A stretch of DNA of 64,000 nt, taken from contig NZ_CP053746.1 in NCBI RefSeq assembly GCF_013201545.1, forward strand, positions 4,788,501-4,852,500. Reading direction: 5' to 3'. The notes below the pieces were generated by a model that saw nothing but the letters and a program-made list of their open reading frames with translations, was not told where the DNA came from and ran no database searches. This document shows, piece by piece, positions 1 to 64,000 of the stretch. Source of the stretch: Pseudomonas graminis. Its GTDB lineage: Bacteria > Pseudomonadota > Gammaproteobacteria > Pseudomonadales > Pseudomonadaceae. Both the position numbers and the translations under genes were made by a program. Position 1 is the first letter of the stretch. Each line of letters starts with the position of its first letter.

Positions 1-137
1 CTGGGCGTGTCAGGTTTATGCCTAACTCTAAGAGCACCTTGGCGCGTAAACGTTGCATCCGTTGCTGTGACGCGCGCCATGCACTGGCTAAAATCCCCGG
101 GGTGCATGTGCACCGTTGGCGCTGTTCAGGGGTTTGC

Positions 138-1583
138 GTGGAATTACACATCGTTATCGAGGGCCGCAAGGACCTTGCCCGTCAGGTCTATGAACAGCTG
201 CGCGACAGTATCGTGTGCGGCCGCTTGGCGGCGGGCGTGCAATTGCCGCCCAGTCGGCTGCTGGCCGCGCAGCTGGGGCTGTCGCGCAAAACCATCTCCG
301 ACACCTACAGCCGACTGACCTATGAAAATTACCTGGTAGGCAAGGTGGGCAGCGGCACGTTCGTCAACGCCCTGAACGCCCACAGCCCGTCTCGGCCTGC
401 GCCATCGAAACTGGCCAGCGCCCACATCGTGGCGAAATGGGAGCGGATCTCCCTGCCCCTGCGCCACCCGACCCGCGCGGGCACCCTGCGCTACGATTTT
501 CTCGGCGGCGCGACCGCGAAAACCCAGTTTCCCCACGACGAATGGCGGCGCTGTGTGCACCACGCAGTGCGACAGATGTCCACCGAACGCGGTTTCTATA
601 GCCAGCCGGAGGGCCTGCCCGCCCTGCGGGCCGCGATTGCCGGGCACATCGCCTTCGCGCGCGGCGTCCGCTGCGGGGCCGATGACGTGGTGGTGTGCAA
701 TGGCGCGCAACAGGCCCTGGACCTGATCGCCCGCGTGCTGATCGAACCGGGCAGCCGCGTGGCCATGGAAGACCCGGGCTACACGCCGGCACGCCTGCTG
801 TTTGCCGCCCAGGGCGCTGAGGTCGCCAGTGTGCCGGTCGACCGCGAGGGCATCATCGTCGAACAGATTCCCGACGACGCCTGCGCCATTTATGTGACCC
901 CCTCCCACCAGATGCCGCTGGGCATGCCCATGAGCCTGGCGCGCCGCCACGCCCTGCTGGAGAAGGCGCGACGAATCGGCGCGATCATCATCGAAGACGA
1001 CTACGACAGCGAATTCCGCTACGAAGGCCGCCCGACTGACTCGTTGCAGAGCATGGACGAGCACGGCGTCGTGGCCTACGTCGGCACCTTTTCAAAAACC
1101 CTGCTGCCGGAACTGCGCCTGGGCTACGTCGTGCTGCCGGCGGCGATCCTCGAAGCGGTGATCAAAGCCAAGCAGCTGACCGACTGGCACACCTCGACGC
1201 TGCCGCAATGGGCCCTGAGCAAATTCATCAGCGAAGGCCTGCTCAACAAACACATCCGCCGGTGCCACAGCACCTACGCCGGTCGCCGCGAACGAATCCT
1301 GTCCCGCATCGCCGGCGACCTGTCGCCCTGGCTGGAAACCATCCCGTGCACGGCGGGCTTTCACATGGCGGTGATGCTCAAGCCCTCGCTCCAGCCGGCG
1401 ATCGACCTGCACCTGCTGGTCGATCGCGCGCGGGACAAGGCCTTAGGCCTTTATCCCCTCCACGGCTTCTACAGCGACGCGACACCGCGCGATGGACTGA
1501 TGCTGGGATTCGGCGCCATCGACCTGCTCGACATCGACCCGGCACTGGACAGGTTGCGGGATTTGCTGATGGTGTTTGATTAA
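138..1583 (+). CDS. MocR family PLP-dependent transcriptional regulator (GntR HTH + aminotransferase fold)
   Basis: The protein (481 aa) has an N-terminal GntR-type winged helix (about residues 10-75) fused to a fold-type I aminotransferase domain (about 115-480). Visible signatures are the MocR-typical TPSHQMPLG loop near 254, the EDDYDSEFRY PLP-contact segment near 286, and GTFSK with the Schiff-base lysine at about K320. MocR proteins bind DNA and sense PLP or an amino-compound adduct. The reading frame is open further upstream, but that extension is Cys/Arg-rich and unlike the family. I therefore choose the GTG at 138, which has a CAGGGG ribosome site just before it. The target is unknown because the left neighbour lies outside the window. 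Confidence 0.85.
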   Translation: MELHIVIEGRKDLARQVYEQLRDSIVCGRLAAGVQLPPSRLLAAQLGLSRKTISDTYSRLTYENYLVGKVGSGTFVNALNAHSPSRPAPSKLASAHIVAKWERISLPLRHPTRAGTLRYDFLGGATAKTQFPHDEWRRCVHHAVRQMSTERGFYSQPEGLPALRAAIAGHIAFARGVRCGADDVVVCNGAQQALDLIARVLIEPGSRVAMEDPGYTPARLLFAAQGAEVASVPVDREGIIVEQIPDDACAIYVTPSHQMPLGMPMSLARRHALLEKARRIGAIIIEDDYDSEFRYEGRPTDSLQSMDEHGVVAYVGTFSKTLLPELRLGYVVLPAAILEAVIKAKQLTDWHTSTLPQWALSKFISEGLLNKHIRRCHSTYAGRRERILSRIAGDLSPWLETIPCTAGFHMAVMLKPSLQPAIDLHLLVDRARDKALGLYPLHGFYSDATPRDGLMLGFGAIDLLDIDPALDRLRDLLMVFD

Positions 1584-1609
1584 CAGGGAAAATTGAGGGG
1601 GCACACACC

Positions 1610-1638
1610 GGCCCCTTCCCGGCTGAAGCCGGTCCCAC
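1610..1638 (+). repeat. REP element (single unit)
   Basis: This unit has the core palindrome CCCGGCTGAAGCCGG followed by TCCCAC. It is the same family as the units near 1.75, 21.7, 28.8 and 47.6 kb. It lies just downstream of the MocR gene and may act as a transcript end or an mRNA-stabilising hairpin. Confidence 0.8.
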
Positions 1639-1741
1639 TAACAGCGCGCGCTGCATCAGTGAGACCGCTGACGCGGAGCGTCATGGGATGCATTCCCACG
1701 CGGAGCGCGGGCACGATCATAAAATTGATGGCGCCTGCACC

Positions 1742-1819
1742 GGCCTCTTCCCGGCTAAAGCCGGTCCCACTAAAAGCAGACCGCGTACCCCCCCGTGGGA
1801 CCGGCTTCAGCCGGGAAGC
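1742..1819. repeat. REPIN: two REP units in inverted orientation
   Basis: One unit (1742-1770) and its inverted partner (1795-1819) flank a short spacer, giving the hairpin-of-hairpins layout of Pseudomonas REPINs. Such doublets are mobilised by RAYT (REP-associated tyrosine) transposases. No RAYT gene is present in this window. Confidence 0.8.
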
Positions 1820-1839
1820 TTTTGATTTGCTTTTGATCT

Positions 1840-2110
1840 TGATCTTCATACGCAAGACGTCCGGACGACGCCAATCGCGACTTGGGTGCAGGCTGAACGC
1901 AGGTCTCGCGGAGTGGGCCGAGCCGCAGGGATGCGGCGAGAGCGCCGTCAGGACATGGATGTCCGTTCGGCGCGGGCCCACGGAGCGAGACCGGAGTGAA
2001 GGAACCCTGACGAAGGAAGGGCCCAACCAGGAGCACAAGCCCTTGGTTACTTGGGGCTTTATCAAGTAACTCGCCGAAGGCGAAACAGTCTGCCCCAGGC
2101 AGACGCTGTT
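1840..2110. repeat. Probable dispersed Pseudomonas intergenic element (non-coding)
   Basis: This is a GC-rich stretch without a credible gene. Its 3' part (about 2010-2090) reads through a 'gggcccaacc...ttggttacttgggg...aagtaactcgccgaaggcg' arrangement. I recognise this as a recurrent intergenic sequence in Pseudomonas genomes that is often mis-annotated as small hypothetical proteins on either strand. It ends with small inverted repeats (CGCCGAAGGCG, and CTGCC near 2090-2103). Function is unknown. Recognition is from memory, without a database search. Confidence 0.45.
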
Positions 2111-2234
2111 GATCTTGCGGCACCAAGCCACGCCACAGATCCACCTGACACAATCCGATGGAACTTCTAACCCCGGAACCTGCCGACTACAGAGCTGCCG
2201 GACACACCGTCCGCTGAGAAATGGAGGCTTATAC

Positions 2235-3341
2235 ATGCCAGACGCAAACGGCAAAATCCGCTACGCAGTGGTCGCTGGAGGCTGGATCTCCCAAGGCGCA
2301 TTCATGCCGGGACTTGAACAGACCGACAACTCCGTCATGACCGCCCTGGTCACCGGCGACCCCGTCAAAGCCGACCAACTGGCCGCACTTTACGACCTCA
2401 AAAGCTACCACTACGACGAATTCGACACCCTGCTGAAATCTGGCGAAATCGACGCCATTTACCTGGCAACCCCCAACTTCCGCCACCGCGAATTCGCTGT
2501 GCCCGCACTCGAAGCCGGCATCCACGTACTGCTTGAAAAGCCCATGGCTGCCAATGAACAAGACTGCCTGGCCATTGCCGAAGCCGCCAAACGCTCGGGC
2601 GCCAAACTGATGGTCGCCTACCGCCTGCACTTCGAGCCAGGCACCGTCGAAATGGTCCACCGCGTGCGTGCCGGCGACCTCGGCGACCTGCGCCTGTTCA
2701 CCGCGACCTTCGCCCAGACCACCGACCCGGCCAACCACCGCATGCAGAGCGGCTTCGATGCAGGTCCCGTGGCCGACATGGGCCCCTACCCCATCAACGC
2801 CGTGCGCAACCTGTTCGCCGCCGAACCGATCGAAGTCCACGCCGTCGGCATCAAAACGCCAGGGCGCGAAATCAACACCTTCGACACGGTCAACGTGACA
2901 CTCCGCTTTGCCGAAGAACGCCTGGCCACCTTCACCGTGAGTTACAGCCTGCCATCCACCGAGCGTTTCCAGCTGATCGGCACCAAGGGTGAGTTCGAAG
3001 CATCGCCGTGCTTCGGTTTCGGCGAAGGCGTGGCCATCGGGTACCGGGCGATTATCGACCGCCAGACCACCGAACACACCCATCCGGTGGTCGATCAGTT
3101 TGGCGGTGAGACCCAGTACTTCTCCGACTGCATCCTTCAGGACCGCGAACCCGAGCCTGACGGCGACGAGGGCTGGCGCGATGTGCGTGTGGTCGAGGCC
3201 ATTGAACGTGCGCTGACCACCGGGCAGCCGCAGAAGCTTGAGCCATTGCCGGAGCGCCCGGGCATCAGCATCGAGCAGGCCCGTCGCCTGCCGCTGGCCA
3301 AGGTGCCGGAGTACATCAATACCGATGAGCCGAATGCCTGA
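2235..3341 (+). CDS. Gfo/Idh/MocA family NAD(P)-dependent oxidoreductase
   Basis: The product (368 aa) has an N-terminal Rossmann domain (about 1-125) and a C-terminal GFO_IDH_MocA alpha/beta domain (about 130-260). The family signature EKPMA lies near residue 105, followed by the YRLHFEPG helix and a GPVADMGPYPI segment typical of glucose-fructose oxidoreductase relatives. The nucleotide loop reads AGGWISQGA, so the first glycine of the usual GxGxxG is replaced. Such enzymes oxidise or reduce sugars, polyols or sugar acids; the substrate cannot be read from sequence. The ATG at 2235 is chosen because GGAGG lies 8 bases upstream. A terminator hairpin follows about 50 bases after the stop. Confidence 0.85.
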   Translation: MPDANGKIRYAVVAGGWISQGAFMPGLEQTDNSVMTALVTGDPVKADQLAALYDLKSYHYDEFDTLLKSGEIDAIYLATPNFRHREFAVPALEAGIHVLLEKPMAANEQDCLAIAEAAKRSGAKLMVAYRLHFEPGTVEMVHRVRAGDLGDLRLFTATFAQTTDPANHRMQSGFDAGPVADMGPYPINAVRNLFAAEPIEVHAVGIKTPGREINTFDTVNVTLRFAEERLATFTVSYSLPSTERFQLIGTKGEFEASPCFGFGEGVAIGYRAIIDRQTTEHTHPVVDQFGGETQYFSDCILQDREPEPDGDEGWRDVRVVEAIERALTTGQPQKLEPLPERPGISIEQARRLPLAKVPEYINTDEPNA

Positions 3342-3391
3342 CCGTCTTGTTGATCAGGTATGACGGCGTACACACGTTGATCGCAATCCAG

Positions 3392-3419
3392 AGCCCGGCT
3401 ATTTTGTTCGCCGGGCTTT
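3392..3419 (+). terminator. Rho-independent terminator after the Gfo/Idh/MocA gene
   Basis: A perfect 8-bp stem, AGCCCGGC / GCCGGGCT, encloses an 10-base loop and runs into a short T tract. Confidence 0.65.
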
Positions 3420-3590
3420 GGACATTGCCTCTGCGAGGCGCGCCTTGCGGCTGAAAAAATGCAGTTGTATGATGACTGTCGACTTTTCGATGGGCCTTTG
3501 CGCTCATCACCGCTACGCTTCATACGATTCGAATTCCTCCATCAGGCTCCACGCCTGATCGATTCGCCCCAAAAATAACAGGAGAAGCAG

Positions 3591-5174
3591 ATGCCTACCG
3601 TTCTCGGTCAGAACTTCATCGGCGGCGCCCGCAGTGGCCTCGGCGAAGCACGCCATAAAAGCCTCGACGCCACTACTGGCGAAGCACTGCCTTACACCTT
3701 TCATCAGGCTACCGACGCGGAAATCGATGCCGCCGCCTCGGCTGCCAAAGACGCCTTCCTCGAATTCCGTCAGTTGAGCCCGGCCCGTCGCGCTGAATTC
3801 CTTGACGCCATCGCTGACGAACTCGACGCCCTGGGCGATGACTTCGTTGCCCTCGTCTGCCAGGAAACCGCGCTGCCGGCCGGTCGAATCCAGGGTGAGC
3901 GTGGCCGTACTTCCGGCCAGATGCGCCTGTTCGCCAAAGTCCTGCGTCGCGGTGACTTCCTCGGTGCGCGTATCGATCAAGCCCTTCCTGACCGCAAGCC
4001 ACTGCCACGTGTCGACCTGCGCCAGCAGCGCATCGGCGTTGGCCCGGTGGCCGTGTTCGGCGCCAGCAATTTCCCGCTGGCCTTCTCCACTGCCGGCGGC
4101 GACACCGCCTCGGCACTGGCTGCCGGTTGCCCGGTTGTGGTGAAAGCCCACAGCGGCCACATGGCGACGGCTGATCTGGTCGGTAACGCCATCGTCCGCG
4201 CCGCCGAGAAGACCGGCATGCCTAAAGGCGTGTTCAACATGATCTTCGGCAGCGGCGTTGGCGAAGGTCTGGTCAAGCACCCGGCCATTCAGGCCGTCGG
4301 CTTCACTGGTTCTCTGCATGGCGGTAACGCCCTGTGCAAACTGGCGTCCGAGCGTCCGCAGCCAATCCCGGTGTTCGCCGAGATGTCGAGCATTAACCCG
4401 GTGGTCCTCCTGCCCGGCGCACTGACAGCGCGCGGCACCGCCATCGCGGGCGAACTCGCGGCCTCCGTGGTCATGGGCGCAGGCCAGTTCTGCACCAACC
4501 CAGGCGTTGTAATCGGCATTCGCTCCCCCGCCCTGACGGCGTTCACCGAGCAACTGACCGAGCACATGGGCGGTCAGGCACCACAGACCATGCTCAACGA
4601 AGGCGGCCTGCGCAGCTACAGCAAAGGCGTCGAGAAGCTGCTGGCACACCCAAGCGTCACGCACCTGGCCGGCAAGCCGCAGGAAGGCAAGCAGGCCCAG
4701 GCTCAGCTGTTCAAGGCGGACGTCAGCATGTTGCTCAACGGCGACGAGTTGCTCCAGGAAGAAGTCTTCGGCCCAACTACGCTGCTCATCGAAGTGGCTG
4801 ACGACGCTGAACTGAAAGCCGCACTGCTGGCCCTGCGCGGCCAACTGACCGCGACGCTGATCGGCGAAACCGCCGACCTGCAGAAGTACCAGTGGCTGGT
4901 ACCGGTGCTGGAAGAGAAAGTCGGCCGCATTCTGGTCAATGGCTACCCGACCGGCGTCGAAGTCTCTGACGCGATGGTGCACGGCGGTCCTTACCCGGCG
5001 ACCTCCGATGCCCGCGGTACCTCGGTGGGCACCCTGGCCATCGATCGTTTCCTGCGCCCGGTCTGCTACCAGAACTACCCGGACAGCCTGCTGCCGGCCG
5101 CTCTGCAAAACGCCAACCCGCTGGGCCTCAAGCGCCTGGTGAACGGCGAGTGGAGCACTGACGTCATCGCCTGA
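3591..5174 (+). CDS. NADP-type aldehyde dehydrogenase, probable alpha-ketoglutarate semialdehyde (2,5-dioxovalerate) dehydrogenase
   Basis: This 527-aa protein matches the longer-than-usual aldehyde dehydrogenase subfamily that oxidises 2,5-dioxovalerate to 2-oxoglutarate at the end of pentose, glucarate and hydroxyproline catabolism. Active-site residues are visible: N160 in GASNFP, K185 in VVKAHSGH, general base E264 in FAEMSSINP and nucleophile C301 in GAGQFCTNPG. The ATG follows AGGAG by about 8 bases. In many pseudomonads this gene sits beside a dehydratase and a sugar-acid permease. Here it appears alone, between two terminators, so the physiological substrate is inferred from family only. 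Confidence 0.85.
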   Translation: MPTVLGQNFIGGARSGLGEARHKSLDATTGEALPYTFHQATDAEIDAAASAAKDAFLEFRQLSPARRAEFLDAIADELDALGDDFVALVCQETALPAGRIQGERGRTSGQMRLFAKVLRRGDFLGARIDQALPDRKPLPRVDLRQQRIGVGPVAVFGASNFPLAFSTAGGDTASALAAGCPVVVKAHSGHMATADLVGNAIVRAAEKTGMPKGVFNMIFGSGVGEGLVKHPAIQAVGFTGSLHGGNALCKLASERPQPIPVFAEMSSINPVVLLPGALTARGTAIAGELAASVVMGAGQFCTNPGVVIGIRSPALTAFTEQLTEHMGGQAPQTMLNEGGLRSYSKGVEKLLAHPSVTHLAGKPQEGKQAQAQLFKADVSMLLNGDELLQEEVFGPTTLLIEVADDAELKAALLALRGQLTATLIGETADLQKYQWLVPVLEEKVGRILVNGYPTGVEVSDAMVHGGPYPATSDARGTSVGTLAIDRFLRPVCYQNYPDSLLPAALQNANPLGLKRLVNGEWSTDVIA

Positions 5175-5232
5175 TGAAGGGGCCTGATTCGTCAGGTATT
5201 GTTCATCAGATCCGATGCTTCACACCAACGAG

Positions 5233-5271
5233 AAACGGCGCGACCCTGTGAGGGGCCGTGCCGTTTTTTTT
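5233..5271 (+). terminator. Rho-independent terminator after the aldehyde dehydrogenase gene
   Basis: A GC-rich stem (AACGGC...GCCGTT, with inner CCC/GGG pairing) is followed by a run of eight T. Confidence 0.85.
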
Positions 5272-5352
5272 GCCCTGGGATCGGCGTGAAGCGTTGCCAG
5301 CGGCCGACCGAATGACTAGCCTCTGGCGCTATCTCGCTGCGGAAACCTGAGC

Positions 5353-5694
5353 ATGAATGAAGAACTGATCATCATCGATCTAACGGAAGGCACCGGCAAA
5401 GCCGCCGTAAAAGGCGCGCTGATCACCACCCAATACACTGGCACCCTGGAAGACGGCACGGTGTTTGATTCCTCATGGGAGCGCGGCAAGCCGTTTCAGT
5501 GCGTGATCGGCACCGGTCGGGTCATCAAGGGCTGGGACATCGGGCTGATGGGCATGAAAGTAGGCGGCAAACGCAAGCTGCTGGTGCCTGCGACGCTGGC
5601 CTACGGTGAGCGGTCGATGGGCGCGCACATCACACCCCATTCAAACCTCGTGTTTGAGATTGAATTGCTGGAAGTCCTTACGCGGGAGGATTGA
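5353..5694 (+). CDS. FKBP-type peptidyl-prolyl cis-trans isomerase
   Basis: At 113 aa this is a minimal single-domain FKBP without signal peptide, so probably cytoplasmic. The FKBP core is intact: YTGTLEDGTVFDSS near residue 29, the active-site segment GRVIKGWDIGLMGMKVG near 57, and AYGERSMG before the C-terminal strand. It catalyses proline isomerisation and may assist folding. The start ATG follows a weak GAAACCTGAGC leader. It is a single-gene unit, with a strong terminator upstream and a convergent LysR gene downstream. Confidence 0.9.
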   Translation: MNEELIIIDLTEGTGKAAVKGALITTQYTGTLEDGTVFDSSWERGKPFQCVIGTGRVIKGWDIGLMGMKVGGKRKLLVPATLAYGERSMGAHITPHSNLVFEIELLEVLTRED

Positions 5695-5768
5695 GGCCGG
5701 GTGCCGTCACCCTCGATCACTGCCATTCGCGTTGAAGAACAAGCCTTAGATTCAAATTATCAACGTGA

Positions 5769-6647
5769 TCAAACCCGCTGCGCCACGTCGCAAAACCACT
5801 GGCGAAGGCGTTGTGCTGCCTCACCCAGCACCACATCTTTGGCCTGCACAAGATAATAGCCCTTGCCAGTTTTCAATGCGGAGGCAACGACAGGGACGAG
5901 CAAGCCCCTTTGGACATCTTCTTCAACCAGCCAGGGGCTCGTGAGCACCAGACCTTGATCGCGGCGCGCCGCGTCGATTGCCAGCTCCGACTGATCGAAC
6001 CTGAGGCTGCTGGAGAAGCTATCAGGGTACATGCCGACCGATGACAGCCATTGAGACCAGTGAGCATGTGAGGTCGTATAGAGCAAGGTTGCTCCCGGCA
6101 AGGAGTCAAGGCTATGCAGCTGGAGCCGTTCACGGTAAGCCGGGCTGCAATAGACCCTTACCTCGTCTGGCAAGAGCAGTTCTGCGTTGACGTCACCGCC
6201 ATATCCATCGAAATGCCGCACCGCCAGGTCGCAGGTACCGTCATTGAAATCCACGGTATCGCTGGACGCGCTAAGGTGCAGTTGCACCTCCGGGTATCGC
6301 TCCGTGAACAATGGCATCCGCTTCGCAAACCAGGAATTGGCAAACGCCGGCGGCAGGCTTAGCCGTACCTGCCTGTCTCTAAGACCTCGAACCGCGAGAT
6401 TGGCGGTTTCCAACTGGCGCAGAGCCGGCTTCACCTGCTCCCAATAGCCCAGCGCTTCAGCCGTTGGCTCCAGCCTGCGCACACTGCGCACAAACAAAGA
6501 CGTTCCTAACCAACCTTCCAGCTTGCGAATCTGTTGCCCGACCGCTCCCGGCGTGACGAACAGCTGGCTTGCAGCAAGGGTCACGCTGCCGGTGCGCATG
6601 ACTGCGTCAAAGCAAGCAATGGCCCTGAGGGGCGTATCCGCTCTCAT
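5769..6647 (-). CDS. LysR family transcriptional regulator (GcvA-like)
   Basis: The protein (292 aa) has a LysR winged helix at about residues 6-65, with the MRTGSVTLAASQLFVTPGAVGQQIRKLE recognition region, and a substrate-binding domain of the GcvA/AmpR branch. The frame extends upstream to 6803, but the extension contains non-family sequence, so I take the ATG at 6647 before RADTPLRAI. It is divergent from an EamA transporter and quinone-reductase pair across about 190 bases, the classic layout for a LysR protein controlling its neighbours. Base composition of this three-gene group looks less GC-rich than the flanks, which may indicate transfer. Confidence 0.85.
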   Translation of the reverse strand: MRADTPLRAIACFDAVMRTGSVTLAASQLFVTPGAVGQQIRKLEGWLGTSLFVRSVRRLEPTAEALGYWEQVKPALRQLETANLAVRGLRDRQVRLSLPPAFANSWFAKRMPLFTERYPEVQLHLSASSDTVDFNDGTCDLAVRHFDGYGGDVNAELLLPDEVRVYCSPAYRERLQLHSLDSLPGATLLYTTSHAHWSQWLSSVGMYPDSFSSSLRFDQSELAIDAARRDQGLVLTSPWLVEEDVQRGLLVPVVASALKTGKGYYLVQAKDVVLGEAAQRLRQWFCDVAQRV

Positions 6648-6839
6648 GGCGTAGTTTTTCTCTTCTATAGACCGAAAACACATGATTTGTAGCGGCTTGC
6701 GAACGTTCCCACAATCGAATTTCGCCACAGCGCTGCAACTCAATCCGATTTGCAAAGGGGAAACGCCAGTGCCAAATGGCCGAGTCACCGGGGTGAGGAA
6801 CAAATTGATGACCAGATCAGTGACAAAAGGTGCCGATAA

Positions 6840-7802
6840 GTGAGGAAGTCAGTAGATGGAACTGCCACGGCGGTCATGGTGCTGCTGTGTGTCGTTTGGG
6901 GGGCGCAGCAGGTGGCAATGAAGGCAGTTGCCGGTGACATAGCACCCATCATGCAGGTCGCCGTTCGCTCCGGAATCGCTGCCGCCCTGGTGTGGATAAT
7001 CGGAAAATGGATCATGCGCGAGGTGTGGTTACCCGGCGTCTGGTGCCGCTCGGGATTAGTCGTCGCGGTTCTGTTTGCGGGTGAATTTCTGTTCGTCGCA
7101 GAAGGGTTACGCCGGACAAGTGCCTCGCACATGGCGGTGTTCCTTTATACGGCCCCCTTATTCGCCGCCATTGGTCTGCACCTGCGCTTGCCGGAGGAGC
7201 GTCTTGGTGCGATTCAGTGGTTGGGTATGTCGCTGGCCTTCGCAGGGATTGCAACCACCTTTCTCATGCCGCGGGATGGGACAGCCATTCAAACCGTCAA
7301 CGCGAACAGTCTGCCGGGTGACCTGCTGGGCTTGTGCGCGGGCGCTACCTGGGGATTCACGACAGTAGCGGTGCGGACCAGTCGCTTAAGTGAAGCAAGC
7401 GCAACCCAGACCCTGTTTTACCAACTGGCGGGTGCTTTTGTCCTTTTGCTGCCGTTGAGCCTGCTTGCAGGCCAAAGCTTGATGAGCTTTTCAACGGGTG
7501 CGGTGGCCAGCCTGGTTTTCCAGACATTAATCGTGTCGGTGGCAAGCTACTTGATCTGGTTCTGGATGCTTCGTCGCTACCTCGCGGCTCGCCTGGGCGT
7601 GCTGGCCTTCATGAGTCCGCTGTTTGGCGTAATGATGGGTTATCTGTGGCTAGGTGAGCAGACAAGCTTCGGTTTTTTGCTGGGCGCAAGCCTGACTATT
7701 GCCGGCCTGCTCGTGGTGAACCTCAGCAAAGTGGCGGCACAGAATCGACGCGATACAAGTGGCCCTGCACCGAAACATCCCAAGGAGAAGATCCCGCTAT
7801 GA
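6840..7802 (+). CDS. EamA/DMT superfamily transporter
   Basis: This 320-aa inner-membrane protein has about ten hydrophobic segments arranged as two EamA repeats (about 9-145 and 160-295). The second repeat ends in GFLLGASLTIAGLLVVNLSK, as is usual for the family. DMT proteins export metabolites or drugs; no specificity can be read. The start is GTG at 6840. The stop overlaps the ATG of the next gene (ATGA), so the two are co-translated. A LysR gene lies divergently upstream and is the likely regulator. Confidence 0.85.
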   Translation: MRKSVDGTATAVMVLLCVVWGAQQVAMKAVAGDIAPIMQVAVRSGIAAALVWIIGKWIMREVWLPGVWCRSGLVVAVLFAGEFLFVAEGLRRTSASHMAVFLYTAPLFAAIGLHLRLPEERLGAIQWLGMSLAFAGIATTFLMPRDGTAIQTVNANSLPGDLLGLCAGATWGFTTVAVRTSRLSEASATQTLFYQLAGAFVLLLPLSLLAGQSLMSFSTGAVASLVFQTLIVSVASYLIWFWMLRRYLAARLGVLAFMSPLFGVMMGYLWLGEQTSFGFLLGASLTIAGLLVVNLSKVAAQNRRDTSGPAPKHPKEKIPL

Positions 7803-8602
7803 AGACATTAATCGTATTGGCGCACCCGGAACCACGCTCCTTTAACGGCGCCTTAAAGGACGTTGCTGTCGAAACCCTGCGCGAACTCGGTCACCAGGTT
7901 CAGGTGAGCGATCTCTACGCGATGAATTGGAAGGCTGAGCTGGGGATTGATGACTTCATGGATAATCGTGCCGATCCTGACTATTTTGATCTTCCCCGCG
8001 AGCAAGAACATGCGTTTGCAAACGGGTCCCACACCGGCGACGTCAAGACTGAGCAATCGAAGGTCATGTGGGCTGACCTCGTGATTTTTCAGTTTCCTGT
8101 GTGGTGGTTTTCGATGCCCGCCATATTGAAAGGCTGGGTAGACCGGGTATTGAGCCGGGGATTCGCATACTCATCAGGGCACAAGTATGGATCGGGGCTC
8201 CTCAAAGGAAAGAAGGCCATGCTTTGTCTCACCACGGGCACTGCAAACAGCCTTTACACACCCGCCGGGATTGACGGCGATTTGCATCACGTCCTCTGGC
8301 CTATCCATAACGGCATTCTGGCCTATACCGGCTTCACCGTTTTCCCCCCGTTTGCTGCATGGATGCCAGCGCAGCTCAGCGATGACGAACGTCAGCAGTG
8401 TCTGAATGCATATGCCGACTACTTGCGGCGCCTTGAAACGCTGGAGCCGCTGTTTTTTCACCCCCGTGAGGACTACGACGACAACCAGCAGCTGAAACCG
8501 GGAATTAAAGCCCGCTCAGGCGTGCAGTGGAATCCTCGTGCCGGGCAATCTTTTGAACAGGCTGCTTCGTACTTTGCAGAGCATTCAAATGACAAAGTCT
8601 GA
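7799..8602 (+). CDS. NAD(P)H dehydrogenase (quinone), flavodoxin-like NQO family
   Basis: The product (267 aa) has the flavodoxin-like fold of the NQO1/MdaB/KefF family. It shows LIVLAHPEPRSFNGAL at the N terminus (FMN phosphate loop), FQFPVWWFSMPAILKGWVDRV near 98-118, and a LTTGTANS loop near 147. It should reduce quinones or related electrophiles with two electrons using FAD or FMN. It is translationally coupled to the EamA transporter, suggesting reduction and export of the same compound. Immediately downstream lies a 21-codon relic of another redox-type gene. Confidence 0.85.
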   Translation: MKTLIVLAHPEPRSFNGALKDVAVETLRELGHQVQVSDLYAMNWKAELGIDDFMDNRADPDYFDLPREQEHAFANGSHTGDVKTEQSKVMWADLVIFQFPVWWFSMPAILKGWVDRVLSRGFAYSSGHKYGSGLLKGKKAMLCLTTGTANSLYTPAGIDGDLHHVLWPIHNGILAYTGFTVFPPFAAWMPAQLSDDERQQCLNAYADYLRRLETLEPLFFHPREDYDDNQQLKPGIKARSGVQWNPRAGQSFEQAASYFAEHSNDKV

Positions 8603-8621
8603 CCTTGTCAGGGGAAAAGCC

Positions 8622-8687
8622 ATGGCCGTCATCATGCTGGCCGGCACCGGAAAAACATCCAGTGCAATAGCTGAAGCCCTGGCCTGA
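8622..8687 (+). pseudogene. Gene relic resembling the N terminus of an NmrA-like NAD(P)-binding protein
   Basis: After an AGGGGAAAAGCC ribosome site, an ATG opens a 21-codon frame reading MAVIMLAGTGKTSSAIAEAL and one more residue before TGA. The sequence resembles the first strand, glycine loop and helix of NmrA/SDR proteins (usual pattern LVTGATGKTGRRVAEAL). No continuation is visible in any frame, as the next gene begins convergently. I infer a truncated third gene of the LysR-controlled group. It is too short for certainty. Confidence 0.4.
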
Positions 8688-8715
8688 CGGCAAGAGGATC
8701 CGATGCAGCGGTTTA

Positions 8716-11100
8716 TCACCCGGCCGATACCTTCATCAACACATCGGCCAGTTTCTTCGCCAGCTCTTCTTCCTTGTACGGCTTCTGCACGATCAGCTTT
8801 GGGTCGACATCGAGGATGTCGATGTCGGCGAAACCGGTGATGAACATGATCGGCAGCTGCGGGTGGTCGCGGCGGACGATTTCGGCCAGTTCGCCGCCGG
8901 TCATGTTGGGCATGGCGAAGTCGGTGAGGAGCAGTTCGATGCTCGGGTCGAGTTTCTTCAGCGCCTCGTCGCCGCTGTCCGCTTCGACCACCGAATAACC
9001 CAGTGAGACCAGCATCATCGCCGTCACCGAGCGTACGTCCGGGTCATCGTCGACCAGCAGAATCGTGCGGTCCTTGTCGTCAGCGTCGGCACGGCCGGGC
9101 ATGTCGGAGGCGCTGATCACCGGAACTGCGGTGCGCGCAACACTCGGCAGGTAAACCCGCAGCGTGGTGCCGGCGTTTTCGGCGGTGTCGATGCTGACGC
9201 CGCCCCCCGATTGCTTGGCGAAACCGAACACCTGCGCCAGACCCAGTCCCGAACCCTTGCCCACTGCCTTGGTGGTGAAGAACGGCTCGAAGGCCTTGGC
9301 CAGCACTTCGGGGCTCATGCCACAGCCGGAGTCACTCACCGACAACACCACGTAGGCGCCGGGCTCAGGGTCTTCAGGCCGTAGCGGCAGGCGATAGACC
9401 ATCTCGTTCCAGGTGCTCAGGCGCAGTTGCCCGCCCTGAGGCATGGCGTCCCGGGCGTTGATTGCCAGGTTGAGAATGATCATCTCGGTCTGCGTCGGGT
9501 CGACCAGCGCACTCCACAGGTCTTCGGCCAGTTCGGTCTCCACCCACACACTGCCGCCCAGCGCGCGGCCGAGCAGTTCGCGCATGCCGGCAATCGTGTC
9601 GTTGAGGTTCAGCGCCACAGGCTCCAGACGCTGGCGACGGGAGAACGACAAGAGCTGACTGGTCAGCTTGGCGCCCCGCTCGCCCGCTTCGCGGATGTTT
9701 TGCAGGCGCTGGGGAGACTTGGTGAACACCCCTTTTTCCAGATCCCGGCTGAGGAAGTTCGCGCTGGTCAGAATCACGGTCAGCAGGTTGTTGAAGTCGT
9801 GGGCAACGCCGGCGGTCAACTGGCCGACCACCTCCAGCCGCTGCATTTGCTGCAGGGCGGCCTCGACGCGCTCGCGCTCCTTGATCTGATCGCGCAGGCG
9901 CTTGTTGGTCGCCGCCAGCTCGTCCACCACCGCACGCTCGCCGGTGATGTCGCGGACTGCGGCGTACATCAGGCCGTCGTCCGGCACGATGGTCCAGGAC
10001 AACCAGCGGTAGCCACTGTCGGTATGGCGCATGCGATTGACGAAACGCGTCGAGACATGGCCTTCGGCCACGCTGGCGGTTTCGCGCAACGTGGCTTCGA
10101 GATCATCCGGATGAATCAACTCGCTCAAACGCTGCCGGCCGACCTCATCGCGCGCCCAGCCCAGCGTCGATTCCCATGCCGGGTTGAGGGCGATCGGCGT
10201 CATGTCGAAATGCAGCACGCCGAGCAATTCCCGGGACAGCTCCCAGGTTCGGTCGCGTTCACGGGTTCGCTGCACGACACGTTCGCCGAGGATGTCGTTG
10301 AGCTGATGGAGCGCCTGAGTGGCGTGCTTGCGCTCGGTAATGTCCTGCATGACGCCGGTGAAGCGCACGCATCGGCCCTCTTCAAACACCGAGCGACCGT
10401 TGGAGAACACCCACCGTTCCTCGCCTTCATTAGTGATCAGTCGGTGCTCGATCTGGAAGGAAGTGTCCACCGTCAGCGCGGCCATGACCTTGCTGTGCAG
10501 CTGATCGCGGTCGTCCGGGTGGCAGAGCAGAAACATCAGGACCAGACTGACGGAAGCGTCGGCGTCAACGCCGTAAAGCGCCTTACAGCGCTCGTCCCAC
10601 AGCAGCGTGTCGGTGCGTGGATCGTACGTCCAGACCCCCATGTCCGCGGCCTCGATCGCCAGCTGCGCGCGCACTTCCGCCACTTGCAGCGTCTTCTCGG
10701 CGTACAGTCGCTTTTCCCGCTCCTGCACTTCGGACACCGCGCGCATGACCGCCTTGGGCAGCATCTTCATGTTCTGCTTGAGGACGTAATCGATGGCGCC
10801 CATGCGCATCATTTCGACGGCATGCTGCTCGCCGAAAATCCCGGACAAAAAGATGAAAGGCGTCTGCGGCGCCAGACGCAATGCGCTGTTGAGCACATCC
10901 GCCCCGGAAGAGCCCGGCAGCAGAAAATCGCTGAGAATGAGGTCAAAACGCGCGGCCAGCAGCTCACGCTCGACGTCCTGGTGGTTGTAGACCAGCGTGG
11001 CGTCGATCTTCAGCCCGCTGTTTTCGAGGGTGAGCAGGATCAGTTCGGCATCCAGCGAACTGTCTTCGACCATAAGCAATTTAAGCTGCGATAACGGCAT
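8716..11100 (-). CDS. Hybrid sensor histidine kinase/response regulator (REC-PAS-PAS-HisKA-HATPase-REC)
   Basis: This is a 794-aa soluble protein with no membrane segments. The domain order is receiver (about 5-120, phospho-Asp D58 in LILSDFLLPG), PAS (about 145-260), PAS (about 285-395), HisKA with H434 in GVAHDFNNLL, HATPase (about 540-655, with GCGMSPEV and GKGSGLGLAQV) and a second receiver (about 675-790, LLLTDFAMPNMTG). It could both receive and pass on phosphate. It lies 68 bases downstream of the phytochrome response-regulator gene on the same strand, so it is probably co-transcribed with the light-sensing pair. Its final output is not in the window. Confidence 0.9.
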   Translation of the reverse strand: MPLSQLKLLMVEDSSLDAELILLTLENSGLKIDATLVYNHQDVERELLAARFDLILSDFLLPGSSGADVLNSALRLAPQTPFIFLSGIFGEQHAVEMMRMGAIDYVLKQNMKMLPKAVMRAVSEVQEREKRLYAEKTLQVAEVRAQLAIEAADMGVWTYDPRTDTLLWDERCKALYGVDADASVSLVLMFLLCHPDDRDQLHSKVMAALTVDTSFQIEHRLITNEGEERWVFSNGRSVFEEGRCVRFTGVMQDITERKHATQALHQLNDILGERVVQRTRERDRTWELSRELLGVLHFDMTPIALNPAWESTLGWARDEVGRQRLSELIHPDDLEATLRETASVAEGHVSTRFVNRMRHTDSGYRWLSWTIVPDDGLMYAAVRDITGERAVVDELAATNKRLRDQIKERERVEAALQQMQRLEVVGQLTAGVAHDFNNLLTVILTSANFLSRDLEKGVFTKSPQRLQNIREAGERGAKLTSQLLSFSRRQRLEPVALNLNDTIAGMRELLGRALGGSVWVETELAEDLWSALVDPTQTEMIILNLAINARDAMPQGGQLRLSTWNEMVYRLPLRPEDPEPGAYVVLSVSDSGCGMSPEVLAKAFEPFFTTKAVGKGSGLGLAQVFGFAKQSGGGVSIDTAENAGTTLRVYLPSVARTAVPVISASDMPGRADADDKDRTILLVDDDPDVRSVTAMMLVSLGYSVVEADSGDEALKKLDPSIELLLTDFAMPNMTGGELAEIVRRDHPQLPIMFITGFADIDILDVDPKLIVQKPYKEEELAKKLADVLMKVSAG

Positions 11101-11168
11101 GAATAAAAGTCATTGTTCCAGAAGGGACTGGTTCGGCGGTTATAAGTGCCGGTCCGAGAGCCCCGGAG

Positions 11169-11630
11169 TCAGGAGCCTGGACGGCGCGCGAGTCGCAGGG
11201 AGCCCGGTGGTGGCTCGTTCAATACGGCCCAAAACACGCCGAGGTCCGAGATCGCCGAGACGAATTCCTTGAATTCGACCGGCTTGACCACGTAAGCGTT
11301 CACACCCAGCGAGTAGGCGCGGTTCAAATCGGGCTCCTCGCGGGAGGACGTCAGCATTACCACGGGAATGCTGCGCAGTTCCTCGGTTTCACGGATGACC
11401 TTGAGCACTTCAAGGCCATCCACTTTCGGCAGCTTCAGGTCCAGCAGCATCACTGCCGGATTACCGGCGACACGGTCGTGGTGATGGTTGCGGCGCAGCA
11501 GGTAATCAAGCGCCTCGGCACCGTCACGCAGCACGATCACTTCATTGGCCAACTGGCTACGTTCAAGGGCGACAAGGGTCAGCTCCAGATCGTTTGGATT
11601 GTCTTCCACCAGAAGAATGGGTTTGAGCAC
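11169..11630 (-). CDS. bphR: Single-domain response regulator of the phytochrome-associated Rcp1 type
   Basis: The protein (153 aa) is a stand-alone receiver domain: acidic pair in LLVEDNPND, phospho-acceptor D64 in MLLDLKLPKVDG, switch Thr/Ser in MLTSS and Lys in YVVKPVEF. It has no output domain. The insertion with RRNHHHDRV and its place directly after a bacteriophytochrome are typical of Rcp1-like partners that take phosphate from phytochrome kinases. The start is GTG with AGGAG close upstream; the gap to the phytochrome gene is 33 bases. The symbol follows the P. syringae convention and is inferred from context. Confidence 0.85.
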   Translation of the reverse strand: MLKPILLVEDNPNDLELTLVALERSQLANEVIVLRDGAEALDYLLRRNHHHDRVAGNPAVMLLDLKLPKVDGLEVLKVIRETEELRSIPVVMLTSSREEPDLNRAYSLGVNAYVVKPVEFKEFVSAISDLGVFWAVLNEPPPGSLRLARRPGS

Positions 11631-11663
11631 TGGGCGTCTCCTTCGACACTCAAAGAGTAACGG

Positions 11664-13904
11664 TCAACCGCGCTTGGGCAGCGCAAAGTAAAAAGTGGCG
11701 CCATGGCCCAACTGGCTATGGGCCCATACGGTGCCGTCATGGCGTTCGATGATCCGTCGGACACTCGCCAGGCCAATGCCGGTGCCTTCGAATTCTTCCA
11801 TGCGGTGCAGGCGCTGGAATACGCCAAACAGCTTGCCGGCGTAGGCCATGTCGAAGCCTACGCCGTTGTCGCGGATGTACACCACGACCTTGCCGTCTTC
11901 CTCGTAACTGCCCACCTCGATCACTGCCGGGTTCTCGTTGCGGGTGTACTTGATCGCGTTGGACAGCAGGTTGCGCATCGCCAGGTGCAGGAACGCCGCG
12001 TCGGCAATGACCACTGGCAACGGCTGGGAGACTTTCCACTCCAGCGTGCGGCTTTCGTAATCGGGCAGCATCTCCCGGCGGATCGATTCGACCATGGCGT
12101 TGAGGTCAACATCAGAGAAACGCATCGCCGAACGGCCCATCTGCGAGAAACTCAGCAGGTTGTCGACCAGCGTGCCGGCAAAGCGCGCCGACTCGCTGAT
12201 GTTTTCCAGGAAGCGCACCCCTCGGTCGGACAACTTGCTGCCTTCAATGTCGCTCAACAACTCGGCGTAGCCGGCGATGTGTCGCAACGGCGCGCGCAGA
12301 TCGTGGGACACGCTGTAGGAAAATGCTTCAAGTTCTTTGTTGGATTTCTTCAATTCATCGGCCAGTGCGGCCATTTCTTCAGCCTTGCGCAGGACGATGC
12401 CCAGCACGGCCGCACGCAGCTCGGTCACCGCTTCGCAGTCCATGTCGTCCCAGGGTCTGGAGAACCCGCGCACGGTCTGCTGCCATAAGGCGAAGCTGTT
12501 GCGCGGGCTCAGCGAGCCGCTCGGGCTGACACTTTTCTCGGGTTTGCCGGCCCAGTTGACCACGCGGGCCTGCTCGGGCCGGAACCAGATGATGAAGTTG
12601 GAATGCAGCTCGGAGATCGCCGTCGCCAGCACGCCGCTGACCGAGCTGGCCAGCACGGGCAGCTCGGGGATGTCGCGACTGATGTTGTCGGAGCGAAAGA
12701 CCTCGTGGGGGTCGCGGCCGCTCAACCAGTCGGCGAGCTTGACGATCTCCTCGCGCTCGGGGGTTTCGCCGTAGACATCGACGCTGGCGCCGGAAATCAC
12801 CGCCGCGCCAGTGGCACCGACAAAACCCAGCAACGCATCGGGCATCGTGCGCAGGCCGCCGGTGACGCTGTCGAGGTCAGCCATGGCTGCGAGCATCTGC
12901 ACGATCTGCCGGCGCAGGCTCAGCATGCGCTGGTTGGCGGCATGGGCTTCCTTGCTCTCGATCTGCAGAGACAGGACGCTGCCCAACAGTTCACAGGCAG
13001 TGCGGGTCTGGAAACTGACCCGCCGGGGCGTGGCGTGGTGACAGGAAATCAGGCCCCATAACTGCCCGCGCACCACGATGGAGATCGACATCGAGGCCAG
13101 CGTCCGCATGTTGCGCATGTACTGCAGGTGCACGGGCGACACGCTGCGCAAGGTGGCAAAAGTGAGGTCCAGGGGCGCGCCGGTCATGGGGTTGTTGCCG
13201 GGTACCAGCGGCGATGGCTGGTAGTTGGCGTTTTCGATGACGCGAATGCGGTTGGCCAGGTACAGCGCCCGGGCCTGGGCAGGCACGTCAGAAGCCGGAA
13301 AGCTCAGGCCGAGCAGGCTTTCGTAATCTTCATCCAGCGCTTCGGCGCTGACGAGCCCGTTGCCATCGGCATCGAAGTGATAAGCCTTGACCCGGCCGAA
13401 ACCGGTGATGCGCTTGACCTCGGCCACCGAGCGCTGACACAGCGCTTCGATGCTCTCTTCCACATTCATCTGGCTGATGAAGCCGCGCATCAGTGGATAG
13501 ACGTTGCCGTACGCGCCACTCATGTCCCCGGCCGGCTCGAACTCGGCGATCAGCACCTGATCGTGACGATGGACCATCATGGTCATCGGCTGGCCGGCAC
13601 TCGAACCTGGCAGGAAACGCACTTCCCCAATGTGAAAAGGATTTTGTTCTTCATCAGGCAGAGCGTGCAGGCGCTGGAGCAGGCGCTCAGGCTCGGCGAA
13701 CACACTGGACAGGGATGCGCCGATCAACGACTGCGGATCCAGCCCAAGCCAGTCGCTGACGTTGGCGCTGACTTGAATGACCGTAGAAGCGGCTTCGTCG
13801 ATGACCAGCAGAAATCCCTGGGGCTGAATGCTACCGGGGATCTGAATCGGTTCACGCGCGCAGTGCTCGATCGCGCCCTTGAGGGCGTCGTCGCTAAGGG
13901 TCAA
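11664..13904 (-). CDS. bphP: Bacteriophytochrome histidine kinase (PAS-GAF-PHY-HisKA-HATPase)
   Basis: This 746-aa protein should bind biliverdin and sense red/far-red light. The chromophore-attachment cysteine C15 is present in EHCAREPIQIPG. The GAF motif PASDVP carries the key D206, H259 is in SPVHLQYMRN and H289/H290 are in SCHH. The PHY tongue motif PRNSF is at 467-471. The HisKA phospho-acceptor is H534 in SVSHDLRAPLRH, followed by an HATPase with DNGVGFDM and GTGIGLASV. The start is TTG, supported by AAAGGAG seven bases upstream. No heme oxygenase (bphO) lies beside it, so biliverdin must be made by an enzyme elsewhere. The gene leads a probable bphP-bphR-hybrid kinase unit. Confidence 0.93.
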   Translation of the reverse strand: MTLSDDALKGAIEHCAREPIQIPGSIQPQGFLLVIDEAASTVIQVSANVSDWLGLDPQSLIGASLSSVFAEPERLLQRLHALPDEEQNPFHIGEVRFLPGSSAGQPMTMMVHRHDQVLIAEFEPAGDMSGAYGNVYPLMRGFISQMNVEESIEALCQRSVAEVKRITGFGRVKAYHFDADGNGLVSAEALDEDYESLLGLSFPASDVPAQARALYLANRIRVIENANYQPSPLVPGNNPMTGAPLDLTFATLRSVSPVHLQYMRNMRTLASMSISIVVRGQLWGLISCHHATPRRVSFQTRTACELLGSVLSLQIESKEAHAANQRMLSLRRQIVQMLAAMADLDSVTGGLRTMPDALLGFVGATGAAVISGASVDVYGETPEREEIVKLADWLSGRDPHEVFRSDNISRDIPELPVLASSVSGVLATAISELHSNFIIWFRPEQARVVNWAGKPEKSVSPSGSLSPRNSFALWQQTVRGFSRPWDDMDCEAVTELRAAVLGIVLRKAEEMAALADELKKSNKELEAFSYSVSHDLRAPLRHIAGYAELLSDIEGSKLSDRGVRFLENISESARFAGTLVDNLLSFSQMGRSAMRFSDVDLNAMVESIRREMLPDYESRTLEWKVSQPLPVVIADAAFLHLAMRNLLSNAIKYTRNENPAVIEVGSYEEDGKVVVYIRDNGVGFDMAYAGKLFGVFQRLHRMEEFEGTGIGLASVRRIIERHDGTVWAHSQLGHGATFYFALPKRG

Positions 13905-14060
13905 GGTCTGGCTCCTTTACCTTCAACGTTTGGGTAAACGGCGTCGGCAATGTGTACCGGAAAGGCGGCACGGATGGGAATGCCGCACACGTTAACAAAA
14001 ACCGTCCGGCTCAAATACTCCGAACTCACTGATTGGCGAGAAAAAAACCATCCATTCGCA
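13905..14060. promoter_or_regulatory. Intergenic gap between the stressosome operon and bphP
   Basis: These 156 bases are the only sizeable gap in the signalling block. They hold the bphP ribosome site (AAAGGAG) and no clear terminator hairpin. bphP may therefore have its own promoter here or be read through from the upstream operon. I see no convincing promoter hexamers. Confidence 0.3.
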
Positions 14061-16001
14061 TTAGCTGTCGAGCATGGCCCTCACCTTCGACAGAAATTCA
14101 ACCAACTGGAAGGGCTTCAGGATCATGTCCATCCGTTCGCCCAGAAAATCCTGTCGGTTGAGCGCGTTCTCCGCGTAGCCGGTCATGAACAGCACTGGCA
14201 GGTCGGGCCGCCACCCTCGGCCGCGCTGGGCCACTTCGCGGCCGTTCATTTCCGGCATGCCCACGTCGGTGAGCAAAAGGTCGATGGTGCCGTCATGCTC
14301 CAGGCACGACAGCGCCGTGCCGACATCGGCCGCCTGGGTGCAGCGGTAACCGGCATCGGTGAGGACTTCATTGACAAACATGCGCACCGACGCCGTGTCT
14401 TCGACGATCAACACGTGCTCCCCCGCGCCCTGCGCGGCGACGGCGGAAGGCTGCTGCGGCTCGACGCTCTGCTCGTCCGCCGCCGGCAACAGCAGCGTGA
14501 CCTCGGTGCCGTGACCGACCACGCTGCGAATCTGCACGTCGCCGCCCGACTGCCGGGCGAAACCGTAGATCGTCGACAGGCCCAGGCCGGTGCCCTGGCC
14601 GATCGGCTTGGTGGTGAAGAACGGGTCGAATACCTTGTCGATCAAATGGTGTTCGATGCCGACGCCGTCATCGCGCACGGTCAGGGCGATGTACGCGCCA
14701 TCTGCCATGCGTGAGTGGCCCTGGGAGTAGGTCTCGAAGGTGCTGATCCAGATATTGCCGCCCGACGGCAATGCGTCCCGGGCATTGATCACCAGGTTGA
14801 GCACGGCGCTTTCGAGCTGGCCGGCGTCGACCATCGCCACGGCGCTACGTGAAGTCAGCTCCAGCGTCAGGCAAATGCCTTTGCCGATGGTGCGACCCAG
14901 CAGGTCCTCGAGGGAACGCACGTATTGATTGACGTCAGATGCGCGGGTATCGAGGGGCTGCTGGCGGGCGAAGGCCAACAGACGATGGGTCAGTGCCGAC
15001 GCGCTCTTCGCCGACGCCAACGCGGCATCGGCATACACCATGACTTTTTCGGGGCGGCCGTCTTCGGTGCGTTTCTTGACCAGCTCAAGCCCGGTGACGA
15101 TACCCGTCAGCAGGTTGTTGAAATCGTGGGCGATGCCGCCGGTGAGCTTGCCGATAGCGTCCATCTTCTGCGCTTGCAACAGTTGTTCTTCGGTCCGGGC
15201 GCGCTCGGCGACTTCATGGGCGAGCCGGCTGTTGACCGAGTCCAGTTGCTGCAGATGCGACTGTTCGCGACGGCGGTGCTCGGTGACGTCTTCGATGAAC
15301 ACCAGGCTCATGCCGCTCTCCCGGTACGGCGAAACCTGCCATTCAGTCTCGCGCAATTCACCCTTGACCCGCATGCTCAGCGTGCCCATCCAGCGCTCCC
15401 CTGCGTCCAGCGCTTCGCGCAGGCCGTCGAGGGCCGAGCCCTGATCTTCGCTGAAGCTGCGCAGCACCGCCCCCTCATCGGCGCCTTGACCCAGCAGTTG
15501 GGCAAAGGCGTGGTTGGCTTCGTGGACGTTCAGGCTGCCGTCCATGACCGCAATCGGCGCCGAGACGTTGGCAAAAATCTCGCGGAAGCGCTCTTCGCTG
15601 TCACGCAATGCGTATTCGGTATCACGCACCCGCAACAGCGTGCGCAGCGTGGCAAGCAGCACGTCGGGGTCGACCGGGTGCACCAGATAGGCGTCCGCAC
15701 CTGCTTCCAGGCCGGTGACGATGTCGCCGGTCTGGATCGACGCCGCCGACACGTGCACCACTGGCAACAGCGCCGTACGGGGCGCAGCGCGCAGCTGACG
15801 AACGATGTCAAAGCCGCTCATGTCGGGCAGATTGACGTCGAGAATCAGCGCGTCAGGCAAGCGCTCGGCGATCAGCGCCAGACCTTCGGTGCCGGTGCCG
15901 GCCTCCGCCACCTTGAACCCCTGGCGCTCCATCCGACGCCGCAAGGCGTAGCGGGTGGCGGCATTGTCATCGACGATCAGCAGCCGGGTTTCAGGCTTCA
16001 T
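14061..16001 (-). CDS. Hybrid histidine kinase (REC-PAS-HisKA-HATPase-REC) of the stressosome operon
   Basis: The protein is 646 aa and soluble. Order: receiver (about 5-122, D55 in ALILDVNLPDMSG), PAS (about 135-245), HisKA with H292 in GGIAHDFNNLLTG, HATPase (with DDGVGIE and GQGTGLGLSTI) and a C-terminal receiver (LLLTDVGMPEMNG). In the first receiver the usual conserved lysine before proline is replaced by histidine (AYLVHPVDP), so its phosphorylation switch may be altered. The C-terminal receiver keeps LKPF. The gene overlaps the preceding kinase gene by 11 bases and ends the rsbRSTX-kinase-kinase unit. It is a likely output for the RsbT/RsbX branch, though this is inferred from position only. 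Confidence 0.9.
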   Translation of the reverse strand: MKPETRLLIVDDNAATRYALRRRMERQGFKVAEAGTGTEGLALIAERLPDALILDVNLPDMSGFDIVRQLRAAPRTALLPVVHVSAASIQTGDIVTGLEAGADAYLVHPVDPDVLLATLRTLLRVRDTEYALRDSEERFREIFANVSAPIAVMDGSLNVHEANHAFAQLLGQGADEGAVLRSFSEDQGSALDGLREALDAGERWMGTLSMRVKGELRETEWQVSPYRESGMSLVFIEDVTEHRRREQSHLQQLDSVNSRLAHEVAERARTEEQLLQAQKMDAIGKLTGGIAHDFNNLLTGIVTGLELVKKRTEDGRPEKVMVYADAALASAKSASALTHRLLAFARQQPLDTRASDVNQYVRSLEDLLGRTIGKGICLTLELTSRSAVAMVDAGQLESAVLNLVINARDALPSGGNIWISTFETYSQGHSRMADGAYIALTVRDDGVGIEHHLIDKVFDPFFTTKPIGQGTGLGLSTIYGFARQSGGDVQIRSVVGHGTEVTLLLPAADEQSVEPQQPSAVAAQGAGEHVLIVEDTASVRMFVNEVLTDAGYRCTQAADVGTALSCLEHDGTIDLLLTDVGMPEMNGREVAQRGRGWRPDLPVLFMTGYAENALNRQDFLGERMDMILKPFQLVEFLSKVRAMLDS

Positions 16002-16872
16002 TGGCAGGCTCCTGGGCCAGCGCCAACGGGATCACCACGTAGAACGTCGAGCCCACACCGGGCTCGCTCTCCACGCCGACACGCCCGCCCAGCAATTCGG
16101 CAAAACGCTTGCACAGTGACAGGCCCAGACCGGTGCCGCGCAGGCGTTTCTGCAGGGGCGAATCGACCTGAGTGAAGTCTTCGAACAGGGCACCATGAAG
16201 CTCCTGGGGAATGCCAATACCGGTGTCGGTCACGGCAAAGCGAACCGAGTCCTCGGCTTCCAGCCGTGCCGAGACGCGCACTTCACCGCGCTGGGTGAAC
16301 TTCAGCGAGTTGGAGATAAAGTTGCGCAGAATCTGCCCCAGTTTTTGATCGTCGGTGTACAGCCTGGGCAAGCCCACGGGCGCTTCGAAGATCAGGTCCA
16401 CGGCGGAGGCGTCGACGATGGGACGGAACATGCCACGCAGTGCCGAAAACAGATCGAACATGTCAAACCACGCCGGCGAGATGCTGATGCGGCCGGCTTC
16501 GATCTTCGCCAGGTCCAGCAGGTCGTCGACCATGTCGCTCAACTCCCGCGCGGCGGTGCTGACAAATGCGACCTGCTTGTGCTGTTCCTCGCTCAGGGGA
16601 CCGTCCAGTTCATCGGTCAACAGACTGGCAATGCTGAGGATCGACCCGAGCGGCGTGCGAAACTCATGGCTCATGTAGGACAGGAAACGGCTCTTGAGGT
16701 CGGAAGCCTGACGCAATTGGTCGGCTTGATTCTCAAGTTCGGCGTACAGCGCGAGAACCCCCTGGTTGGTCTCGTCAAGCTCGGTGCGCAGGGCAACGGC
16801 TTCGGCGCGCGAGCGTTCCAGCTCAAGTTCGATAGACCCCTGAGGCGTCACACGGGCGTTGTGGTCAGTCAT
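15991..16872 (-). CDS. Sensor histidine kinase (coiled coil-HisKA-HATPase) of the stressosome operon
   Basis: The product (293 aa) has no membrane segment and no classical sensor domain. A Glu/Leu-rich predicted coiled coil (about 13-58) leads into HisKA with H69 in SYMSHEFRTPLGS and an HATPase (about 165-285) with DTGIGIP and GTGLGLSLCK. Such sensor-less kinases usually take their signal from a partner protein. Here the partners are probably the products of the upstream rsbR-S-T-X genes. The gene overlaps the rsbX-like gene by 8 bases and the hybrid kinase by 11. Phosphate could pass from H69 to a receiver of the adjacent hybrid kinase. Confidence 0.9.
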   Translation of the reverse strand: MTDHNARVTPQGSIELELERSRAEAVALRTELDETNQGVLALYAELENQADQLRQASDLKSRFLSYMSHEFRTPLGSILSIASLLTDELDGPLSEEQHKQVAFVSTAARELSDMVDDLLDLAKIEAGRISISPAWFDMFDLFSALRGMFRPIVDASAVDLIFEAPVGLPRLYTDDQKLGQILRNFISNSLKFTQRGEVRVSARLEAEDSVRFAVTDTGIGIPQELHGALFEDFTQVDSPLQKRLRGTGLGLSLCKRFAELLGGRVGVESEPGVGSTFYVVIPLALAQEPANEA

Positions 16873-17902
16873 CGAGCGTCTCCAGAGCCATCACCAATAC
16901 CGTTACATCGTCCCTGCCCCGGCAATAATCGCGATGCAAGACCGCTGCGATGATTGCCGGATGTCGGTACACCAGGCCTGGATAATCGCGAAGATTCCAT
17001 CGCGATTGCAGGCCGTCGCTGAACATGATCAACAGCTGCCCGGTGCAATCGTCATAGTCCATCGGCGGTATTTTGCGGTACTGCAGGCCGACGATGCCGG
17101 GGTGCGAGGGAATACCGCGGGTTTTCTCGTCGCCAATCAGCGTCGCGCCGATGTTACCGATGCCGATAAAACGCAGCTTGCCTGTCGCGCCGTCGAACCG
17201 CACCAGTGCTGCCGCGCCGCCACGGCTGCCTTGCATGTCGACGTGCAGGTCCTCCAGCAGCACGCCCGGATCGGCGAACGGAGTGCGAATGAACGCACGT
17301 GCGCCGGCCATTCCCGCCGCTTCGGCTTCAGGGCCGTGACCGAGGCCGTCGATCATCATGATCGACATCTGCTGCCCCTTGACCGCGACCTCCCACACAT
17401 CGCCGCAGGCCGGGTCATCGTGCAGCGAATGCTGGGTGATGCCCATGCGCAGGTCTTTGACCGTGGCTTTGCGCGGGAAGAAACGCGCCAGCAACACACT
17501 GCCACGCGCGTCGCTGTGCACATCGAAGACTTGCGCCTGGCGCAGCACGGCGCCCAGGCCGATGCCTTGGGTACCGCGGGTGGAAAAACCATCGGCCATG
17601 CAGTTTTGCACGTCGAACCCCTTGCCCCGGTCGATCGCGATGATCTCGACGCCCGGCGCTGAACGCGAGGCATCGCCCGAGGCATCACCCGGCAGCGCGC
17701 GCACATGCAACTCGCCGCTTTGCGCATGTTTGAGAATATTGCTGGCCAGTTCGGTGACGACCAAGGCCACACGGCCGCAATCGGCTTCGTCAAACCCCGC
17801 CTGTTCGGCCAGTCGTTGCACCGTGCGCCGTGCGTGCCCGACCTGACTGATGTCTTCGATCGACAACACCTGGGTCAGATGACTGTGCAGGTTCACGTCC
17901 AT
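16865..17902 (-). CDS. RsbX-like protein: HATPase (anti-sigma kinase type) fused to SpoIIE/PP2C phosphatase
   Basis: The protein (345 aa) combines two activities. The N-terminal half (about 15-145) is a GHKL ATPase with N-box VVTELASNILKHA and a DRGKGFD / GIGLGAV pair. The C-terminal half (about 150-340) is a SpoIIE/RsbX-type PP2C phosphatase with MMIDGLGHGPEAE, GIGNIGATL and FSDGL. In Bacillus, RsbX removes phosphate from RsbS and RsbR to reset the stressosome and lacks the kinase part. The fused form suggests one protein that both phosphorylates and dephosphorylates. It overlaps rsbT by 10 bases and the following kinase gene by 8. Confidence 0.88.
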   Translation of the reverse strand: MDVNLHSHLTQVLSIEDISQVGHARRTVQRLAEQAGFDEADCGRVALVVTELASNILKHAQSGELHVRALPGDASGDASRSAPGVEIIAIDRGKGFDVQNCMADGFSTRGTQGIGLGAVLRQAQVFDVHSDARGSVLLARFFPRKATVKDLRMGITQHSLHDDPACGDVWEVAVKGQQMSIMMIDGLGHGPEAEAAGMAGARAFIRTPFADPGVLLEDLHVDMQGSRGGAAALVRFDGATGKLRFIGIGNIGATLIGDEKTRGIPSHPGIVGLQYRKIPPMDYDDCTGQLLIMFSDGLQSRWNLRDYPGLVYRHPAIIAAVLHRDYCRGRDDVTVLVMALETLDD

Positions 17903-18297
17903 TTGCAGATCATCACGCGCGTACCTGCGCCGGGTGCGGTGTCCAGCTCGAAGTCGTCCACCAGGCGCTTGGCGCCCGTCAGGCCAAGACCGAGGCCGCC
18001 TCCGGACGTCCAGCCGTCGGTCATCGCCAGCTTGAGGTCGGGAATGCCGGGGCCTTCGTCGCGAAAGGTCAGGCGCACACCGACGCGCAGGCCGTCTTCG
18101 ACAATCTGCCAGTCCATGTCACCGCCGCCGCCATAGACCATCGTGTTGCGCGCCAGCTCGCTGACCGCCGTGACCAGCTTGGTCAGGTCGATCAGGCGCA
18201 TGCCGCAGTCCTGCGCCAGCTTGCGCGCGGTCTGCCGCGCCAGCACGACATCTTGCTCGATGCGAATGGGCTGAGTGCCGCTGCTGCGCTCGTTCAT
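17893..18297 (-). CDS. rsbT: RsbT-like serine/threonine protein kinase (stressosome switch protein)
   Basis: At 134 aa this is a single GHKL ATPase domain. N-box ELARNTMVYGGGG is near residue 46, G1 box RDEGPGIPD near 79 and G2 box GGGLGLGL near 98. RsbT is held by the RsbR/RsbS complex. On stress it phosphorylates RsbS and RsbR, is released, and activates a partner by protein contact. The classical partner RsbU is missing here, so the RsbX-like protein or the downstream kinases are candidates. Start and stop overlap neighbours by 4 and 10 bases, showing translational coupling. Confidence 0.9.
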   Translation of the reverse strand: MNERSSGTQPIRIEQDVVLARQTARKLAQDCGMRLIDLTKLVTAVSELARNTMVYGGGGDMDWQIVEDGLRVGVRLTFRDEGPGIPDLKLAMTDGWTSGGGLGLGLTGAKRLVDDFELDTAPGAGTRVMICKWT

Positions 18298-18656
18298 TGA
18301 GAATAGGCCCGCTCGCGCAGCAGCTTCATGCCGCGCTCAACGTTCAGCGCGGTGCTCACGCCGGGCAGGGTCATGCCCAGCTCCACCAGGGTAATGGCGA
18401 CGGCAGGCTGCATGCCGACCAACACGGTTTCGGCGTCCATGATTCGCGACAGGCCGGAGATCATGCCAATCATCCGACCGATGAACGAATCGACCATGTC
18501 CAGCGCGGAGATGTCGATCAGCACGCCGCGCGCCGAAGTGCGGCTGATGCGTTCGGACAGGTCATCCTGCAGCGTCAGCGCCAGTTGGTCGTGCATGTCT
18601 ACCTGAATGGTCACGAGCAGAAAGTCGCCCATCTGCAGAATCGGGATGCGCTCCAT
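18294..18656 (-). CDS. rsbS: RsbS-like STAS-domain stressosome core protein
   Basis: The product is a 120-aa single STAS domain, the length of Bacillus RsbS. It begins MERIPILQMGDFLLVTIQ, and the phospho-acceptor segment DISALDMVDSFIGR has S57 at the position of Bacillus S59. RsbS forms the stressosome core with RsbR and sequesters RsbT until phosphorylated. A longer frame upstream is not family-like. The ATG at 18656, four bases after the rsbR stop, fits both length and spacing. Confidence 0.9.
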   Translation of the reverse strand: MERIPILQMGDFLLVTIQVDMHDQLALTLQDDLSERISRTSARGVLIDISALDMVDSFIGRMIGMISGLSRIMDAETVLVGMQPAVAITLVELGMTLPGVSTALNVERGMKLLRERAYSQ

Positions 18657-18660
18657 GGGC

Positions 18661-19512
18661 TCATACCGCCTTGGTGATGGTGACGCCGAGACGGCGCAGG
18701 GCCAGCGCGAGGGCATCGGCCAGATTGGCTTTGGTCACGACGCCTTGCAGGTCCAGACCCAGGTGCACGATGGTCTGGGCAATCTGCGGACGCACGCCGC
18801 TGATAATGCAGTCGGCGCCCATCAGGCGAATCGCCGTGACGGTTTTGAGCAAGTGCTGGGCCACCAGGGTGTCAACGGTGGGCACGCCGGTGATGTCGAT
18901 GATGGCGATTTCCGCGCCGGTGTCGACGATGCGCTGCAACAGGGATTCCATGACCACTTGGGTGCGTTGCGAATCCAGCGTGCCGATCATCGGCAGCGCC
19001 AGCACGCCATCCCACAGTTTCACCACCGGGGTGGACAGCTCGAGCAGTTCTTCCTGCTGACGCTTGATCACCGCTTCGCGGGACTTCTGATAGGTACGGA
19101 TGGTGTGCAGGCCCAGGCCGTCGAGCAGTTCGGAGACCTGCATCACTTGCTCGGCAACCAGCGCGGGCTGGTCGGCAAAGTCGCGCTGCAGTTGCGCGAA
19201 CAGGGGGCCTTTGAGGGCGAAGATAAAGCTGGCGGTTTGTTGGGAGTCCTGACCGGCCAACGCGCGCTGGCTGGAGAGTTTTTCCAGGAAGTGGCGAACG
19301 TCATCCCACTCGCCTGTGGTGATGTTGACCGAGCCACCCTTCTCAAGGGTCGAGGTCAGCAGACGCAGGAAGTCGGCGACCTGCTGGCGGATTTCCTCGG
19401 GCTTGAGATTGCGCGTTGCGCCGCTGGCTTCCAGATCGGCGTGCCATTGGACAGCCAGTTGCGATTCAGAGCGCTTAAGGGCGTCAACGGTGAGTTGTTG
19501 TAATGCTGCCAT
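18661..19512 (-). CDS. rsbR: RsbR-like stressosome sensor (RsbRD-type N domain + STAS)
   Basis: The protein (283 aa) has an all-helical N-terminal domain (about 5-150), matching the RsbRD N-terminal type rather than the globin or LOV type, and a C-terminal STAS domain (about 158-278). The STAS part keeps the MIGTLDSQRTQ and DITGVPTVDT segments. By my alignment from memory, the two RsbT-target positions of Bacillus RsbR (T171, T205) correspond to S181 and T215. N-terminal domains of RsbR proteins project from the stressosome and sense signals; the signal here is unknown. This is the first gene of the operon. Confidence 0.9.
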   Translation of the reverse strand: MAALQQLTVDALKRSESQLAVQWHADLEASGATRNLKPEEIRQQVADFLRLLTSTLEKGGSVNITTGEWDDVRHFLEKLSSQRALAGQDSQQTASFIFALKGPLFAQLQRDFADQPALVAEQVMQVSELLDGLGLHTIRTYQKSREAVIKRQQEELLELSTPVVKLWDGVLALPMIGTLDSQRTQVVMESLLQRIVDTGAEIAIIDITGVPTVDTLVAQHLLKTVTAIRLMGADCIISGVRPQIAQTIVHLGLDLQGVVTKANLADALALALRRLGVTITKAV

Positions 19513-19697
19513 GAGGTGGCTCCAGTGAGTGCAAGTCGAGAATTGGAATGGGTCGACGTAAGCAGGCCTGTGAAATATGCGAAAGGGTCAAAAAAACAGC
19601 GCAGAGAGTCGCGCGGCAGGTTGTTGCAATGTGCGGACCAGGAAGCTACCTGAGCCACGAGCGTACAGCGGCTGCAACCTGCGCGAGCCGCGCACAC

Positions 19698-19726
19698 GAA
19701 ATACGCGTGCCGCCGGTAGGTGTCAA
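19698..19726 (-). promoter_or_regulatory. Candidate sigma70 promoter for the rsbR operon
   Basis: On the minus strand TTGACA (19726-19721) is followed after 17 bases by TATTTC (19703-19698), about 185 bases before the rsbR start. The -35 box is perfect and the -10 box weak. It is a candidate only. Confidence 0.4.
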
Positions 19727-19778
19727 GGTAACATCACCCTGTTTTCAATGTTTATTTATCAGTGGAGTCGTCACTGGC

Positions 19779-20348
19779 TTAAAACACGCTGTCGACCAAT
19801 TGAACATAGATGGAAAACGCGCCCAGCAAAAACCAGAACGCCGTAAACAGCCACGGTGTGCGCATCGAAAACATCAGCGACTTGCGGTAGCCCTTTTCGC
19901 TGGATTCGTGCTCGCTGAACAACGGCGAATCGTCATAGGCCAAGCCCATGGCCGGCTGACTGCTCAGCAATTGGGCCTGTTTGAAATGCCAGTGGTCGAT
20001 GATTTCGTACGCCGCGCGGATGCCCGGCCAGGCGTGCATGGAGCTGATCAATCCGAGCAATGTCAGAAAGGGCGGCACCACCAGCGTGAACATCTTGCCC
20101 CATTCGGGATTGAGGTTGGCCATCGACGAGGCGAAGGCGATCACCAGAAAAGACTGCGCGGACAGATAGGCGTTGGTGCGGTTGGACAGGATCGCTGTCT
20201 CGTACTGGATCTCCTTACGGTAGAAATCCAGCCGGTCCTTCGGCGACCCGAACAGCATGGCGTCTGCCACTTGAGCGTTAGCGGACTGCTCCGCGGCGAT
20301 CGGGTTGCTGCTGGTAATGATGGTCGGTGTTTCCATGTCACGGCTCAC
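19779..20348 (-). CDS. Conserved hypothetical two-helix membrane protein
   Basis: The family cannot be named with certainty. The 189-aa protein has a charged, soluble N terminus, two hydrophobic stretches in the middle (FLVIAFASSMANL and FTLVVPPFLTLLGLISSM) and a third near the C terminus (LFTAFWFLLGAFSIYVQL). Conserved-looking motifs are RLDFYRKEIQYET and YEIIDHWHFKQ. The start is GTG at 20348 with AGGAG about 7 bases upstream; an in-frame ATG lies four codons later. It sits upstream of the stressosome operon on the same strand with a 266-base gap, so functional linkage is possible but not shown. Confidence 0.7.
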   Translation of the reverse strand: MSRDMETPTIITSSNPIAAEQSANAQVADAMLFGSPKDRLDFYRKEIQYETAILSNRTNAYLSAQSFLVIAFASSMANLNPEWGKMFTLVVPPFLTLLGLISSMHAWPGIRAAYEIIDHWHFKQAQLLSSQPAMGLAYDDSPLFSEHESSEKGYRKSLMFSMRTPWLFTAFWFLLGAFSIYVQLVDSVF

Positions 20349-20497
20349 AAGCGGGGCTCCTGCCTATAAAACGGCGGCGCAGTCGATCCTGCGTCACCCA
20401 TCGATATTTGATTGAAGGATCTGGGTCGGGTGCCCGCAAGCGGACGAACGGCGTTCAGTTTCAGCAGGAAGGAAGGAAGGCAGCGGCGAAGACACCC

Positions 20498-21619
20498 TCA
20501 CTTCAGTGAACCCGACGCCCGCGACATGCAGCGTACACGCCGCTCTTCCACTCGCTGGGCAAACCAGGCGGTGGTCAGCTTGCGGGTGATTTTCGGACTT
20601 TCCAGCACGATGCCCGGCAGGATTGCCCTCGGCAGCGGTTTACCGGCGGCCTTGTCGGCCATGGCGAAGATCTTCGCGTACAGCTCGGTGTCTTCGAAGG
20701 CCAGCGTTTCGCCCTTCTCCAGCTGGCTGCGGATGGTCGTATTACGCATGTCCAGCTGAGGGTAGAGGCTGCGCACGGCCAGTTCGGTCCGCCCCAGCGC
20801 CGGGCCGAAACCGTAGCTGATGAGGTCGCCGTCCAACGCCAGACGCTTGCCGGACACCCGCGCCACTGCGCTCTGAAATGCTGCATTGCGGCTGGCGTAC
20901 CAGCCGGCGTTGAAGTCGGCGAAGCGGTACAGCGGTTTGTCGTAGCTCACCGGATAACCGAGCAGATGGGCGATGCCGAAGTACATGCCGCCACGGCGGC
21001 CGAACACCTCATGGCGAATCGAACCCTCGACCGGATACGGATAATCCCGGGCCTGCCGCTCGGCGAACTCAATACTGACCTGCATGGGCCCGGCGGTGTG
21101 CACCGGATTAAAGTTGCCGAACAACGTGCGGCCCAGGGGGACCATGCCGATGAAGTCATCGAAAATCGCGCTCAGGTCTTTTTCAGTCCGGGCGGCGCTG
21201 AGGCGTTCGCTGTAGGTCTTGCCGGTCGAAGAGCGGATGTCCAGCGCGCTGCGCACCAGCAGGTTGGGAATGTGCGCCTTGCTGGCTCGACGGTCGATTT
21301 CGTCCTGGGCGATCTTGCTCATGCCGGGAACGGCCGGGTCGACCTGAAAGTTGGATTCCTGCTCGGTCACCGCCAGCACGGAACAGAGGTTTTCCAGGCT
21401 GGGGTCGATTTTCTGCACTTCGAACGCGCGTTGAATGTCCTGGGCCCAACCCTGGCCGTCGGCGACATTGGCAGGCAACAACCGCACAATCTCACTGCGG
21501 ACCACTGAGGGTTCCGGCGCGGGTTCCTGGCTGCGTTGCGAACTGCAACCCGCGAGCAGCGTCAGCAGGATGAGGCTGGCCAGGGTGTGCAGGTGGCGAC
21601 TGATTCCATTCACGGGCAT
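20498..21619 (-). CDS. DUF1615-type lipoprotein
   Basis: The protein (373 aa) begins with a lipoprotein signal peptide ending in the lipobox LLAGC (cysteine near residue 25). The following residues SSQ carry no Asp at +2, so the protein probably goes to the outer membrane. The rest matches a DUF1615-like pattern: CSVLAVTEQESNFQVDP, then GPMQVSIEFAE and GRRGGMYFGIAHLLGYP. The glutamate-containing TEQESNF segment and GPMQVS recall lytic transglycosylase folds, so a cell-wall role is possible but unproven. It is a single-gene unit. REP elements lie upstream. Confidence 0.8.
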   Translation of the reverse strand: MPVNGISRHLHTLASLILLTLLAGCSSQRSQEPAPEPSVVRSEIVRLLPANVADGQGWAQDIQRAFEVQKIDPSLENLCSVLAVTEQESNFQVDPAVPGMSKIAQDEIDRRASKAHIPNLLVRSALDIRSSTGKTYSERLSAARTEKDLSAIFDDFIGMVPLGRTLFGNFNPVHTAGPMQVSIEFAERQARDYPYPVEGSIRHEVFGRRGGMYFGIAHLLGYPVSYDKPLYRFADFNAGWYASRNAAFQSAVARVSGKRLALDGDLISYGFGPALGRTELAVRSLYPQLDMRNTTIRSQLEKGETLAFEDTELYAKIFAMADKAAGKPLPRAILPGIVLESPKITRKLTTAWFAQRVEERRVRCMSRASGSLK

Positions 21620-21709
21620 GACTTCTCGCTGGTTACTTCAAACGGGGTGGCGGGCTATGGACAGCGGAGGACGCAGCTGATTCAAAAAGCGCCGGATACG
21701 GTCTTCATA

Positions 21710-21802
21710 GTGGGATTGGCTTTAGCCGGGAAAGCGTCGGACGTCACGCCGCAAAATCGATGTTGTACGCACTGGCCCCTTCCCGGCTGAAGCCGGTCCT
21801 AC
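21710..21802. repeat. REPIN: inverted pair of REP units
   Basis: One unit at 21710-21735 (GGCTTTAGCCGGGAAAGC core) and an inverted unit at 21774-21802 enclose about 40 bases. They lie between divergent genes. Confidence 0.8.
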
Positions 21803-21897
21803 AAAACGCATCGCGTTGAACCTGTGTAGCGGGAGTGGCCCTACGCTCGGGCAGGCATTACTCTGACCCACCCTACCCATTCAACAAGGAAGCCCGA

Positions 21898-22440
21898 ATG
21901 CCCACCACAGCGCTCATCGTAGTCGATATTCAGAACGACTATTTCCCCGGCGGCAAATGGCCCCTCGCAGGTGCGGATGCCGCCGCTGACAACGCCGCCA
22001 GGGTGATTCAGGCCGCTCGGGACGCCGGGGATCTGGTCGTGTTTATCCGCCATGAATCAGGCGCCGATGCCCCCTTCTTCACCCCCGGTTCCGATGGCGC
22101 CAAATTGCATCCCAAGGTCCTGAACCTGGAAAGCGAACCGGTGGTGCTCAAGCACTTCCCCAACTCGTTTCGCGAAACCGGGCTGCAGGCGCTGCTTGAA
22201 GACAAGGGCATCAAACACTTGGTGATCATCGGTTCCATGAGCCACATGTGCATCGACGCCACCACCCGGGCTGCGGCGGACATGGGCTACACCGTCAAAG
22301 TCATCCACGACGCCTGCGCCAGCCGCGACCTGGAATTCGAAGGCACCGTGGTACCTGCCGCTCAGGTCCACGCCGCCTTCATGTCAGCCTTGGGCTTTGC
22401 CTATGCCGAGGTGCTGAGTACCGACACCTATCTGGTTTGA
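21898..22440 (+). CDS. Isochorismatase-family cysteine hydrolase
   Basis: The protein is 180 aa, a single-domain cysteine hydrolase. The catalytic triad is visible: Asp in VVDIQNDYF (about D9), Lys in VLKHFPNSF (about K83) and Cys in SHMCIDATTRAA (about C118), with the cis-peptide segment just before the cysteine. Relatives hydrolyse amides such as nicotinamide or N-carbamoyl compounds; the substrate is unknown. The ATG at 21898 follows AAGGAAG. The next gene, a 2-hydroxyacid dehydrogenase, starts 14 bases after the stop, so the two form an operon. Confidence 0.88.
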   Translation: MPTTALIVVDIQNDYFPGGKWPLAGADAAADNAARVIQAARDAGDLVVFIRHESGADAPFFTPGSDGAKLHPKVLNLESEPVVLKHFPNSFRETGLQALLEDKGIKHLVIIGSMSHMCIDATTRAAADMGYTVKVIHDACASRDLEFEGTVVPAAQVHAAFMSALGFAYAEVLSTDTYLV

Positions 22441-22454
22441 ACAAGGAGAAAACA

Positions 22455-23408
22455 ATGAGCGAGCAAAAAACCGACATTCTGGTCTGGGGCCCGATGCACG
22501 CCTCGCTGATGCAAAACCTCGAGCGCGATTACAGCGTGCACAAACTCGCCGACATCAACGACATTGATGCCTGGGCCGACCAGCACGGGACCCAGGTGCG
22601 CGGCGTCGTCACCAGCGGTGTGTTCGGCACCGACAACGCCATTCTTGACCGCCTGCCGAATCTGGAAGTGGTCAACAGCTTCGGCGTCGGCTACGACGCG
22701 GTCGACACCCAATACCTGTCGCGCAGGGGCATCAAACTGAGCAACACCCCAGACGTGCTCAACAACGCCGTCGCGGAAACCGCCATGGCGCTGATGCTGT
22801 GCGTCTCCCGACGCATCAGCGAAGCCGAACGCTTCGTGCGTGCGGGCCAGTGGCCCAACGGCAAATTCCCCCTCGGCAACGACCTGTGCGGCAAGACCTG
22901 CGGCATCGTCGGCCTGGGCAAGATCGGCAAGACCATCGCCAAACGCGCCGCCGCGTTCGAGATGAACATCGCCTACTTCCGCCGTGGCCGCCCCTACGAC
23001 GATGTGTCCTACCGGCATTACGGTGACCTTCGGGAACTGGCGCAGGACTCGGACTACCTGATCGTCATCGTCCCCGGTGGCCCGGACACCCAGCACCTGA
23101 TCGACGCCGACGTGCTTCGGGCCCTCGGACCCAAGTCATTTCTGATCAACGTTGCGCGCGGCACCGTTGTCGATGAAAAGGCACTGGTGGCCTCGTTGCT
23201 GGCCTCGGAAATTGCCGGCGCAGGTCTTGATGTGTTCGACGACGAGCCCAATGTGCCCGCCGAACTGTTGAAGCTGGACAACGTGGTACTCACGCCGCAC
23301 ATCGGCTCGGGGACCTACGAAACGCGCCAGGCCATGGCCGACCTGGTCTTCGCCAACGTCAAGGGATACTTCGATAAGGGTACGCTGGTCACGCCGGTCG
23401 AGTTGTAA
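22455..23408 (+). CDS. D-isomer-specific 2-hydroxyacid dehydrogenase (hydroxypyruvate/glyoxylate reductase type)
   Basis: The protein (317 aa) has a D-2-hydroxyacid dehydrogenase fold. The NAD(P) loop is GIVGLGKIGKTIA near residue 154. Catalytic Arg is in NVARGTVVDE, Glu in DVFDDEPNVP and His in TPHIGSGT. It should reduce 2-oxoacids such as glyoxylate or hydroxypyruvate. RRGRPYD follows the second Rossmann strand, suggesting NADPH preference by analogy with related reductases. AAGGAG lies 7 bases before the ATG. It is the second gene of an operon with the cysteine hydrolase. Confidence 0.88.
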   Translation: MSEQKTDILVWGPMHASLMQNLERDYSVHKLADINDIDAWADQHGTQVRGVVTSGVFGTDNAILDRLPNLEVVNSFGVGYDAVDTQYLSRRGIKLSNTPDVLNNAVAETAMALMLCVSRRISEAERFVRAGQWPNGKFPLGNDLCGKTCGIVGLGKIGKTIAKRAAAFEMNIAYFRRGRPYDDVSYRHYGDLRELAQDSDYLIVIVPGGPDTQHLIDADVLRALGPKSFLINVARGTVVDEKALVASLLASEIAGAGLDVFDDEPNVPAELLKLDNVVLTPHIGSGTYETRQAMADLVFANVKGYFDKGTLVTPVEL

Positions 23409-23639
23409 CCGGCGCTTCACGTGCAGGTCTGACGATTAAGCCGTCGGCCTGCTCGCAATGACGTTCAAACGCCTGTCGGCCGGAGCATGGACTGAAGAGG
23501 CCGTACCGTAAGTCAGTGCTCGAACATTGATGCCAACTTTTCAGGATAATGCCGGTCGAAGTGCCCCTACCCGGATTCCAGACATCTGCACATGCATTCC
23601 GATCAAGCAACCTGATCGAGAAAAGAAGGAGAACCCTGT

Positions 23640-24284
23640 TTGAATATTGCCGGCGTCATTTTTGACTGCGACGGAACCCTGGTTGACAGCGAACGGCTGG
23701 CCGCCGGGTTGCTGCGAGAGATCCTTCACCAGCATCAGGTGTTGCTGAGCGTCGAGGAGGTGCTGCAACGCTTTCGTGGCGTGCAGTTTGCGCTATGCCT
23801 GGAAGGCCTCTGCCGCGATTATCCATGGCTGCCGAGCGACGAGATCGAAACCGAATTCCGAGCGCGCACTCTGCCGCTGCTGCGGGAGCGACTGGAAGAA
23901 ATGCCCGGCGCGGTCGACTTCGTGCGCAATCTGGCGCTGCCCAAGTGCGTAGCGTCCAACGGCCCGCGCAGCAAGATCGAAACGTGCCTGAGCACAGTCG
24001 GCCTGCTGGACGTGTTCCACGGCCTGATCGTCAGCGCTTATGAAGTGCAGTCGTGGAAACCGTCCCCGGTGCTGATCGAACACGCCGCAGAATTGCTGGG
24101 CCTGCCGCCCACTCAGTGTCTGCTGGTGGAAGACAGCGTTCCGGGCGTTGAAGCCGGGCTCGGTGCCGGTGCGCAAGTGGCGGGCTACGGCGACACCGAT
24201 TTCTCGGCGTTCATGGGCAATGCCAACTTCCATCGCGTCAAGGATTTCGGCGAATTGAGGGAATTGGTACAGCGCATCAGTTGA
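23640..24284 (+). CDS. HAD-IA superfamily hydrolase (phosphatase/phosphoglucomutase-like)
   Basis: The 214-aa protein has all HAD motifs: nucleophile and acid in FDCDGTLVDSE (D9, D11), motif II Ser in VASNGP, motif III Lys in SWKPSP and acidic motif IV in VEDSVPGVEAG. An alpha-helical cap (about 18-85) marks subfamily IA, close to YieH/YfbT-type sugar-phosphate phosphatases. The start is TTG at 23640, supported by AAGGAGA about 8 bases upstream. It stands alone, just before the SOS-type operator of the next gene. Confidence 0.88.
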   Translation: MNIAGVIFDCDGTLVDSERLAAGLLREILHQHQVLLSVEEVLQRFRGVQFALCLEGLCRDYPWLPSDEIETEFRARTLPLLRERLEEMPGAVDFVRNLALPKCVASNGPRSKIETCLSTVGLLDVFHGLIVSAYEVQSWKPSPVLIEHAAELLGLPPTQCLLVEDSVPGVEAGLGAGAQVAGYGDTDFSAFMGNANFHRVKDFGELRELVQRIS

Positions 24285-24330
24285 TCCACCGGCCATCCAT
24301 CCGATCGGCCCTTGTTCATCTCCGACCAAC

Positions 24331-24358
24331 TCGATACTGTACATAAAAACAGTATCGA
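24331..24358 (+). promoter_or_regulatory. LexA (SOS) box in a perfect palindrome
   Basis: CTG-N10-CAG with AT-rich centre (24337-24352) matches the gamma-proteobacterial LexA consensus. It lies within a perfect inverted repeat, TCGATACTGT (24331-24340) and ACAGTATCGA (24349-24358). It ends 8 bases before the ATG of the radical-SAM gene. It overlaps a candidate promoter (TTGTTC at 24312, 17-base spacer, TACTGT). Confidence 0.85.
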
Positions 24359-24366
24359 GAAAATCC

Positions 24367-25587
24367 ATGCAGCTGATCGACAAGCTGAGCATCCTCGCCG
24401 ACGCCGCCAAGTACGACGCCTCCTGCGCCAGCAGCGCCGCCCCCAAACGCAGTTCCGAAGGCAAATCCGGCCTTGGTTCGAGCACCGGCATGGGCATCTG
24501 CCACAGCTACACCCCCGATGGGCGCTGTGTCTCGCTGCTGAAAATTCTCCTGACCAACTTCTGTCTGTACGACTGCCAGTACTGTGTGAATCGCCGGTCC
24601 AGCGACGTGCCCCGCGCACGTTTCAGTCCGGAGGAAGTGGTGACGTTGACCATGGATTTCTACCGTCGCAACTGCGTCAGCGGCCTGTTTCTCAGCTCCG
24701 GGATCATCCGCTCGGCGGACTACACCATGGAACAGTTGATTCGCGTGGCCAAATTGCTCCGTGAAGACCACGAATTCCGTGGCTACATCCACCTCAAGAC
24801 CATTCCCGAAGCGGATCCCGCGCTGATCGAAGAGGCTGGCCGTTACGCCGATCGCCTGAGCGTCAATATCGAATTGCCGACCCAGCTGGGCCTGCAGACC
24901 CTGGCCCCGGAAAAGGAAATGGGCTCGATCAAGCAGGCCATGCAGACCATCTACACCGGTCAGCAAACCGTACTGAATGAACCGCGGGCGCCAAAATTCA
25001 CCCCGGCCGGGCAAAGCACGCAGATGATTGTCGGTGCTGACGAAACCGATGACAGCACCATCCTGCACACCGCCGAATCGTTGTACGGCGATTTCCGCCT
25101 CAAGCGTGTCTACTACTCGGCGTTCAGCCCGATTCCCAACAGCCCGAAAAGCGTGCCCCATGCCGCGCCGCCGCTGATGCGCGAGCACCGCTTATACCAG
25201 GCAGACTTTCTGCTGCGCAGTTACGGCTACAGTGCCAACGAATTGCTACAAGGCCCGGGGCATCTGGCCCTGGACATCGACCCCAAGCTGGCCTGGGCGC
25301 TGGAGCATCGCGACATCTTCCCGCTGGACCTCAACCGCGCGGAGCCGGCCATGATCGCGCGGATCCCCGGCATCGGCATTCGCACCACCAAGCGCCTGGT
25401 CGAACTGCGCCGCCAGCGCCGCATTCGTTATGAAGACCTGACCCGTCTGCGCTGCGTACTGGCCAAGGCCAAGCCGTTCATCATTACCAGCGACTACCAT
25501 CCGCGCCAGGCTGACAGCTCGAGCATCGATCTGCGCGAGCAACTGCGCGACAAACCGCAGCCGCAGCAAATGGCGCTGTGGGGATGA
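24367..25587 (+). CDS. Putative DNA modification/repair radical SAM protein (TIGR03916 type)
   Basis: The 406-aa protein has the radical-SAM cluster motif C66-x3-C70-x2-C73 in NFCLYDCQYCVNR, which binds a 4Fe-4S cluster and S-adenosylmethionine. Near residues 335-370 it has a helix-hairpin-helix DNA-binding segment (IARIPGIGIRTTKRLVELR). This protein class is defined by linkage to the TIGR03915 partner, which follows here with an ATGA overlap. The chemical reaction is not established. The LexA box directly before the start indicates induction by DNA damage, which supports a repair role. The ATG is preceded by a weak GAGAAAA site. Confidence 0.88.
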   Translation: MQLIDKLSILADAAKYDASCASSAAPKRSSEGKSGLGSSTGMGICHSYTPDGRCVSLLKILLTNFCLYDCQYCVNRRSSDVPRARFSPEEVVTLTMDFYRRNCVSGLFLSSGIIRSADYTMEQLIRVAKLLREDHEFRGYIHLKTIPEADPALIEEAGRYADRLSVNIELPTQLGLQTLAPEKEMGSIKQAMQTIYTGQQTVLNEPRAPKFTPAGQSTQMIVGADETDDSTILHTAESLYGDFRLKRVYYSAFSPIPNSPKSVPHAAPPLMREHRLYQADFLLRSYGYSANELLQGPGHLALDIDPKLAWALEHRDIFPLDLNRAEPAMIARIPGIGIRTTKRLVELRRQRRIRYEDLTRLRCVLAKAKPFIITSDYHPRQADSSSIDLREQLRDKPQPQQMALWG

Positions 25588-26492
25588 TCATTCTCGATTG
25601 CGCCGACGCCTTCGATACCTGGCGGCAGCAGGCGCGCTGGCTGCTGAGCCATCAGATCAACCCGGATCAGGTGAGCTGGAGCGTGCAGCAGGACGCTGAC
25701 CTGTTTGCCAGCGACACCGACTACCCGGACGAGCCCGGTCCGTTCCGCGCGCGCATACCCCTCGAATTGCTGGAACTGCTGCAGAACGCCGCGCAATTCT
25801 GCGGCGATCAGCGCTGGACGCTGTTGTACGAAGTGCTCTGGCGCGTGAGCCATGGTGATCGCACGGCGATGCTGGCCGGCGACAAACTGGGCAGCGAACT
25901 GCACCGGCGCCTGAAACAGGTCAGCCGCGAAGCTCATCACCTGCATGCGTTTCTGCGCTTCGTGGCGTTGCCGGTGCTCGACAATGCCGAAGACGTCGCC
26001 GCCAAAGCAGCGTTACTGGAGATGTCCTGCCTGCCGGAATACGTTGCGTGGCACGAGCCAGCCCACGACATTCTGCGCACCGCCAGCGAGCACTTCATCG
26101 GGCGCATGGGCCGTCATCGCTGGATGATCGCGACGCCCAAAGACGGCGTGTTTTATGACGGCAAGCAATTGATTCATCAGCCGGTGTGCCCGGAGGCGTG
26201 GCAATCACTGGCACGCAATGCCGACGATCCCCATGGCAATTTGTGGTTGACTTATTACAGCCACATCTTCAATCCGGCCCGGCTGAATCCGAAAGTCATG
26301 CAGGGTCATCTGCCGGCGCGGTTCTGGAAGAACCTGCCAGAGGGGCCGTTGATTCCGGCATTGATCAGCGAGGCCCGTACCGGTGGCCAGCGTGATGGTC
26401 AGGCGCGAGAGATCGCCGAGCGCCGCGGCAAAGTGATCCGTGGCAAACCGGCGGTGCCCTCACCCGCAGCGGACACAAACCAGGCTCCGTAG
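25584..26492 (+). CDS. TIGR03915/DUF4130-family DNA metabolism protein, partner of the radical SAM protein
   Basis: The 302-aa protein matches the partner family of the radical-SAM repair protein. It begins MIILDCADAFDTWRQQARWLL, with the conserved stretch VSREAHHLHAFLRFV near residue 115 and FIGRMGRHRWMIATPKDGVFYDG near 170. The C-terminal PARFWKNLPEG leads into a basic tail. A related domain is found fused to some UdgX-type uracil-DNA glycosylases, which suggests damaged-DNA handling. The ATG at 25584 overlaps the preceding stop (ATGA), so both are translated together under the LexA-type operator. The activity itself is unknown. Confidence 0.85.
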   Translation: MIILDCADAFDTWRQQARWLLSHQINPDQVSWSVQQDADLFASDTDYPDEPGPFRARIPLELLELLQNAAQFCGDQRWTLLYEVLWRVSHGDRTAMLAGDKLGSELHRRLKQVSREAHHLHAFLRFVALPVLDNAEDVAAKAALLEMSCLPEYVAWHEPAHDILRTASEHFIGRMGRHRWMIATPKDGVFYDGKQLIHQPVCPEAWQSLARNADDPHGNLWLTYYSHIFNPARLNPKVMQGHLPARFWKNLPEGPLIPALISEARTGGQRDGQAREIAERRGKVIRGKPAVPSPAADTNQAP

Positions 26493-26517
26493 GAGCACCA
26501 GAAGTTTCTGTGCTCCG

Positions 26518-27585
26518 CTACTGATCGAGGCTGCCGACTGGATCAAATTCATGGTGGGCGGCGGTCTGCATGCCGGCAGTGCTGATGGGCGTGCCGAGTG
26601 CAGTACCGAAAAAGCGCACGGCCTCGCTGCTCAGGTCGCGGTGAATGCTTTCACGGTTGACGCCAATGGCGTCGGTGCACAGGCCAGGCTGGGTGGCGCG
26701 TTGCTCGTCATCGCAGGGCGCCATGAACACGAAATGCCCTGCCCCGGCGAACAGTTTGAAATCCGAGACATCGGGCAGCTTGCGCGCCAGCGCTTCGGCG
26801 TTCTTGTCGATGGCGAGCAGTTCGTCGCCGTCGCCGCTGTACAGCAACACCGGCACGTGCACATCCGCCAGCGTCTGCCGACCGAACATCAACCCCAGCG
26901 GTGCCATCAGCATCAATGCGCCTACGCGGGGATCGGCTTGGGCGTGCAGGTCTTCACGGTCTGCCACCAGTTCGCCCTGGGTTTTACAGGCGTCATGGTC
27001 CTGGGGCCGCTCGGTGCAGTAATGGCGCAAGCGCTGGAGATCAGGCTGGGCACCCGCCAGAATCAACGCCGTTTCGCCACCCGCCGAATAACCGATCACC
27101 CCGACCCGGCGCGCGCTGATGTATGGCGAGAGCATCGGGTCGATCAATGCGGCACTGATGGCTTCGGAGATTTGCAGGGGGCGACCGTAGAGATTGCTCA
27201 GGCTGCCCAGACGGCTGTGGTCCATGTAGTTGTCGCCCGGGTGGAACACCGCCACCACGACAAATCCCTTGCGTGCCAATGACGTCGCCAGGTCGTGCTG
27301 CGCGAGCGGTGTGCCGGTGTTGCCGTGGGACAGCATCAGCAGGGGGAAGCGGCCCATGGCAATGGTGGCGTCTTCCGACGCTTCAATGGGATACCCTTGA
27401 ACGCGGGTGATGTGTTCATCGTCGGTGGAGGGGTAAAAGGCGTAGGCGTGCATCGGCCGGGAATCCAGGGGATCGAGAAACGTCAGCTCGTGAAAGCCCA
27501 CGCTCCAGCTCTGCAGCTCGCTGGCTTGCACCGAAATCAGGCTGCCCAGCAGGCTGATCATCATCACTGCACAAAGACGCATCAT
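26518..27585 (-). CDS. Exported alpha/beta hydrolase (dienelactone hydrolase/PAF-acetylhydrolase-like)
   Basis: The protein (355 aa) has a signal peptide (MMRLCAVMMISLLGSLISVQA, cleavage after about residue 21) and an alpha/beta hydrolase domain. Ser166 lies in the nucleophile elbow GYSAGGE, the acid is likely in SGDGDELLA and the His in GAGHFVFMAP. Ester or lactone hydrolysis in the periplasm is likely; the substrate is unknown. An upstream extension of the frame lacks family similarity. The ATG at 27585, after GAGGGG, gives the signal peptide. Confidence 0.8.
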   Translation of the reverse strand: MMRLCAVMMISLLGSLISVQASELQSWSVGFHELTFLDPLDSRPMHAYAFYPSTDDEHITRVQGYPIEASEDATIAMGRFPLLMLSHGNTGTPLAQHDLATSLARKGFVVVAVFHPGDNYMDHSRLGSLSNLYGRPLQISEAISAALIDPMLSPYISARRVGVIGYSAGGETALILAGAQPDLQRLRHYCTERPQDHDACKTQGELVADREDLHAQADPRVGALMLMAPLGLMFGRQTLADVHVPVLLYSGDGDELLAIDKNAEALARKLPDVSDFKLFAGAGHFVFMAPCDDEQRATQPGLCTDAIGVNRESIHRDLSSEAVRFFGTALGTPISTAGMQTAAHHEFDPVGSLDQ

Positions 27586-27983
27586 TGCAATGCCCCTCAC
27601 CTTATCAATCCATCCCTGCCGATTCAGACGTTCAAGGCCCGAGGGCCCATAAAAACGGCGTCTGTCGCTATCTGACCCTTGGGGTTCGATAACATTCCGA
27701 AACGCTTGAGGATCAATGGTGCACAAGGCGGGCCAAGCTCGACTGATTAAAGACAATGGCCACCGCTTGACGCAGAACGGACCGAAGAGGCCGGCATTCT
27801 ACGGTGCTGCAAGGAGATTACGCGCAAAGATGTCATAAAGGCTGTCGCTGGGCTGAACACGGCGCCGTAAAACGGCGAAAGCCCCGCCTCCACCGGCATG
27901 GGGCCGGTGATGACAGGGCTTTCGGGTGACGCTTGTTCCCGCTTCGAGCCCCTTCGCGGGAGGAGCTCGCGTCGAGGACGATC
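27586..27983. other. 398-base gap with azoreductase terminator
   Basis: No gene is supported here. The part next to azoR holds a large hairpin; the rest (27600-27840) shows nothing recognisable beyond the probable promoter region of the exported hydrolase gene. Confidence 0.5.
27876..27924 (-). terminator. Hairpin downstream of azoR, probable terminator
   Basis: An outer 9-bp stem CGAAAGCCC/GGGCTTTCG (27876-27884, 27916-27924) encloses an inner CACCGGC/GCCGGTG hairpin. On the minus strand it is followed after a few bases by TTTT. Confidence 0.55.
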
Positions 27984-28589
27984 TTAGGCGAACAGCGTTT
28001 CGCTGATGTTTTTCTGCGCAGCGGCCATGGCGGCGGCACGCGGCTCGTCGCCATAAGCGAGGCCTTCGGCCACGACGAACTGCAGGTCGGTGACGCCGAT
28101 GAAACCGAATACGACCTTGAGCAAATCATCATGGCCCGCGCCACTCGGCAGGCCCTGATGCAGACCGCCCGTCGTCGAAACGACGATCACTTTCTTGCCC
28201 TTGCACAAACCTTCCGGACCCGCTTCGGTGTAACGGAAGGTGCGGCCGGCTACACAGATCCGGTCGATCCACGCCTTCAACTGGCTCGGGATGCTGAAGT
28301 TGTACATCGGCGCACCGATGACCACCACGTCAGCCGACAGGAACTCTTCAAGCGTGGCTTCGTTCGTCTCCACTTCCAGCTTCTGTGACGCATCACGACC
28401 TTCCACCGGCGTACCGGCAGCGGCCAGCGTCGCACCGGAGAAATGACTGAGCGGCTCATTCGCCAGATCGCGGTAAACCACCTGGGTATCCGGGGTGATG
28501 GCGGTAAAAGACTGAACCACACTGCGGCTCAACTGACGCGAAGCGGAGTGATCGCCGAGGATGCTGGAATCGATGTGCAAGAGTTTCAT
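27984..28589 (-). CDS. azoR: FMN-dependent NADH-azoreductase
   Basis: The 201-aa protein has the flavodoxin-like AzoR signature: [19 protein letters not shown] at the N terminus for FMN phosphate binding, [17 protein letters not shown] near residue 94, and VSTTGGLH near 138. AzoR enzymes reduce azo dyes and quinones with NADH via a ping-pong mechanism, and protect against thiol-reactive stress. It follows a LysR gene on the same strand across REP elements. Azoreductase genes in Pseudomonas are often controlled by an adjacent LysR protein, so regulation by that gene is plausible. Expression would need its own promoter in the REP-containing gap. Confidence 0.92.
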
Positions 28590-28902
28590 AAGGTGCTCCC
28601 CAAGGTGAGAATCGCCGCCTGGCGATCGAGTGGCGTCATCCTACCGCTCGGAGCAATGCGTGATTAGCGGGTGGAAATGCGATAGATCGTCTCACCTGCA
28701 GGACAATCAAAAGATGGAGCACGAACGTTGGTTTGAGGGATCCTCGAAAAATCCTGATATTCACGGCCTCCACACTGGTCTCTTCCCGGCTGAAGCCGGT
28801 CCCACTAAAAGCAGCGCATTCAGCCAGTAAAATCCCGCCCAGCCGTTAGCGGGACCGGCTTCAGCCGGGAAGCAGTTGATCTGCTCTTGATGTTGAAAGC
28901 GC
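28590..28902. other. 313-base gap between lysR and azoR
   Basis: This gap holds a REPIN and the azoR leader (AAGGTGAG upstream of the start). No gene is visible. Confidence 0.5.
28777..28873. repeat. REPIN: inverted pair of REP units
   Basis: A unit at 28777-28805 and its inverted copy at 28848-28873 share the CCGGCTTCAGCCGG core and enclose about 42 bases. Confidence 0.8.
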
Positions 28903-29838
28903 TCAAAGATGTCGCGCCAACTCACATGCCTCCCGATCCGCTCTGGCATTCGCGCCAAAATCCTCCGCCAGCAAATCCACCAACCCCCGCACCGACGGCA
29001 ACAACCCCCGCCGCGACGGAAACACCGCATGAATCAACCCGCTCGGCGGCCGGAACCCCGGCAACACCTCAACCAGCCGCCCCTCATGCAACGAATGCCG
29101 AATCATGATCTCCGGCATCTGCACCATACCCACCCCCTCAACCGCCGCCCGGTGCAACGCATCCAGATCAGACGTCACAAAGCGCGGCTGATGGGGCACC
29201 TCAACCCGCTTATCGTCCGGCCCAATCAACGCCCAGCGGTGATCCCGGTTTGCCGGGGCCAGATCCATACTCGGCAGCCCCAGCAAATCCTGCGGCGTAC
29301 GCAGCGACAAACCCTCCACCAACGACGGTCGCGCCACCAGCTTCTGGACGCTCTCGCCCAACACCTTCATCACCAGATTCTCATCGTCCAGCGGCGGAAA
29401 CCGCACCCTCAGCGCGATGTCATAGCCCTCCCCCAACACATCTACCCGACGGTTGGTGCTCTCCACCTGAATCTGCACTTTCGGGTGCAGCACCAGAAAC
29501 CTGGCGATCGTGTCGCTCACCCCCATGGCCCCCAGTGCCGGCGGGCAACTGATGCGCACGATGCCCTGGGGCTCGGACCGCGATTGCTCAACCACCTTCT
29601 CGGCGGCATCGGCCTCCACCAGCATCGCCACACAGTGCCGGTAATAATCCAGACCCACCTCGGTCACCGTGAACTTCCGCGTAGTGCGCTGGATCAGCCG
29701 CACTCCCAGCCGATCCTCCAGCTGCGCGATGCGTCGACTGAGCTTGGTCTTCGGCACCTCGATCTTGCGCGCGGCGGCGGCGAACCCCTTGTTCTCGACC
29801 ACCTGCACGAAGTAGTACAAATCGTTGAAGTCGTACAC
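28903..29838 (-). CDS. LysR family transcriptional regulator
   Basis: The product (311 aa) starts MYDFNDLYYFVQVVENKGF, with a LysR helix-turn-helix over about residues 5-62 (KTKLSRRIAQLEDRLGVRL) and a substrate-binding domain of the DsdC/CrgA branch (PQGIVRISCPP near 91). The start is GTG at 29838; the ribosome site is weak. Upstream, divergently, lies copA with its own CueR operator. Downstream on the same strand is azoR. A role in controlling azoR or its own expression is inferred from position. The gene lies within 175 bases of copA but is unlikely to be part of copper control. Confidence 0.88.
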   Translation of the reverse strand: MYDFNDLYYFVQVVENKGFAAAARKIEVPKTKLSRRIAQLEDRLGVRLIQRTTRKFTVTEVGLDYYRHCVAMLVEADAAEKVVEQSRSEPQGIVRISCPPALGAMGVSDTIARFLVLHPKVQIQVESTNRRVDVLGEGYDIALRVRFPPLDDENLVMKVLGESVQKLVARPSLVEGLSLRTPQDLLGLPSMDLAPANRDHRWALIGPDDKRVEVPHQPRFVTSDLDALHRAAVEGVGMVQMPEIMIRHSLHEGRLVEVLPGFRPPSGLIHAVFPSRRGLLPSVRGLVDLLAEDFGANARADREACELARHL

Positions 29839-29951
29839 GGTATGCCGCTCGCCTGGCCAAAAGGGCTGAGATTGTCGCAGGTTGCAAATAGGCTGTCCTG
29901 CACGGCCTGGGCAAACGATCCGGCCAGAAAAAAACCATCACGGCACGCCCC

Positions 29952-29982
29952 TTGACCTTGCCAGACGGGCAAGGTTGATCCT
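29952..29982 (+). promoter_or_regulatory. CueR operator-promoter of copA
   Basis: The -35 box TTGACC (29952-29957) is separated by 19 bases from a -10-like GATCCT (29977-29982). The spacer carries the palindrome ACCTTGCC-N5-GGCAAGGT (29955-29975). The overlong 19-base spacer with a central dyad is the hallmark of MerR-family promoters, and this arm sequence matches CueR sites of Pseudomonas. Confidence 0.85.
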
Positions 29983-30013
29983 TACTGGCATTCGACTCAC
30001 CGGAGTGTCCACG

Positions 30014-32236
30014 ATGCCCAGTCCCGCAATAATCGATCTGCCCATTACCGGCATGACCTGCGCCAGCTGCGCAGGCCGGGTCGAGCGCGCCCTGCGCAAA
30101 GTGCCGGGCGTTCAAGTCGCCACGGTCAACCTCGCCAACGAACGCGCCCACGTCGAGGTCAGCGGGCAGATCGATCCCGCCGTGCTGTTAGCCGCCGTCG
30201 ACAAGGCGGGCTACGGCGCCAGCCTCGAACAGGATTCAGCCGTCCAGCAGGCCAACCAGCGCCAACGTCACGACACCGAGCGCTGGCAGTTGATCGTGGC
30301 CATCGTTCTCGCGCTGCCATTGGTGCTGCCGATGATCCTGCAACCGTTTGGCGTCCACGGGATGCTCCCGGCATGGCTGCAGTTCGCCCTGGCAACGCCG
30401 GTGCAATTTCTCCTCGGCGCGCGCTTTTACATAGCCGCGTGGAAAGCCGTGCGCGACGGTGCCGGCAACATGGATTTGCTCGTCGCGCTGGGCACCAGCG
30501 CCGGTTATGGGTTGAGCGTTTACCAGTGGCTAAGCGCTGCGCCCGGTTCGATGCCGCACCTGTACTTCGAGGCGTCGGCGGTGGTCATCGCCCTGGTCCT
30601 GCTCGGCAAATACCTGGAGAGCAGCGCCAAGCGCCAGACCGCCAGCGCGATTCGGGCGCTGGAAGCCTTGCGCCCCGACCGCGCGATCCGGCTGGTGAAC
30701 GGGCAGGAAGCGAACGTCGCCATCAGCGAATTGAGCGTCGGCGATACGGTGGTAGTGAAACCCGGCGAGCGCTTTCCGGTGGATGGCGAGGTGATCGAAG
30801 GCCAGAGCCACGCCGATGAAGCCCTTATCAGCGGCGAGAGCCTGCCGGTGCCGAAACAGCCCGGCGACAGGGTCACTGGCGGCGCGATCAATGGCGAAGG
30901 TCGGCTGCTGATCAGCACCCGGGCGCTGGGCGCGGAAACCGTGCTGGCGCGCATCATCCGTCTGGTGGAAGCCGCGCAGTCTGCCAAGGCGCCGATTCAG
31001 AAGCTGGTCGACAAAGTCAGTCAGGTGTTCGTACCGGTGGTCTTGTTGATAGCGGTCGCCACACTGACCGGCTGGCTGATGGCCGGTGCCTCACTGGAGA
31101 GCGCATTGATCAACGCCGTCACCGTGCTGGTCATCGCCTGCCCCTGCGCGCTGGGGCTAGCCACTCCCACCGCGATCATGGCCGGCACCGGCGTGGCCGC
31201 ACGCCACGGCATCCTCATCAAGGACGCCGAAGCCCTGGAACGCGCCCATGAAGTCACCACGGTGGTGTTCGACAAGACCGGCACGCTGACCTCCGGCACG
31301 CCGCGCATTGCCCACATGGTCGCGCTCGACGGTGACGAAAACAACGTGCTCGAACTGGCCGGTGCGCTGCAGCGTGGCAGCGAACACCCGTTGGCCAAAG
31401 CGGTGCTGGACGTAACCGCCGAGCGCGGCCTGAGGCTGGAGGCCGTCGGCAATAGCCGCGCGCTGGCCGGACGCGGTATCGCCGGGACCCTGCAAGGCCG
31501 CGAACTGGCGCTGGGTAATCACCGCTTGCTGCAAGAAAACGGCCTGAACGGGGACGCCCTGCACAAGCGCGCTCAGGCCTGGGAAGCCGAAGGCCGCACG
31601 CTGTCCTGGCTCATCGAATTGAGCCCGCAGCGTCAGGTGCTGGGCCTGTTTGCCTTCGGCGACACGCTGAAGACCGGCGCCGTTGAGGCCATCGCGCAAC
31701 TGAACGCCCGGCACATCAGCAGCCACTTGCTGACGGGTGACAATCGCGGCAGTGCGAGAGTCGTCGCGCAGGCCCTGGGCATCAGCGATGTTCACGCCGA
31801 GGTATTGCCTGCCGACAAAGCCGCGACCGTCGTGTCCCTGAAGGAAACCGGGGTGGTGGCGATGGTCGGTGACGGCATCAACGACGCCCCCGCCCTGGCC
31901 GCTGCCGACATTGGCATCGCCATGGGCGGCGGCACGGACGTCGCCATGCATGCCGCCGGCATCACCCTGATGCGCAGCGACCCACGGTTGATCCCCGCCG
32001 CCCTCGACATCAGCCGCAAGACCTACGCGAAGATCCGCCAGAATCTGTTCTGGGCCTTCTTCTATAACCTGATCGGCATTCCGCTGGCCGCGTTCGGCCT
32101 GCTCAATCCGGTGCTGGCCGGCGCGGCCATGGCCTTGTCGAGTGTCAGCGTCGTGAGCAACGCCCTGCTGTTGAAAACCTGGACACCCAAAGACGACCCC
32201 AAAGACAAGCCCAACCACACGGGAGACGCGTCATGA
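30014..32236 (+). CDS. copA: Cu(+)-exporting P1B-type ATPase
   Basis: The 740-aa inner-membrane pump exports Cu(I) to the periplasm. It has one N-terminal heavy-metal domain (GMTCASC, C16/C19), eight expected membrane helices, and the transport motif CPC in [13 protein letters not shown]. The phosphorylation loop [18 protein letters not shown] and [10 protein letters not shown] complete the core. Many P-type copper pumps have two metal domains; a single one is normal for Pseudomonas CueA. The ATG at 30014 is chosen because the metal domain begins right after it. The stop overlaps cueR by four bases, and a CueR-type promoter lies about 40 bases upstream. Confidence 0.95.
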
Positions 32237-32646
32237 ACATCGGACAAGCCGCCAAACGCAGCGGCCTCAGCGCCAAGATGATTCGTTATTACGAATCCAT
32301 CGGCCTGCTGCCTGCCGCTGCCCGCACCGACAGCGGTTACCGCCTGTACGGCCCGGACGAGTTGCACACCCTCGCGTTCATCAAACGCTCGCGGGATCTG
32401 GGGTTTTCCCTGGAAGCGGTCGGCAAACTGCTGACCCTGTGGCAAGACCGCGGCCGCGCCAGCGCCGACGTCAAGGCGCTGGCGCACCAGCACATAGCCG
32501 AACTCAATCAGAAAATCGAGGAATTGGCCGGGCTGCGCGACACGCTGCAGAACCTGGTCAGCCACTGCCAGGGCGACCGTCGCCCGGACTGCCCGATTCT
32601 GGCGGACCTGGCGTCGAATGGCGGTCGCACCCATCAGCCCGGGTAA
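32233..32646 (+). CDS. cueR: Cu(I)-responsive MerR-family regulator
   Basis: The 137-aa MerR protein has an N-terminal winged helix ([21 protein letters not shown]), a dimerisation helix (about 80-110) and the copper-binding loop with C112 and C120 in [10 protein letters not shown], spaced as in CueR. CueR with Cu(I) twists the 19-base-spacer promoter and activates copA. The gene is translationally coupled to copA (ATGA), so the regulator feeds back on its own expression through the copA promoter. Confidence 0.95.
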
Positions 32647-32950
32647 GCCCTCAAGGCACCTGTGCCCCCGGATCACTACGGAGGTGTCAGCGCAGAACAA
32701 TGCGGTCTTCGGGCGCGAACAGTCATTCGTCGCAGGGGAGCTCACAAACGTGCAAATCGAAGTGATGCCGCACGCGCAAAATTAGGGCGGTGGTTTGAGA
32801 TAACTGGCGTTTTGGGGTGTTTGCCCCCGTTGCAAGGGAATACCAAAAAAATCCCTAACGGAGGTGCTTAGAGCTCAGGACGGAAGGCGTTATGAATAAT
32901 GGTTGGCTGATGAGAGGGGGCGGTATCAAACAGCCCATCTCAATGCTTTC
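32647..32950. other. 304-base gap with no supported feature
   Basis: The gap is less GC-rich than its surroundings. A weak AGGGA/TCCCT hairpin around an A-rich loop lies near 32835-32857. A possible 31-codon frame from 32892 on the plus strand runs antisense into the acyl carrier protein gene and is not convincing. Confidence 0.4.
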
Positions 32951-33193
32951 TCAGCGGGCTTTGGTGAAAATCAAATCGATTGCCTGACCAACCGTCTTAA
33001 TAGATTCAGCTTCGTCATCCGTTATCACAGTCTCGAACTCGTCTTCCACCGCCATCATTAGCTCTACTAGGTCGAGTGAGTCAGCGCCCAAGTCGTCGAT
33101 GAACCTCGACTTCTCAGAAACGTCCCCTTCAGGAACACCAACTTTATTGGCGATTATTTCCTTAATCCTGGAAGAAATATCAGCCTTGTCCAT
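32951..33193 (-). CDS. Acyl carrier protein (orphan paralogue)
   Basis: The 80-aa protein is a complete acyl carrier protein. The 4'-phosphopantetheine attachment serine is S39 in [15 protein letters not shown], within the four-helix ACP core. It carries acyl chains as thioesters for fatty acid, lipid A or secondary-metabolite enzymes. No fab, polyketide or other acyl-chain gene is nearby, and the base composition is visibly AT-richer than its neighbours. It is therefore probably not the housekeeping acpP, but an acquired or specialised paralogue. The ATG is preceded by AAGAGG about 6 bases upstream. Confidence 0.88.
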
Positions 33194-33542
33194 GGCACAC
33201 CTCTTTTTTCGTTGGTTGAGTACAATGTTTCGAATTCTCCCCCCGGTAGCCGTGCCCGACTACTGTCAGAAATGACAGGTTTTGCTCGAGAACCTTGCCA
33301 TTTCGATGAGCGGCACTGTGTTGCAAGCCCGGCATTCAGTTTTCAACCCGCACTCATGGGTTTGCTCGCCATCCACTCCGCGACTTGCAGCGCAACGGCG
33401 TTTCCGACTGATAGCCTCTGCAAGGCTGCCCGTATCCAGTCCGACGCAAAGCCCATCATACTGAGGATGCGTATGACTCCCCAGCATAAAAAGTCCATTC
33501 GAGCCTGTGGCAGAATGCCTCCTTTGAAACCGGAAACACCTG
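33194..33542. other. 349-base gap with no supported gene
   Basis: Open frames on both strands (about 110 codons each) show no family similarity or clear ribosome sites. The stretch separates the orphan acyl carrier protein gene from the MmcQ/YjbR gene and probably holds their divergent promoters. Confidence 0.4.
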
Positions 33543-33887
33543 ATGGAAATTGAAGCAGTCGCGACGTTCTGCCTGAATCTTCCGGGCACGCGGGAGGATT
33601 ACAAATGGGGCGGTGTCAGGGTGTTCTCCATCGCCGACACCAAGATGTTCGCGGTGATGGGCCTGGCGGGGAATGACCTGTCGTTCAAGGTCGGCGCCGA
33701 GCTGTTCCTCGGCTACGTTGACCGTCCGGGCGTGCGCCCTGCGCCGTACCTGGCCCGCGCTCACTGGATCACCCTCACCTACCCGTTCGCCATGGGCGAG
33801 GCCGAGCTGAAGGATGTGCTGACCCGCTCCCATCAACTGGTGGTCGGCAAGCTGTCGAAGCGCCGGCAGGTGGCGTTGAAGCTGTAA
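33543..33887 (+). CDS. MmcQ/YjbR family DNA-binding-type protein
   Basis: The protein (114 aa) matches the MmcQ/YjbR family: LPGTREDYKWGGVRVFSIADTKMF at the N terminus, then LSFKV, and WITLTYPFAMGEAELKDVLTRSHQLV near the C terminus. The family has a CyaY-like/double-wing fold and is often annotated as DNA-binding, but its role is poorly defined. It appears to be a single-gene unit on the plus strand, convergent with DUF1294. Confidence 0.85.
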   Translation: MEIEAVATFCLNLPGTREDYKWGGVRVFSIADTKMFAVMGLAGNDLSFKVGAELFLGYVDRPGVRPAPYLARAHWITLTYPFAMGEAELKDVLTRSHQLVVGKLSKRRQVALKL

Positions 33888-33916
33888 TCGCGCCATCCCG
33901 CCTTTACGCGAGTCCT

Positions 33917-34360
33917 TTAGAACAGATGGCGGGAAATCAGGCGACCGCCGAACAGCAGACGGTCCATCCAGAACAGTTCGTGCAGCAGCACAATCAGCCA
34001 GAACAGCAACTGGTAGGAAAACTTGCGGGTCTTGTGGCGGAACACCTGCTGGGCCAGCAGTGCGCCGGGCCAGCCACCGAGCAGTTCCATCCCGTGCAGC
34101 AGCTTTTCCGGCGTACGCTGGCCGCCGTGCCGGGCCTGCTGCTTGTCGTAGCCGTACAAGGCAAAGGCAATAACGCTCATCAGCGCGTAGATCGCCGCCG
34201 GCAGCCAGCTGCCGCCGCGCGTCCAATACGTCACGACCCCGTAAACCGGCAAGCCGCACAGCAACAAGAGCGCCAGGAGCTTGAGTTTCAGGAAGCGCAC
34301 CGCAACAGGCTTGCCAGCAGCCGGTCGACCCGGGTTTTGCGGTTCAAAGCGGTGAGTCAT
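33917..34360 (-). CDS. DUF1294 membrane protein
   Basis: The 147-aa protein shows the DUF1294 signature: [38 protein letters not shown] (spanning about residues 66-103), followed by [10 protein letters not shown]. Two hydrophobic stretches near residues 25-42 and 52-68 and one near 118-132 indicate an inner-membrane protein. Many DUF1294 proteins also carry a cold-shock domain; this one does not. It starts 7 bases after the uppP stop, so the two genes are co-transcribed. No function is known. Confidence 0.85.
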
Positions 34361-34367
34361 TGAAAGA

Positions 34368-35201
34368 TCAGCCCTGCACGCTGGACCAGTCGACCCAGCC
34401 GAATTGCCAGGTCGCCAGAATCAGCAAACCGAAGGCGATGCGGTACCAGGCGAACACGTCGTAGCTGTGGGTGGCGATGAACTTGAGCAAGCCGCGCACG
34501 GCGATCATCGCGAAGATGAACGCGGCGATGAAGCCGATCGCGAAGACTGGCAAATCGCCAGGCTGGAACAGGTCTCGGTATTTGTAACCGGAGTACACCG
34601 AAGCCGCGATCATGGTCGGCATCGCCAGAAAGAACGAAAACTCGGTGGCGGTTTTGCGCGACAGGCCGAACAGCAGCCCGCCGATGATGGTCGAGCCCGA
34701 CCGCGAGGTGCCGGGGATCATCGCCAGGCATTGCGCGAAGCCGACCTTCAACGCATCCACCCACGTCATCTCATCCACGGTTTCGGCGTGAATCGCATGC
34801 TCGCGGCGCTCGGCCCAGAGCATGATGAAGCCGCCGACCACCAGTGCAACGGCCACGGTGACCGGGTTGAACAGGTATTCGTGGATCAGGTCGGAAAACA
34901 GCACCCCGAGGACCATGGCCGGCAGCACGCCGATGATCAGGTTGAGGGTGAATCGGCGCGCCTCGGGCCGCGTCGGCAAACCGCTGACGACGTCGAGGAT
35001 CTTGCGGCGAAACTCCCACATCACTGCGAGGATCGCCCCCAGTTGAATGATGATATTGAACGCCATCGCGCGCTCGCCGCCAAAGCCGATCAGATCAGCG
35101 ACGATGATCTGATGACCCGTGCTGGAGATCGGCAGAAATTCCGTCAGCCCTTCTACAACCCCAAGTATCAGCGCCTGTGCAGCGGTCCAAAGATCCATCA
35201 T
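34368..35201 (-). CDS. uppP: Undecaprenyl-diphosphate phosphatase
   Basis: The 277-aa polytopic membrane protein (about eight helices) has both catalytic signatures of the BacA/UppP family: [14 protein letters not shown] near residue 17 and [10 protein letters not shown] near 161. It removes a phosphate from undecaprenyl diphosphate, recycling the lipid carrier for peptidoglycan and other glycans, and gives bacitracin resistance when overexpressed. Two adjacent ATG codons are available at the start. It is the first gene of a two-gene unit with DUF1294. Confidence 0.94.
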
Positions 35202-35555
35202 TCCCCCGGCTGGAACCTGCTCATGGCAAGGCTCTCTTGATATGTATTACAAACTGTTGCGCGAACGATAAACGCTCGAGCGTAAAAAAAGCATGAACGC
35301 TGAAGCGGTCTGGCTCGGGCATGAGCGCGGCGATGCTAGCAGACCTTTCTGACGAACGCGCTAGCATGAATACTGGCGCGAAGCCTTTGACGTTCACCCC
35401 GTGCCCGTTACATTTCCTCTATGAGCGTCGCTGGATGCCCTGACGGTTTTCCGCTGCCTTTTCAGACGCTTCCGACGCATCATCGCCCCCCACCTCGGGC
35501 GATAAAGCGCCTACAATCGCCGACCCGTTTTTCCACCGTTTCTTCAGGAGTTGCC
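35202..35555. other. 354-base gap between uppP and pnuC
   Basis: No gene is visible here; this is a divergent promoter region. On the plus strand TTGACG (35387-35392), a 16-base spacer and TACATT (35409-35414) form a candidate sigma70 promoter for pnuC. Confidence 0.4.
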
Positions 35556-36119
35556 ATGTCTGGGCTTGAGCTGTTCGCCGCTGCACTCGGTGTCATTGCC
35601 GTCTGGCTGACGGTCAAACAGAACCCGTGGTGCTGGCCCATCGGCCTGGTCATGGTGCTGCTCTACACCTGGATCTTCTTTGACGTGAAGCTTTACTCCG
35701 ACATGCTGCTGCAGGTGGTCTACGCCGGGCTGCAGCTGTACGGCTGGTGGCAGTGGACCCGACGGGGCGCGGCAGACAACGGCCGCCTCGTCACCTCGCT
35801 GGGCAGCGGCAGTCTGTTGCTCAGTCTGGCGGCCGGCGCGGTGGTCAGCCTCGTGCTTGGCGCGGCCATGGCCCACTTCACCGACGCTGCGCAACCCTGG
35901 CTTGACGCCACATTGACCGGTTACAGCCTGGTGGCGCAGGTCTGGATGGCGCAAAAGCGCGTGCAGTGCTGGCCGCTGTGGATCCTCCTCGACGTCATCT
36001 TCGTCGGTCTGTTTCTCTACAAGGCGCTGTACCTCACCGCCGGCCTCTATGCCCTGTTCACCCTGCTCGCCGTGCAAGGCTGGCGTGACTGGCGCGCCGA
36101 CCCTGCGCTGGCGCGTTGA
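35556..36119 (+). CDS. pnuC: Nicotinamide riboside transporter
   Basis: The 187-aa inner-membrane protein has about seven helices and the PnuC pattern WPIGLVMVLLYTWIFFDVKLYSDMLLQVVY, followed by GWWQW near residue 66 (substrate-binding aromatics) and WLDATLTGYSLVAQVWMAQKRVQCWPLW. It imports nicotinamide riboside by facilitated diffusion driven by phosphorylation inside. The adjacent gene encodes the matching kinase. The ATG follows CAGGA; the stop overlaps a possible TTG start of the kinase. Confidence 0.92.
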   Translation: MSGLELFAAALGVIAVWLTVKQNPWCWPIGLVMVLLYTWIFFDVKLYSDMLLQVVYAGLQLYGWWQWTRRGAADNGRLVTSLGSGSLLLSLAAGAVVSLVLGAAMAHFTDAAQPWLDATLTGYSLVAQVWMAQKRVQCWPLWILLDVIFVGLFLYKALYLTAGLYALFTLLAVQGWRDWRADPALAR

Positions 36120-36124
36120 CCGGG

Positions 36125-36649
36125 ATGAAAGTGCTGGTACTGACAGGGCCTGAATCAAGCGGCAAAAGCTGGCTGGCGGAAGAGATCCAACGTCAGTTCG
36201 GCGGCGTGCTGGTGGGCGAATACGTCCGCCAGTACATCGATGAGGTCCAGCGGGACACCGTTTACGCCGACATCGATGTCATCGCCCACGAGCAACTGGC
36301 ACGGGAAGACGCCGCCCGCGCAGTCAAGCCGGCACTGCTGATCCTCGACACCCATTTGCTCAGCAACATCCTCTGGAGTCGTACGCTGTTCAACGACTGC
36401 CCGGCCTGGCTCGAAGCCGCCCTCGTCGAGCGCCAGTACGATCTGCACCTGTTGCTATCGCCCGACGGCGTCGAATGGGTCGGCGACGGTCAGCGCTGCC
36501 AGCCGGATCTGGGCGAACGCCAGGCATTCTTCGAGGCCAGCCGGCAATGGCTGGTGGCCCACCGGCAGCCTTTCGCTGTGATTGAAGGAAGCTGGAGCGA
36601 CCGCAACGACCATGTGCTGCAGCGGGTCGCCCGGTTGATCAACGGCTGA
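36125..36649 (+). CDS. NadR-like nicotinamide riboside kinase (AAA P-loop)
   Basis: The 174-aa protein is a P-loop kinase with Walker A GPESSGKSW (K13) near the N terminus. It matches the C-terminal ribosylnicotinamide kinase domain of NadR and lacks the adenylyltransferase and repressor domains. It should phosphorylate imported nicotinamide riboside to NMN, trapping it for NAD synthesis. The gene follows pnuC directly. The ATG at 36125 is preferred to the overlapping TTG at 36116, though the TTG would give the usual four-base overlap. Confidence 0.85.
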   Translation: MKVLVLTGPESSGKSWLAEEIQRQFGGVLVGEYVRQYIDEVQRDTVYADIDVIAHEQLAREDAARAVKPALLILDTHLLSNILWSRTLFNDCPAWLEAALVERQYDLHLLLSPDGVEWVGDGQRCQPDLGERQAFFEASRQWLVAHRQPFAVIEGSWSDRNDHVLQRVARLING

Positions 36650-36700
36650 ATGCAAAACAGCCGGAAGGTGAGCGCCGGGCATAAATCGCCCGACGCCGGG

Positions 36701-38038
36701 TCAACGAATCTGATGTTTGTGCAGCAAGCGATAGAACGTGGGCCGCGAAATGCCCAGCACTTTGGCCGCTACGCTGAGGTTGTCGCTGTGACGGGTCAAC
36801 ACATCACACAGTGCTTGCCGTTCCGCCCGGGACTTGTACTCATCCAGGGTGGCCATGCTGGAGCTGATTTCCTCTTCGCCCAGCAAGCCGAGGTCAAACG
36901 CTTCGATCTGCCGCCCTTCTGCGAGCACCAGCCCGCGACGCACCCGGTTTTCCAGCTCCCGCACGTTGCCGGGCCAGTCGTGCTTGCCCATGGCGACCAG
37001 CGCGTCCTGACTGAAATTGCGCGCCCGCCGGCCGGTCTCCCGGCTGTAGAACTGAGCGAAGTGATTGGCCAGCAACGCCAGATCGCCGTGCCGCTCACGC
37101 AAAGGTGCGGTGCCCACTTGCAGTACATTGAGCCGGTAATACAGGTCTTCACGAAAACGCTTCATGCGAATCGCCGCTTCCAGGTCGACGTGAGTCGCCG
37201 CCAGGACCCGTACATCGACCGGGACGCGTTCGCCGGCCACCTGGATGTGCCGATCCTGCAAAAACCGCAGCAGGTTGGCCTGCACGTCCAGGGGCAGATC
37301 GCCAATTCCGTCGAGGAACAAGGTGCCGCCGTTGGCTTCTTCGATGCGCCCCGGCTTGCGCTGGCGTGATGCGTCGACTGTCTCCCCAGCGTCGCCGAAG
37401 AGCTCTTCCTGCAGCAAACCCTCCGAAGCCGCCCCGCAATTGACCGAAATAAAGGGCTGCTCGCGGCGCTGGGACTGCCCATGCAAAGTGCGCGCGATCA
37501 ATTCCTTGCCTGTCCCGCCTTCGCCTCGGATCAGCACTGGCGATTCAGTGGGCGCCAGCTTGCCCAGCAAACGCCGCAACTCGCGCATCGGCCGGCTTTC
37601 CCCCAGAAGTTGCTGCCCCGGGTTCTCGCCAACAAAGAGGCCATTGGAATGGCTGGCGTCTTTGCCTCGCAGTCGCGCCATCCCGTAGGCGCGCCCTAAC
37701 GTGACCTGCACCCGAGCGACATCGAAGGGCAAGGTATGGAAATCGAAGAACCATTCGCAGACGAAATCACCGATGTGCTCGCGGCGCAGGTCCTCGCTGG
37801 TCAGCACGGCGATCCATTCGGTGTTGCTTCGGGAAATAAGGGATTTGACCACTTCGGGGTGGGCGAAATGCTCGGGCAGCAGGCGGATAAGACCTACGTC
37901 ACAGGGACGCAACGCCGCCTCTTCCAGGGTGCAGCTGTCGACATCCCAACCCGCGATACGCAAGCCGGGGACCAGCTGCAAACATTCCTCGCACGGTTCG
38001 ACGATCAGCAGGCGGCGAATGGAGGCCAGATCATGCAT
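36701..38038 (-). CDS. Degenerate sigma54-type activator (VpsR-like AAA+ regulator)
   Basis: This 445-aa regulator has an N-terminal receiver-like domain without a clear phospho-acceptor site (about 8-125), an AAA+ domain (about 140-365) and a Fis-type helix-turn-helix (LSVAAKVLGISRPTFYRLLHKHQ). Walker A GEGGTGKE is intact. Two key features are lost: the sigma54-contact loop GAFTGA is replaced by DAGETVDAS, and the Walker B catalytic Glu is Gly (FLDGIGD, about residue 244). It is thus unlikely to open a sigma54 promoter. V. cholerae VpsR, an exopolysaccharide activator acting with sigma70, has similar losses (from memory). Single-gene unit. Confidence 0.88.
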   Translation of the reverse strand: MHDLASIRRLLIVEPCEECLQLVPGLRIAGWDVDSCTLEEAALRPCDVGLIRLLPEHFAHPEVVKSLISRSNTEWIAVLTSEDLRREHIGDFVCEWFFDFHTLPFDVARVQVTLGRAYGMARLRGKDASHSNGLFVGENPGQQLLGESRPMRELRRLLGKLAPTESPVLIRGEGGTGKELIARTLHGQSQRREQPFISVNCGAASEGLLQEELFGDAGETVDASRQRKPGRIEEANGGTLFLDGIGDLPLDVQANLLRFLQDRHIQVAGERVPVDVRVLAATHVDLEAAIRMKRFREDLYYRLNVLQVGTAPLRERHGDLALLANHFAQFYSRETGRRARNFSQDALVAMGKHDWPGNVRELENRVRRGLVLAEGRQIEAFDLGLLGEEEISSSMATLDEYKSRAERQALCDVLTRHSDNLSVAAKVLGISRPTFYRLLHKHQIR

Positions 38039-38426
38039 GTTTGATTCCTTGGCGCCGGAGTCGCGTAGTGATCCATGGAGAAAACGTTCTTATAAACAGT
38101 GGCTTGTGAAGGCCGATTGACACCATAGCAAGATTTTTGACACGCCCTTGGATCGATTTTCTATAAGCCTCAGATCGAAACGTGCTTAGCAGCAGCGTGC
38201 GAGATCGAACGGCGCTGGCCATGAAAACCCCGGCTCAGGAACAGCTCACCCAGACGCGGGAAGGAAGCGCGACCTAACCTTCGTTCAAAATAAATCAGGA
38301 AATTTCAGGAATGGGTGTGACTCAGCCGTGGGGGACGGTCATCAGTACAGGTAGCGACACCAGTCACCACCGAGCGAAACGCCCGCCGCCGGTGCACAAC
38401 GGATACGGGCACTTTGAGGACAGTCC
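38039..38426. other. 388-base gap upstream of the regulator and the 88-aa gene
   Basis: No gene is supported. A TTGACA (38137-38142) with an 18-base spacer to CTATAA (38161-38166) forms a candidate plus-strand sigma70 promoter. A possible 18-codon frame begins at 38220 and looks random. Confidence 0.4.
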
Positions 38427-38693
38427 ATGAACGCCCCCTTGCGCTTCAACGATGCTTTGCTGATTGCCGGTCACGCCTTTGAACCCTTCCAGTGCGTGGC
38501 CTGGGCCCCACAGGATGGCAATGGCGAGCTGAGCCTGACGGTCGTCGACCGCACCAGCACCCGCATTGGCCGCAAGCAGATCCCCAGCAGCGCCTACTCC
38601 GATCCGAAACAACTGGCGCAGTTTCTTGAACAGGCCCGTGCGGAGATCAGCGGTGAAGGCTACAGCCTTGAGCCGTGGACCATGCCCGCCTGA
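38427..38693 (+). CDS. Small conserved hypothetical protein
   Basis: The family is not recognised. The 88-aa protein starts MNAPLRFNDALLIAGHAFEP, has a beta-rich middle (FQCVAWAPQDGNGELSLTVVDRTS) and a helical C-terminal half, with no signal peptide or membrane segment. Codon use and a GAGGAC ribosome site fit a real gene. It stands between the AAA+ regulator and the cobaltochelatase genes, opposite in strand to both, and nothing in the context gives a role. Confidence 0.65.
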   Translation: MNAPLRFNDALLIAGHAFEPFQCVAWAPQDGNGELSLTVVDRTSTRIGRKQIPSSAYSDPKQLAQFLEQARAEISGEGYSLEPWTMPA

Positions 38694-38728
38694 GACCTGC
38701 TGATCAAACACCTGCCGACGAAGCGCGC

Positions 38729-39484
38729 TCAGCACTCGTCGATGTGGCGGTAGTCAGCGTCTAGCTGCGCGGCGATGTCCCGGGCGCGGCCCAGTCGGAT
38801 GGGCCCGCGCTCGATGTCGATCAGCAGCACAGGGCCGCTGAACAAGGGAAGCGGCTGCGCCGGTCGAGCTGATAGCGCCGGCATGTCCTTGACCCGCCCG
38901 TCCGTGAGAATCAGCACCCGTTGCTGTTCCGCCGGGCAGCGCTTCTGCCGCTTGGCTGACCAGGCCGCGGCTTGATTGATCGCATCAAACAGCGGCGTGC
39001 CGCCTCCAGCGCCCAATGCATCCAGCCAGGGCTGCAACGCGGCGCTGGCCTTCAGGCCCTGATGCTGCCAGCGGGCGCCCGTGCCGCTTGCGGTGAGCAA
39101 CGCCAGTCTGGCGCGCTGCCGATAGGCATCGTCGAACACCCCCGCCAACAACCCCTTCGCCTGACTCAGCGCCTGATTGCGTCGAGTCGATGCCGACGCG
39201 TCGACGATCACCAGCCAGAGCTGCTCCGGCCGGCGACTGCGGGGTAGATGCACCAGATCGGCACGAACCCGAGGGCGGCCGCGCAGCAACGTCGGCAGCC
39301 AGGCAATGGCGCCGTCGGCACCTGAGCGTGCGGCGCCGTTTTTACCGCCACCCACCGCGCCCGGTCGAGGGATGGCATTCGCCCCCTTCGACAGGCGGGG
39401 GCGAATGCCTAGGGCTTTTTTGGCCAGTGGGGCACTTCTTTGCCATTGCCGGTTTGCACGCTGCGGGCGGGTAGCTCGCCCCAA
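38729..39484 (-). CDS. ChlD-like VWA-domain subunit of cobaltochelatase
   Basis: The 251-aa protein has a von Willebrand A domain (about 88-240) with MIDAS residues D95-x-S97-x-S99 in VDASAST, a GGGTPLFDAI Thr and ILTDGR. The N-terminal part includes AWLPTLLRGR, as in the C terminus of ChlD/BchD. It should work with the AAA+ subunit and CobN to insert cobalt into hydrogenobyrinic acid diamide. The probable start is TTG at 39484, with GAGGG close upstream, overlapping the AAA+ gene by 76 bases. The start is uncertain. It is the last gene of the cobW-cobN unit. Confidence 0.8.
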   Translation of the reverse strand: MGRATRPQRANRQWQRSAPLAKKALGIRPRLSKGANAIPRPGAVGGGKNGAARSGADGAIAWLPTLLRGRPRVRADLVHLPRSRRPEQLWLVIVDASASTRRNQALSQAKGLLAGVFDDAYRQRARLALLTASGTGARWQHQGLKASAALQPWLDALGAGGGTPLFDAINQAAAWSAKRQKRCPAEQQRVLILTDGRVKDMPALSARPAQPLPLFSGPVLLIDIERGPIRLGRARDIAAQLDADYRHIDEC

Positions 39485-40449
39485 CTGCCCTCGCCTGATG
39501 CTGGCGCGTCATGCTGCGGGCGAGCACCTTCATCGGGTGTCGGCGGGGTCTGCTCTGATGAGGCAGGGGGTTGGGGTTGGGAGTGATGGGGTGGTTGCGG
39601 CTCACGCCGGCGGTGGCGCAGGGCAAAATCTGCCACGGCGTCGATGTCCGCTTCAGTGATATGGGCTCCGCCACGCCAGGCCGCATGGGCACGGGCCGCG
39701 CGCAACCAAACCAAATCCGCCCGCAAACCGTCGACCCCGGCGGCAAAACAACGCTCGGTGATCAGGCCCAGACTGACGTCATCCAGCTCGATGCTCGGCA
39801 ACAGCCCACGGGCGGTTTCACAACGGGCCTTCAATGCCTGCTGCTGCGGGGCCCACTGCTCGCAGAACGCTTGCGGCGCGGCGTCGAAATCCAGCCGGCG
39901 GCGAATGATCTGCCCGCGCTGTTGCGGTACCGTCTGCCCGCTCAACGCCACGTTCAGGCCGAAACGGTCGAGCAACTGCGGGCGCAGCTCGCCCTCTTCC
40001 GGGTTCATGGTGCCGATCAGCACAAAGCGCGCGGCGTGGCGGTGGGAGATGCCGTCGCGCTCCACCAGATTGACCCCGCTGGCGGCCACGTCCAGCAGCA
40101 GGTCGACCAGATGGTCCGGCAGCAGATTGACCTCATCGACGTACAGGACGCCGCCGTCAGCCTTGGCCAGCACCCCCGGTGAGAACGCCGCACGGCCTTC
40201 GCCCAGCGCCGCGTCGAGGTCCAGCGTGCCGACCAGCCGCTCTTCGGTGGCGCCCAGCGGCAGCGTGACGAACTGACCGCTGGCCAGCAGTTCCGCCAGC
40301 CCTCGGGCCAGGGTCGATTTGGCCATGCCGCGCGGCCCTTCAATCAACACGCCGCCGATTTTCGGGTCGATGGCGGTCAGGCACAAGGCGAGCTTCAGGT
40401 CATCGGCACCGACGACGGCGACCAAAGGAAAATGTGGGGTGTCGGTCAT
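39409..40449 (-). CDS. ChlI-like AAA+ ATPase subunit of cobaltochelatase
   Basis: The 346-aa protein is of the magnesium-chelatase ChlI/BchI class: modified Walker A EGPRGMAKSTLARG near residue 38, Walker B GGVLYVDEVNLL near 99 and a sensor segment IGTMNPEEGEL. A Pro/Gln/Ser-rich C-terminal tail (about 285-346) is low complexity and variable. Together with the VWA protein it would energise the CobN subunit, replacing the CobS/CobT pair of alphaproteobacteria. It lies 88 bases downstream of cobN on the same strand. Confidence 0.88.
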   Translation of the reverse strand: MTDTPHFPLVAVVGADDLKLALCLTAIDPKIGGVLIEGPRGMAKSTLARGLAELLASGQFVTLPLGATEERLVGTLDLDAALGEGRAAFSPGVLAKADGGVLYVDEVNLLPDHLVDLLLDVAASGVNLVERDGISHRHAARFVLIGTMNPEEGELRPQLLDRFGLNVALSGQTVPQQRGQIIRRRLDFDAAPQAFCEQWAPQQQALKARCETARGLLPSIELDDVSLGLITERCFAAGVDGLRADLVWLRAARAHAAWRGGAHITEADIDAVADFALRHRRREPQPPHHSQPQPPASSEQTPPTPDEGARPQHDAPASGEGSWGELPARSVQTGNGKEVPHWPKKP

Positions 40450-40537
40450 GTTCGATTCTCTTCAAGCCGCAGGTCAGTCACGTTGTTCAAGCCCGTCAGG
40501 TGGCTGTGCGCACTGCCGGGCAGGCGCTCATCCAGGC

Positions 40538-43500
40538 TCATGACTCTTCGATGTCCAGCAACAGATTCTCCAGCGCCTCGCGGTACTCGCCCGGCTCCTG
40601 CCACAAGCCGCGCTGCTGGGCTTCGAGCATGCGCTCGGTCATGTCCCGCAATGCGTCGGGGTTGTGCTGCTGGATGAAATCGCGGGTCGAGGCGTCCAGC
40701 AGATAGGCGTCGGCGAGCAGCGCGTATTGGTGGTCGTCGATCAGCTCGGTGGTGGCGTCGAAGGCGAACAGGAAATCCACCGTCGCCGCCATCTCGAACG
40801 CGCCCTTGTAGCCGTGGCGCTTGACCCCTTCAATCCACTTCGGGTTGGCCGCCCGCGAGCGCACTACTCGGTTGAGCTCTTCCTTCAGCGTGCGGATCTT
40901 CGGCAGATCGGGCTGGCTGTGGTCGCCGTGATAACTGGCGACTTTTTCGCCGGACAGGCTTTCCACCGCCGCCAGCATGCCGCCCTGGAACTGGTAGTAA
41001 TCGTTGGAATCCAGCAGATCGTGTTCGCGGTTGTCCTGATTCTGCAGCACCGCCTGAACCTGGCTCAGCCGCTTGGCAAAACCGTCACGGGCCGGTGTGC
41101 CCTCGTCGCTGCCGCCGTAGGCGTAGCCGCCCCAGTTCAGGTAGACCTCGGCGAGGTCTTCGCGGCTTTGCCACAAGCGTCCGTCGATGGCGTTCTGCAC
41201 CCCCGCGCCATACGCCCCTGGCTTGGCGCCGAAGATGCGCCAGCCGGCCTGCTTCGCCGCTTGCCCGGCATCCAGACCATCGCGCAGCAATTGCTCGCGC
41301 TCCTGGCGCACGCGCGCCGCCAGGGGGTTCATGTCGTCGGGCTCGTCCAGCGCGGCGACGGCCTGCACCGCCGCATCGAACAGGCGGATCAGGTTGGCGA
41401 ACGCGTCGCGGAAGAAACCGGACACCCGCAGGGTCACATCGACCCGAGGCCGATCAAGCAGGCTCAAGGGCAGGATTTCGAAATCATCCACGCGCTGACT
41501 GCCCGCCGCCCACACCGGACGCACCCCCATCAACGCCATGGCCTGAGCGATATCATCACCGCCGGTGCGCATGGTTGCCGTGCCCCACACCGAAAGACCC
41601 AGCTGACGGAGATAATCACCATGGTCCTGTAAGTGCCTCTCCAGCAACAGATTCGCCGACTGGAAACCAATGCGCCACGCGGTCATGGTCGGCAGGTTTC
41701 TTACGTCCACCGAGAAGAAATTGCGCCCGGTGGGCAACACGTCCAGCCGTCCGCGACTGGGGGCGCCGCTCGGCCCGGCCGGGACGAAACGCCCACTTAG
41801 CGCGCTGAGCAGGTTGGACATCTCTGCAGGACCACAGGCGTCAAGGCGCGGGATCACGACTTCATGCAAAGACTGAATTACATCGAGCAAGCTGTTGTTT
41901 TCAAACCGATTACTGGGAGGAACGCCACTGGCAATCTGCTCAATCATCTGCGCAGCCAGCAGCTCCAGTCGCTCGCGGGTATCACCGGCCGTGCGCCAGG
42001 GTTCAGCACTGACCTCATGTAATACATGAGGTTTTTCGCCGGTCCACGGCGCGCCGAGGTCACAGTCCAGCGGGTCGAAATCCAGTGCCAGCGCCTGACT
42101 CAAAACGCGCAACAGGCTCGCCTGACCGCCGCGACCATCGCCGCGAGGCACGCGCACCATCGCCAGCAGCGTGTCGATGCGCAGCCGTCCAGTGGGCGAC
42201 TCGCCGAAGACGTGCAGGCCATCGCGAATTTGCGACTCCTTGAGGTCACACAGATAGGTGTCCAGGCGCGGCAACCACACGGCGGCATCGGCATCGATGC
42301 TGGTGTCCCCGTCCATCGCCAGCTCGCGGTCGATATGTGTCTCGCGCACCAGCCGGAGAATGTCCTTTTGCAGCTCTCGGGCACGGCGCGGGTCGAGCAG
42401 CTGCGCTTCGTAATATTCGTCCGCCAGCAGTTCAAGGTCGCGCAGCGGCCCGTAGGTTTCGGCGCGGGTCAGCGGCGGCATCAAGTGGTCGATGATCACC
42501 GCCTGGGTGCGGCGCTTGGCCTGTGCGCCCTCGCCCGGATCGTTGACGATGAACGGGTAGATATTCGGCATCGGGCCGAGGATCGCGTCCGGCCAGCAGT
42601 GTTCGGACAGACCAACGCCTTTGCCCGGCAGCCACTCCAGATTGCCGTGCTTGCCGACGTGGATGACGGCATGGGCGCCATAGCGTTTGCGCAGCCAGAA
42701 GTAGAACGCCAGGTAACCGTGTGGCGGCACCAGATCAGGATCGTGATACACCGCGCTGTGATCGACGTTGTAGCCCCGCGCCGGTTGGATGCCGACGAAG
42801 GTCATGCCGAAACGCAGGCCGGCGATCATCATCCGCCCGTCGCGACACATGGGATCGGTCTGCGGCGCGCCCCACCGAGCCATCACGGCATCGCGATTGG
42901 CCTCAGGCAACGCCTGAAACGCCGCCAGGTACTCGTCCATGGCCATGCTCTGATGGCACGGCCGCTGATCGAGGCTGTCCGGGTCATTGGTGACACCGCC
43001 AAGCAGCGCATGTATCAGCGCAGTGCCGGTTTCGGGCAAACCTTCGACCGGGTAGCCCTCGGCCTGCATCGCCTTAAGGATGTTCAGCGCGGCCGCCGGC
43101 GTGTCGAGGCCGACGCCGTTGCCGATGCGCCCGTCGCGGGTCGGGTAGTTGGCGAGAATCAGCGCCACGCGCTTGTCGGCGTTGGCCGTGCGGGCCAGCA
43201 ACACCCAGCGCCGGGCCAGTTCGGCAACGAAATCCATGCGCCCCGGCTGGGCGCGGTAGCAGACCACGTCGGACTGGCTGCGCTCGCTGTGCCAGGCCAG
43301 GTCCTTGAAGCTGATCGGCCGGCTGATGATGCGCCCGTCCAGTTCCGGCAGCGCGATGTGCATCGCCAGATCCCGTGGCCCCAGCCCTTGAGCGCTGGCC
43401 TGCCAGGCCGGTTCGTTGTCCTGGGCGCAAATGGCCTGAATGACCGGGATGTCCCGGCGAAACGGTCGTACATCCGGCGCTTCCGGGTTCGATTGAGCAA

Positions 43501-44302
43501 ACCCGGTGGTGTTGAGAATGACCTCACACTCCACTTCGTCGAGCCAGTCTTGTATCGCGCTCATGCAGCCGGCTTCCTTCAGGCTGGCGACGGCAATCGG
43601 CAACGGGTTCAATCCCTGGGCCGACAAGCGCTCGCAGAACACATCGATGAAACCGGTGTTTGCCGCCTGCAAGTGAGAGCGATAAAACAGCACGGCGGCG
43701 ACCGGCTGATCCGCGCGCCAGTCGGCCTGCCAGCGGGCCAAATCGGCGTAGGTGTTCTGCGGGTGGTAAATCACGGTGCGCGGCAAGGTTTGCGGCTCGA
43801 CCCAGGGATAGTCGCCGCCCAGCCAGCGCGTGGCGATGAAGTTGAACAGCGCCAGCGCGTTGTGCTTGCCGCCCTGACGCAGGTAATGCCAGAGCCGATC
43901 AAGGTCTTCGGCAGATTCCGTGCTCAGGCCGCTCAGCTCGGGGTCCGGGCGATCGCAGCCGGGCACCAGAATCAGCTTCACCCCCTTTGCCGCCAGTTCC
44001 ACCAGCCGCTCGACGCCGTAGCGCCAATAGCCGATACCGCCGTGCAGGGAAATCAGGATGACTTTGGCGTGTCGCAGCACCTCGTCGACGTACAAATCCA
44101 CCGACGCATGGTTTTGCACCTGCATCGGATTGGCCAGGCGCAGGCTCGGGTAGTCACCCGGCAGTTGCTGCGCGGTTTCAGCCAGCAGGGCCAGGTTCGA
44201 GTCGGCGCTGCACAGGATCACCAGCTCGGCGGGGGTCTGGCCCAGGTCAGCGATGCTGTCGTCGGGAACGAAGCCGCCGGGCTGAGTGCGCAGCAGGTGC
44301 AT
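40538..44302 (-). CDS. cobN: Cobaltochelatase subunit CobN
   Basis: At 1254 aa this is a full-length CobN/magnesium-chelatase ChlH-type subunit, which binds the corrin ring and cobalt. Characteristic stretches are visible: VGLDTPAAALNILKAM near residue 402, YHDPDLVPPHGYLAFYFWLR, VIHVGKHGNLEWLPGK with the metal-site His, and VYLNWGGYAYGG near the C terminus. It catalyses ATP-dependent cobalt insertion in the aerobic B12 pathway. The gene starts 2 bases after the cobW stop, so it is co-transcribed with cobW under the upstream cobalamin riboswitch. Confidence 0.95.
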   Translation of the reverse strand: MHLLRTQPGGFVPDDSIADLGQTPAELVILCSADSNLALLAETAQQLPGDYPSLRLANPMQVQNHASVDLYVDEVLRHAKVILISLHGGIGYWRYGVERLVELAAKGVKLILVPGCDRPDPELSGLSTESAEDLDRLWHYLRQGGKHNALALFNFIATRWLGGDYPWVEPQTLPRTVIYHPQNTYADLARWQADWRADQPVAAVLFYRSHLQAANTGFIDVFCERLSAQGLNPLPIAVASLKEAGCMSAIQDWLDEVECEVILNTTGFAQSNPEAPDVRPFRRDIPVIQAICAQDNEPAWQASAQGLGPRDLAMHIALPELDGRIISRPISFKDLAWHSERSQSDVVCYRAQPGRMDFVAELARRWVLLARTANADKRVALILANYPTRDGRIGNGVGLDTPAAALNILKAMQAEGYPVEGLPETGTALIHALLGGVTNDPDSLDQRPCHQSMAMDEYLAAFQALPEANRDAVMARWGAPQTDPMCRDGRMMIAGLRFGMTFVGIQPARGYNVDHSAVYHDPDLVPPHGYLAFYFWLRKRYGAHAVIHVGKHGNLEWLPGKGVGLSEHCWPDAILGPMPNIYPFIVNDPGEGAQAKRRTQAVIIDHLMPPLTRAETYGPLRDLELLADEYYEAQLLDPRRARELQKDILRLVRETHIDRELAMDGDTSIDADAAVWLPRLDTYLCDLKESQIRDGLHVFGESPTGRLRIDTLLAMVRVPRGDGRGGQASLLRVLSQALALDFDPLDCDLGAPWTGEKPHVLHEVSAEPWRTAGDTRERLELLAAQMIEQIASGVPPSNRFENNSLLDVIQSLHEVVIPRLDACGPAEMSNLLSALSGRFVPAGPSGAPSRGRLDVLPTGRNFFSVDVRNLPTMTAWRIGFQSANLLLERHLQDHGDYLRQLGLSVWGTATMRTGGDDIAQAMALMGVRPVWAAGSQRVDDFEILPLSLLDRPRVDVTLRVSGFFRDAFANLIRLFDAAVQAVAALDEPDDMNPLAARVRQEREQLLRDGLDAGQAAKQAGWRIFGAKPGAYGAGVQNAIDGRLWQSREDLAEVYLNWGGYAYGGSDEGTPARDGFAKRLSQVQAVLQNQDNREHDLLDSNDYYQFQGGMLAAVESLSGEKVASYHGDHSQPDLPKIRTLKEELNRVVRSRAANPKWIEGVKRHGYKGAFEMAATVDFLFAFDATTELIDDHQYALLADAYLLDASTRDFIQQHNPDALRDMTERMLEAQQRGLWQEPGEYREALENLLLDIEES

Positions 44303-44304
44303 GG

Positions 44305-45378
44305 TTAGCCTTTGATCCCTGAGAGTGCAGCGCGCAATTGCGCTTCGAGGACGCCGGCGTCCAGTTCCTGGCCGATCAGCACCAGGTGGGTTTCCCGGGC
44401 TTCGTCAGGCTTCCAGGCGCGGTCGAAATGCTTGTCGAAGCGCGTGCCGACGCCTTGCACCAGCAGGCGCATGGGTTTGCCGGGAATCGCAGCGAAGCCT
44501 TTGACGCGCAGGATGCCGTGCTGGACGACGGCCTGGGTCAGCGCGTCAAGCAACAGCGATTCGTCCGCCTGGGGCAGCGTAATGGAGATGGAGTCGAAGG
44601 CGTCATGGTCGTGATCATCGTGATCGTCGCCTTCGTGGTGATCGTGATGGGTCTTGCGGCCATCAATGTGCAGCTCGGATTCGGCGCCGAGCCCCAGCAA
44701 CACGCTGATCGGCAACTGGCCTCGGTTCGCTTCGACGATCTTCACCGCTGGCGGCAACTCTTCGGCGACTTCCGCGCGCACCGCTGCCAGCGCATCGGCG
44801 TCGAGCATGTCGGCCTTGTTCAGCACGACCAGATCGGCGCTGGCCAGTTGGTCGGCGAACAGCTCGTGGAGCGGCGATTCGTGGTCCAGGTTCGGGTCGA
44901 GCTTGCGCTGGGCGTCGACCTGATCCGGGAACGCGGCGAAGGTGCCGGCGAGCACGGCCGGGCTGTCGACCACGGTGATCACCGCGTCGACGGTGCAGGC
45001 GTTGCGAATTTCCGGCCATTGAAAGGCTTGCACCAGCGGCTTCGGCAGGGCCAGGCCCGAGGTTTCGATGAGGATGTGATCGAGATCGCCGCGGCGGGCG
45101 ACCAGCTCCTGCATCACCGGGAAGAACTCTTCCTGAACGGTGCAGCACAGGCAGCCGTTGGCCAGCTCGTAGACGCGACCGACGGCTTCTTCTTCGGTGC
45201 AGCCGATGGTGCACTGCTTGAGGATGTCGCCGTCGATGCCCAACTCGCCGAATTCATTGACGATGACGGCGATGCGTCGGCCTTCGGCGTTGTCGAGCAT
45301 GTGCCGCAGCAAGGTGGTTTTGCCCGAGCCGAGAAAGCCGGTGACGATGGTGACGGGAAGTTTGGCCAGTGTTTTCAT
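44305..45378 (-). CDS. cobW: CobW-type GTPase/metallochaperone
   Basis: The 357-aa protein has a P-loop GTPase domain with GFLGSGKTTLL near residue 15, the metal-binding CxCC motif in GCLCC near 75, a VLNKADM G4-type motif, and a C-terminal CobW domain. Between them lies a His/Asp-rich stretch (about 242-260) typical for cobalt or zinc handling. COG0523 proteins of this type are thought to deliver cobalt to the chelatase. It is the first gene of the minus-strand B12 unit, with a cobalamin riboswitch about 140 bases upstream. Confidence 0.94.
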   Translation of the reverse strand: MKTLAKLPVTIVTGFLGSGKTTLLRHMLDNAEGRRIAVIVNEFGELGIDGDILKQCTIGCTEEEAVGRVYELANGCLCCTVQEEFFPVMQELVARRGDLDHILIETSGLALPKPLVQAFQWPEIRNACTVDAVITVVDSPAVLAGTFAAFPDQVDAQRKLDPNLDHESPLHELFADQLASADLVVLNKADMLDADALAAVRAEVAEELPPAVKIVEANRGQLPISVLLGLGAESELHIDGRKTHHDHHEGDDHDDHDHDAFDSISITLPQADESLLLDALTQAVVQHGILRVKGFAAIPGKPMRLLVQGVGTRFDKHFDRAWKPDEARETHLVLIGQELDAGVLEAQLRAALSGIKG

Positions 45379-45514
45379 CGGTTGCCCTCAGGCGTGCGGC
45401 GGGGCAACGAGGACGAAAACAGCGCAGGGCCGGCCGAAGCAGGCGCGCGGTTCAATTCGCCACCGGATCACCCCGCCCGGTTGTAGTGGAATTCCTCGGC
45501 CGCTTGCAGGCGGT

Positions 45515-45695
45515 CCGATTCGAGGCAGGTCTCCTGGCTCACGGCGGCCGGTTACTGACAGGGATCGTCAGGCGACTGGCATTCATCGCGCCTTCCCGCT
45601 CGCGCAGTGGCTGTGCAATGAACCTGTCCGTTTACAGTTGCGGGGGCAGCTGCGGCTTGAAACCGCATTCCCTTCTTAGCGCCGGTGGCTTTCAT
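45515..45695 (-). promoter_or_regulatory. Cobalamin riboswitch controlling cobW-cobN-chlI-chlD
   Basis: Read on the minus strand, the conserved elements appear in order: GGGAATGCGGT, CTGCCCCCGCAACTGTAA, GCCACTG, GGGAAGG, GATGAATGCCAGTC and the 3' box GAGCCAGGAGACCTGCC. The spacing fits an AdoCbl aptamer. High B12 should lower expression of the downstream genes. Confidence 0.93.
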
Positions 45696-45867
45696 AAAAG
45701 CGGCCGGCGAACCTCAAGTGCGCAAGGCTACGCAGTGACTGGAGGCCGGTCAATCGCGCTTTGCAGTGAGTGCCGCGCCAATTGACGCACCGATCGCTGC
45801 ATCGATTGACCCATCGGCTGAAGGGTCGATTGACGAGCCAAACAGCCCGTGGTCTCCTACACACCTT

Positions 45868-46075
45868 GTAACGGGTGCCCTTCACAGGGTGAAACGGGAA
45901 ACCGGTGCGTGCAGACCTTCGGGTGTGTATCAGTCCGGTGCTGCCCCCGCAACGGTAAGCGAGTGAAGAGTCAGATCCACTGTGTCGGCAGCGATATGGG
46001 AAGGCGATTCTTGAAGGCACGACGGCCGTAACGGCTGATGCATGTGCCCCTCGCGAGCCCGGAGACCGGCCCGAC
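45868..46075 (+). promoter_or_regulatory. Cobalamin riboswitch controlling cbtB-cbtA-cobE
   Basis: Conserved elements are in order: GGGTGCCCTTCACAGGGTGAAACGGGAAACCGGTG (split arms), GCTGCCCCCGCAACGGTAA, ATCCACTG, GGGAAGGCG and the 3' box GAGCCCGGAGACCGGCC. It ends about 110 bases before cbtB. It is divergent from the cobW riboswitch, with only about 170 bases between the two aptamers. Confidence 0.93.
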
Positions 46076-46185
46076 AACACACCATAACAACCCGCGGTGG
46101 GCGGGCGCTGTTGAGCACTGCCGGCATTCGCCTGCGGTGTCTTTGCGCCTTTCCGTCCGCTGAAACCACTTCAGAGGGAAGCGCC

Positions 46186-46392
46186 ATGTCCATCAGCACA
46201 CCCCGCCAGACGTCCGGCACCACCAACACCACAACGGCCGTGACTGCCACGCAGAGCCAGCGCCTTGTTGCCGCCGTCAGCGCGATGTTTCTCGGCGCAT
46301 TTCTGGTGTACTTCGCCGGTTTCTCCCACATCGATGCGGTGCACAACGCGGCACACGACACCCGTCACAGCTCCGCCTTCCCTTGCCATTGA
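46186..46392 (+). CDS. cbtB: CbtB-type cobalt transporter subunit
   Basis: The 68-aa protein has one membrane segment (LVAAVSAMFLGAFLVYFAGF) and a C-terminal His-rich tail (HIDAVHNAAHDTRHSSAFPCH) that matches the metal-binding end of CbtB. It pairs with CbtA in a B12-regulated cobalt uptake system. GAGGGA precedes the ATG at 46186. cbtA starts 11 bases after its stop. Confidence 0.9.
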   Translation: MSISTPRQTSGTTNTTTAVTATQSQRLVAAVSAMFLGAFLVYFAGFSHIDAVHNAAHDTRHSSAFPCH

Positions 46393-46403
46393 GACCTGCC
46401 GCC

Positions 46404-47123
46404 ATGTTCAAGCGAATTGCGCAAACGGCCGGGTTCACCGGACTGCTCGCCGCCCTGTTGTTGACACTGCTGCAGAGCTTCTCGGTCGCGCCGTTGATCC
46501 TGCAGGCGGAGACCTACGAAAAGGCCCCGGCTACCGAGATGCACGAGCACACCGACGGTGCGATGGCCGGTCACGTCCATGACGCCGAAGCCTGGGAGCC
46601 TGAAAACGGCTGGCAGCGCGTGCTGTCCACCACGGGGGGCAATCTGGTAGTCGCGGTCGGTTTCGCGCTGATGCTGGCGGCGCTGTACACCTTGCGTACG
46701 CCGACGAGTGCTCGCGAAGGCGTGCTGTGGGGATTGGCCGGTTATGCCGTGTTTGTGCTGGCGCCAACCCTCGGCTTGCCGCCCGAACTGCCCGGTACCG
46801 TCGCGGCGGACCTGACCCAACGGCAGATCTGGTGGGTGGGCACTGCCGCCTCCACGGCTGCAGGGTTGGCGTTGATGGTGTTTGCCCGGCACTGGCTGTT
46901 GAAGGTTGTCGGCGCAATGATTCTGGTGGTGCCGCATATCGTCGGCGCCCCTCAGCCGGCGGTGCATTCGGCACTCGCCCCGGAAGCCCTTGAAGCGCAA
47001 TTCAAGATTGCGTCGCTGCTGACCAACGCGGTTTTCTGGATTGCCCTGGGCTGGATCAGCGCCTGGTTGTTTCGGCGCAATGAAGCGACCGCGACGCACG
47101 TCGGTTTGAAGCCTGCTCTGTGA
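46404..47123 (+). CDS. cbtA: CbtA-type cobalt transporter membrane subunit
   Basis: The 239-aa inner-membrane protein has about six helices. After the first helix comes a periplasmic His-rich loop (EMHEHTDGAMAGHVHDAEAW), as in CbtA, likely for metal capture. The conserved segment LLWGLAGYAVF-like EGVLWGLAGYAVFVLAPTLG follows. Cobalt uptake is inferred from family and from the riboswitch that precedes cbtB. I choose the ATG at 46404 over an in-frame TTG 21 bases upstream. The stop overlaps the GTG of cobE by four bases. Confidence 0.9.
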   Translation: MFKRIAQTAGFTGLLAALLLTLLQSFSVAPLILQAETYEKAPATEMHEHTDGAMAGHVHDAEAWEPENGWQRVLSTTGGNLVVAVGFALMLAALYTLRTPTSAREGVLWGLAGYAVFVLAPTLGLPPELPGTVAADLTQRQIWWVGTAASTAAGLALMVFARHWLLKVVGAMILVVPHIVGAPQPAVHSALAPEALEAQFKIASLLTNAVFWIALGWISAWLFRRNEATATHVGLKPAL

Positions 47124-47533
47124 ATGAAGTGCGCGATCGGCCACTGTGGGTGGTCGGTCTGGGCTGCCAGCGCGGCTGTTCGGCGCTGGAGCTTCGGCTG
47201 TTGATGGAGGATGGTTTGCGGGAGTGTCGTCTTGAGCTGGCAGACGTTGCCGCCATCGCCTCCATTGACGACAAGTCGGATGAGGAAGGATTGCTGGAGC
47301 TGGGTCGTGGGTTGGGCCTAACGATCGGGTTCTTCAGCGCCCGTGAGCTGGCAACTTACGAGTCCCAACTGAGCCATCGCTCGGACATCGCCTTTGAACG
47401 CACCGGCTGCTACGGCGTGGCGGAAAGCGCGGCGTTGGCGATGGCGACGCGGTTGACCGGCTCGCCCGCGACCTTGGCCATCCCCCGCCGAAAAAGCCCC
47501 CATGCGACATTTGCTCTGGCAACCGCGATCTAA
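47120..47533 (+). CDS. cobE: CobE/CbiG C-terminal-like cobalamin biosynthesis protein
   Basis: The protein (137 aa) matches CobE, equivalent to the C-terminal domain of CbiG. Its N terminus reads LWVVGLGCQRGCSALEL, then ASIDDKSDEEGLLEL and GCYGVAESAALAMA near 97. Its role in the aerobic B12 pathway is not well defined. The start is GTG at 47120, overlapping the cbtA stop (four bases). REP elements follow, separating it from cobM. Confidence 0.85.
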   Translation: MNEVRDRPLWVVGLGCQRGCSALELRLLMEDGLRECRLELADVAAIASIDDKSDEEGLLELGRGLGLTIGFFSARELATYESQLSHRSDIAFERTGCYGVAESAALAMATRLTGSPATLAIPRRKSPHATFALATAI

Positions 47534-47550
47534 TAGGACCGGCCAACCCT

Positions 47551-47756
47551 TGTAGGACCGGCTTTAGCCGGGAAGGCATTAATAGTCACGCTGCAAATTT
47601 GAGGGTGTACATCCAGGCCCCTTCCCGGCTAAAGCCGGTCCTACGGACACACCGCGTACCCTCGTAGGACCGGCTTTAGCCGGGAAAGCGTCAGGCGCCA
47701 CGCTGCAAATTTGAGGGTGTACACGCTGGCCTCTTCCCGGCTAAAGCCGGTCCCAC
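47551..47756. repeat. Tandem pair of REPINs (four REP units)
   Basis: Units at 47551-47577 and 47663-47689 alternate with inverted units at 47616-47644 and 47728-47756. The two REPINs share the inner spacer GCTGCAAATTTGAGGGTGTA, so the whole about 112-base block is duplicated. It lies between cobE and cobM and could attenuate read-through. Confidence 0.88.
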
Positions 47757-47812
47757 TGGACCGCATACAGCCATCCAAACAGTGCTCAAATGAATTCCAA
47801 TCAGGACACTCC

Positions 47813-48559
47813 ATGACTGTTTTTTTCATCGGCGCCGGCCCTGGCGATCCAGACCTGATCACTGTCAAAGGCCAGCGGCTGATCCGCTCCTGCCCGGTGA
47901 TCATTTACGCCGGCTCCCTGGTGCCAGAAGCAGTGCTGGAAGGGCATCAGGCGATCCAGGTCACCAACAGCGCTCCATTGCACCTTCAGCAGATCATCGA
48001 TCTGATGAAATCCGCTCATGCGCAAGGCCAGGATGTGGCGCGTGTTCACTCGGGCGATCCGAGCCTGTATGGCGCCATCGGCGAGCAGATCCGCTGCCTG
48101 CGCGAGCTGCAGATCCCCTTCGAAATCATTCCCGGCGTCACTGCCACCGCGGCGTGCGCTGCGTTGCTTGGCACGGAGCTGACGCTGCCGGACATTTCCC
48201 AGAGCGTGATCCTGACCCGCTACGCCGACAAAACCGACATGCCCGAAGGCGAAACCCTCGGTGATCTGGCGCAGCATCAGGCGACCATGGCGATTCATCT
48301 GGGCGTGAATAACCTCGGCAAGATCGTCGCCGAGCTGACCCCGCACTACGGCGCCGATTGCCCGATTGCCGTGGTGCACCGCGCCAGCTGGCCGGATCAG
48401 GACTGGGTCACCGGCACGCTGGCGGACATCGAGGAAAAGGTGCGGATCAAGGGGTTCCGCCGCACCGCGCTGATTCTGGTGGGACGGGTGCTGGGCAACG
48501 ATGTGTTTAGCGAATCATCGCTGTATCGCGCGGGCCACGCCCATGTGTTCAGGCCCTAG
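47813..48559 (+). CDS. cobM: Precorrin-4 C(11)-methyltransferase
   Basis: The 248-aa protein is a tetrapyrrole methylase: N-terminal VFFIGAGPGDPDLITVKG, YAGSLVPE near residue 33, VHSGDPSLYGAI near 80 for SAM binding, and PGVTATAACAA near 110. The sequence pattern and length fit CobM/CbiF, which methylates precorrin-4 at C-11 in B12 synthesis. The ATG at 47813 follows AGGACA. It stands downstream of the REPIN cluster and may be read from the cbt riboswitch transcript or an own promoter. Confidence 0.92.
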   Translation: MTVFFIGAGPGDPDLITVKGQRLIRSCPVIIYAGSLVPEAVLEGHQAIQVTNSAPLHLQQIIDLMKSAHAQGQDVARVHSGDPSLYGAIGEQIRCLRELQIPFEIIPGVTATAACAALLGTELTLPDISQSVILTRYADKTDMPEGETLGDLAQHQATMAIHLGVNNLGKIVAELTPHYGADCPIAVVHRASWPDQDWVTGTLADIEEKVRIKGFRRTALILVGRVLGNDVFSESSLYRAGHAHVFRP

Positions 48560-48589
48560 CGTGCGCCTCTGGACCTTGGCGAGCGCCCA

Positions 48590-48617
48590 CAAAAAAGCCC
48601 CGAACCCGTCGGGGCTT
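48590..48617 (-). terminator. Rho-independent terminator of nfuA (possibly bidirectional)
   Basis: A perfect 9-bp stem AAGCCCCGA/TCGGGGCTT with a 5-base loop is followed on the minus strand by TTTT. The cobM transcript converges on the same hairpin but lacks a T run. Confidence 0.8.
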
Positions 48618-48637
48618 GCTTGCCACGCCATCACTTC

Positions 48638-49231
48638 TCAGTAATACGCGTTTTCTTTCTGGGTGTGGTCAGTCACGTCACGCACACCGGTCAGCTCGGG
48701 TATGCGCTCCAGCAGGGTGCGCTCGATGCCTTCCTTGAGCGTCACATCCGCTTGGCCGCAACCCTGGCAACCACCGCCGAACTGAAGAATGGCGACATTG
48801 GCCGCATCCTCTTCCACCACCTCGATCAAGGTCACCTGACCGCCGTGGCTGGCGAGCCCCGGGTTGATCTCGGTCTGCAGGTAGTAATTAATGCGTTCGT
48901 TAATCGGGCTGTCGGCGTTGACCATCGGCACCTTGGCGTTCGGCGCCTTGATGGTCAACTGTCCGCCCATGCGGTCGGTGGCGTAATCGACCACGGCATC
49001 GTCCAGAAACGCTTCGCTGAATGCGTCGATCCAGGCGGTGAAGCTTTTCAGGCCAATGGCCGTGTCTTCGGATTTCTCTTCGCCTGGCTTGCAATAGGCA
49101 ATGCAGGTTTCAGCGTATTGGGTGCCAGGCTGGGTAATAAACACGCGGATGCCGATGCCGGGCGTGTTCTGCTTTTCCAGCAGATCAGCCAGGTAATCGT
49201 GGGCGGCATCGGTAATCGTAATAGCGGTCAT
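48638..49231 (-). CDS. nfuA: Fe-S biogenesis protein NfuA
   Basis: The 197-aa protein has an N-terminal degenerate A-type domain (about 1-95) and a C-terminal Nfu domain with the cluster-binding CxxC in [19 protein letters not shown] (about C153/C156). It carries 4Fe-4S clusters to target enzymes and matters under oxidative stress and iron limitation. The ATG at 49231 before [16 protein letters not shown] gives the family length; an upstream extension is not family-like. It is a single-gene unit with a strong terminator. Confidence 0.94.
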
Positions 49232-49336
49232 GAAAATTCCTCGCAGACGTGGGGCGCAGTTTACGCCAATCAACTGCGCCTGACAAAGCCCTAGTAATTT
49301 AGTCGGGTAAGCGCCCCATCCACTACCCGGCGCCTG

Positions 49337-50356
49337 TCACGACAGCGCCGCCTCCTTGCTCGCCCTTCTCTGGTCCAGCCAGCCCTTCATGCGCCGGTAC
49401 AGCCCCTTCTCGATCCACTCATAACTGAGCCACGCCCCGAGCGCGATGACCGGCACGCAGACGGCGAAGACCAGGTAAGGGTTAACGCCGTAGCGCTCGC
49501 TCACCAGCCATCCCGCATAGAGCACCAGCACGTGGAGCAGGTAAACCGAGTACGAACAGTCGCCCATGGTTTTCAGCAGGCGGTAGTTGCGCAGATAGGG
49601 TTCGAGGGAGATGCAGGCGACGACGATCACAGCGCTCGGCAGGCCCCAATTGATGATGCGTGGCGCCGGTTGCAGGTGGTCGATGGTGAACAGCGCAGCG
49701 CCGATTGCGATCAATGGCAACCACAGCCTTTCGCTGATCCAGCCCCGGCGGTACATCACACCCACGAAGATGCCAAGCAGGAACTCATACACGATGTCAT
49801 TGGCATAGAACCGGCTGACCAGCCCGGAGCGGCCCAGCACGTCGGTAATGGCAAACAGTGCCGCCGCCAGGATCAGTGGGCGCAGCCGTTGCTGAAACAA
49901 GAAGACCATCGAGAACAGCACGTAAAACAACATTTCGTAATTCAGCGTCCAGCCCACGTTCAGGGTGGGATAGAGGCCGTAACCGCCAGGGTTTTCCGAA
50001 GGGATAAACAACAGCGACAAGACGAAGCTCTGCCAGTCGACCACCTGATGGGGCAACAGCGGCTGAGCGACGACCACAAGCAGGCCCATCACCAGGGTGT
50101 ACAGCCAATACGCGGGGACGATGCGAATCACCCGGTTGAGCATGAAGCGGCCAGCGGGAATGTCCTTGTCCACGGTGGAAAGGTAAATGACCAGACCGCT
50201 GATGACGAAAAAGACGTCGACGCCGACCGCGCCTTTTTCAGTGAAAAAACGGCCGACCGGCCCACTCGGATGGAAGTCGAAAAAAATCTGCATGAAGTGG
50301 TGACACACAACAGCCCACGCGGCGAGTGCCCGCAGGGCCTGAACCGAAATCAACAT
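49337..50356 (-). CDS. Membrane acyltransferase, OafA/YrhL (acyltransferase 3) family
   Basis: The 339-aa protein has about ten membrane helices and the acyltransferase-3 pattern. It shows QALRALAAWAVVCHHF near the N terminus with the catalytic-type His, VGVDVFFVISGLVIYLS near residue 38, and NVGWTLNYEMLFYVLF near 130. It probably O-acetylates a surface polysaccharide or lipid. The ATG at 50356 follows AAGAGG; the longer upstream frame is not family-like. It is divergent from metH, with no glycan cluster beside it. Confidence 0.88.
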   Translation of the reverse strand: MLISVQALRALAAWAVVCHHFMQIFFDFHPSGPVGRFFTEKGAVGVDVFFVISGLVIYLSTVDKDIPAGRFMLNRVIRIVPAYWLYTLVMGLLVVVAQPLLPHQVVDWQSFVLSLLFIPSENPGGYGLYPTLNVGWTLNYEMLFYVLFSMVFLFQQRLRPLILAAALFAITDVLGRSGLVSRFYANDIVYEFLLGIFVGVMYRRGWISERLWLPLIAIGAALFTIDHLQPAPRIINWGLPSAVIVVACISLEPYLRNYRLLKTMGDCSYSVYLLHVLVLYAGWLVSERYGVNPYLVFAVCVPVIALGAWLSYEWIEKGLYRRMKGWLDQRRASKEAALS

Positions 50357-50716
50357 CTGCAACCTCTTGCTTCGTCTGGATTGACCTTCAATCCCACACT
50401 CAAAAAGAGCGGGTGCCGAAGAGCGACTCCCAACGTCCGACTTCAAACGTTGCAAAAAGGTTCGGCTTCACTGACGGGCTGCATAATGGCTGCGCGCCAT
50501 GTTTTATAAGGGTTTCAGCGTTTGGGGCAGTGTCAGTGGGGCCATTCCGCGCTAACCATGGGTTTGCACGTAGGACGCGATTACAGATCCGACGACGATC
50601 CCCAACATGAACATAATTCATGTAAATCCCGGAATGATTTAAATCCGCGCAGGTTTGCTATTATTTCGCACCTTTCAGCGCCATCTTATTTCGTACTTTT
50701 TCATCCGGGTAACCTC
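50357..50716. promoter_or_regulatory. 360-base divergent promoter region between the acyltransferase and metH
   Basis: It contains a MetR-like palindrome and, on the plus strand, a TATTAT -10 box (50659-50664) with only a weak -35 (TGATTT at 50635-50640), a setting that suits activator dependence. No SAM or SAH riboswitch pattern is visible. Confidence 0.5.
50605..50623 (+). promoter_or_regulatory. MetR-like operator upstream of metH
   Basis: The perfect palindrome ACATGAA-N5-TTCATGT contains the MetR consensus TGAA-N5-TTCA. Its centre lies about 45 bases upstream of the probable -10 box, as expected for LysR-type activation with homocysteine as coeffector. Confidence 0.65.
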
Positions 50717-53700
50717 ATGTCAGATCGCAGCGCGCGTCTTCAAGCACTCCAGCAGGCTCTTCAACAGCGGATCCTGATCCTCGATGGCGGCATGGGCACG
50801 ATGATCCAGAGCTATCGGCTGGAGGAAGAAGACTACCGCGGCAAGCGTTTCGCCGACTGGCCGAGCGACGTCAAGGGCAACAACGACCTGTTGATCCTGA
50901 CCCGGCCCGACGTGATTGGCGCGATCGAGAAGGAGTACCTCGACGCCGGTGCCGACATTCTCGAAACCAACACCTTCAACGCCACCCAGGTGTCCCAGGC
51001 CGACTACGGCATGGAGGCGCTGGTGTACGAACTGAACGTGGAAGGCGCACGCCTGGCCCGCCAGGTCGCCGACGCCAAGACGCTCGAAACCCCCGACAAG
51101 CCGCGCTTCGTCGCTGGCGTGCTCGGCCCGACCAGCCGCACCTGCTCGCTGTCGCCGGACGTCAACAACCCCGGCTACCGCAACGTGACCTTCGACGAAC
51201 TGGTGGAGAACTACACCGAGGCGACCAAAGGCCTGATCGAAGGCGGTGCGGACATGATCCTCATCGAAACCATCTTCGACACCCTCAACGCCAAAGCGGC
51301 GATTTTTGCCGTTCAGGGCGTGTTCGACGAGCTGGGCTTCGAGCTGCCGATCATGATTTCCGGGACCATCACCGACGCCTCCGGCCGCACCCTCTCCGGC
51401 CAGACCACCGAAGCGTTCTGGAACTCCGTGCGCCACGCCAAGCCGATCTCCGTGGGCCTCAACTGCGCGCTGGGCGCCAGCGAGCTGCGGCCGTACCTGG
51501 AAGAGCTGTCCAATAAAGCTGAAACCCATGTCTCCGCGCACCCGAACGCCGGCCTGCCCAACGAATTCGGCGAGTACGACGAAGCCCCGGCAGAGATGGC
51601 CAAGGTCGTTGAAGAGTTCGCCCAGAGCGGCTTCCTGAATATCGTCGGCGGCTGCTGCGGCACCACGCCGGCGCACATCAAGGCCATCGCCAACGCCGTT
51701 GCGCCCTATGCGCCGCGCCCGATTCCGGAGATCCCGAAGGCTTGCCGCCTGTCCGGTCTGGAGCCGTTTACCATTGATCGCAGCTCGCTGTTCGTCAACG
51801 TCGGCGAGCGCACCAACATCACCGGTTCTGCCCGCTTCGCCCGCCTGATTCGTGAAGATAACTACACCGAAGCGCTGGAAGTCGCCCTGCAGCAGGTCGA
51901 AGCCGGCGCCCAAGTGATCGACATCAATATGGACGAGGGCATGCTGGACTCGAAGAAGGCCATGGTGACCTTCCTCAACCTGATTGCCGGCGAGCCCGAC
52001 ATCTCCCGGGTGCCGATCATGATCGACTCCTCGAAATGGGAAGTCATCGAAGCCGGCCTCAAGTGCATCCAGGGCAAGGGCATCGTCAACTCGATCAGCA
52101 TGAAAGAAGGCGTCGAGCAGTTCATTCATCACGCCAAATTGTGCAAGCGCTACGGCGCGGCAGTGGTGGTGATGGCTTTCGACGAAGCCGGCCAGGCCGA
52201 CACCGAGGCGCGCAAGAAGGAAATCTGCAAGCGCTCCTACGACATTCTGGTCAACGAAGTCGGCTTCCCGCCGGAAGACATCATCTTCGACCCGAACATC
52301 TTCGCCATTGCCACCGGCATCGAAGAGCACAACAACTACGCCGTGGACTTCATCAATGCCTGCGCCTACATCCGCGATGAGCTGCCGTATGCGCTGACCT
52401 CGGGCGGCGTGTCCAACGTGTCGTTCTCGTTCCGCGGCAACAACCCGGTGCGTGAGGCGATTCACTCGGTGTTCCTGCTGCACGCGATCCGCAACGGCCT
52501 GACCATGGGCATCGTCAACGCCGGCCAGTTGGAGATCTACGACCAGATCCCGGCGGAATTGCGTGACGCGGTGGAAGACGTGGTGCTCAACCGAACGCCG
52601 GAAGGCACCGACGCCCTGCTGGCCCTCGCCGACCAGTACAAAGGCGACGGCTCGGTGAAGGAAGCGGAAACCGAAGAGTGGCGGGGCTGGGAGGTCAACG
52701 AGCGCCTCAAGCACGCGCTGGTCAAGGGCATCACCACGCACATCGTTGAAGACACCGAGCTCTCGCGCCAGTCGTTCAAGCGCCCCATCGAGGTCATCGA
52801 AGGCCCGCTGATGGCCGGCATGAACGTGGTTGGCGACCTGTTCGGCTCGGGCAAGATGTTCCTGCCGCAAGTGGTTAAATCCGCCCGCGTGATGAAACAG
52901 GCCGTGGCGCATTTGATCCCTTTCATTGAAGAGGAGAAAGGCGACAAGCCCGAAGCCAAGGGCAAGATCCTCATGGCGACGGTCAAGGGCGACGTCCACG
53001 ACATTGGCAAGAACATCGTCGGCGTGGTGCTGGGCTGCAACGGCTACGACATCGTCGACCTCGGCGTAATGGTGCCGGCGGAGAAAATCCTGCAGGTCGC
53101 CCGCGAGCAGAAGTGCGACATCATCGGGCTGTCCGGCCTGATCACGCCGTCCCTGGACGAGATGGTCCACGTTGCCCGTGAGATGCAGCGTCAGGACTTC
53201 CACCTGCCGCTGATGATCGGCGGCGCGACCACGTCCAAAGCGCACACGGCGGTGAAGATCGAGCCCAAGTACAGCAACGACGCGGTGATCTACGTCACCG
53301 ACGCTTCCCGCGCCGTGGGCGTGGCGACGCAGCTGCTGTCCAAGGAGCTGAAAGCCGGCTTCATCGAGAAGACCCGCGCCGAATACGTCGAAGTGCGCGA
53401 GCGCACGTCCGCCCGCAGCGCCCGCACCGAGCGCCTGAGCTACGGCGCGGCCATCGCCAAGAAGCCGCAGTTCGACTGGGCCGCCTACCAGCCTGTGAAG
53501 CCGACGTTCACCGGGGTCAAGGTGCTGGAAGACATCGACCTGAACGTGCTGGTGGATTACATCGACTGGACGCCGTTCTTTATTTCCTGGGACCTGGCCG
53601 GCAAGTACCCGCGCATCCTCACCGACGAAGTGGTGGGCGAAGCAGCCACCTCGCTGTTCAAGGACGCCCAGGAGCTGCTGCGCAAACTGATCGACGAGAA

Positions 53701-54427
53701 GCTGATCCGCAGCCGCGCCGTGTTCGGCTTCTGGCCGGCCAATCAGGTCGATCACGACGACATTCAATTGCTCGACGACAACGGCGCCCCACTGGCCAAG
53801 CTCCATCATCTGCGCCAGCAGATCATCAAGACCGACGGCAAGCCGAATTTCTCCCTGGCCGACTTCGTGGCGCCCCAGGGCAGCGGCGTCACCGATTACG
53901 TCGGCGGCTTCATCACCACCGCCGGCATTGGCGCTGAAGAGGTGTCGAAGGCGTATCAGGACAAGGGCGACGATTACAACGCGATCATGGTCAAGGCCCT
54001 GGCGGACCGGCTGGCCGAGGCCTGCGCCGAGTGGCTGCACCAGCAGGTGCGCAAAGAATATTGGGGCTACGCCCGTGACGAGCAGTTGGGCAATGACGAG
54101 TTGATCAAGGAGCAATACACCGGCATCCGCCCTGCCCCCGGCTACCCGGCTTGCCCGGACCATACCGAGAAAGGCGTGCTGTTCGACCTCCTCGACCCGG
54201 CCCAGGGCGACGGCAAACCCGGCGTCAGCGGCGTGTTCCTCACCGAGCACTACGCGATGTTCCCGGCGGCGGCGGTTAGCGGCTGGTATTTCGCCCACCC
54301 GCAGGCCCAGTACTTTGCCGTCGGCAAGATGGACAAAGATCAGGTGGAAAGCTACACGGCGCGTAAACAGCAGGATTTGAGCGTGACCGAACGCTGGCTG
54401 GCGCCGAACCTGGGGTATGACGAGTAA
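50717..54427 (+). CDS. metH: Cobalamin-dependent methionine synthase
   Basis: The 1236-aa protein has the full four-module MetH layout. These are a homocysteine-binding barrel (about 10-330, zinc cysteines in NCALGA and GGCCGTTP), a methyltetrahydrofolate barrel (about 355-615, [14 protein letters not shown]), a cobalamin cap and binding module (about 650-900) with cobalt-ligand His761 in [11 protein letters not shown], and a C-terminal reactivation domain (about 905-1236, with [12 protein letters not shown]). It makes methionine from homocysteine using B12. A MetR-like box upstream suggests regulation. The B12 synthesis genes lie 2-14 kb away. Confidence 0.97.
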
Positions 54428-54476
54428 GCACGGCAGAGGTGTTATGCCGACTTGATCATTCGGGCATTACACAACC

Positions 54477-54568
54477 TGTGGGAGCGAGCTTGCTCGCGAA
54501 TACGGCATTCCAGGCGCTGAAATAGTCAGCGGACTTGCCGGCCTCCATCGCAAGCAGCTCGCTCCCAC
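54477..54568. repeat. Inverted REP pair of a second family
   Basis: A unit at 54477-54500 (GTGGGAGCGAGCTTGCTCGCG) and an inverted, slightly degenerate unit at 54547-54568 form a REPIN. The core GCGAGCTTGCTCGC differs from the CCGGCTAAAGCCGG family elsewhere in the window. It lies between metH and tssF, which converge here. Confidence 0.82.
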
Positions 54569-54643
54569 TGGGTTAAGTGTGCTGCGCTGCAGCCTAGTGC
54601 CTTAATGCAAGGCAATCTGCGGCGGCGCTTGCGAATTGACGGC

Positions 54644-56410
54644 TCACCCAGGCACTCGCTGGCTGTGATTCTCACTCCATCGCAAATGTTTATCCTGCGG
54701 TTGCAGGATCAACGTCAATTGGTTGAACAGATGAATGTCGGCGTACTGCGCAAAGAAGCGGCTGAGCAGTTCACCAAACAGGCAAATGTCCCCTTCCCCC
54801 GCGAAATTGCCTGCATCCAGCGTGACTTCAATGTCCACACCGCGCAGCAGAAAACCGCCCTCAAAACGTTGGATCAGATGATGACGAACCTCGATGATCG
54901 ACTGTAACCGGCGCCGGTTCGGCGCACTGTCGGTCCAGTCGTAAAGCGCCAGCGTATTGCGCAAGACCTCGGCGTTGTCGAGCAGCGGCAGAAAACTCGA
55001 GCCCAAGTGACTGAGGACACGCCAATGAAAACGGTCTTTGTCAGGGGCGTAACAGGGCATGGTCGGCGCGCACAGGTTGCGCACCGTCAATGTCCGCCGA
55101 CCCGACTGCGCAGGCTGGTCCAGCACCGTCTCGGCCAACGCCATTCGTGGCAGCCGGCCGTTGGTGCCCGTCAACTGCAGCGTCAGGCGGTGTGCCGGGT
55201 TCAAGCGGTCCTGTTCGAAACCGTCGCCGCCCAGAACCAGCCATGTGTCGTGGGACCCATCTGGCGCGGGTTTGAGCCGGGTATGGAAATATCGCTCCGG
55301 AGCGTCATCACGCAGCATGCCGCCCCTGTGCTGAAAATGGGTGAAGGGCACATACTCGTGCCGCGCAGCACGCTTGCCCGCGATAACGCTGTCCACGGAA
55401 TAGATTTCCGTGTCGGCATCCTCCACATGCGCCGGCCGCACGCGGTAATCGGTCTGCAAAGGGTCGAGGGCCAGAGGGTCTGCCTCCAGGGCAAACAGGT
55501 TAATGACCGGCACGGCGTGAAGACGAACATGCTCGGCACTGAGCGCAAACCCGCGGGGCCAGGGTTGACCCAGCACCACCTCCAGCTCGAACGCCTTTGT
55601 GTTGGCGTCCAGTTTCACCTGCTCCAGGCCCTTGATCGTGAGGAACATGAATTTCTCGGGGAAGCTGAAATACTCCAGCAATAACGGGCAGCCGCTGGAA
55701 CGGTCATCGGCATGAGGCCAGAGTCGATCTTCGTCACCGAAACCCTTGGGGCTGAATTTGACAGCGACCTCCTCGCGTTCCGAGCTTCCCTTGCGCAGGT
55801 AGACCTTGCGGGCATTGAGCGCCAGCGCCTGGTGCAAGGCGCTGGCCACGGGCGCGCTGGCGTTCAGGTACAACGGCAGGCTGCTCAAGTCCATCGTGTC
55901 CGCCAGCACCAACTTCCCCAGGGAGAACCGCAGCCTGATCACGGAGCGGCCATCCGCCTGCTGCCCGACCTCCACGCTATCGAGCGACAGCGCGCGCAAT
56001 GTCAGGTCCTGCGTGGTGGTGTAACGGCAGCGAGTATCCTCTGGGCCGAGAGGTCGCGAGCGCACCTCGAAGCCTTTGCGGATCGTCTCGCTGGTCTTCA
56101 TTTCATGGATGTCAGGCGAGAACTCGACGATCGACAGCGACGGAATCATGCGCAGGTACTGCGGCCTGACCAGCCCGACCAAGCCCTCAGTTAGCTCCGG
56201 CAGGTCGTCGTCGAGCTTTTCCCGCAGTCGGCCCATCAGGAACGCAAAGCCTTGGAACAGCTGTTCGACGGCGGGATCCTGAGCCCCGGGCTTGTCCAGG
56301 TTCAATGCGCTGGCGCGGTCGGGAAATGCCTCGGCATACTCTTTAGCGGCTTCGCGCAGGTAGCGCATCTCGGCATCGAAGTACGCCAGCGTCGGGTTGT
56401 CCTTGTTCAT
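54644..56410 (-). CDS. tssF: Type VI secretion baseplate subunit TssF
   Basis: The 588-aa protein matches TssF/ImpG: it begins NPTLAYFDAEMRYLREAAKEYAEAFPDRA and continues with DPAVEQLFQGFAFLMGRLREKLDDDLPELTEGLV (about 42-75). The C terminus SRFFAQYADIHLFNQLTL is intact, so the gene is complete. TssF2-TssG wedges build the T6SS baseplate. tssG, normally next to tssF, is not found: the following DNA holds REP elements and metH on the other strand. The ATG at 56410 is chosen on family alignment. It is the last gene of the minus-strand T6SS block. Confidence 0.9.
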   Translation of the reverse strand: MNKDNPTLAYFDAEMRYLREAAKEYAEAFPDRASALNLDKPGAQDPAVEQLFQGFAFLMGRLREKLDDDLPELTEGLVGLVRPQYLRMIPSLSIVEFSPDIHEMKTSETIRKGFEVRSRPLGPEDTRCRYTTTQDLTLRALSLDSVEVGQQADGRSVIRLRFSLGKLVLADTMDLSSLPLYLNASAPVASALHQALALNARKVYLRKGSSEREEVAVKFSPKGFGDEDRLWPHADDRSSGCPLLLEYFSFPEKFMFLTIKGLEQVKLDANTKAFELEVVLGQPWPRGFALSAEHVRLHAVPVINLFALEADPLALDPLQTDYRVRPAHVEDADTEIYSVDSVIAGKRAARHEYVPFTHFQHRGGMLRDDAPERYFHTRLKPAPDGSHDTWLVLGGDGFEQDRLNPAHRLTLQLTGTNGRLPRMALAETVLDQPAQSGRRTLTVRNLCAPTMPCYAPDKDRFHWRVLSHLGSSFLPLLDNAEVLRNTLALYDWTDSAPNRRRLQSIIEVRHHLIQRFEGGFLLRGVDIEVTLDAGNFAGEGDICLFGELLSRFFAQYADIHLFNQLTLILQPQDKHLRWSENHSQRVPG

Positions 56411-56461
56411 GACAGATGTCCTTGTCTTGGTGTCTCGGGTGTTGAAAAACATCATGCTTCG

Positions 56462-56725
56462 TCAGCCGGCGCTGGCTTCCGGCAGCGAGGTGATCAATGC
56501 GCAGCCACACTCACAGAGGTCGCCGTGGAACGCGATCGGCACGCCGTCATCGCTGCAGCCCGAGTTGCCCTGGGCAATGCGGGTGGTGCCATGGCCTGGC
56601 AATGGGCAAAGGACGACGTCGCCTACGCGCGCTGCGCCAATGCCTTCGAAGATCATTGCGTCAGAGCCGGTTTTGACGATGCCGCCGCCAGTGGTGGTGT
56701 CGCCGATGCGGATGATGCCTTTCAT
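56462..56725 (-). CDS. PAAR-domain T6SS spike-tip protein
   Basis: The 87-aa protein is a single PAAR domain: IRIGDTTTGGGIVKTGSD at the N terminus, then GIGAARVGDVVLCPLPGHG and IAFHGDLCECGCAL with clustered His/Cys residues for the metal site. PAAR proteins sharpen the VgrG spike and can carry effectors. There is no effector extension. It lies between the immunity genes and tssF on the same strand, in the vgrG-effector island. Confidence 0.93.
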   Translation of the reverse strand: MKGIIRIGDTTTGGGIVKTGSDAMIFEGIGAARVGDVVLCPLPGHGTTRIAQGNSGCSDDGVPIAFHGDLCECGCALITSLPEASAG

Positions 56726-56750
56726 GTGAAATCCTTTTTCAGTTGGTTGA

Positions 56751-57794
56751 TTAGTTCATGGGAAGCAATTGAGACAAAGGCCTGCCGGTGGCGGGGTCGA
56801 GTTTAAGCTCCTGGGTCAGGCGCTGAATTAACTCCGGCGATGGTTTTTCGGGCGGGACATTGGCTTCGCGGGCTTCCAGCCATTGCAGCTTGCCGTCCCA
56901 CGGCGGCAGCTTGGCCGGGGGCAGCGGGAGGATGTCGTTAATTTCTGGGACTTTGGGGTGGGCGTAGGAGTAGTCAGCAAGGATGCTCCAGATTTTGTGG
57001 TAGCGGTCGGCGCGTTCCAAGTCCTTTTGCAGATCCATGTAATAGAGTTCGTCGGTCGGCTCAGCCCCTCCAAATCCCTCGTCGAGACGTCCTGCGGAGG
57101 AGTCATCCCCCGCAGCGACTCCTAATTGAAATACTTCCAGCGATTCACGGTATTGCTTCCTGGTCTGCAAATCGACGCCCAACGCGCGGGCGGCCCGCCC
57201 GTGCCCTTGCTCAGCTGCGCAACGCCGCATCTGTCGCGCTACATCCGGCGCCCTGCTGCTCGGCGCCAGCGCATCACCAATTTCATATTGGGCTTGCGCA
57301 CTGCCCTCGTCGGCGGCCTTGCGCAGGTAGCGCAGCGACATCTCCATGTCCTGTTTCAGATCGGCGATACCGTTTTTTAGAAACACCGACACAAAGTAGT
57401 AACCCGTGGCTACGTTCGCATCGATCAGGTCTTGACTGAAGCGCAGGTGTTCGTGACCCCGCAGCTTGTATTTCCCTCGCAGGCTGCCGTTCTGCAGATT
57501 GATGGTGGCCTTGGGGTGCCCATTTTCGGCGGCGATCCGGTACAGCCGGGTAATTTCCAGGTCGGTAGTCGGGTCTTGTTTGAGCTGGTTATTCTTTTCC
57601 AACCAACGGGCGTACTGGAACAGCACATCGCTGTCAGGACTCGCCAGAGGTAGCGCTTCGTGTTTGCAAGTGAAGGCCAGATTTTCCTGGACTGCGCTGA
57701 GCGACGGCACCGCAGCGCTATGCGGGCGCTGCGTGAGAGGTGCATCGCAACCTGCCAGCAAAAGGCATGACAAAACCCAAGCACGGTTCCTCAT
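56751..57794 (-). CDS. Sel1-repeat lipoprotein, Tli5-type immunity protein (shorter copy)
   Basis: The 347-aa protein has a lipobox LLLAGC (Cys16) and Sel1-type helical repeats (DMEMSLRYLRKAADEGSAQAQYEIGDALAPS). The +2 Asp suggests inner-membrane retention facing the periplasm. It is a close paralogue of the adjacent upstream gene: the first about 200 residues and the last part (YHKIWSILADYSYAHPKVPEI onward) are nearly identical, while about 205-260 diverged. It lacks the last about 80 residues of the longer copy and ends GRPLSQLLPMN. The start overlaps the neighbour's stop (ATGA). Confidence 0.85.
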   Translation of the reverse strand: MRNRAWVLSCLLLAGCDAPLTQRPHSAAVPSLSAVQENLAFTCKHEALPLASPDSDVLFQYARWLEKNNQLKQDPTTDLEITRLYRIAAENGHPKATINLQNGSLRGKYKLRGHEHLRFSQDLIDANVATGYYFVSVFLKNGIADLKQDMEMSLRYLRKAADEGSAQAQYEIGDALAPSSRAPDVARQMRRCAAEQGHGRAARALGVDLQTRKQYRESLEVFQLGVAAGDDSSAGRLDEGFGGAEPTDELYYMDLQKDLERADRYHKIWSILADYSYAHPKVPEINDILPLPPAKLPPWDGKLQWLEAREANVPPEKPSPELIQRLTQELKLDPATGRPLSQLLPMN

Positions 57795-59074
57795 GCCAGC
57801 CTCCACCAGACCCGCACCGGGCCTTCATGTTGGCTCTCGGGCAGCGGCCAGATTCGGTCACGGTAATAGCGCATGCGCTCGACGGGGAAAACGTCGCCTT
57901 GCTCGAAATGACGAACAATCGGCTGGCCGTTGGGGGTGTGCAGCTCTCGGTGAACGACCACCTGCCACCAACCGCTGACCGGGCACTTGGTCCCGGCGAC
58001 GCATGGGTCGGCCGACAGGTCTGCCTGGCTGAAGCCCTTGGCGCCCGGCATCGGCTTGCCGGTGGCGGGGTCGAGTTTAAGCTCCTGGGTCAGGCGCTGG
58101 ATCAGCTCCGGCGAAGGCTTTTCAGGCGGGACATTGGCTTCGCGAGCTTCCAGCCATTGCAGCTTGCCGTCCCACGGCGGCAGCTTGGCCGGGGGCAGCG
58201 GAAGGATGTCGTTGATTTCTGGGACTTTGGGGTGGGCGTAGGAGTAGTCGGCAAGTATGCTCCAGATTTTGTGGTAGCGGTCGGCCCGCTCGTTATCTTC
58301 CTTTAAAGCGAGGTAATACAGTTCGTCGGTGGCTTCCGGCCCTCGGAAGCCTTTTCGTAAAAGGCTGGCAGAACTAGCGTCGCCTGCGCCGACACCAAGT
58401 TGGAGCACTTCCAACGCTTCTTTATATTTGCCGTTGTCTTGCAGGTAGACGCCTAAAATATTTGCGGCCGCTCCATGTCCTTGTTCAGCCGCGCAATGGC
58501 GCATCTGTTGAGCGACATCCGGCGCCCTGTCGCTTGGCGCTAGCGCATCACCAATTTCGTATTGCGCTTGGGCACTGCCTTCGTCAGCGGCCTTACGCAA
58601 ATAGCGCAACGACATCTCCATGTCCTGCTTGAGATCGGCGATACCGTTTTTTAAAAACTGCGACACGAAGTAGTGACCCGTTGCCACGTTGGCATCGATC
58701 AGGTCTTGACTGAAGCGCAGGTGTTCGTGACCTCGCAGTTTGTATTTCCCGCGCAGGCTTCCGTTCTGCAGGTTGATAGTGGCTTTAACATGGCCGTTCT
58801 CGGCAGCAATGCGGTACAGCCGGGTAATCTCCAGTTCGGTAGTAGGGTCCTGTTTGAGCTGGTTGTTCTTTTCCAACCAACGGGCGTACTGGAACAACAC
58901 ATCGCTGTCGGCACTGGCCGAAGGGATCGTTTCGTGTTTGCAAGTGAAGGCCAGGTTGTCCTTGATTGCAGCGAGAGACTTCATCTGGATGTCCTTGTCC
59001 GGTGGTGGTTGTAATCCGTTGCCGTTGTCGCAGGCAGTCAGAGTCAGGCAGGCGAACAGCACTAATCGGCGCAT
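57791..59074 (-). CDS. Sel1-repeat lipoprotein, Tli5-type immunity protein (longer copy)
   Basis: The 427-aa protein has a lipobox LTLTAC (Cys15), with Asp at +2, and Sel1-like repeats in the middle. Its extra C-terminal domain (about 345-427) contains SGWWQVVVHRELHTPNGQPIV and ends RVWWRLA. Sel1-repeat lipoproteins next to a PLD effector correspond to the Tli5 immunity proteins of P. aeruginosa PldA/PldB. They bind and block the lipase in the periplasm. It overlaps the effector stop and the shorter copy by four bases each, so all three are co-translated. Confidence 0.87.
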   Translation of the reverse strand: MRRLVLFACLTLTACDNGNGLQPPPDKDIQMKSLAAIKDNLAFTCKHETIPSASADSDVLFQYARWLEKNNQLKQDPTTELEITRLYRIAAENGHVKATINLQNGSLRGKYKLRGHEHLRFSQDLIDANVATGHYFVSQFLKNGIADLKQDMEMSLRYLRKAADEGSAQAQYEIGDALAPSDRAPDVAQQMRHCAAEQGHGAAANILGVYLQDNGKYKEALEVLQLGVGAGDASSASLLRKGFRGPEATDELYYLALKEDNERADRYHKIWSILADYSYAHPKVPEINDILPLPPAKLPPWDGKLQWLEAREANVPPEKPSPELIQRLTQELKLDPATGKPMPGAKGFSQADLSADPCVAGTKCPVSGWWQVVVHRELHTPNGQPIVRHFEQGDVFPVERMRYYRDRIWPLPESQHEGPVRVWWRLA

Positions 59075-60996
59075 CAGTCGAGGTTCGTCAGCGTGGCGGG
59101 GGCGTAATGAAATTCGACGAGGGGGGCGTAGGGTTTGTCCTTCGTCTTATCGCTCTTCCGAACTTTGTTTTTATTGATTATGTTTTGCCAAGCATCAAAA
59201 GCCTCTTTGGGCTCATCCTGCATCCCCCTCCCCGCCGTATGCAGATCCCACAGCCTTCTCCTCAACGCCTGAGTCTCACTGGCCCACTCATGGGCAATGT
59301 TCAATTCGCTGTCCACCTGCATGCTGCGGGTGTTGATGTTGGCGGAGCCATGGGTGGTGAAGACATCGTCGACGATCATCAACTTGGAATGGATGTACAC
59401 CGGCATCCAGTTGCCAGGAGGTGAGTCGGGCGCCACCAGCGAGCAGATGTGCACTTTCAGATTGGGAATTTCCTCGGGCTTGAGCACTTCTTGCTGGATG
59501 GCCTTGATCTGGTCTTCGAGCACAGCCATCCGGAAGGCCGCCGCGCTTTCGGCGTCGCGTCGCTTTTCGCGGGCCTTCTCGCTGATCGCGCTGTCGCCCC
59601 CGGTCAGCAGTGTCGTCGAGAGTGACAACAGCTCGGTGGCGAGGGTTGTCGCCTGGTCCGCGATCAGTTCGCTCAGATCCTGCTCTTGTGCGGCGGCTTT
59701 TGCCTTGGCTGCCTCGATGCGTTGCAGTTGGGTGATTTTCGGCATGGTGTCGGCGCGCCCCAGGCTGTCGAGCATGCGGTGGGTGTTGACCGTGCCTTTA
59801 CCGATGCCGTCGTCGGTCACGTTGGTGATCACGAACAGGTGCAATGCGCCGTGCTTGCCGGGGTCGCGTCCGCCCTGGGTCTGGGCGAGGGCGGCCTTCT
59901 TGATCATTTCGGCCAGAGGCGGCCAGCGAAAATACTGGTTTTCGATGTAGATGAAGCCCGTGGCGTTGTTCACCGCTTGCAGGTAAAGCTTCTCGATGTC
60001 GCGTCGGCCTTCCTGGGCCTGGGTGCGCAGGATCTGGGCGAAGTGCCGCTGCTCGTTCGGCGGGCATTTCAGGCGCTTGCCCAGGGCCATGGCGTCACGG
60101 GTGGTCATCAGGTCTTCGCCCGTCGCGTCGAACCAGGCCGTAGCGAAGTTGTGGTGCAGGTGCTCAAGGATCGGCCCGGCCACCTGGCTGGAAATGTCCT
60201 GACGCGGCGTGTCACCCCGAGGCCCGGCATTGGGCGCGGGTTTACTGGCTTTGTCGCGCTTGAGCGCCGAGTGCCGATCCGTGTCCCAATATTCGTCGAG
60301 GGTGTTGTGGCCCATGACGAAACCCACCGCGTGTTCGGGGGCTTCATAGTCCACCAGCACGGTTTTCTGATGGTGAGTGACGGCAATACCGAGGGCTGCG
60401 AACGTGATGGCGCTCAGGTTCGGATCGGCGCTGTGATACCGGGCCTGGTGAACGATCTCGGCGCGGTCGAACAGGCTGAAGCCGCGACTGGCGTAAGCCG
60501 GGTATTGTTCACTGATGCGCTTGGGCGCCTGGCCAGCGGCAATGGCACACTTGGCGAACCAATAACGGTCATAGCCGTATTCGACGTCGGCGGTGTGTTG
60601 CATTTTACGATCGTCGAGCGCAAGCAACCCCTTGCCTGGAAGGTTAGCTTCGCCCGCCATGCCTGCGGTATTGAACGGCGCCTCCCAGCCCAATACGCGT
60701 ACCTTTACACCCTCCTTGGCCTTTTCCATGAGTAGCGCGCCGATGCTGGGGTGCTTCCCCCCGTTGCGAATGAAATACATCGACGGCTGAAAGCCCCAAC
60801 AAATGATATCAACCGAACGTGTCGCGCTTGCAATGGCACGGTGCACGGCACCAAAGGTCTCTTCGCCGTTTACCAGCGGCATGTACGTCGTCAAAGCTGG
60901 CGGGTACTCAGAGTCCTGCACAAACCAAGGGGGCGTCAGAGTCACGGTGTCGGTTTCTTGAAACGATACGGGCGCGACAATTTCGGGCTGCGTCAT
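59074..60996 (-). CDS. T6SS phospholipase D-type effector (Tle5/PldA-PldB family)
   Basis: The 640-aa protein has two HKD catalytic motifs: H209-x-K211-x4-D216 in HHQKTVLVD and H536-x-K538-x4-D543 in IHSKLMIVD, each with a following GHN or GSAN turn. Between them is a long insertion with an Ala/Glu-rich probable coiled coil (about 425-505). There is no signal peptide, which suits loading on the VgrG spike. Such enzymes cleave phospholipids in target cells. The gene overlaps vgrG and the first immunity gene by four bases each. This arrangement resembles vgrG5-pldB with its tandem immunity genes in P. aeruginosa. Confidence 0.9.
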   Translation of the reverse strand: MTQPEIVAPVSFQETDTVTLTPPWFVQDSEYPPALTTYMPLVNGEETFGAVHRAIASATRSVDIICWGFQPSMYFIRNGGKHPSIGALLMEKAKEGVKVRVLGWEAPFNTAGMAGEANLPGKGLLALDDRKMQHTADVEYGYDRYWFAKCAIAAGQAPKRISEQYPAYASRGFSLFDRAEIVHQARYHSADPNLSAITFAALGIAVTHHQKTVLVDYEAPEHAVGFVMGHNTLDEYWDTDRHSALKRDKASKPAPNAGPRGDTPRQDISSQVAGPILEHLHHNFATAWFDATGEDLMTTRDAMALGKRLKCPPNEQRHFAQILRTQAQEGRRDIEKLYLQAVNNATGFIYIENQYFRWPPLAEMIKKAALAQTQGGRDPGKHGALHLFVITNVTDDGIGKGTVNTHRMLDSLGRADTMPKITQLQRIEAAKAKAAAQEQDLSELIADQATTLATELLSLSTTLLTGGDSAISEKAREKRRDAESAAAFRMAVLEDQIKAIQQEVLKPEEIPNLKVHICSLVAPDSPPGNWMPVYIHSKLMIVDDVFTTHGSANINTRSMQVDSELNIAHEWASETQALRRRLWDLHTAGRGMQDEPKEAFDAWQNIINKNKVRKSDKTKDKPYAPLVEFHYAPATLTNLD

Positions 60997-63719
60997 GGAG
61001 CCTCCTCTTCCTGATCGGCGGTGTTATTCAGCACGGCGGCATACTGCGTGCGGTGGTCGGCGTGCGAGGCGGGTTGATTGACCGGGGTGTCGGGCGCAGA
61101 ACGGTGGTGGTGCAGGCCCTGATTGGCCAGCCTCCCCTGCTCGGGATGGCGGTAGGTGGTCACGGCGGGAATGCGGTAGCTGACGCCGTTGGCCATTTCC
61201 AGCCGGTATTCCTGCGTCGTCGGCTGATGATCAACCTCGACATGCCCGCTGGTGTCCATGACGCCCTCGCTGATCAACCCACCATCGGCATAAAGCTTGT
61301 AGGGCATGTGAGTCCAGCTGCCGCCAAGGTTGGGCGCTGCGGCCAGCTTCAGGCGCAGAGGCTGACGAGTCAGCTGTTTCGGGGAATCGGGATGGTCGGC
61401 AGCCATGGTCGCGCCGCCCTTGAGGAACTGAAAAGTCGCGGCCTTGAGGAGATGGTCGCCCGCCGTCCCCGACTCGATGAGACCCTGCTCCAGCGTCAGG
61501 TAACTGCCTGCGGCGTTCAGCACGATCTTCTTCTTGGCGACGATGTGGATCTCGTCTTCGGTGCTGGTGATGCTCAGGCCTTGCCGGGCCAGCAGCTCCA
61601 GCGTGTCGTTCTGCGCCTGCACGGTGACCGGCCCTTGATTGGCGATCAGCTTGATGCCCAACTGGCGCACGAACAGGCTCAAGCCTTTGCCGACGCCGAT
61701 GAACATTCGCTTGACGACGCCGATGTCGGCTTCGCCGCCAGCGTTGAGCATCAGGTTGTCGTGTGCCGCCAGTTGCAGGTGCTTGCCGCTGGTGAGGGCA
61801 ATGCCTTGGGGGGCGCTGAGCAACAGCACGGCGGATTTGAGCTGTTCGAGGTTCTGTTCAAGCAGGTCCATTTGCGCCTGAACCGCAGCGGGTTCGGCCC
61901 TGCTCGCCTGGGCATCCTGGGACAGCCCTTGCAGTTGCTCCACCGCGTGCTGCAGGTGAGCAATCGCCGCTGCCATCTCAAGTTGCTGGCCCTGGGCGCC
62001 GGCCTGTTCATCGGCGCTGATGAACAGCCCTTTGCCGCTGCGGATTGCCCCCCAGCCATCGGTGCGCAGTTCGAAGCCTTCGCCGCGCTTCTGCTTGCTC
62101 GCGTCCACCAGATGCCCCAGATTCAGCTGACTCTTGCCACTGTGGTCGGTGCTGAGCTTGACGTGCTCTTTGCCGCGCTCGTCTTCCATGCGCAGTTTGT
62201 TGTTGGCCGGCGTGCGCAGCACGTTGCGGGTGAAGTCCCGGTCTGCCAGGGTCACCGGATCCGGGTGCCGGTCGTCGTGCAAGGCATGGGCGATGTAGGG
62301 CCGGTCGGGGTCGCCGTGCTCAAAGGCCACGGCCACTTCGGTGCCGGCAATCAGCGGCAGGTGCAGGCCGTGGGTGTCGCCGGCGTAGGCGCGGGCCAGC
62401 CGCAGCCACGCGCTTTCTTCACCGGTTTCCCAGCTGTCCCGGTCGAACAGGAAGTTGACCTTGTAGCGACCTTCCTTATCGATGTGGCTGTAGGGGTCAT
62501 TGGCGATGACGCTGGTCACACGGGCGGCAACGGTGCCGGCAAGCTGTGGCTTGCGCGGCACCGGCGGCCGGAAGCAAACGTTCTCGCTGTAGGGAATGGC
62601 GACGAAGCTGACTTCGAAACTGCGGTCCCGGGCAGCGCGCAGACTCAGGCCGGTGATCACCGCACCGGGTTCGAACGCATGGGGGGGATCGCCGGTGACG
62701 CTGAGCATCTGCCCCAGCGCCAGGGTCGCACTGCTGCTGACGCCGCTGAGTCGCGTCTGGGCATTGAGATAACGTTCGTGGCGAAGGCGCGCATAGAAAA
62801 AGCCGCTTTCGCTCTCAAGGTCCTCGTCCAGATCCCGTGCGTCGCCGAGCACGGTGTAGGGCTCGGCGTAGTGGTAGGCCTCGCCATAGGTGGTGGTGGC
62901 GCGGCGGCTCTGGTCGACTTCGCCGTCGAGCCAGGCGTTGGCATCCCGTGGGTCATAGGCACGAAAGTGAATGTGCTTTTCCACCACGCAATGATCGGAT
63001 TGCAACTGCCACACGGCGTCCTGATCATGGCTGTCCAGCCCCGATGGCGAGCGATACGGCACCTTGATTTGAGGCCATTGGTAGTGGCGCTGGTCGTCGT
63101 GAAATTCGATCACATCAATATCGAGACGGGCGTCGTGGGCGAACCGAAACCAGATGCCCACCTCGGCCAGCAGCCGTGAAATGAACGCCAGATCGCTTTC
63201 ACCGAACTGCATCACTTGCTCTCGGCGAGGGTAGTCACGAACGAGGTTGAACCGGAAATCCTGCCCCTCCATGCCGTGGCGACTGCGCAGAATGCTCTCG
63301 ACAATCTCCGGCACCGACCTCTGTTGGTAGATCCGGTACTGACGGCCGCGGGACAGCAACGCCATGCGCGGTTCCAGCGTGACTTCGTAACGCGCCTCGT
63401 CTTTGGAGGCTGACAGGCACTTGAAACCCGTGACCACGCCGCAAACAGTGCGCAGCGGCTCGGTGGATGGCAGCGGCAACCCGCGCGCCGCACCGGGCAG
63501 CAGATGCGCCGCGGTGTGCAGCGTGAACTGCGCCTCTTTGCCAAGCATGTGCCCGGCGCCTATATCCTGAACCGTCGAGGTGAACTCGATGACGTAGGTG
63601 AATGGCTGGCTGAGCTGTTCTTCGCCCGTGAACGTCAGTACGTCGAGGTCGGCATTCAAATCGTCGACGCGCAGGGTGTGACGGCTGTGGTCAAAAAAGG
63701 CCGGGAGTGAGTCCGTCAT
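60993..63719 (-). CDS. vgrG: T6SS spike protein VgrG (TssI) with C-terminal extension
   Basis: The 908-aa protein has the phage gp27-like part (about 10-400; VVTGFKCL, RSRHGMEGQDFRF), the gp5-like OB/needle part with the VgrG marker AFEHGDPDRPYIAHALHD near 530, and a DUF2345 region (about 670-800). A C-terminal extension (about 810-905; YKLYADGGLISEGVMD) resembles the transthyretin-like adaptor seen in VgrGs that carry Tle effectors. The ATG at 63719 is chosen by family alignment. The stop overlaps the effector's start, supporting specific loading of that effector. Confidence 0.93.
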   Translation of the reverse strand: MTDSLPAFFDHSRHTLRVDDLNADLDVLTFTGEEQLSQPFTYVIEFTSTVQDIGAGHMLGKEAQFTLHTAAHLLPGAARGLPLPSTEPLRTVCGVVTGFKCLSASKDEARYEVTLEPRMALLSRGRQYRIYQQRSVPEIVESILRSRHGMEGQDFRFNLVRDYPRREQVMQFGESDLAFISRLLAEVGIWFRFAHDARLDIDVIEFHDDQRHYQWPQIKVPYRSPSGLDSHDQDAVWQLQSDHCVVEKHIHFRAYDPRDANAWLDGEVDQSRRATTTYGEAYHYAEPYTVLGDARDLDEDLESESGFFYARLRHERYLNAQTRLSGVSSSATLALGQMLSVTGDPPHAFEPGAVITGLSLRAARDRSFEVSFVAIPYSENVCFRPPVPRKPQLAGTVAARVTSVIANDPYSHIDKEGRYKVNFLFDRDSWETGEESAWLRLARAYAGDTHGLHLPLIAGTEVAVAFEHGDPDRPYIAHALHDDRHPDPVTLADRDFTRNVLRTPANNKLRMEDERGKEHVKLSTDHSGKSQLNLGHLVDASKQKRGEGFELRTDGWGAIRSGKGLFISADEQAGAQGQQLEMAAAIAHLQHAVEQLQGLSQDAQASRAEPAAVQAQMDLLEQNLEQLKSAVLLLSAPQGIALTSGKHLQLAAHDNLMLNAGGEADIGVVKRMFIGVGKGLSLFVRQLGIKLIANQGPVTVQAQNDTLELLARQGLSITSTEDEIHIVAKKKIVLNAAGSYLTLEQGLIESGTAGDHLLKAATFQFLKGGATMAADHPDSPKQLTRQPLRLKLAAAPNLGGSWTHMPYKLYADGGLISEGVMDTSGHVEVDHQPTTQEYRLEMANGVSYRIPAVTTYRHPEQGRLANQGLHHHRSAPDTPVNQPASHADHRTQYAAVLNNTADQEEEAP

Positions 63720-63721
63720 GG

Positions 63722-64000
63722 TCAGACACCCCTCACGACAAGCTCTTCGACCATGTTGGCGAGCGTGCGATTCAGGAACCACCACAGGACGGCCAGCGCC
63801 AGCCCCGCGATTGCCAGGTGCAGCAGTGGAGAACGTAGCCACCAGGGGAATGTGCGGACAGGCCCTCTGGCGTCTATCCAGGTCGGCCGCACCGGGAACA
63901 GGTGCGGCCCTGCCAGTGCGTCCAGCCGGTTTTTCAGGACCAGGCGCTCTTCGTCATCCAGCGATCGATAACCGCCCAGAAAGCCCAACATCATCACCCG
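63722..64000 (-). CDS. TssL/DotU-like T6SS membrane protein, C-terminal part (cut by window edge)
   Basis: The frame runs off the right edge. The visible 92 codons begin with MMMLGFLGGYRSLDDEERLVL, matching the conserved end of the IcmH/DotU domain, and include a single transmembrane helix (LLHLAIAGLALAVLWWFL) near the C terminus, as in TssL. It would be part of the inner-membrane T6SS complex. It ends two bases before the vgrG start, so it is in the same unit. The 5' part is missing, so the assignment is moderate. Confidence 0.7.
   Translation of the reverse strand, partial: RVMMLGFLGGYRSLDDEERLVLKNRLDALAGPHLFPVRPTWIDARGPVRTFPWWLRSPLLHLAIAGLALAVLWWFLNRTLANMVEELVVRGV

Follow-up and report, generated by a model that had tools for sequence, protein, structure and literature searches.

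A stressosome gene module with histidine kinases as genomic partners in Pseudomonas graminis

The window, i.e. the whole 64,000-nucleotide stretch of Pseudomonas graminis DNA that was analysed, contains a six-gene module on the minus strand, running from position 19512 to 14061. Genes for RsbR, RsbS, RsbT and an RsbX-like protein are followed by two histidine kinase genes, HK1 and HK2 (coordinates re-checked, domains by Pfam). The features are listed below in window positions.

19698..19726, minus strand: promoter-like TTGACA-N17-TATTTC, kept in near relatives only
18661..19512, minus strand: RsbR, 283 aa; globin-like N-terminal RsbRD_N, long helix and STAS (Pfam)
18970..18972, minus strand: codon of RsbR Ser181, predicted RsbT target; aligns with a Thr replaced by Ala in chain 9o3o
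18868..18870, minus strand: codon of RsbR Thr215, predicted RsbT target; aligns with the VDT-motif Thr
18294..18656, minus strand: RsbS, 120 aa; STAS (Pfam; PDB match 6jhk_A, E 1e-31)
18486..18488, minus strand: codon of RsbS Ser57, predicted RsbT target; aligns with the DSF serine
17893..18297, minus strand: RsbT, 134 aa; GHKL switch kinase, HATPase_c/HATPase_c_2 (Pfam, motif count, tree)
16865..17902, minus strand: RsbX-like protein, 345 aa; HATPase_c_2 and SpoIIE (Pfam)
about 17848-17486, minus strand: N-terminal RsbT-like HATPase of the RsbX-like protein (Pfam HATPase_c_2)
about 17377-16988, minus strand: SpoIIE/PP2C phosphatase half of the RsbX-like protein (Pfam; PDB match 3zt9, E 5e-11)
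15991..16872, minus strand: HK1, 293 aa; short N-terminal coil, HisKA and HATPase_c (Pfam)
16735..16770, minus strand: HK1 coil motif TNQGVLALYAEL, residues 35-46, putative input site
14061..16001, minus strand: HK2, 646 aa; REC-PAS-HisKA-HATPase-REC hybrid kinase (Pfam)

An earlier note on this DNA described all six genes as overlapping. Four junctions do overlap, namely rsbS/rsbT (4 nt), rsbT/rsbX (10 nt), rsbX/HK1 (8 nt) and HK1/HK2 (11 nt), whereas rsbR and rsbS are separated by a gap of 4 nt.

Both STAS proteins are related to solved stressosome subunits, the best PDB sequence match of RsbR being chain 7o0i_B of the Vibrio stressosome (E 6e-34) and that of RsbS being 6jhk_A. The AF2 model of RsbR (pLDDT 80, pTM 0.54) matches a globin-like fold, and no His is invariant in residues 1-140 across 19 sequences. 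The globin-like sensor domain is probably non-haem. The placement of RsbR S181 and T215 and of RsbS S57 at expected RsbT target positions, proposed from the sequence, was borne out by PDB alignments, in which S57 corresponds to the DSF serine of Bacillus and Listeria RsbS (Ala in chain 9o4r_a), and by the invariance of S181 and T215 in 19/19 aligned RsbR and of S57 in 11/11 RsbS. Besides the counterpart of T205, the second RsbR site is presumably an RsbT target too. RsbS S59 and RsbR T205 are named as RsbT targets in the available part of PMC8508746.

RsbT of the window has the N, G1 and G2 boxes of GHKL kinases by motif count; all three patterns occur in 25 of 31 RsbT rows, and six distant rows miss the G2 pattern. 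The RsbX-like protein is not a phosphatase alone. Judged from its domains, it combines an RsbT-like kinase in front with a PP2C phosphatase behind. The N, G1 and G2 boxes of this N-terminal domain are found in 21/21 rows, and the RsbX N-domains form a clade of their own (support 98/80).

The genome was searched for the remaining components of the Bacillus pathway, all of which had been noted as missing. The absence of sigB and rsbU holds genome-wide: TIGR02980 gave five sigma-factor matches with none over the cut-off, and RsbU_N gave none, the control search in B. subtilis being positive. For rsbV and rsbW the exclusion is less strict, covering four of the six STAS matches other than RsbR and RsbS (the remaining two lie in long ORFs of 513 and 523 aa) and part of the 20 genomic HATPase_c_2 matches. 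Eight STAS matches occur in the genome, two of them RsbR and RsbS. The surroundings at 4390807, 5387067, 3679204 and 661684 were taken to be chemotaxis-like, HsbR-like, RssB/RssC-like and Mla-like, respectively. The HsbR-like gene is assumed to represent the Pseudomonas HsbR/HsbA partner switch, which shares the logic of PP2C, RsbW-like kinase and STAS protein; its locus is nevertheless separate, about 0.58 Mb away, and no RsbR/RsbS/RsbT set was seen there. Compared with the RsbRST-RsbU-RsbVW-SigB system of Bacillus subtilis, the module has the same R, S and T with their target residues, but lacks RsbU_N and a SigB-type factor over the cut-off and has histidine kinases instead.

RsbS was found in 118/298 same-genus genomes, and close HK1 orthologues lie 1.40-1.51 kb downstream of rsbS in 111/111 cases across the genus, a linkage far beyond chance. 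Among the named loci, which span Pseudomonas, Stutzerimonas, Dyella, Luteibacter, Stenotrophomonas and Xanthomonas, 77/80 are complete six-gene loci, the other three being interrupted by contig ends, and HK2 follows HK1 in 77/80. In genomic terms, HK1 and HK2 are near-obligate partners of the stressosome genes. The neighbourhood survey suggested in the earlier note thus shows that the coupling is not local, and the association of the module with histidine kinases, the central point of that note, is upheld by genomic support from this linkage, the complete loci and the domain fusions described below. A widespread regulator of a much-studied genus may therefore have stayed uncharacterised. One genome labelled as the same species lacks the module; it was not taken as an empty site, its flank being only 74% identical and the label looking doubtful.

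HK1 contains neither RsbU_N nor a sensor domain by Pfam, and its N-terminal part is a short coil with the consensus TNxG[VI]xALYxEL across loci. The mean conservation of this motif is 0.90, close to that of the H-box (0.92), compared with 0.70 in the rest of the DHp and in the ATPase part. Its DNA pattern was found in rsbS loci only among the 298 same-genus genomes. Fourteen of the 118 rsbS-positive genomes gave no DNA match; the only two of these that were read, G003/L017 and G195/L019, nonetheless carry the coil peptide. The motif is absent from control kinases without rsbS linkage that are 40-43% identical to HK1 (4 of 13 fetched, L074-L077). RsbU_N histidine kinases are found at L051 and L052 (Pfam), and these as well as a kinase fused to an RsbT-like domain at L066 lack the motif, indicating that it is not universal among stressosome-linked kinases.

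In relatives, an RsbT-like domain (T') is fused to the kinase itself. T' and an HK1-type coil share one open frame in 7/7 fetched loci (L005-L011) of a divergent sister lineage of Pseudomonas, and further fusions, at L050, L057, L060, L062, L063 and L064, extend to some distant Proteobacteria. T' occupies the N-terminal, input side of these kinases (Pfam). The distance from the T' start motif to the coil is 180-181 residues in 10 of the 13 fused loci and 164 in L060; L006 and L050 were not scored. In a midpoint-rooted tree, kinase-fused T' falls on the RsbT side (branch 86/91) and away from the RsbX domain. Because RsbT-like domains are fused to the kinase in relatives, a direct functional link between the stressosome genes and the kinase is likely on this comparative evidence. 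Apparent single-frame ORFs joining R-S (L050) and S-T and X-T'-HK (L060) proved on reading to be shadow frames. Fused forms are basal in the HK-domain tree, suggesting that T' was fused first and lost later. This order lacks significance, as a one-clade AU test of either group gives p 0.16, and the outgroup of the tree is poor (L052 20% filled).

Coupling of RsbRST to two-component systems in Gram-negatives, mentioned in the earlier note as known, is indeed described by Heinz 2022 (PMC9237108). Stressosomes of Vibrio vulnificus and V. brasiliensis are described in PMC9237108, PMC10014275 and PMC4976288 (partial texts), with RSTX and D1/D2 in V. vulnificus. As in the present module, rsbRSTX is followed there by two-component genes without SigB. 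According to these texts, however, Vibrio RsbX is a single-domain PP2C (globin-coupled set, PMC9237108), whereas RsbX here adds an RsbT-like domain; Vibrio RsbR has a globin-coupled haem sensor, whereas the 19 RsbR compared here share no invariant His in residues 1-140; and the present kinase differs in its coil motif and in having relatives fused to an RsbT-like domain. RsbU_N-histidine-kinase loci also place stressosome genes beside a kinase, for which control through a coiled-coil linker has been proposed (PMC12143880, PMC9237108, in the parts available), but the input side of HK1 is a bare coil, or a fused RsbT-like domain in relatives. In the literature as far as accessible, no paper was found that deals with a stressosome of Pseudomonas or with fusions of RsbT to histidine kinases; the Pane-Farre surveys (2005, 2017) lay outside the search and may mention the fusion.

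On balance, we favour the reading that the six genes form a stressosome with a histidine-kinase phosphorelay as output, in which HK1 is switched by RsbT through its coil. RsbR, as a globin-like sensor, and RsbS would build a particle that holds RsbT. Upon a signal, RsbT would phosphorylate RsbR S181/T215 and RsbS S57 and depart, and free RsbT would bind the short coil of HK1 and switch it, as RsbT acts on RsbU in Bacillus through a coiled-coil linker (PMC12143880, partial text). HK1 would then pass phosphate to the N-terminal receiver of HK2, and the relay would leave the cluster for an unlinked Hpt or response regulator; no output regulator linked to the module was found. The RsbX-like phosphatase, brought to the STAS sites by its own RsbT-like domain, would reset the particle. 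In the sister lineage the RsbT-like domain would be built into the kinase. We read this proposed control of a histidine kinase by an RsbT-family domain as a new variant of stressosome-two-component coupling, in which the fusions and the coil motif name a likely contact without RsbU. The reading is weakened by the Vibrio study, in whose available text no positive interaction between RsbT and the downstream protein D1 was obtained (PMC9237108), by the lack in HK1 of RsbU_N, the documented RsbT-docking domain, and by the absence of the motif from some stressosome-linked kinases (L051, L052 and L066). The same text states that RsbU_N was not detected in most downstream proteins (PMC9237108).

More tentatively, and rather doubtful as a whole, the RsbT-family domain may be a common plug, by which phosphatase and fused kinase clients dock on RsbR/RsbS through their own copies. 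The megadalton particle would then store silent kinases and release or switch them on stress, and HK1 of the window would be a derived form whose plug was lost and which relies on free RsbT via the coil.

It is unlikely that RsbT modifies the core alone and that the RsbT-like domain of the RsbX-like protein regulates HK1; its boxes are intact in all 21 rows, it forms its own clade and its gene overlaps that of HK1 by 8 nt, but the kinase-fused T' sits on the RsbT side of the tree (86/91), apart from the RsbX domain. Ser/Thr phosphorylation of HK1 by RsbT or by the RsbX N-domain, instead of coil binding, is quite improbable. Heinz et al. proposed phosphorylation for downstream kinases without RsbU_N (PMC9237108, partial text), and both window domains look catalytically intact by sequence; nevertheless, the motif has one Thr with most positions conserved, more like an interface, and T' of L060 stays fused despite its lost N-box Asn. 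It would also surprise us if HK1 and HK2 sensed and fed the stressosome, or if the six genes shared expression only: HK2 bears a receiver at each end and also a PAS domain (Pfam), and linkage carries no direction, yet HK1 is without a Pfam sensor domain and T' sits on the input side of fused kinases. A light-response cassette of the module with the bacteriophytochrome (BphP), receiver and hybrid kinase HK3, which follow it without a change of strand both in the window and in L001, is highly improbable and was rejected as a conserved unit, since BphP adjoins the module in only 7/47 rsbS-positive genomes (4/80 named loci), its relatives lie elsewhere or were not found at E 1e-100 in the other 40, the module, phytochrome and lyt flank gene of G195 lie on three separate contigs, and the HK2-bphP gap is 156 nt.

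Concerning expression of the module, the promoter and terminator scan gave a result not clearly above shuffles, and the standard scan made no call at TTGACA-N17-TATTTC. This pattern is present in 5/79 named loci. It is kept in the window and four loci amid diverging surroundings.

The genes rsbR, rsbS, rsbT, an rsbX-like gene and those of two histidine kinases (HK1 and the hybrid HK2) form a true stressosome module that, on genomic evidence, is coupled to histidine kinases. Such coupling is already known in kind; three details, the two-domain RsbX, the fusions of an RsbT-like domain (T') to the kinase and a diagnostic coil, appear to us to be new, as does the breadth of the module in Pseudomonas. 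Among the papers listed by literature searches, none dealt with such a module in Pseudomonas. The window (bases 4788501-4852500 of a one-contig genome of 5.52 Mb) carries the following features:

19698-19726, minus strand: promoter-like TTGACA-N17-TATTTC upstream of rsbR, a pattern shared by five of 79 named loci, each from a near relative
19512 to 14061, minus strand: six-gene module rsbR, rsbS, rsbT, rsbX-like, HK1, HK2
13904-8716, strand of the module: bacteriophytochrome, single-receiver protein and REC-PAS-PAS-HK-REC hybrid kinase (HK3), beginning 156 nt past HK2

The earlier note had described the rsb and kinase genes as one overlapping unit. Four junctions do overlap (rsbS/rsbT by 4 nt, rsbT/rsbX-like by 10, rsbX-like/HK1 by 8 and HK1/HK2 by 11), while rsbR and rsbS are separated by a 4-nt gap. 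Its statement that sigB and rsbU are missing was borne out genome-wide: five matches to a SigBFG-type sigma factor all fell below the cut-off, and RsbU_N, the RsbT-docking domain of RsbU, gave none, with a control search positive in B. subtilis. For RsbV and RsbW the check was less strict. The RsbS of the window is identical to the one in two Pseudomonas graminis records.

Across the genus, searches detected rsbS in 118 of 298 genomes (120 copies listed at E 2.2e-44 or better) and HK1 at E <= 1e-60 in 125. A survey of gene neighbourhoods in other Pseudomonas genomes had been proposed, and there the kinase linkage holds: all 111 strong HK1 matches (over 460 bits, in 110 genomes) follow a same-strand rsbS at a distance of 1,400-1,508 bp, and five of the 18 weaker ones are at an rsbS locus, the other 13 being away from it. 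Counted by rsbS copy, 111 have a strong HK1, eight from a divergent lineage have a divergent HK1 (seven fetched as L005-L011, the eighth, in genome G280, known from a 588-aa open frame) and one, the second copy in genome G207, has none, consisting of rsbR, rsbS and a disrupted rsbT. Both kinases are part of the stressosome module. The exceptional locus (L003, G207:C1:2710500-2729300) is a decayed second module in which rsbR and rsbS are open and rsbX, HK1 and HK2 were not found; G207 also carries a full module elsewhere (L004). Two six-gene modules occur on different contigs of genome G235 (L001, L002), only one of which is accompanied by the phytochrome cassette. At G250:C1:999716-999991 the rsbS match spans residues 1-92 only and has an internal stop, with HK1 still in place.

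Among the best 80 of at least 560 named relatives, 77 loci are complete, with the six genes in order, and three are cut off at contig ends; the complete loci are in Pseudomonas, Stutzerimonas, Dyella, Luteibacter, Stenotrophomonas and Xanthomonas records. In a Stutzerimonas chloritidismutans record (L146:5664-7000), rsbR and rsbS are spaced by ~1.3 kb, perhaps by an insertion. Few genomes outside the genus carry the module: at E <= 1e-15, RsbS occurs in 9 of 321 class and 21 of 349 phylum genomes, the genome itself and same-genus ones counted. Among 20 loci from 18 same-genus genomes, the lyt and HK3 flanks of the window recur at L001 only, and relatives (50%) of the 8xMP-like gene and of a dehydrogenase gene flank L003 and L012, respectively. 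Since flanks vary between loci, the six-gene unit moves or persists as one block. The gene upstream of the module (19779-20348), whose product weakly resembles the 8xMP membrane family (24.5 bits, under the family cut-off of 30), has close relatives adjoining the module in near relatives only.

The phytochrome genes constitute a second signalling cassette, linked to the rsb module in near relatives only. Their membership in the module was rejected: in 54 selected genomes (47 with and 7 without rsbS; E <= 1e-100), 43 have bacteriophytochrome relatives, which adjoin the module in seven, the genomes whose RsbS matches rank highest, and genome G195 has module, phytochrome and lyt on three separate contigs.

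The RsbX-like protein is an RsbT-like GHKL domain fused to a PP2C phosphatase. In the window and 30 fetched loci, this fusion occurs in 21; the second RsbT-like protein is a free gene in six, and four have no second RsbT-like domain over 100 bits. The RsbX-fused domains group together (98/80), separately from RsbT, in a tree built on 126 columns, a small number for 68 rows.

In the divergent Pseudomonas lineage (RsbS 64-68% identical), the gene that follows rsbX codes for an RsbT-like domain, coil, HisKA, HATPase and REC in a single frame of ~587 aa. A T'-coil-kinase order is also found elsewhere in the same family (L057), class (L050, L060) and phylum (L062-L064); in L066, T' is joined to a HisKA_2/HWE-type kinase without the coil motif. 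The ten T' domains scoring above 100 bits group in a single clade (100/97), which midpoint rooting of the tree places on the RsbT side; the T' of L060 (score 49), which has lost the N-box Asn, was excluded from that tree. Twenty divergent regions comprise seven T'-kinase fusions, four window-type HK1, two RsbU_N kinases (L051, L052), one contig end and six other arrangements.

Fused and unfused HK1-type kinases share TNxG[VI]xALYxEL directly before HisKA. In 26 kinases (18 unfused, 8 fused; L063, L064 and L066, with kinase parts of other types, left aside), this motif has a mean column conservation of 0.90; the H-box scores 0.92, the remaining coil as far as the H-box 0.77, and the DHp remainder and the ATPase part 0.70 each. 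Within this genus, a strict 27-nt DNA pattern of the motif matched 105 times in 104 of 298 genomes, all 105 at an rsbS locus and none in the 180 genomes without rsbS; 14 genomes with rsbS had no match, and a reversed control pattern had none in the 298. L051 and L052 lack the motif, so it marks this kinase branch and not every stressosome-linked kinase.

RsbT switches RsbU on by imposing order on a coiled-coil linker, an idea that the authors extend to RsbU_N kinases in stressosome operons (PMC12143880). In a survey of Gram-negative downstream proteins, RsbU_N was not detected in most of them, and no positive interaction of RsbT with D1, encoded downstream of the Vibrio stressosome genes, was obtained (PMC9237108). 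The T' fusions, like the coil motif, suggest direct action of an RsbT-family domain on the HK1 coil, in cis where the two are fused and in trans in the window; HK1 would then pass phosphate to HK2, and the RsbX-like phosphatase would reset the system. An output gene near HK2 is not evident, no gene after HK2 being common to six window-type loci (L004, L012, L013, L016, L019, L020). L004 and L016, otherwise different, share a UvrA-like neighbour of HK2.

Elsewhere in the window, two divergent cobalamin riboswitches lie ~125 bp apart (45507-45731, minus strand, 101 bits; 45856-46088, plus strand, 92 bits). The stretch at 21709-21802 (query 1931-2024), ~95-110 bp long, is repeated many times in genomes G182, G184 and G152, where the whole query containing it gave 195, 170 and 99 matches, with 2-4 in the other five genomes searched; it is a candidate REP-like family.
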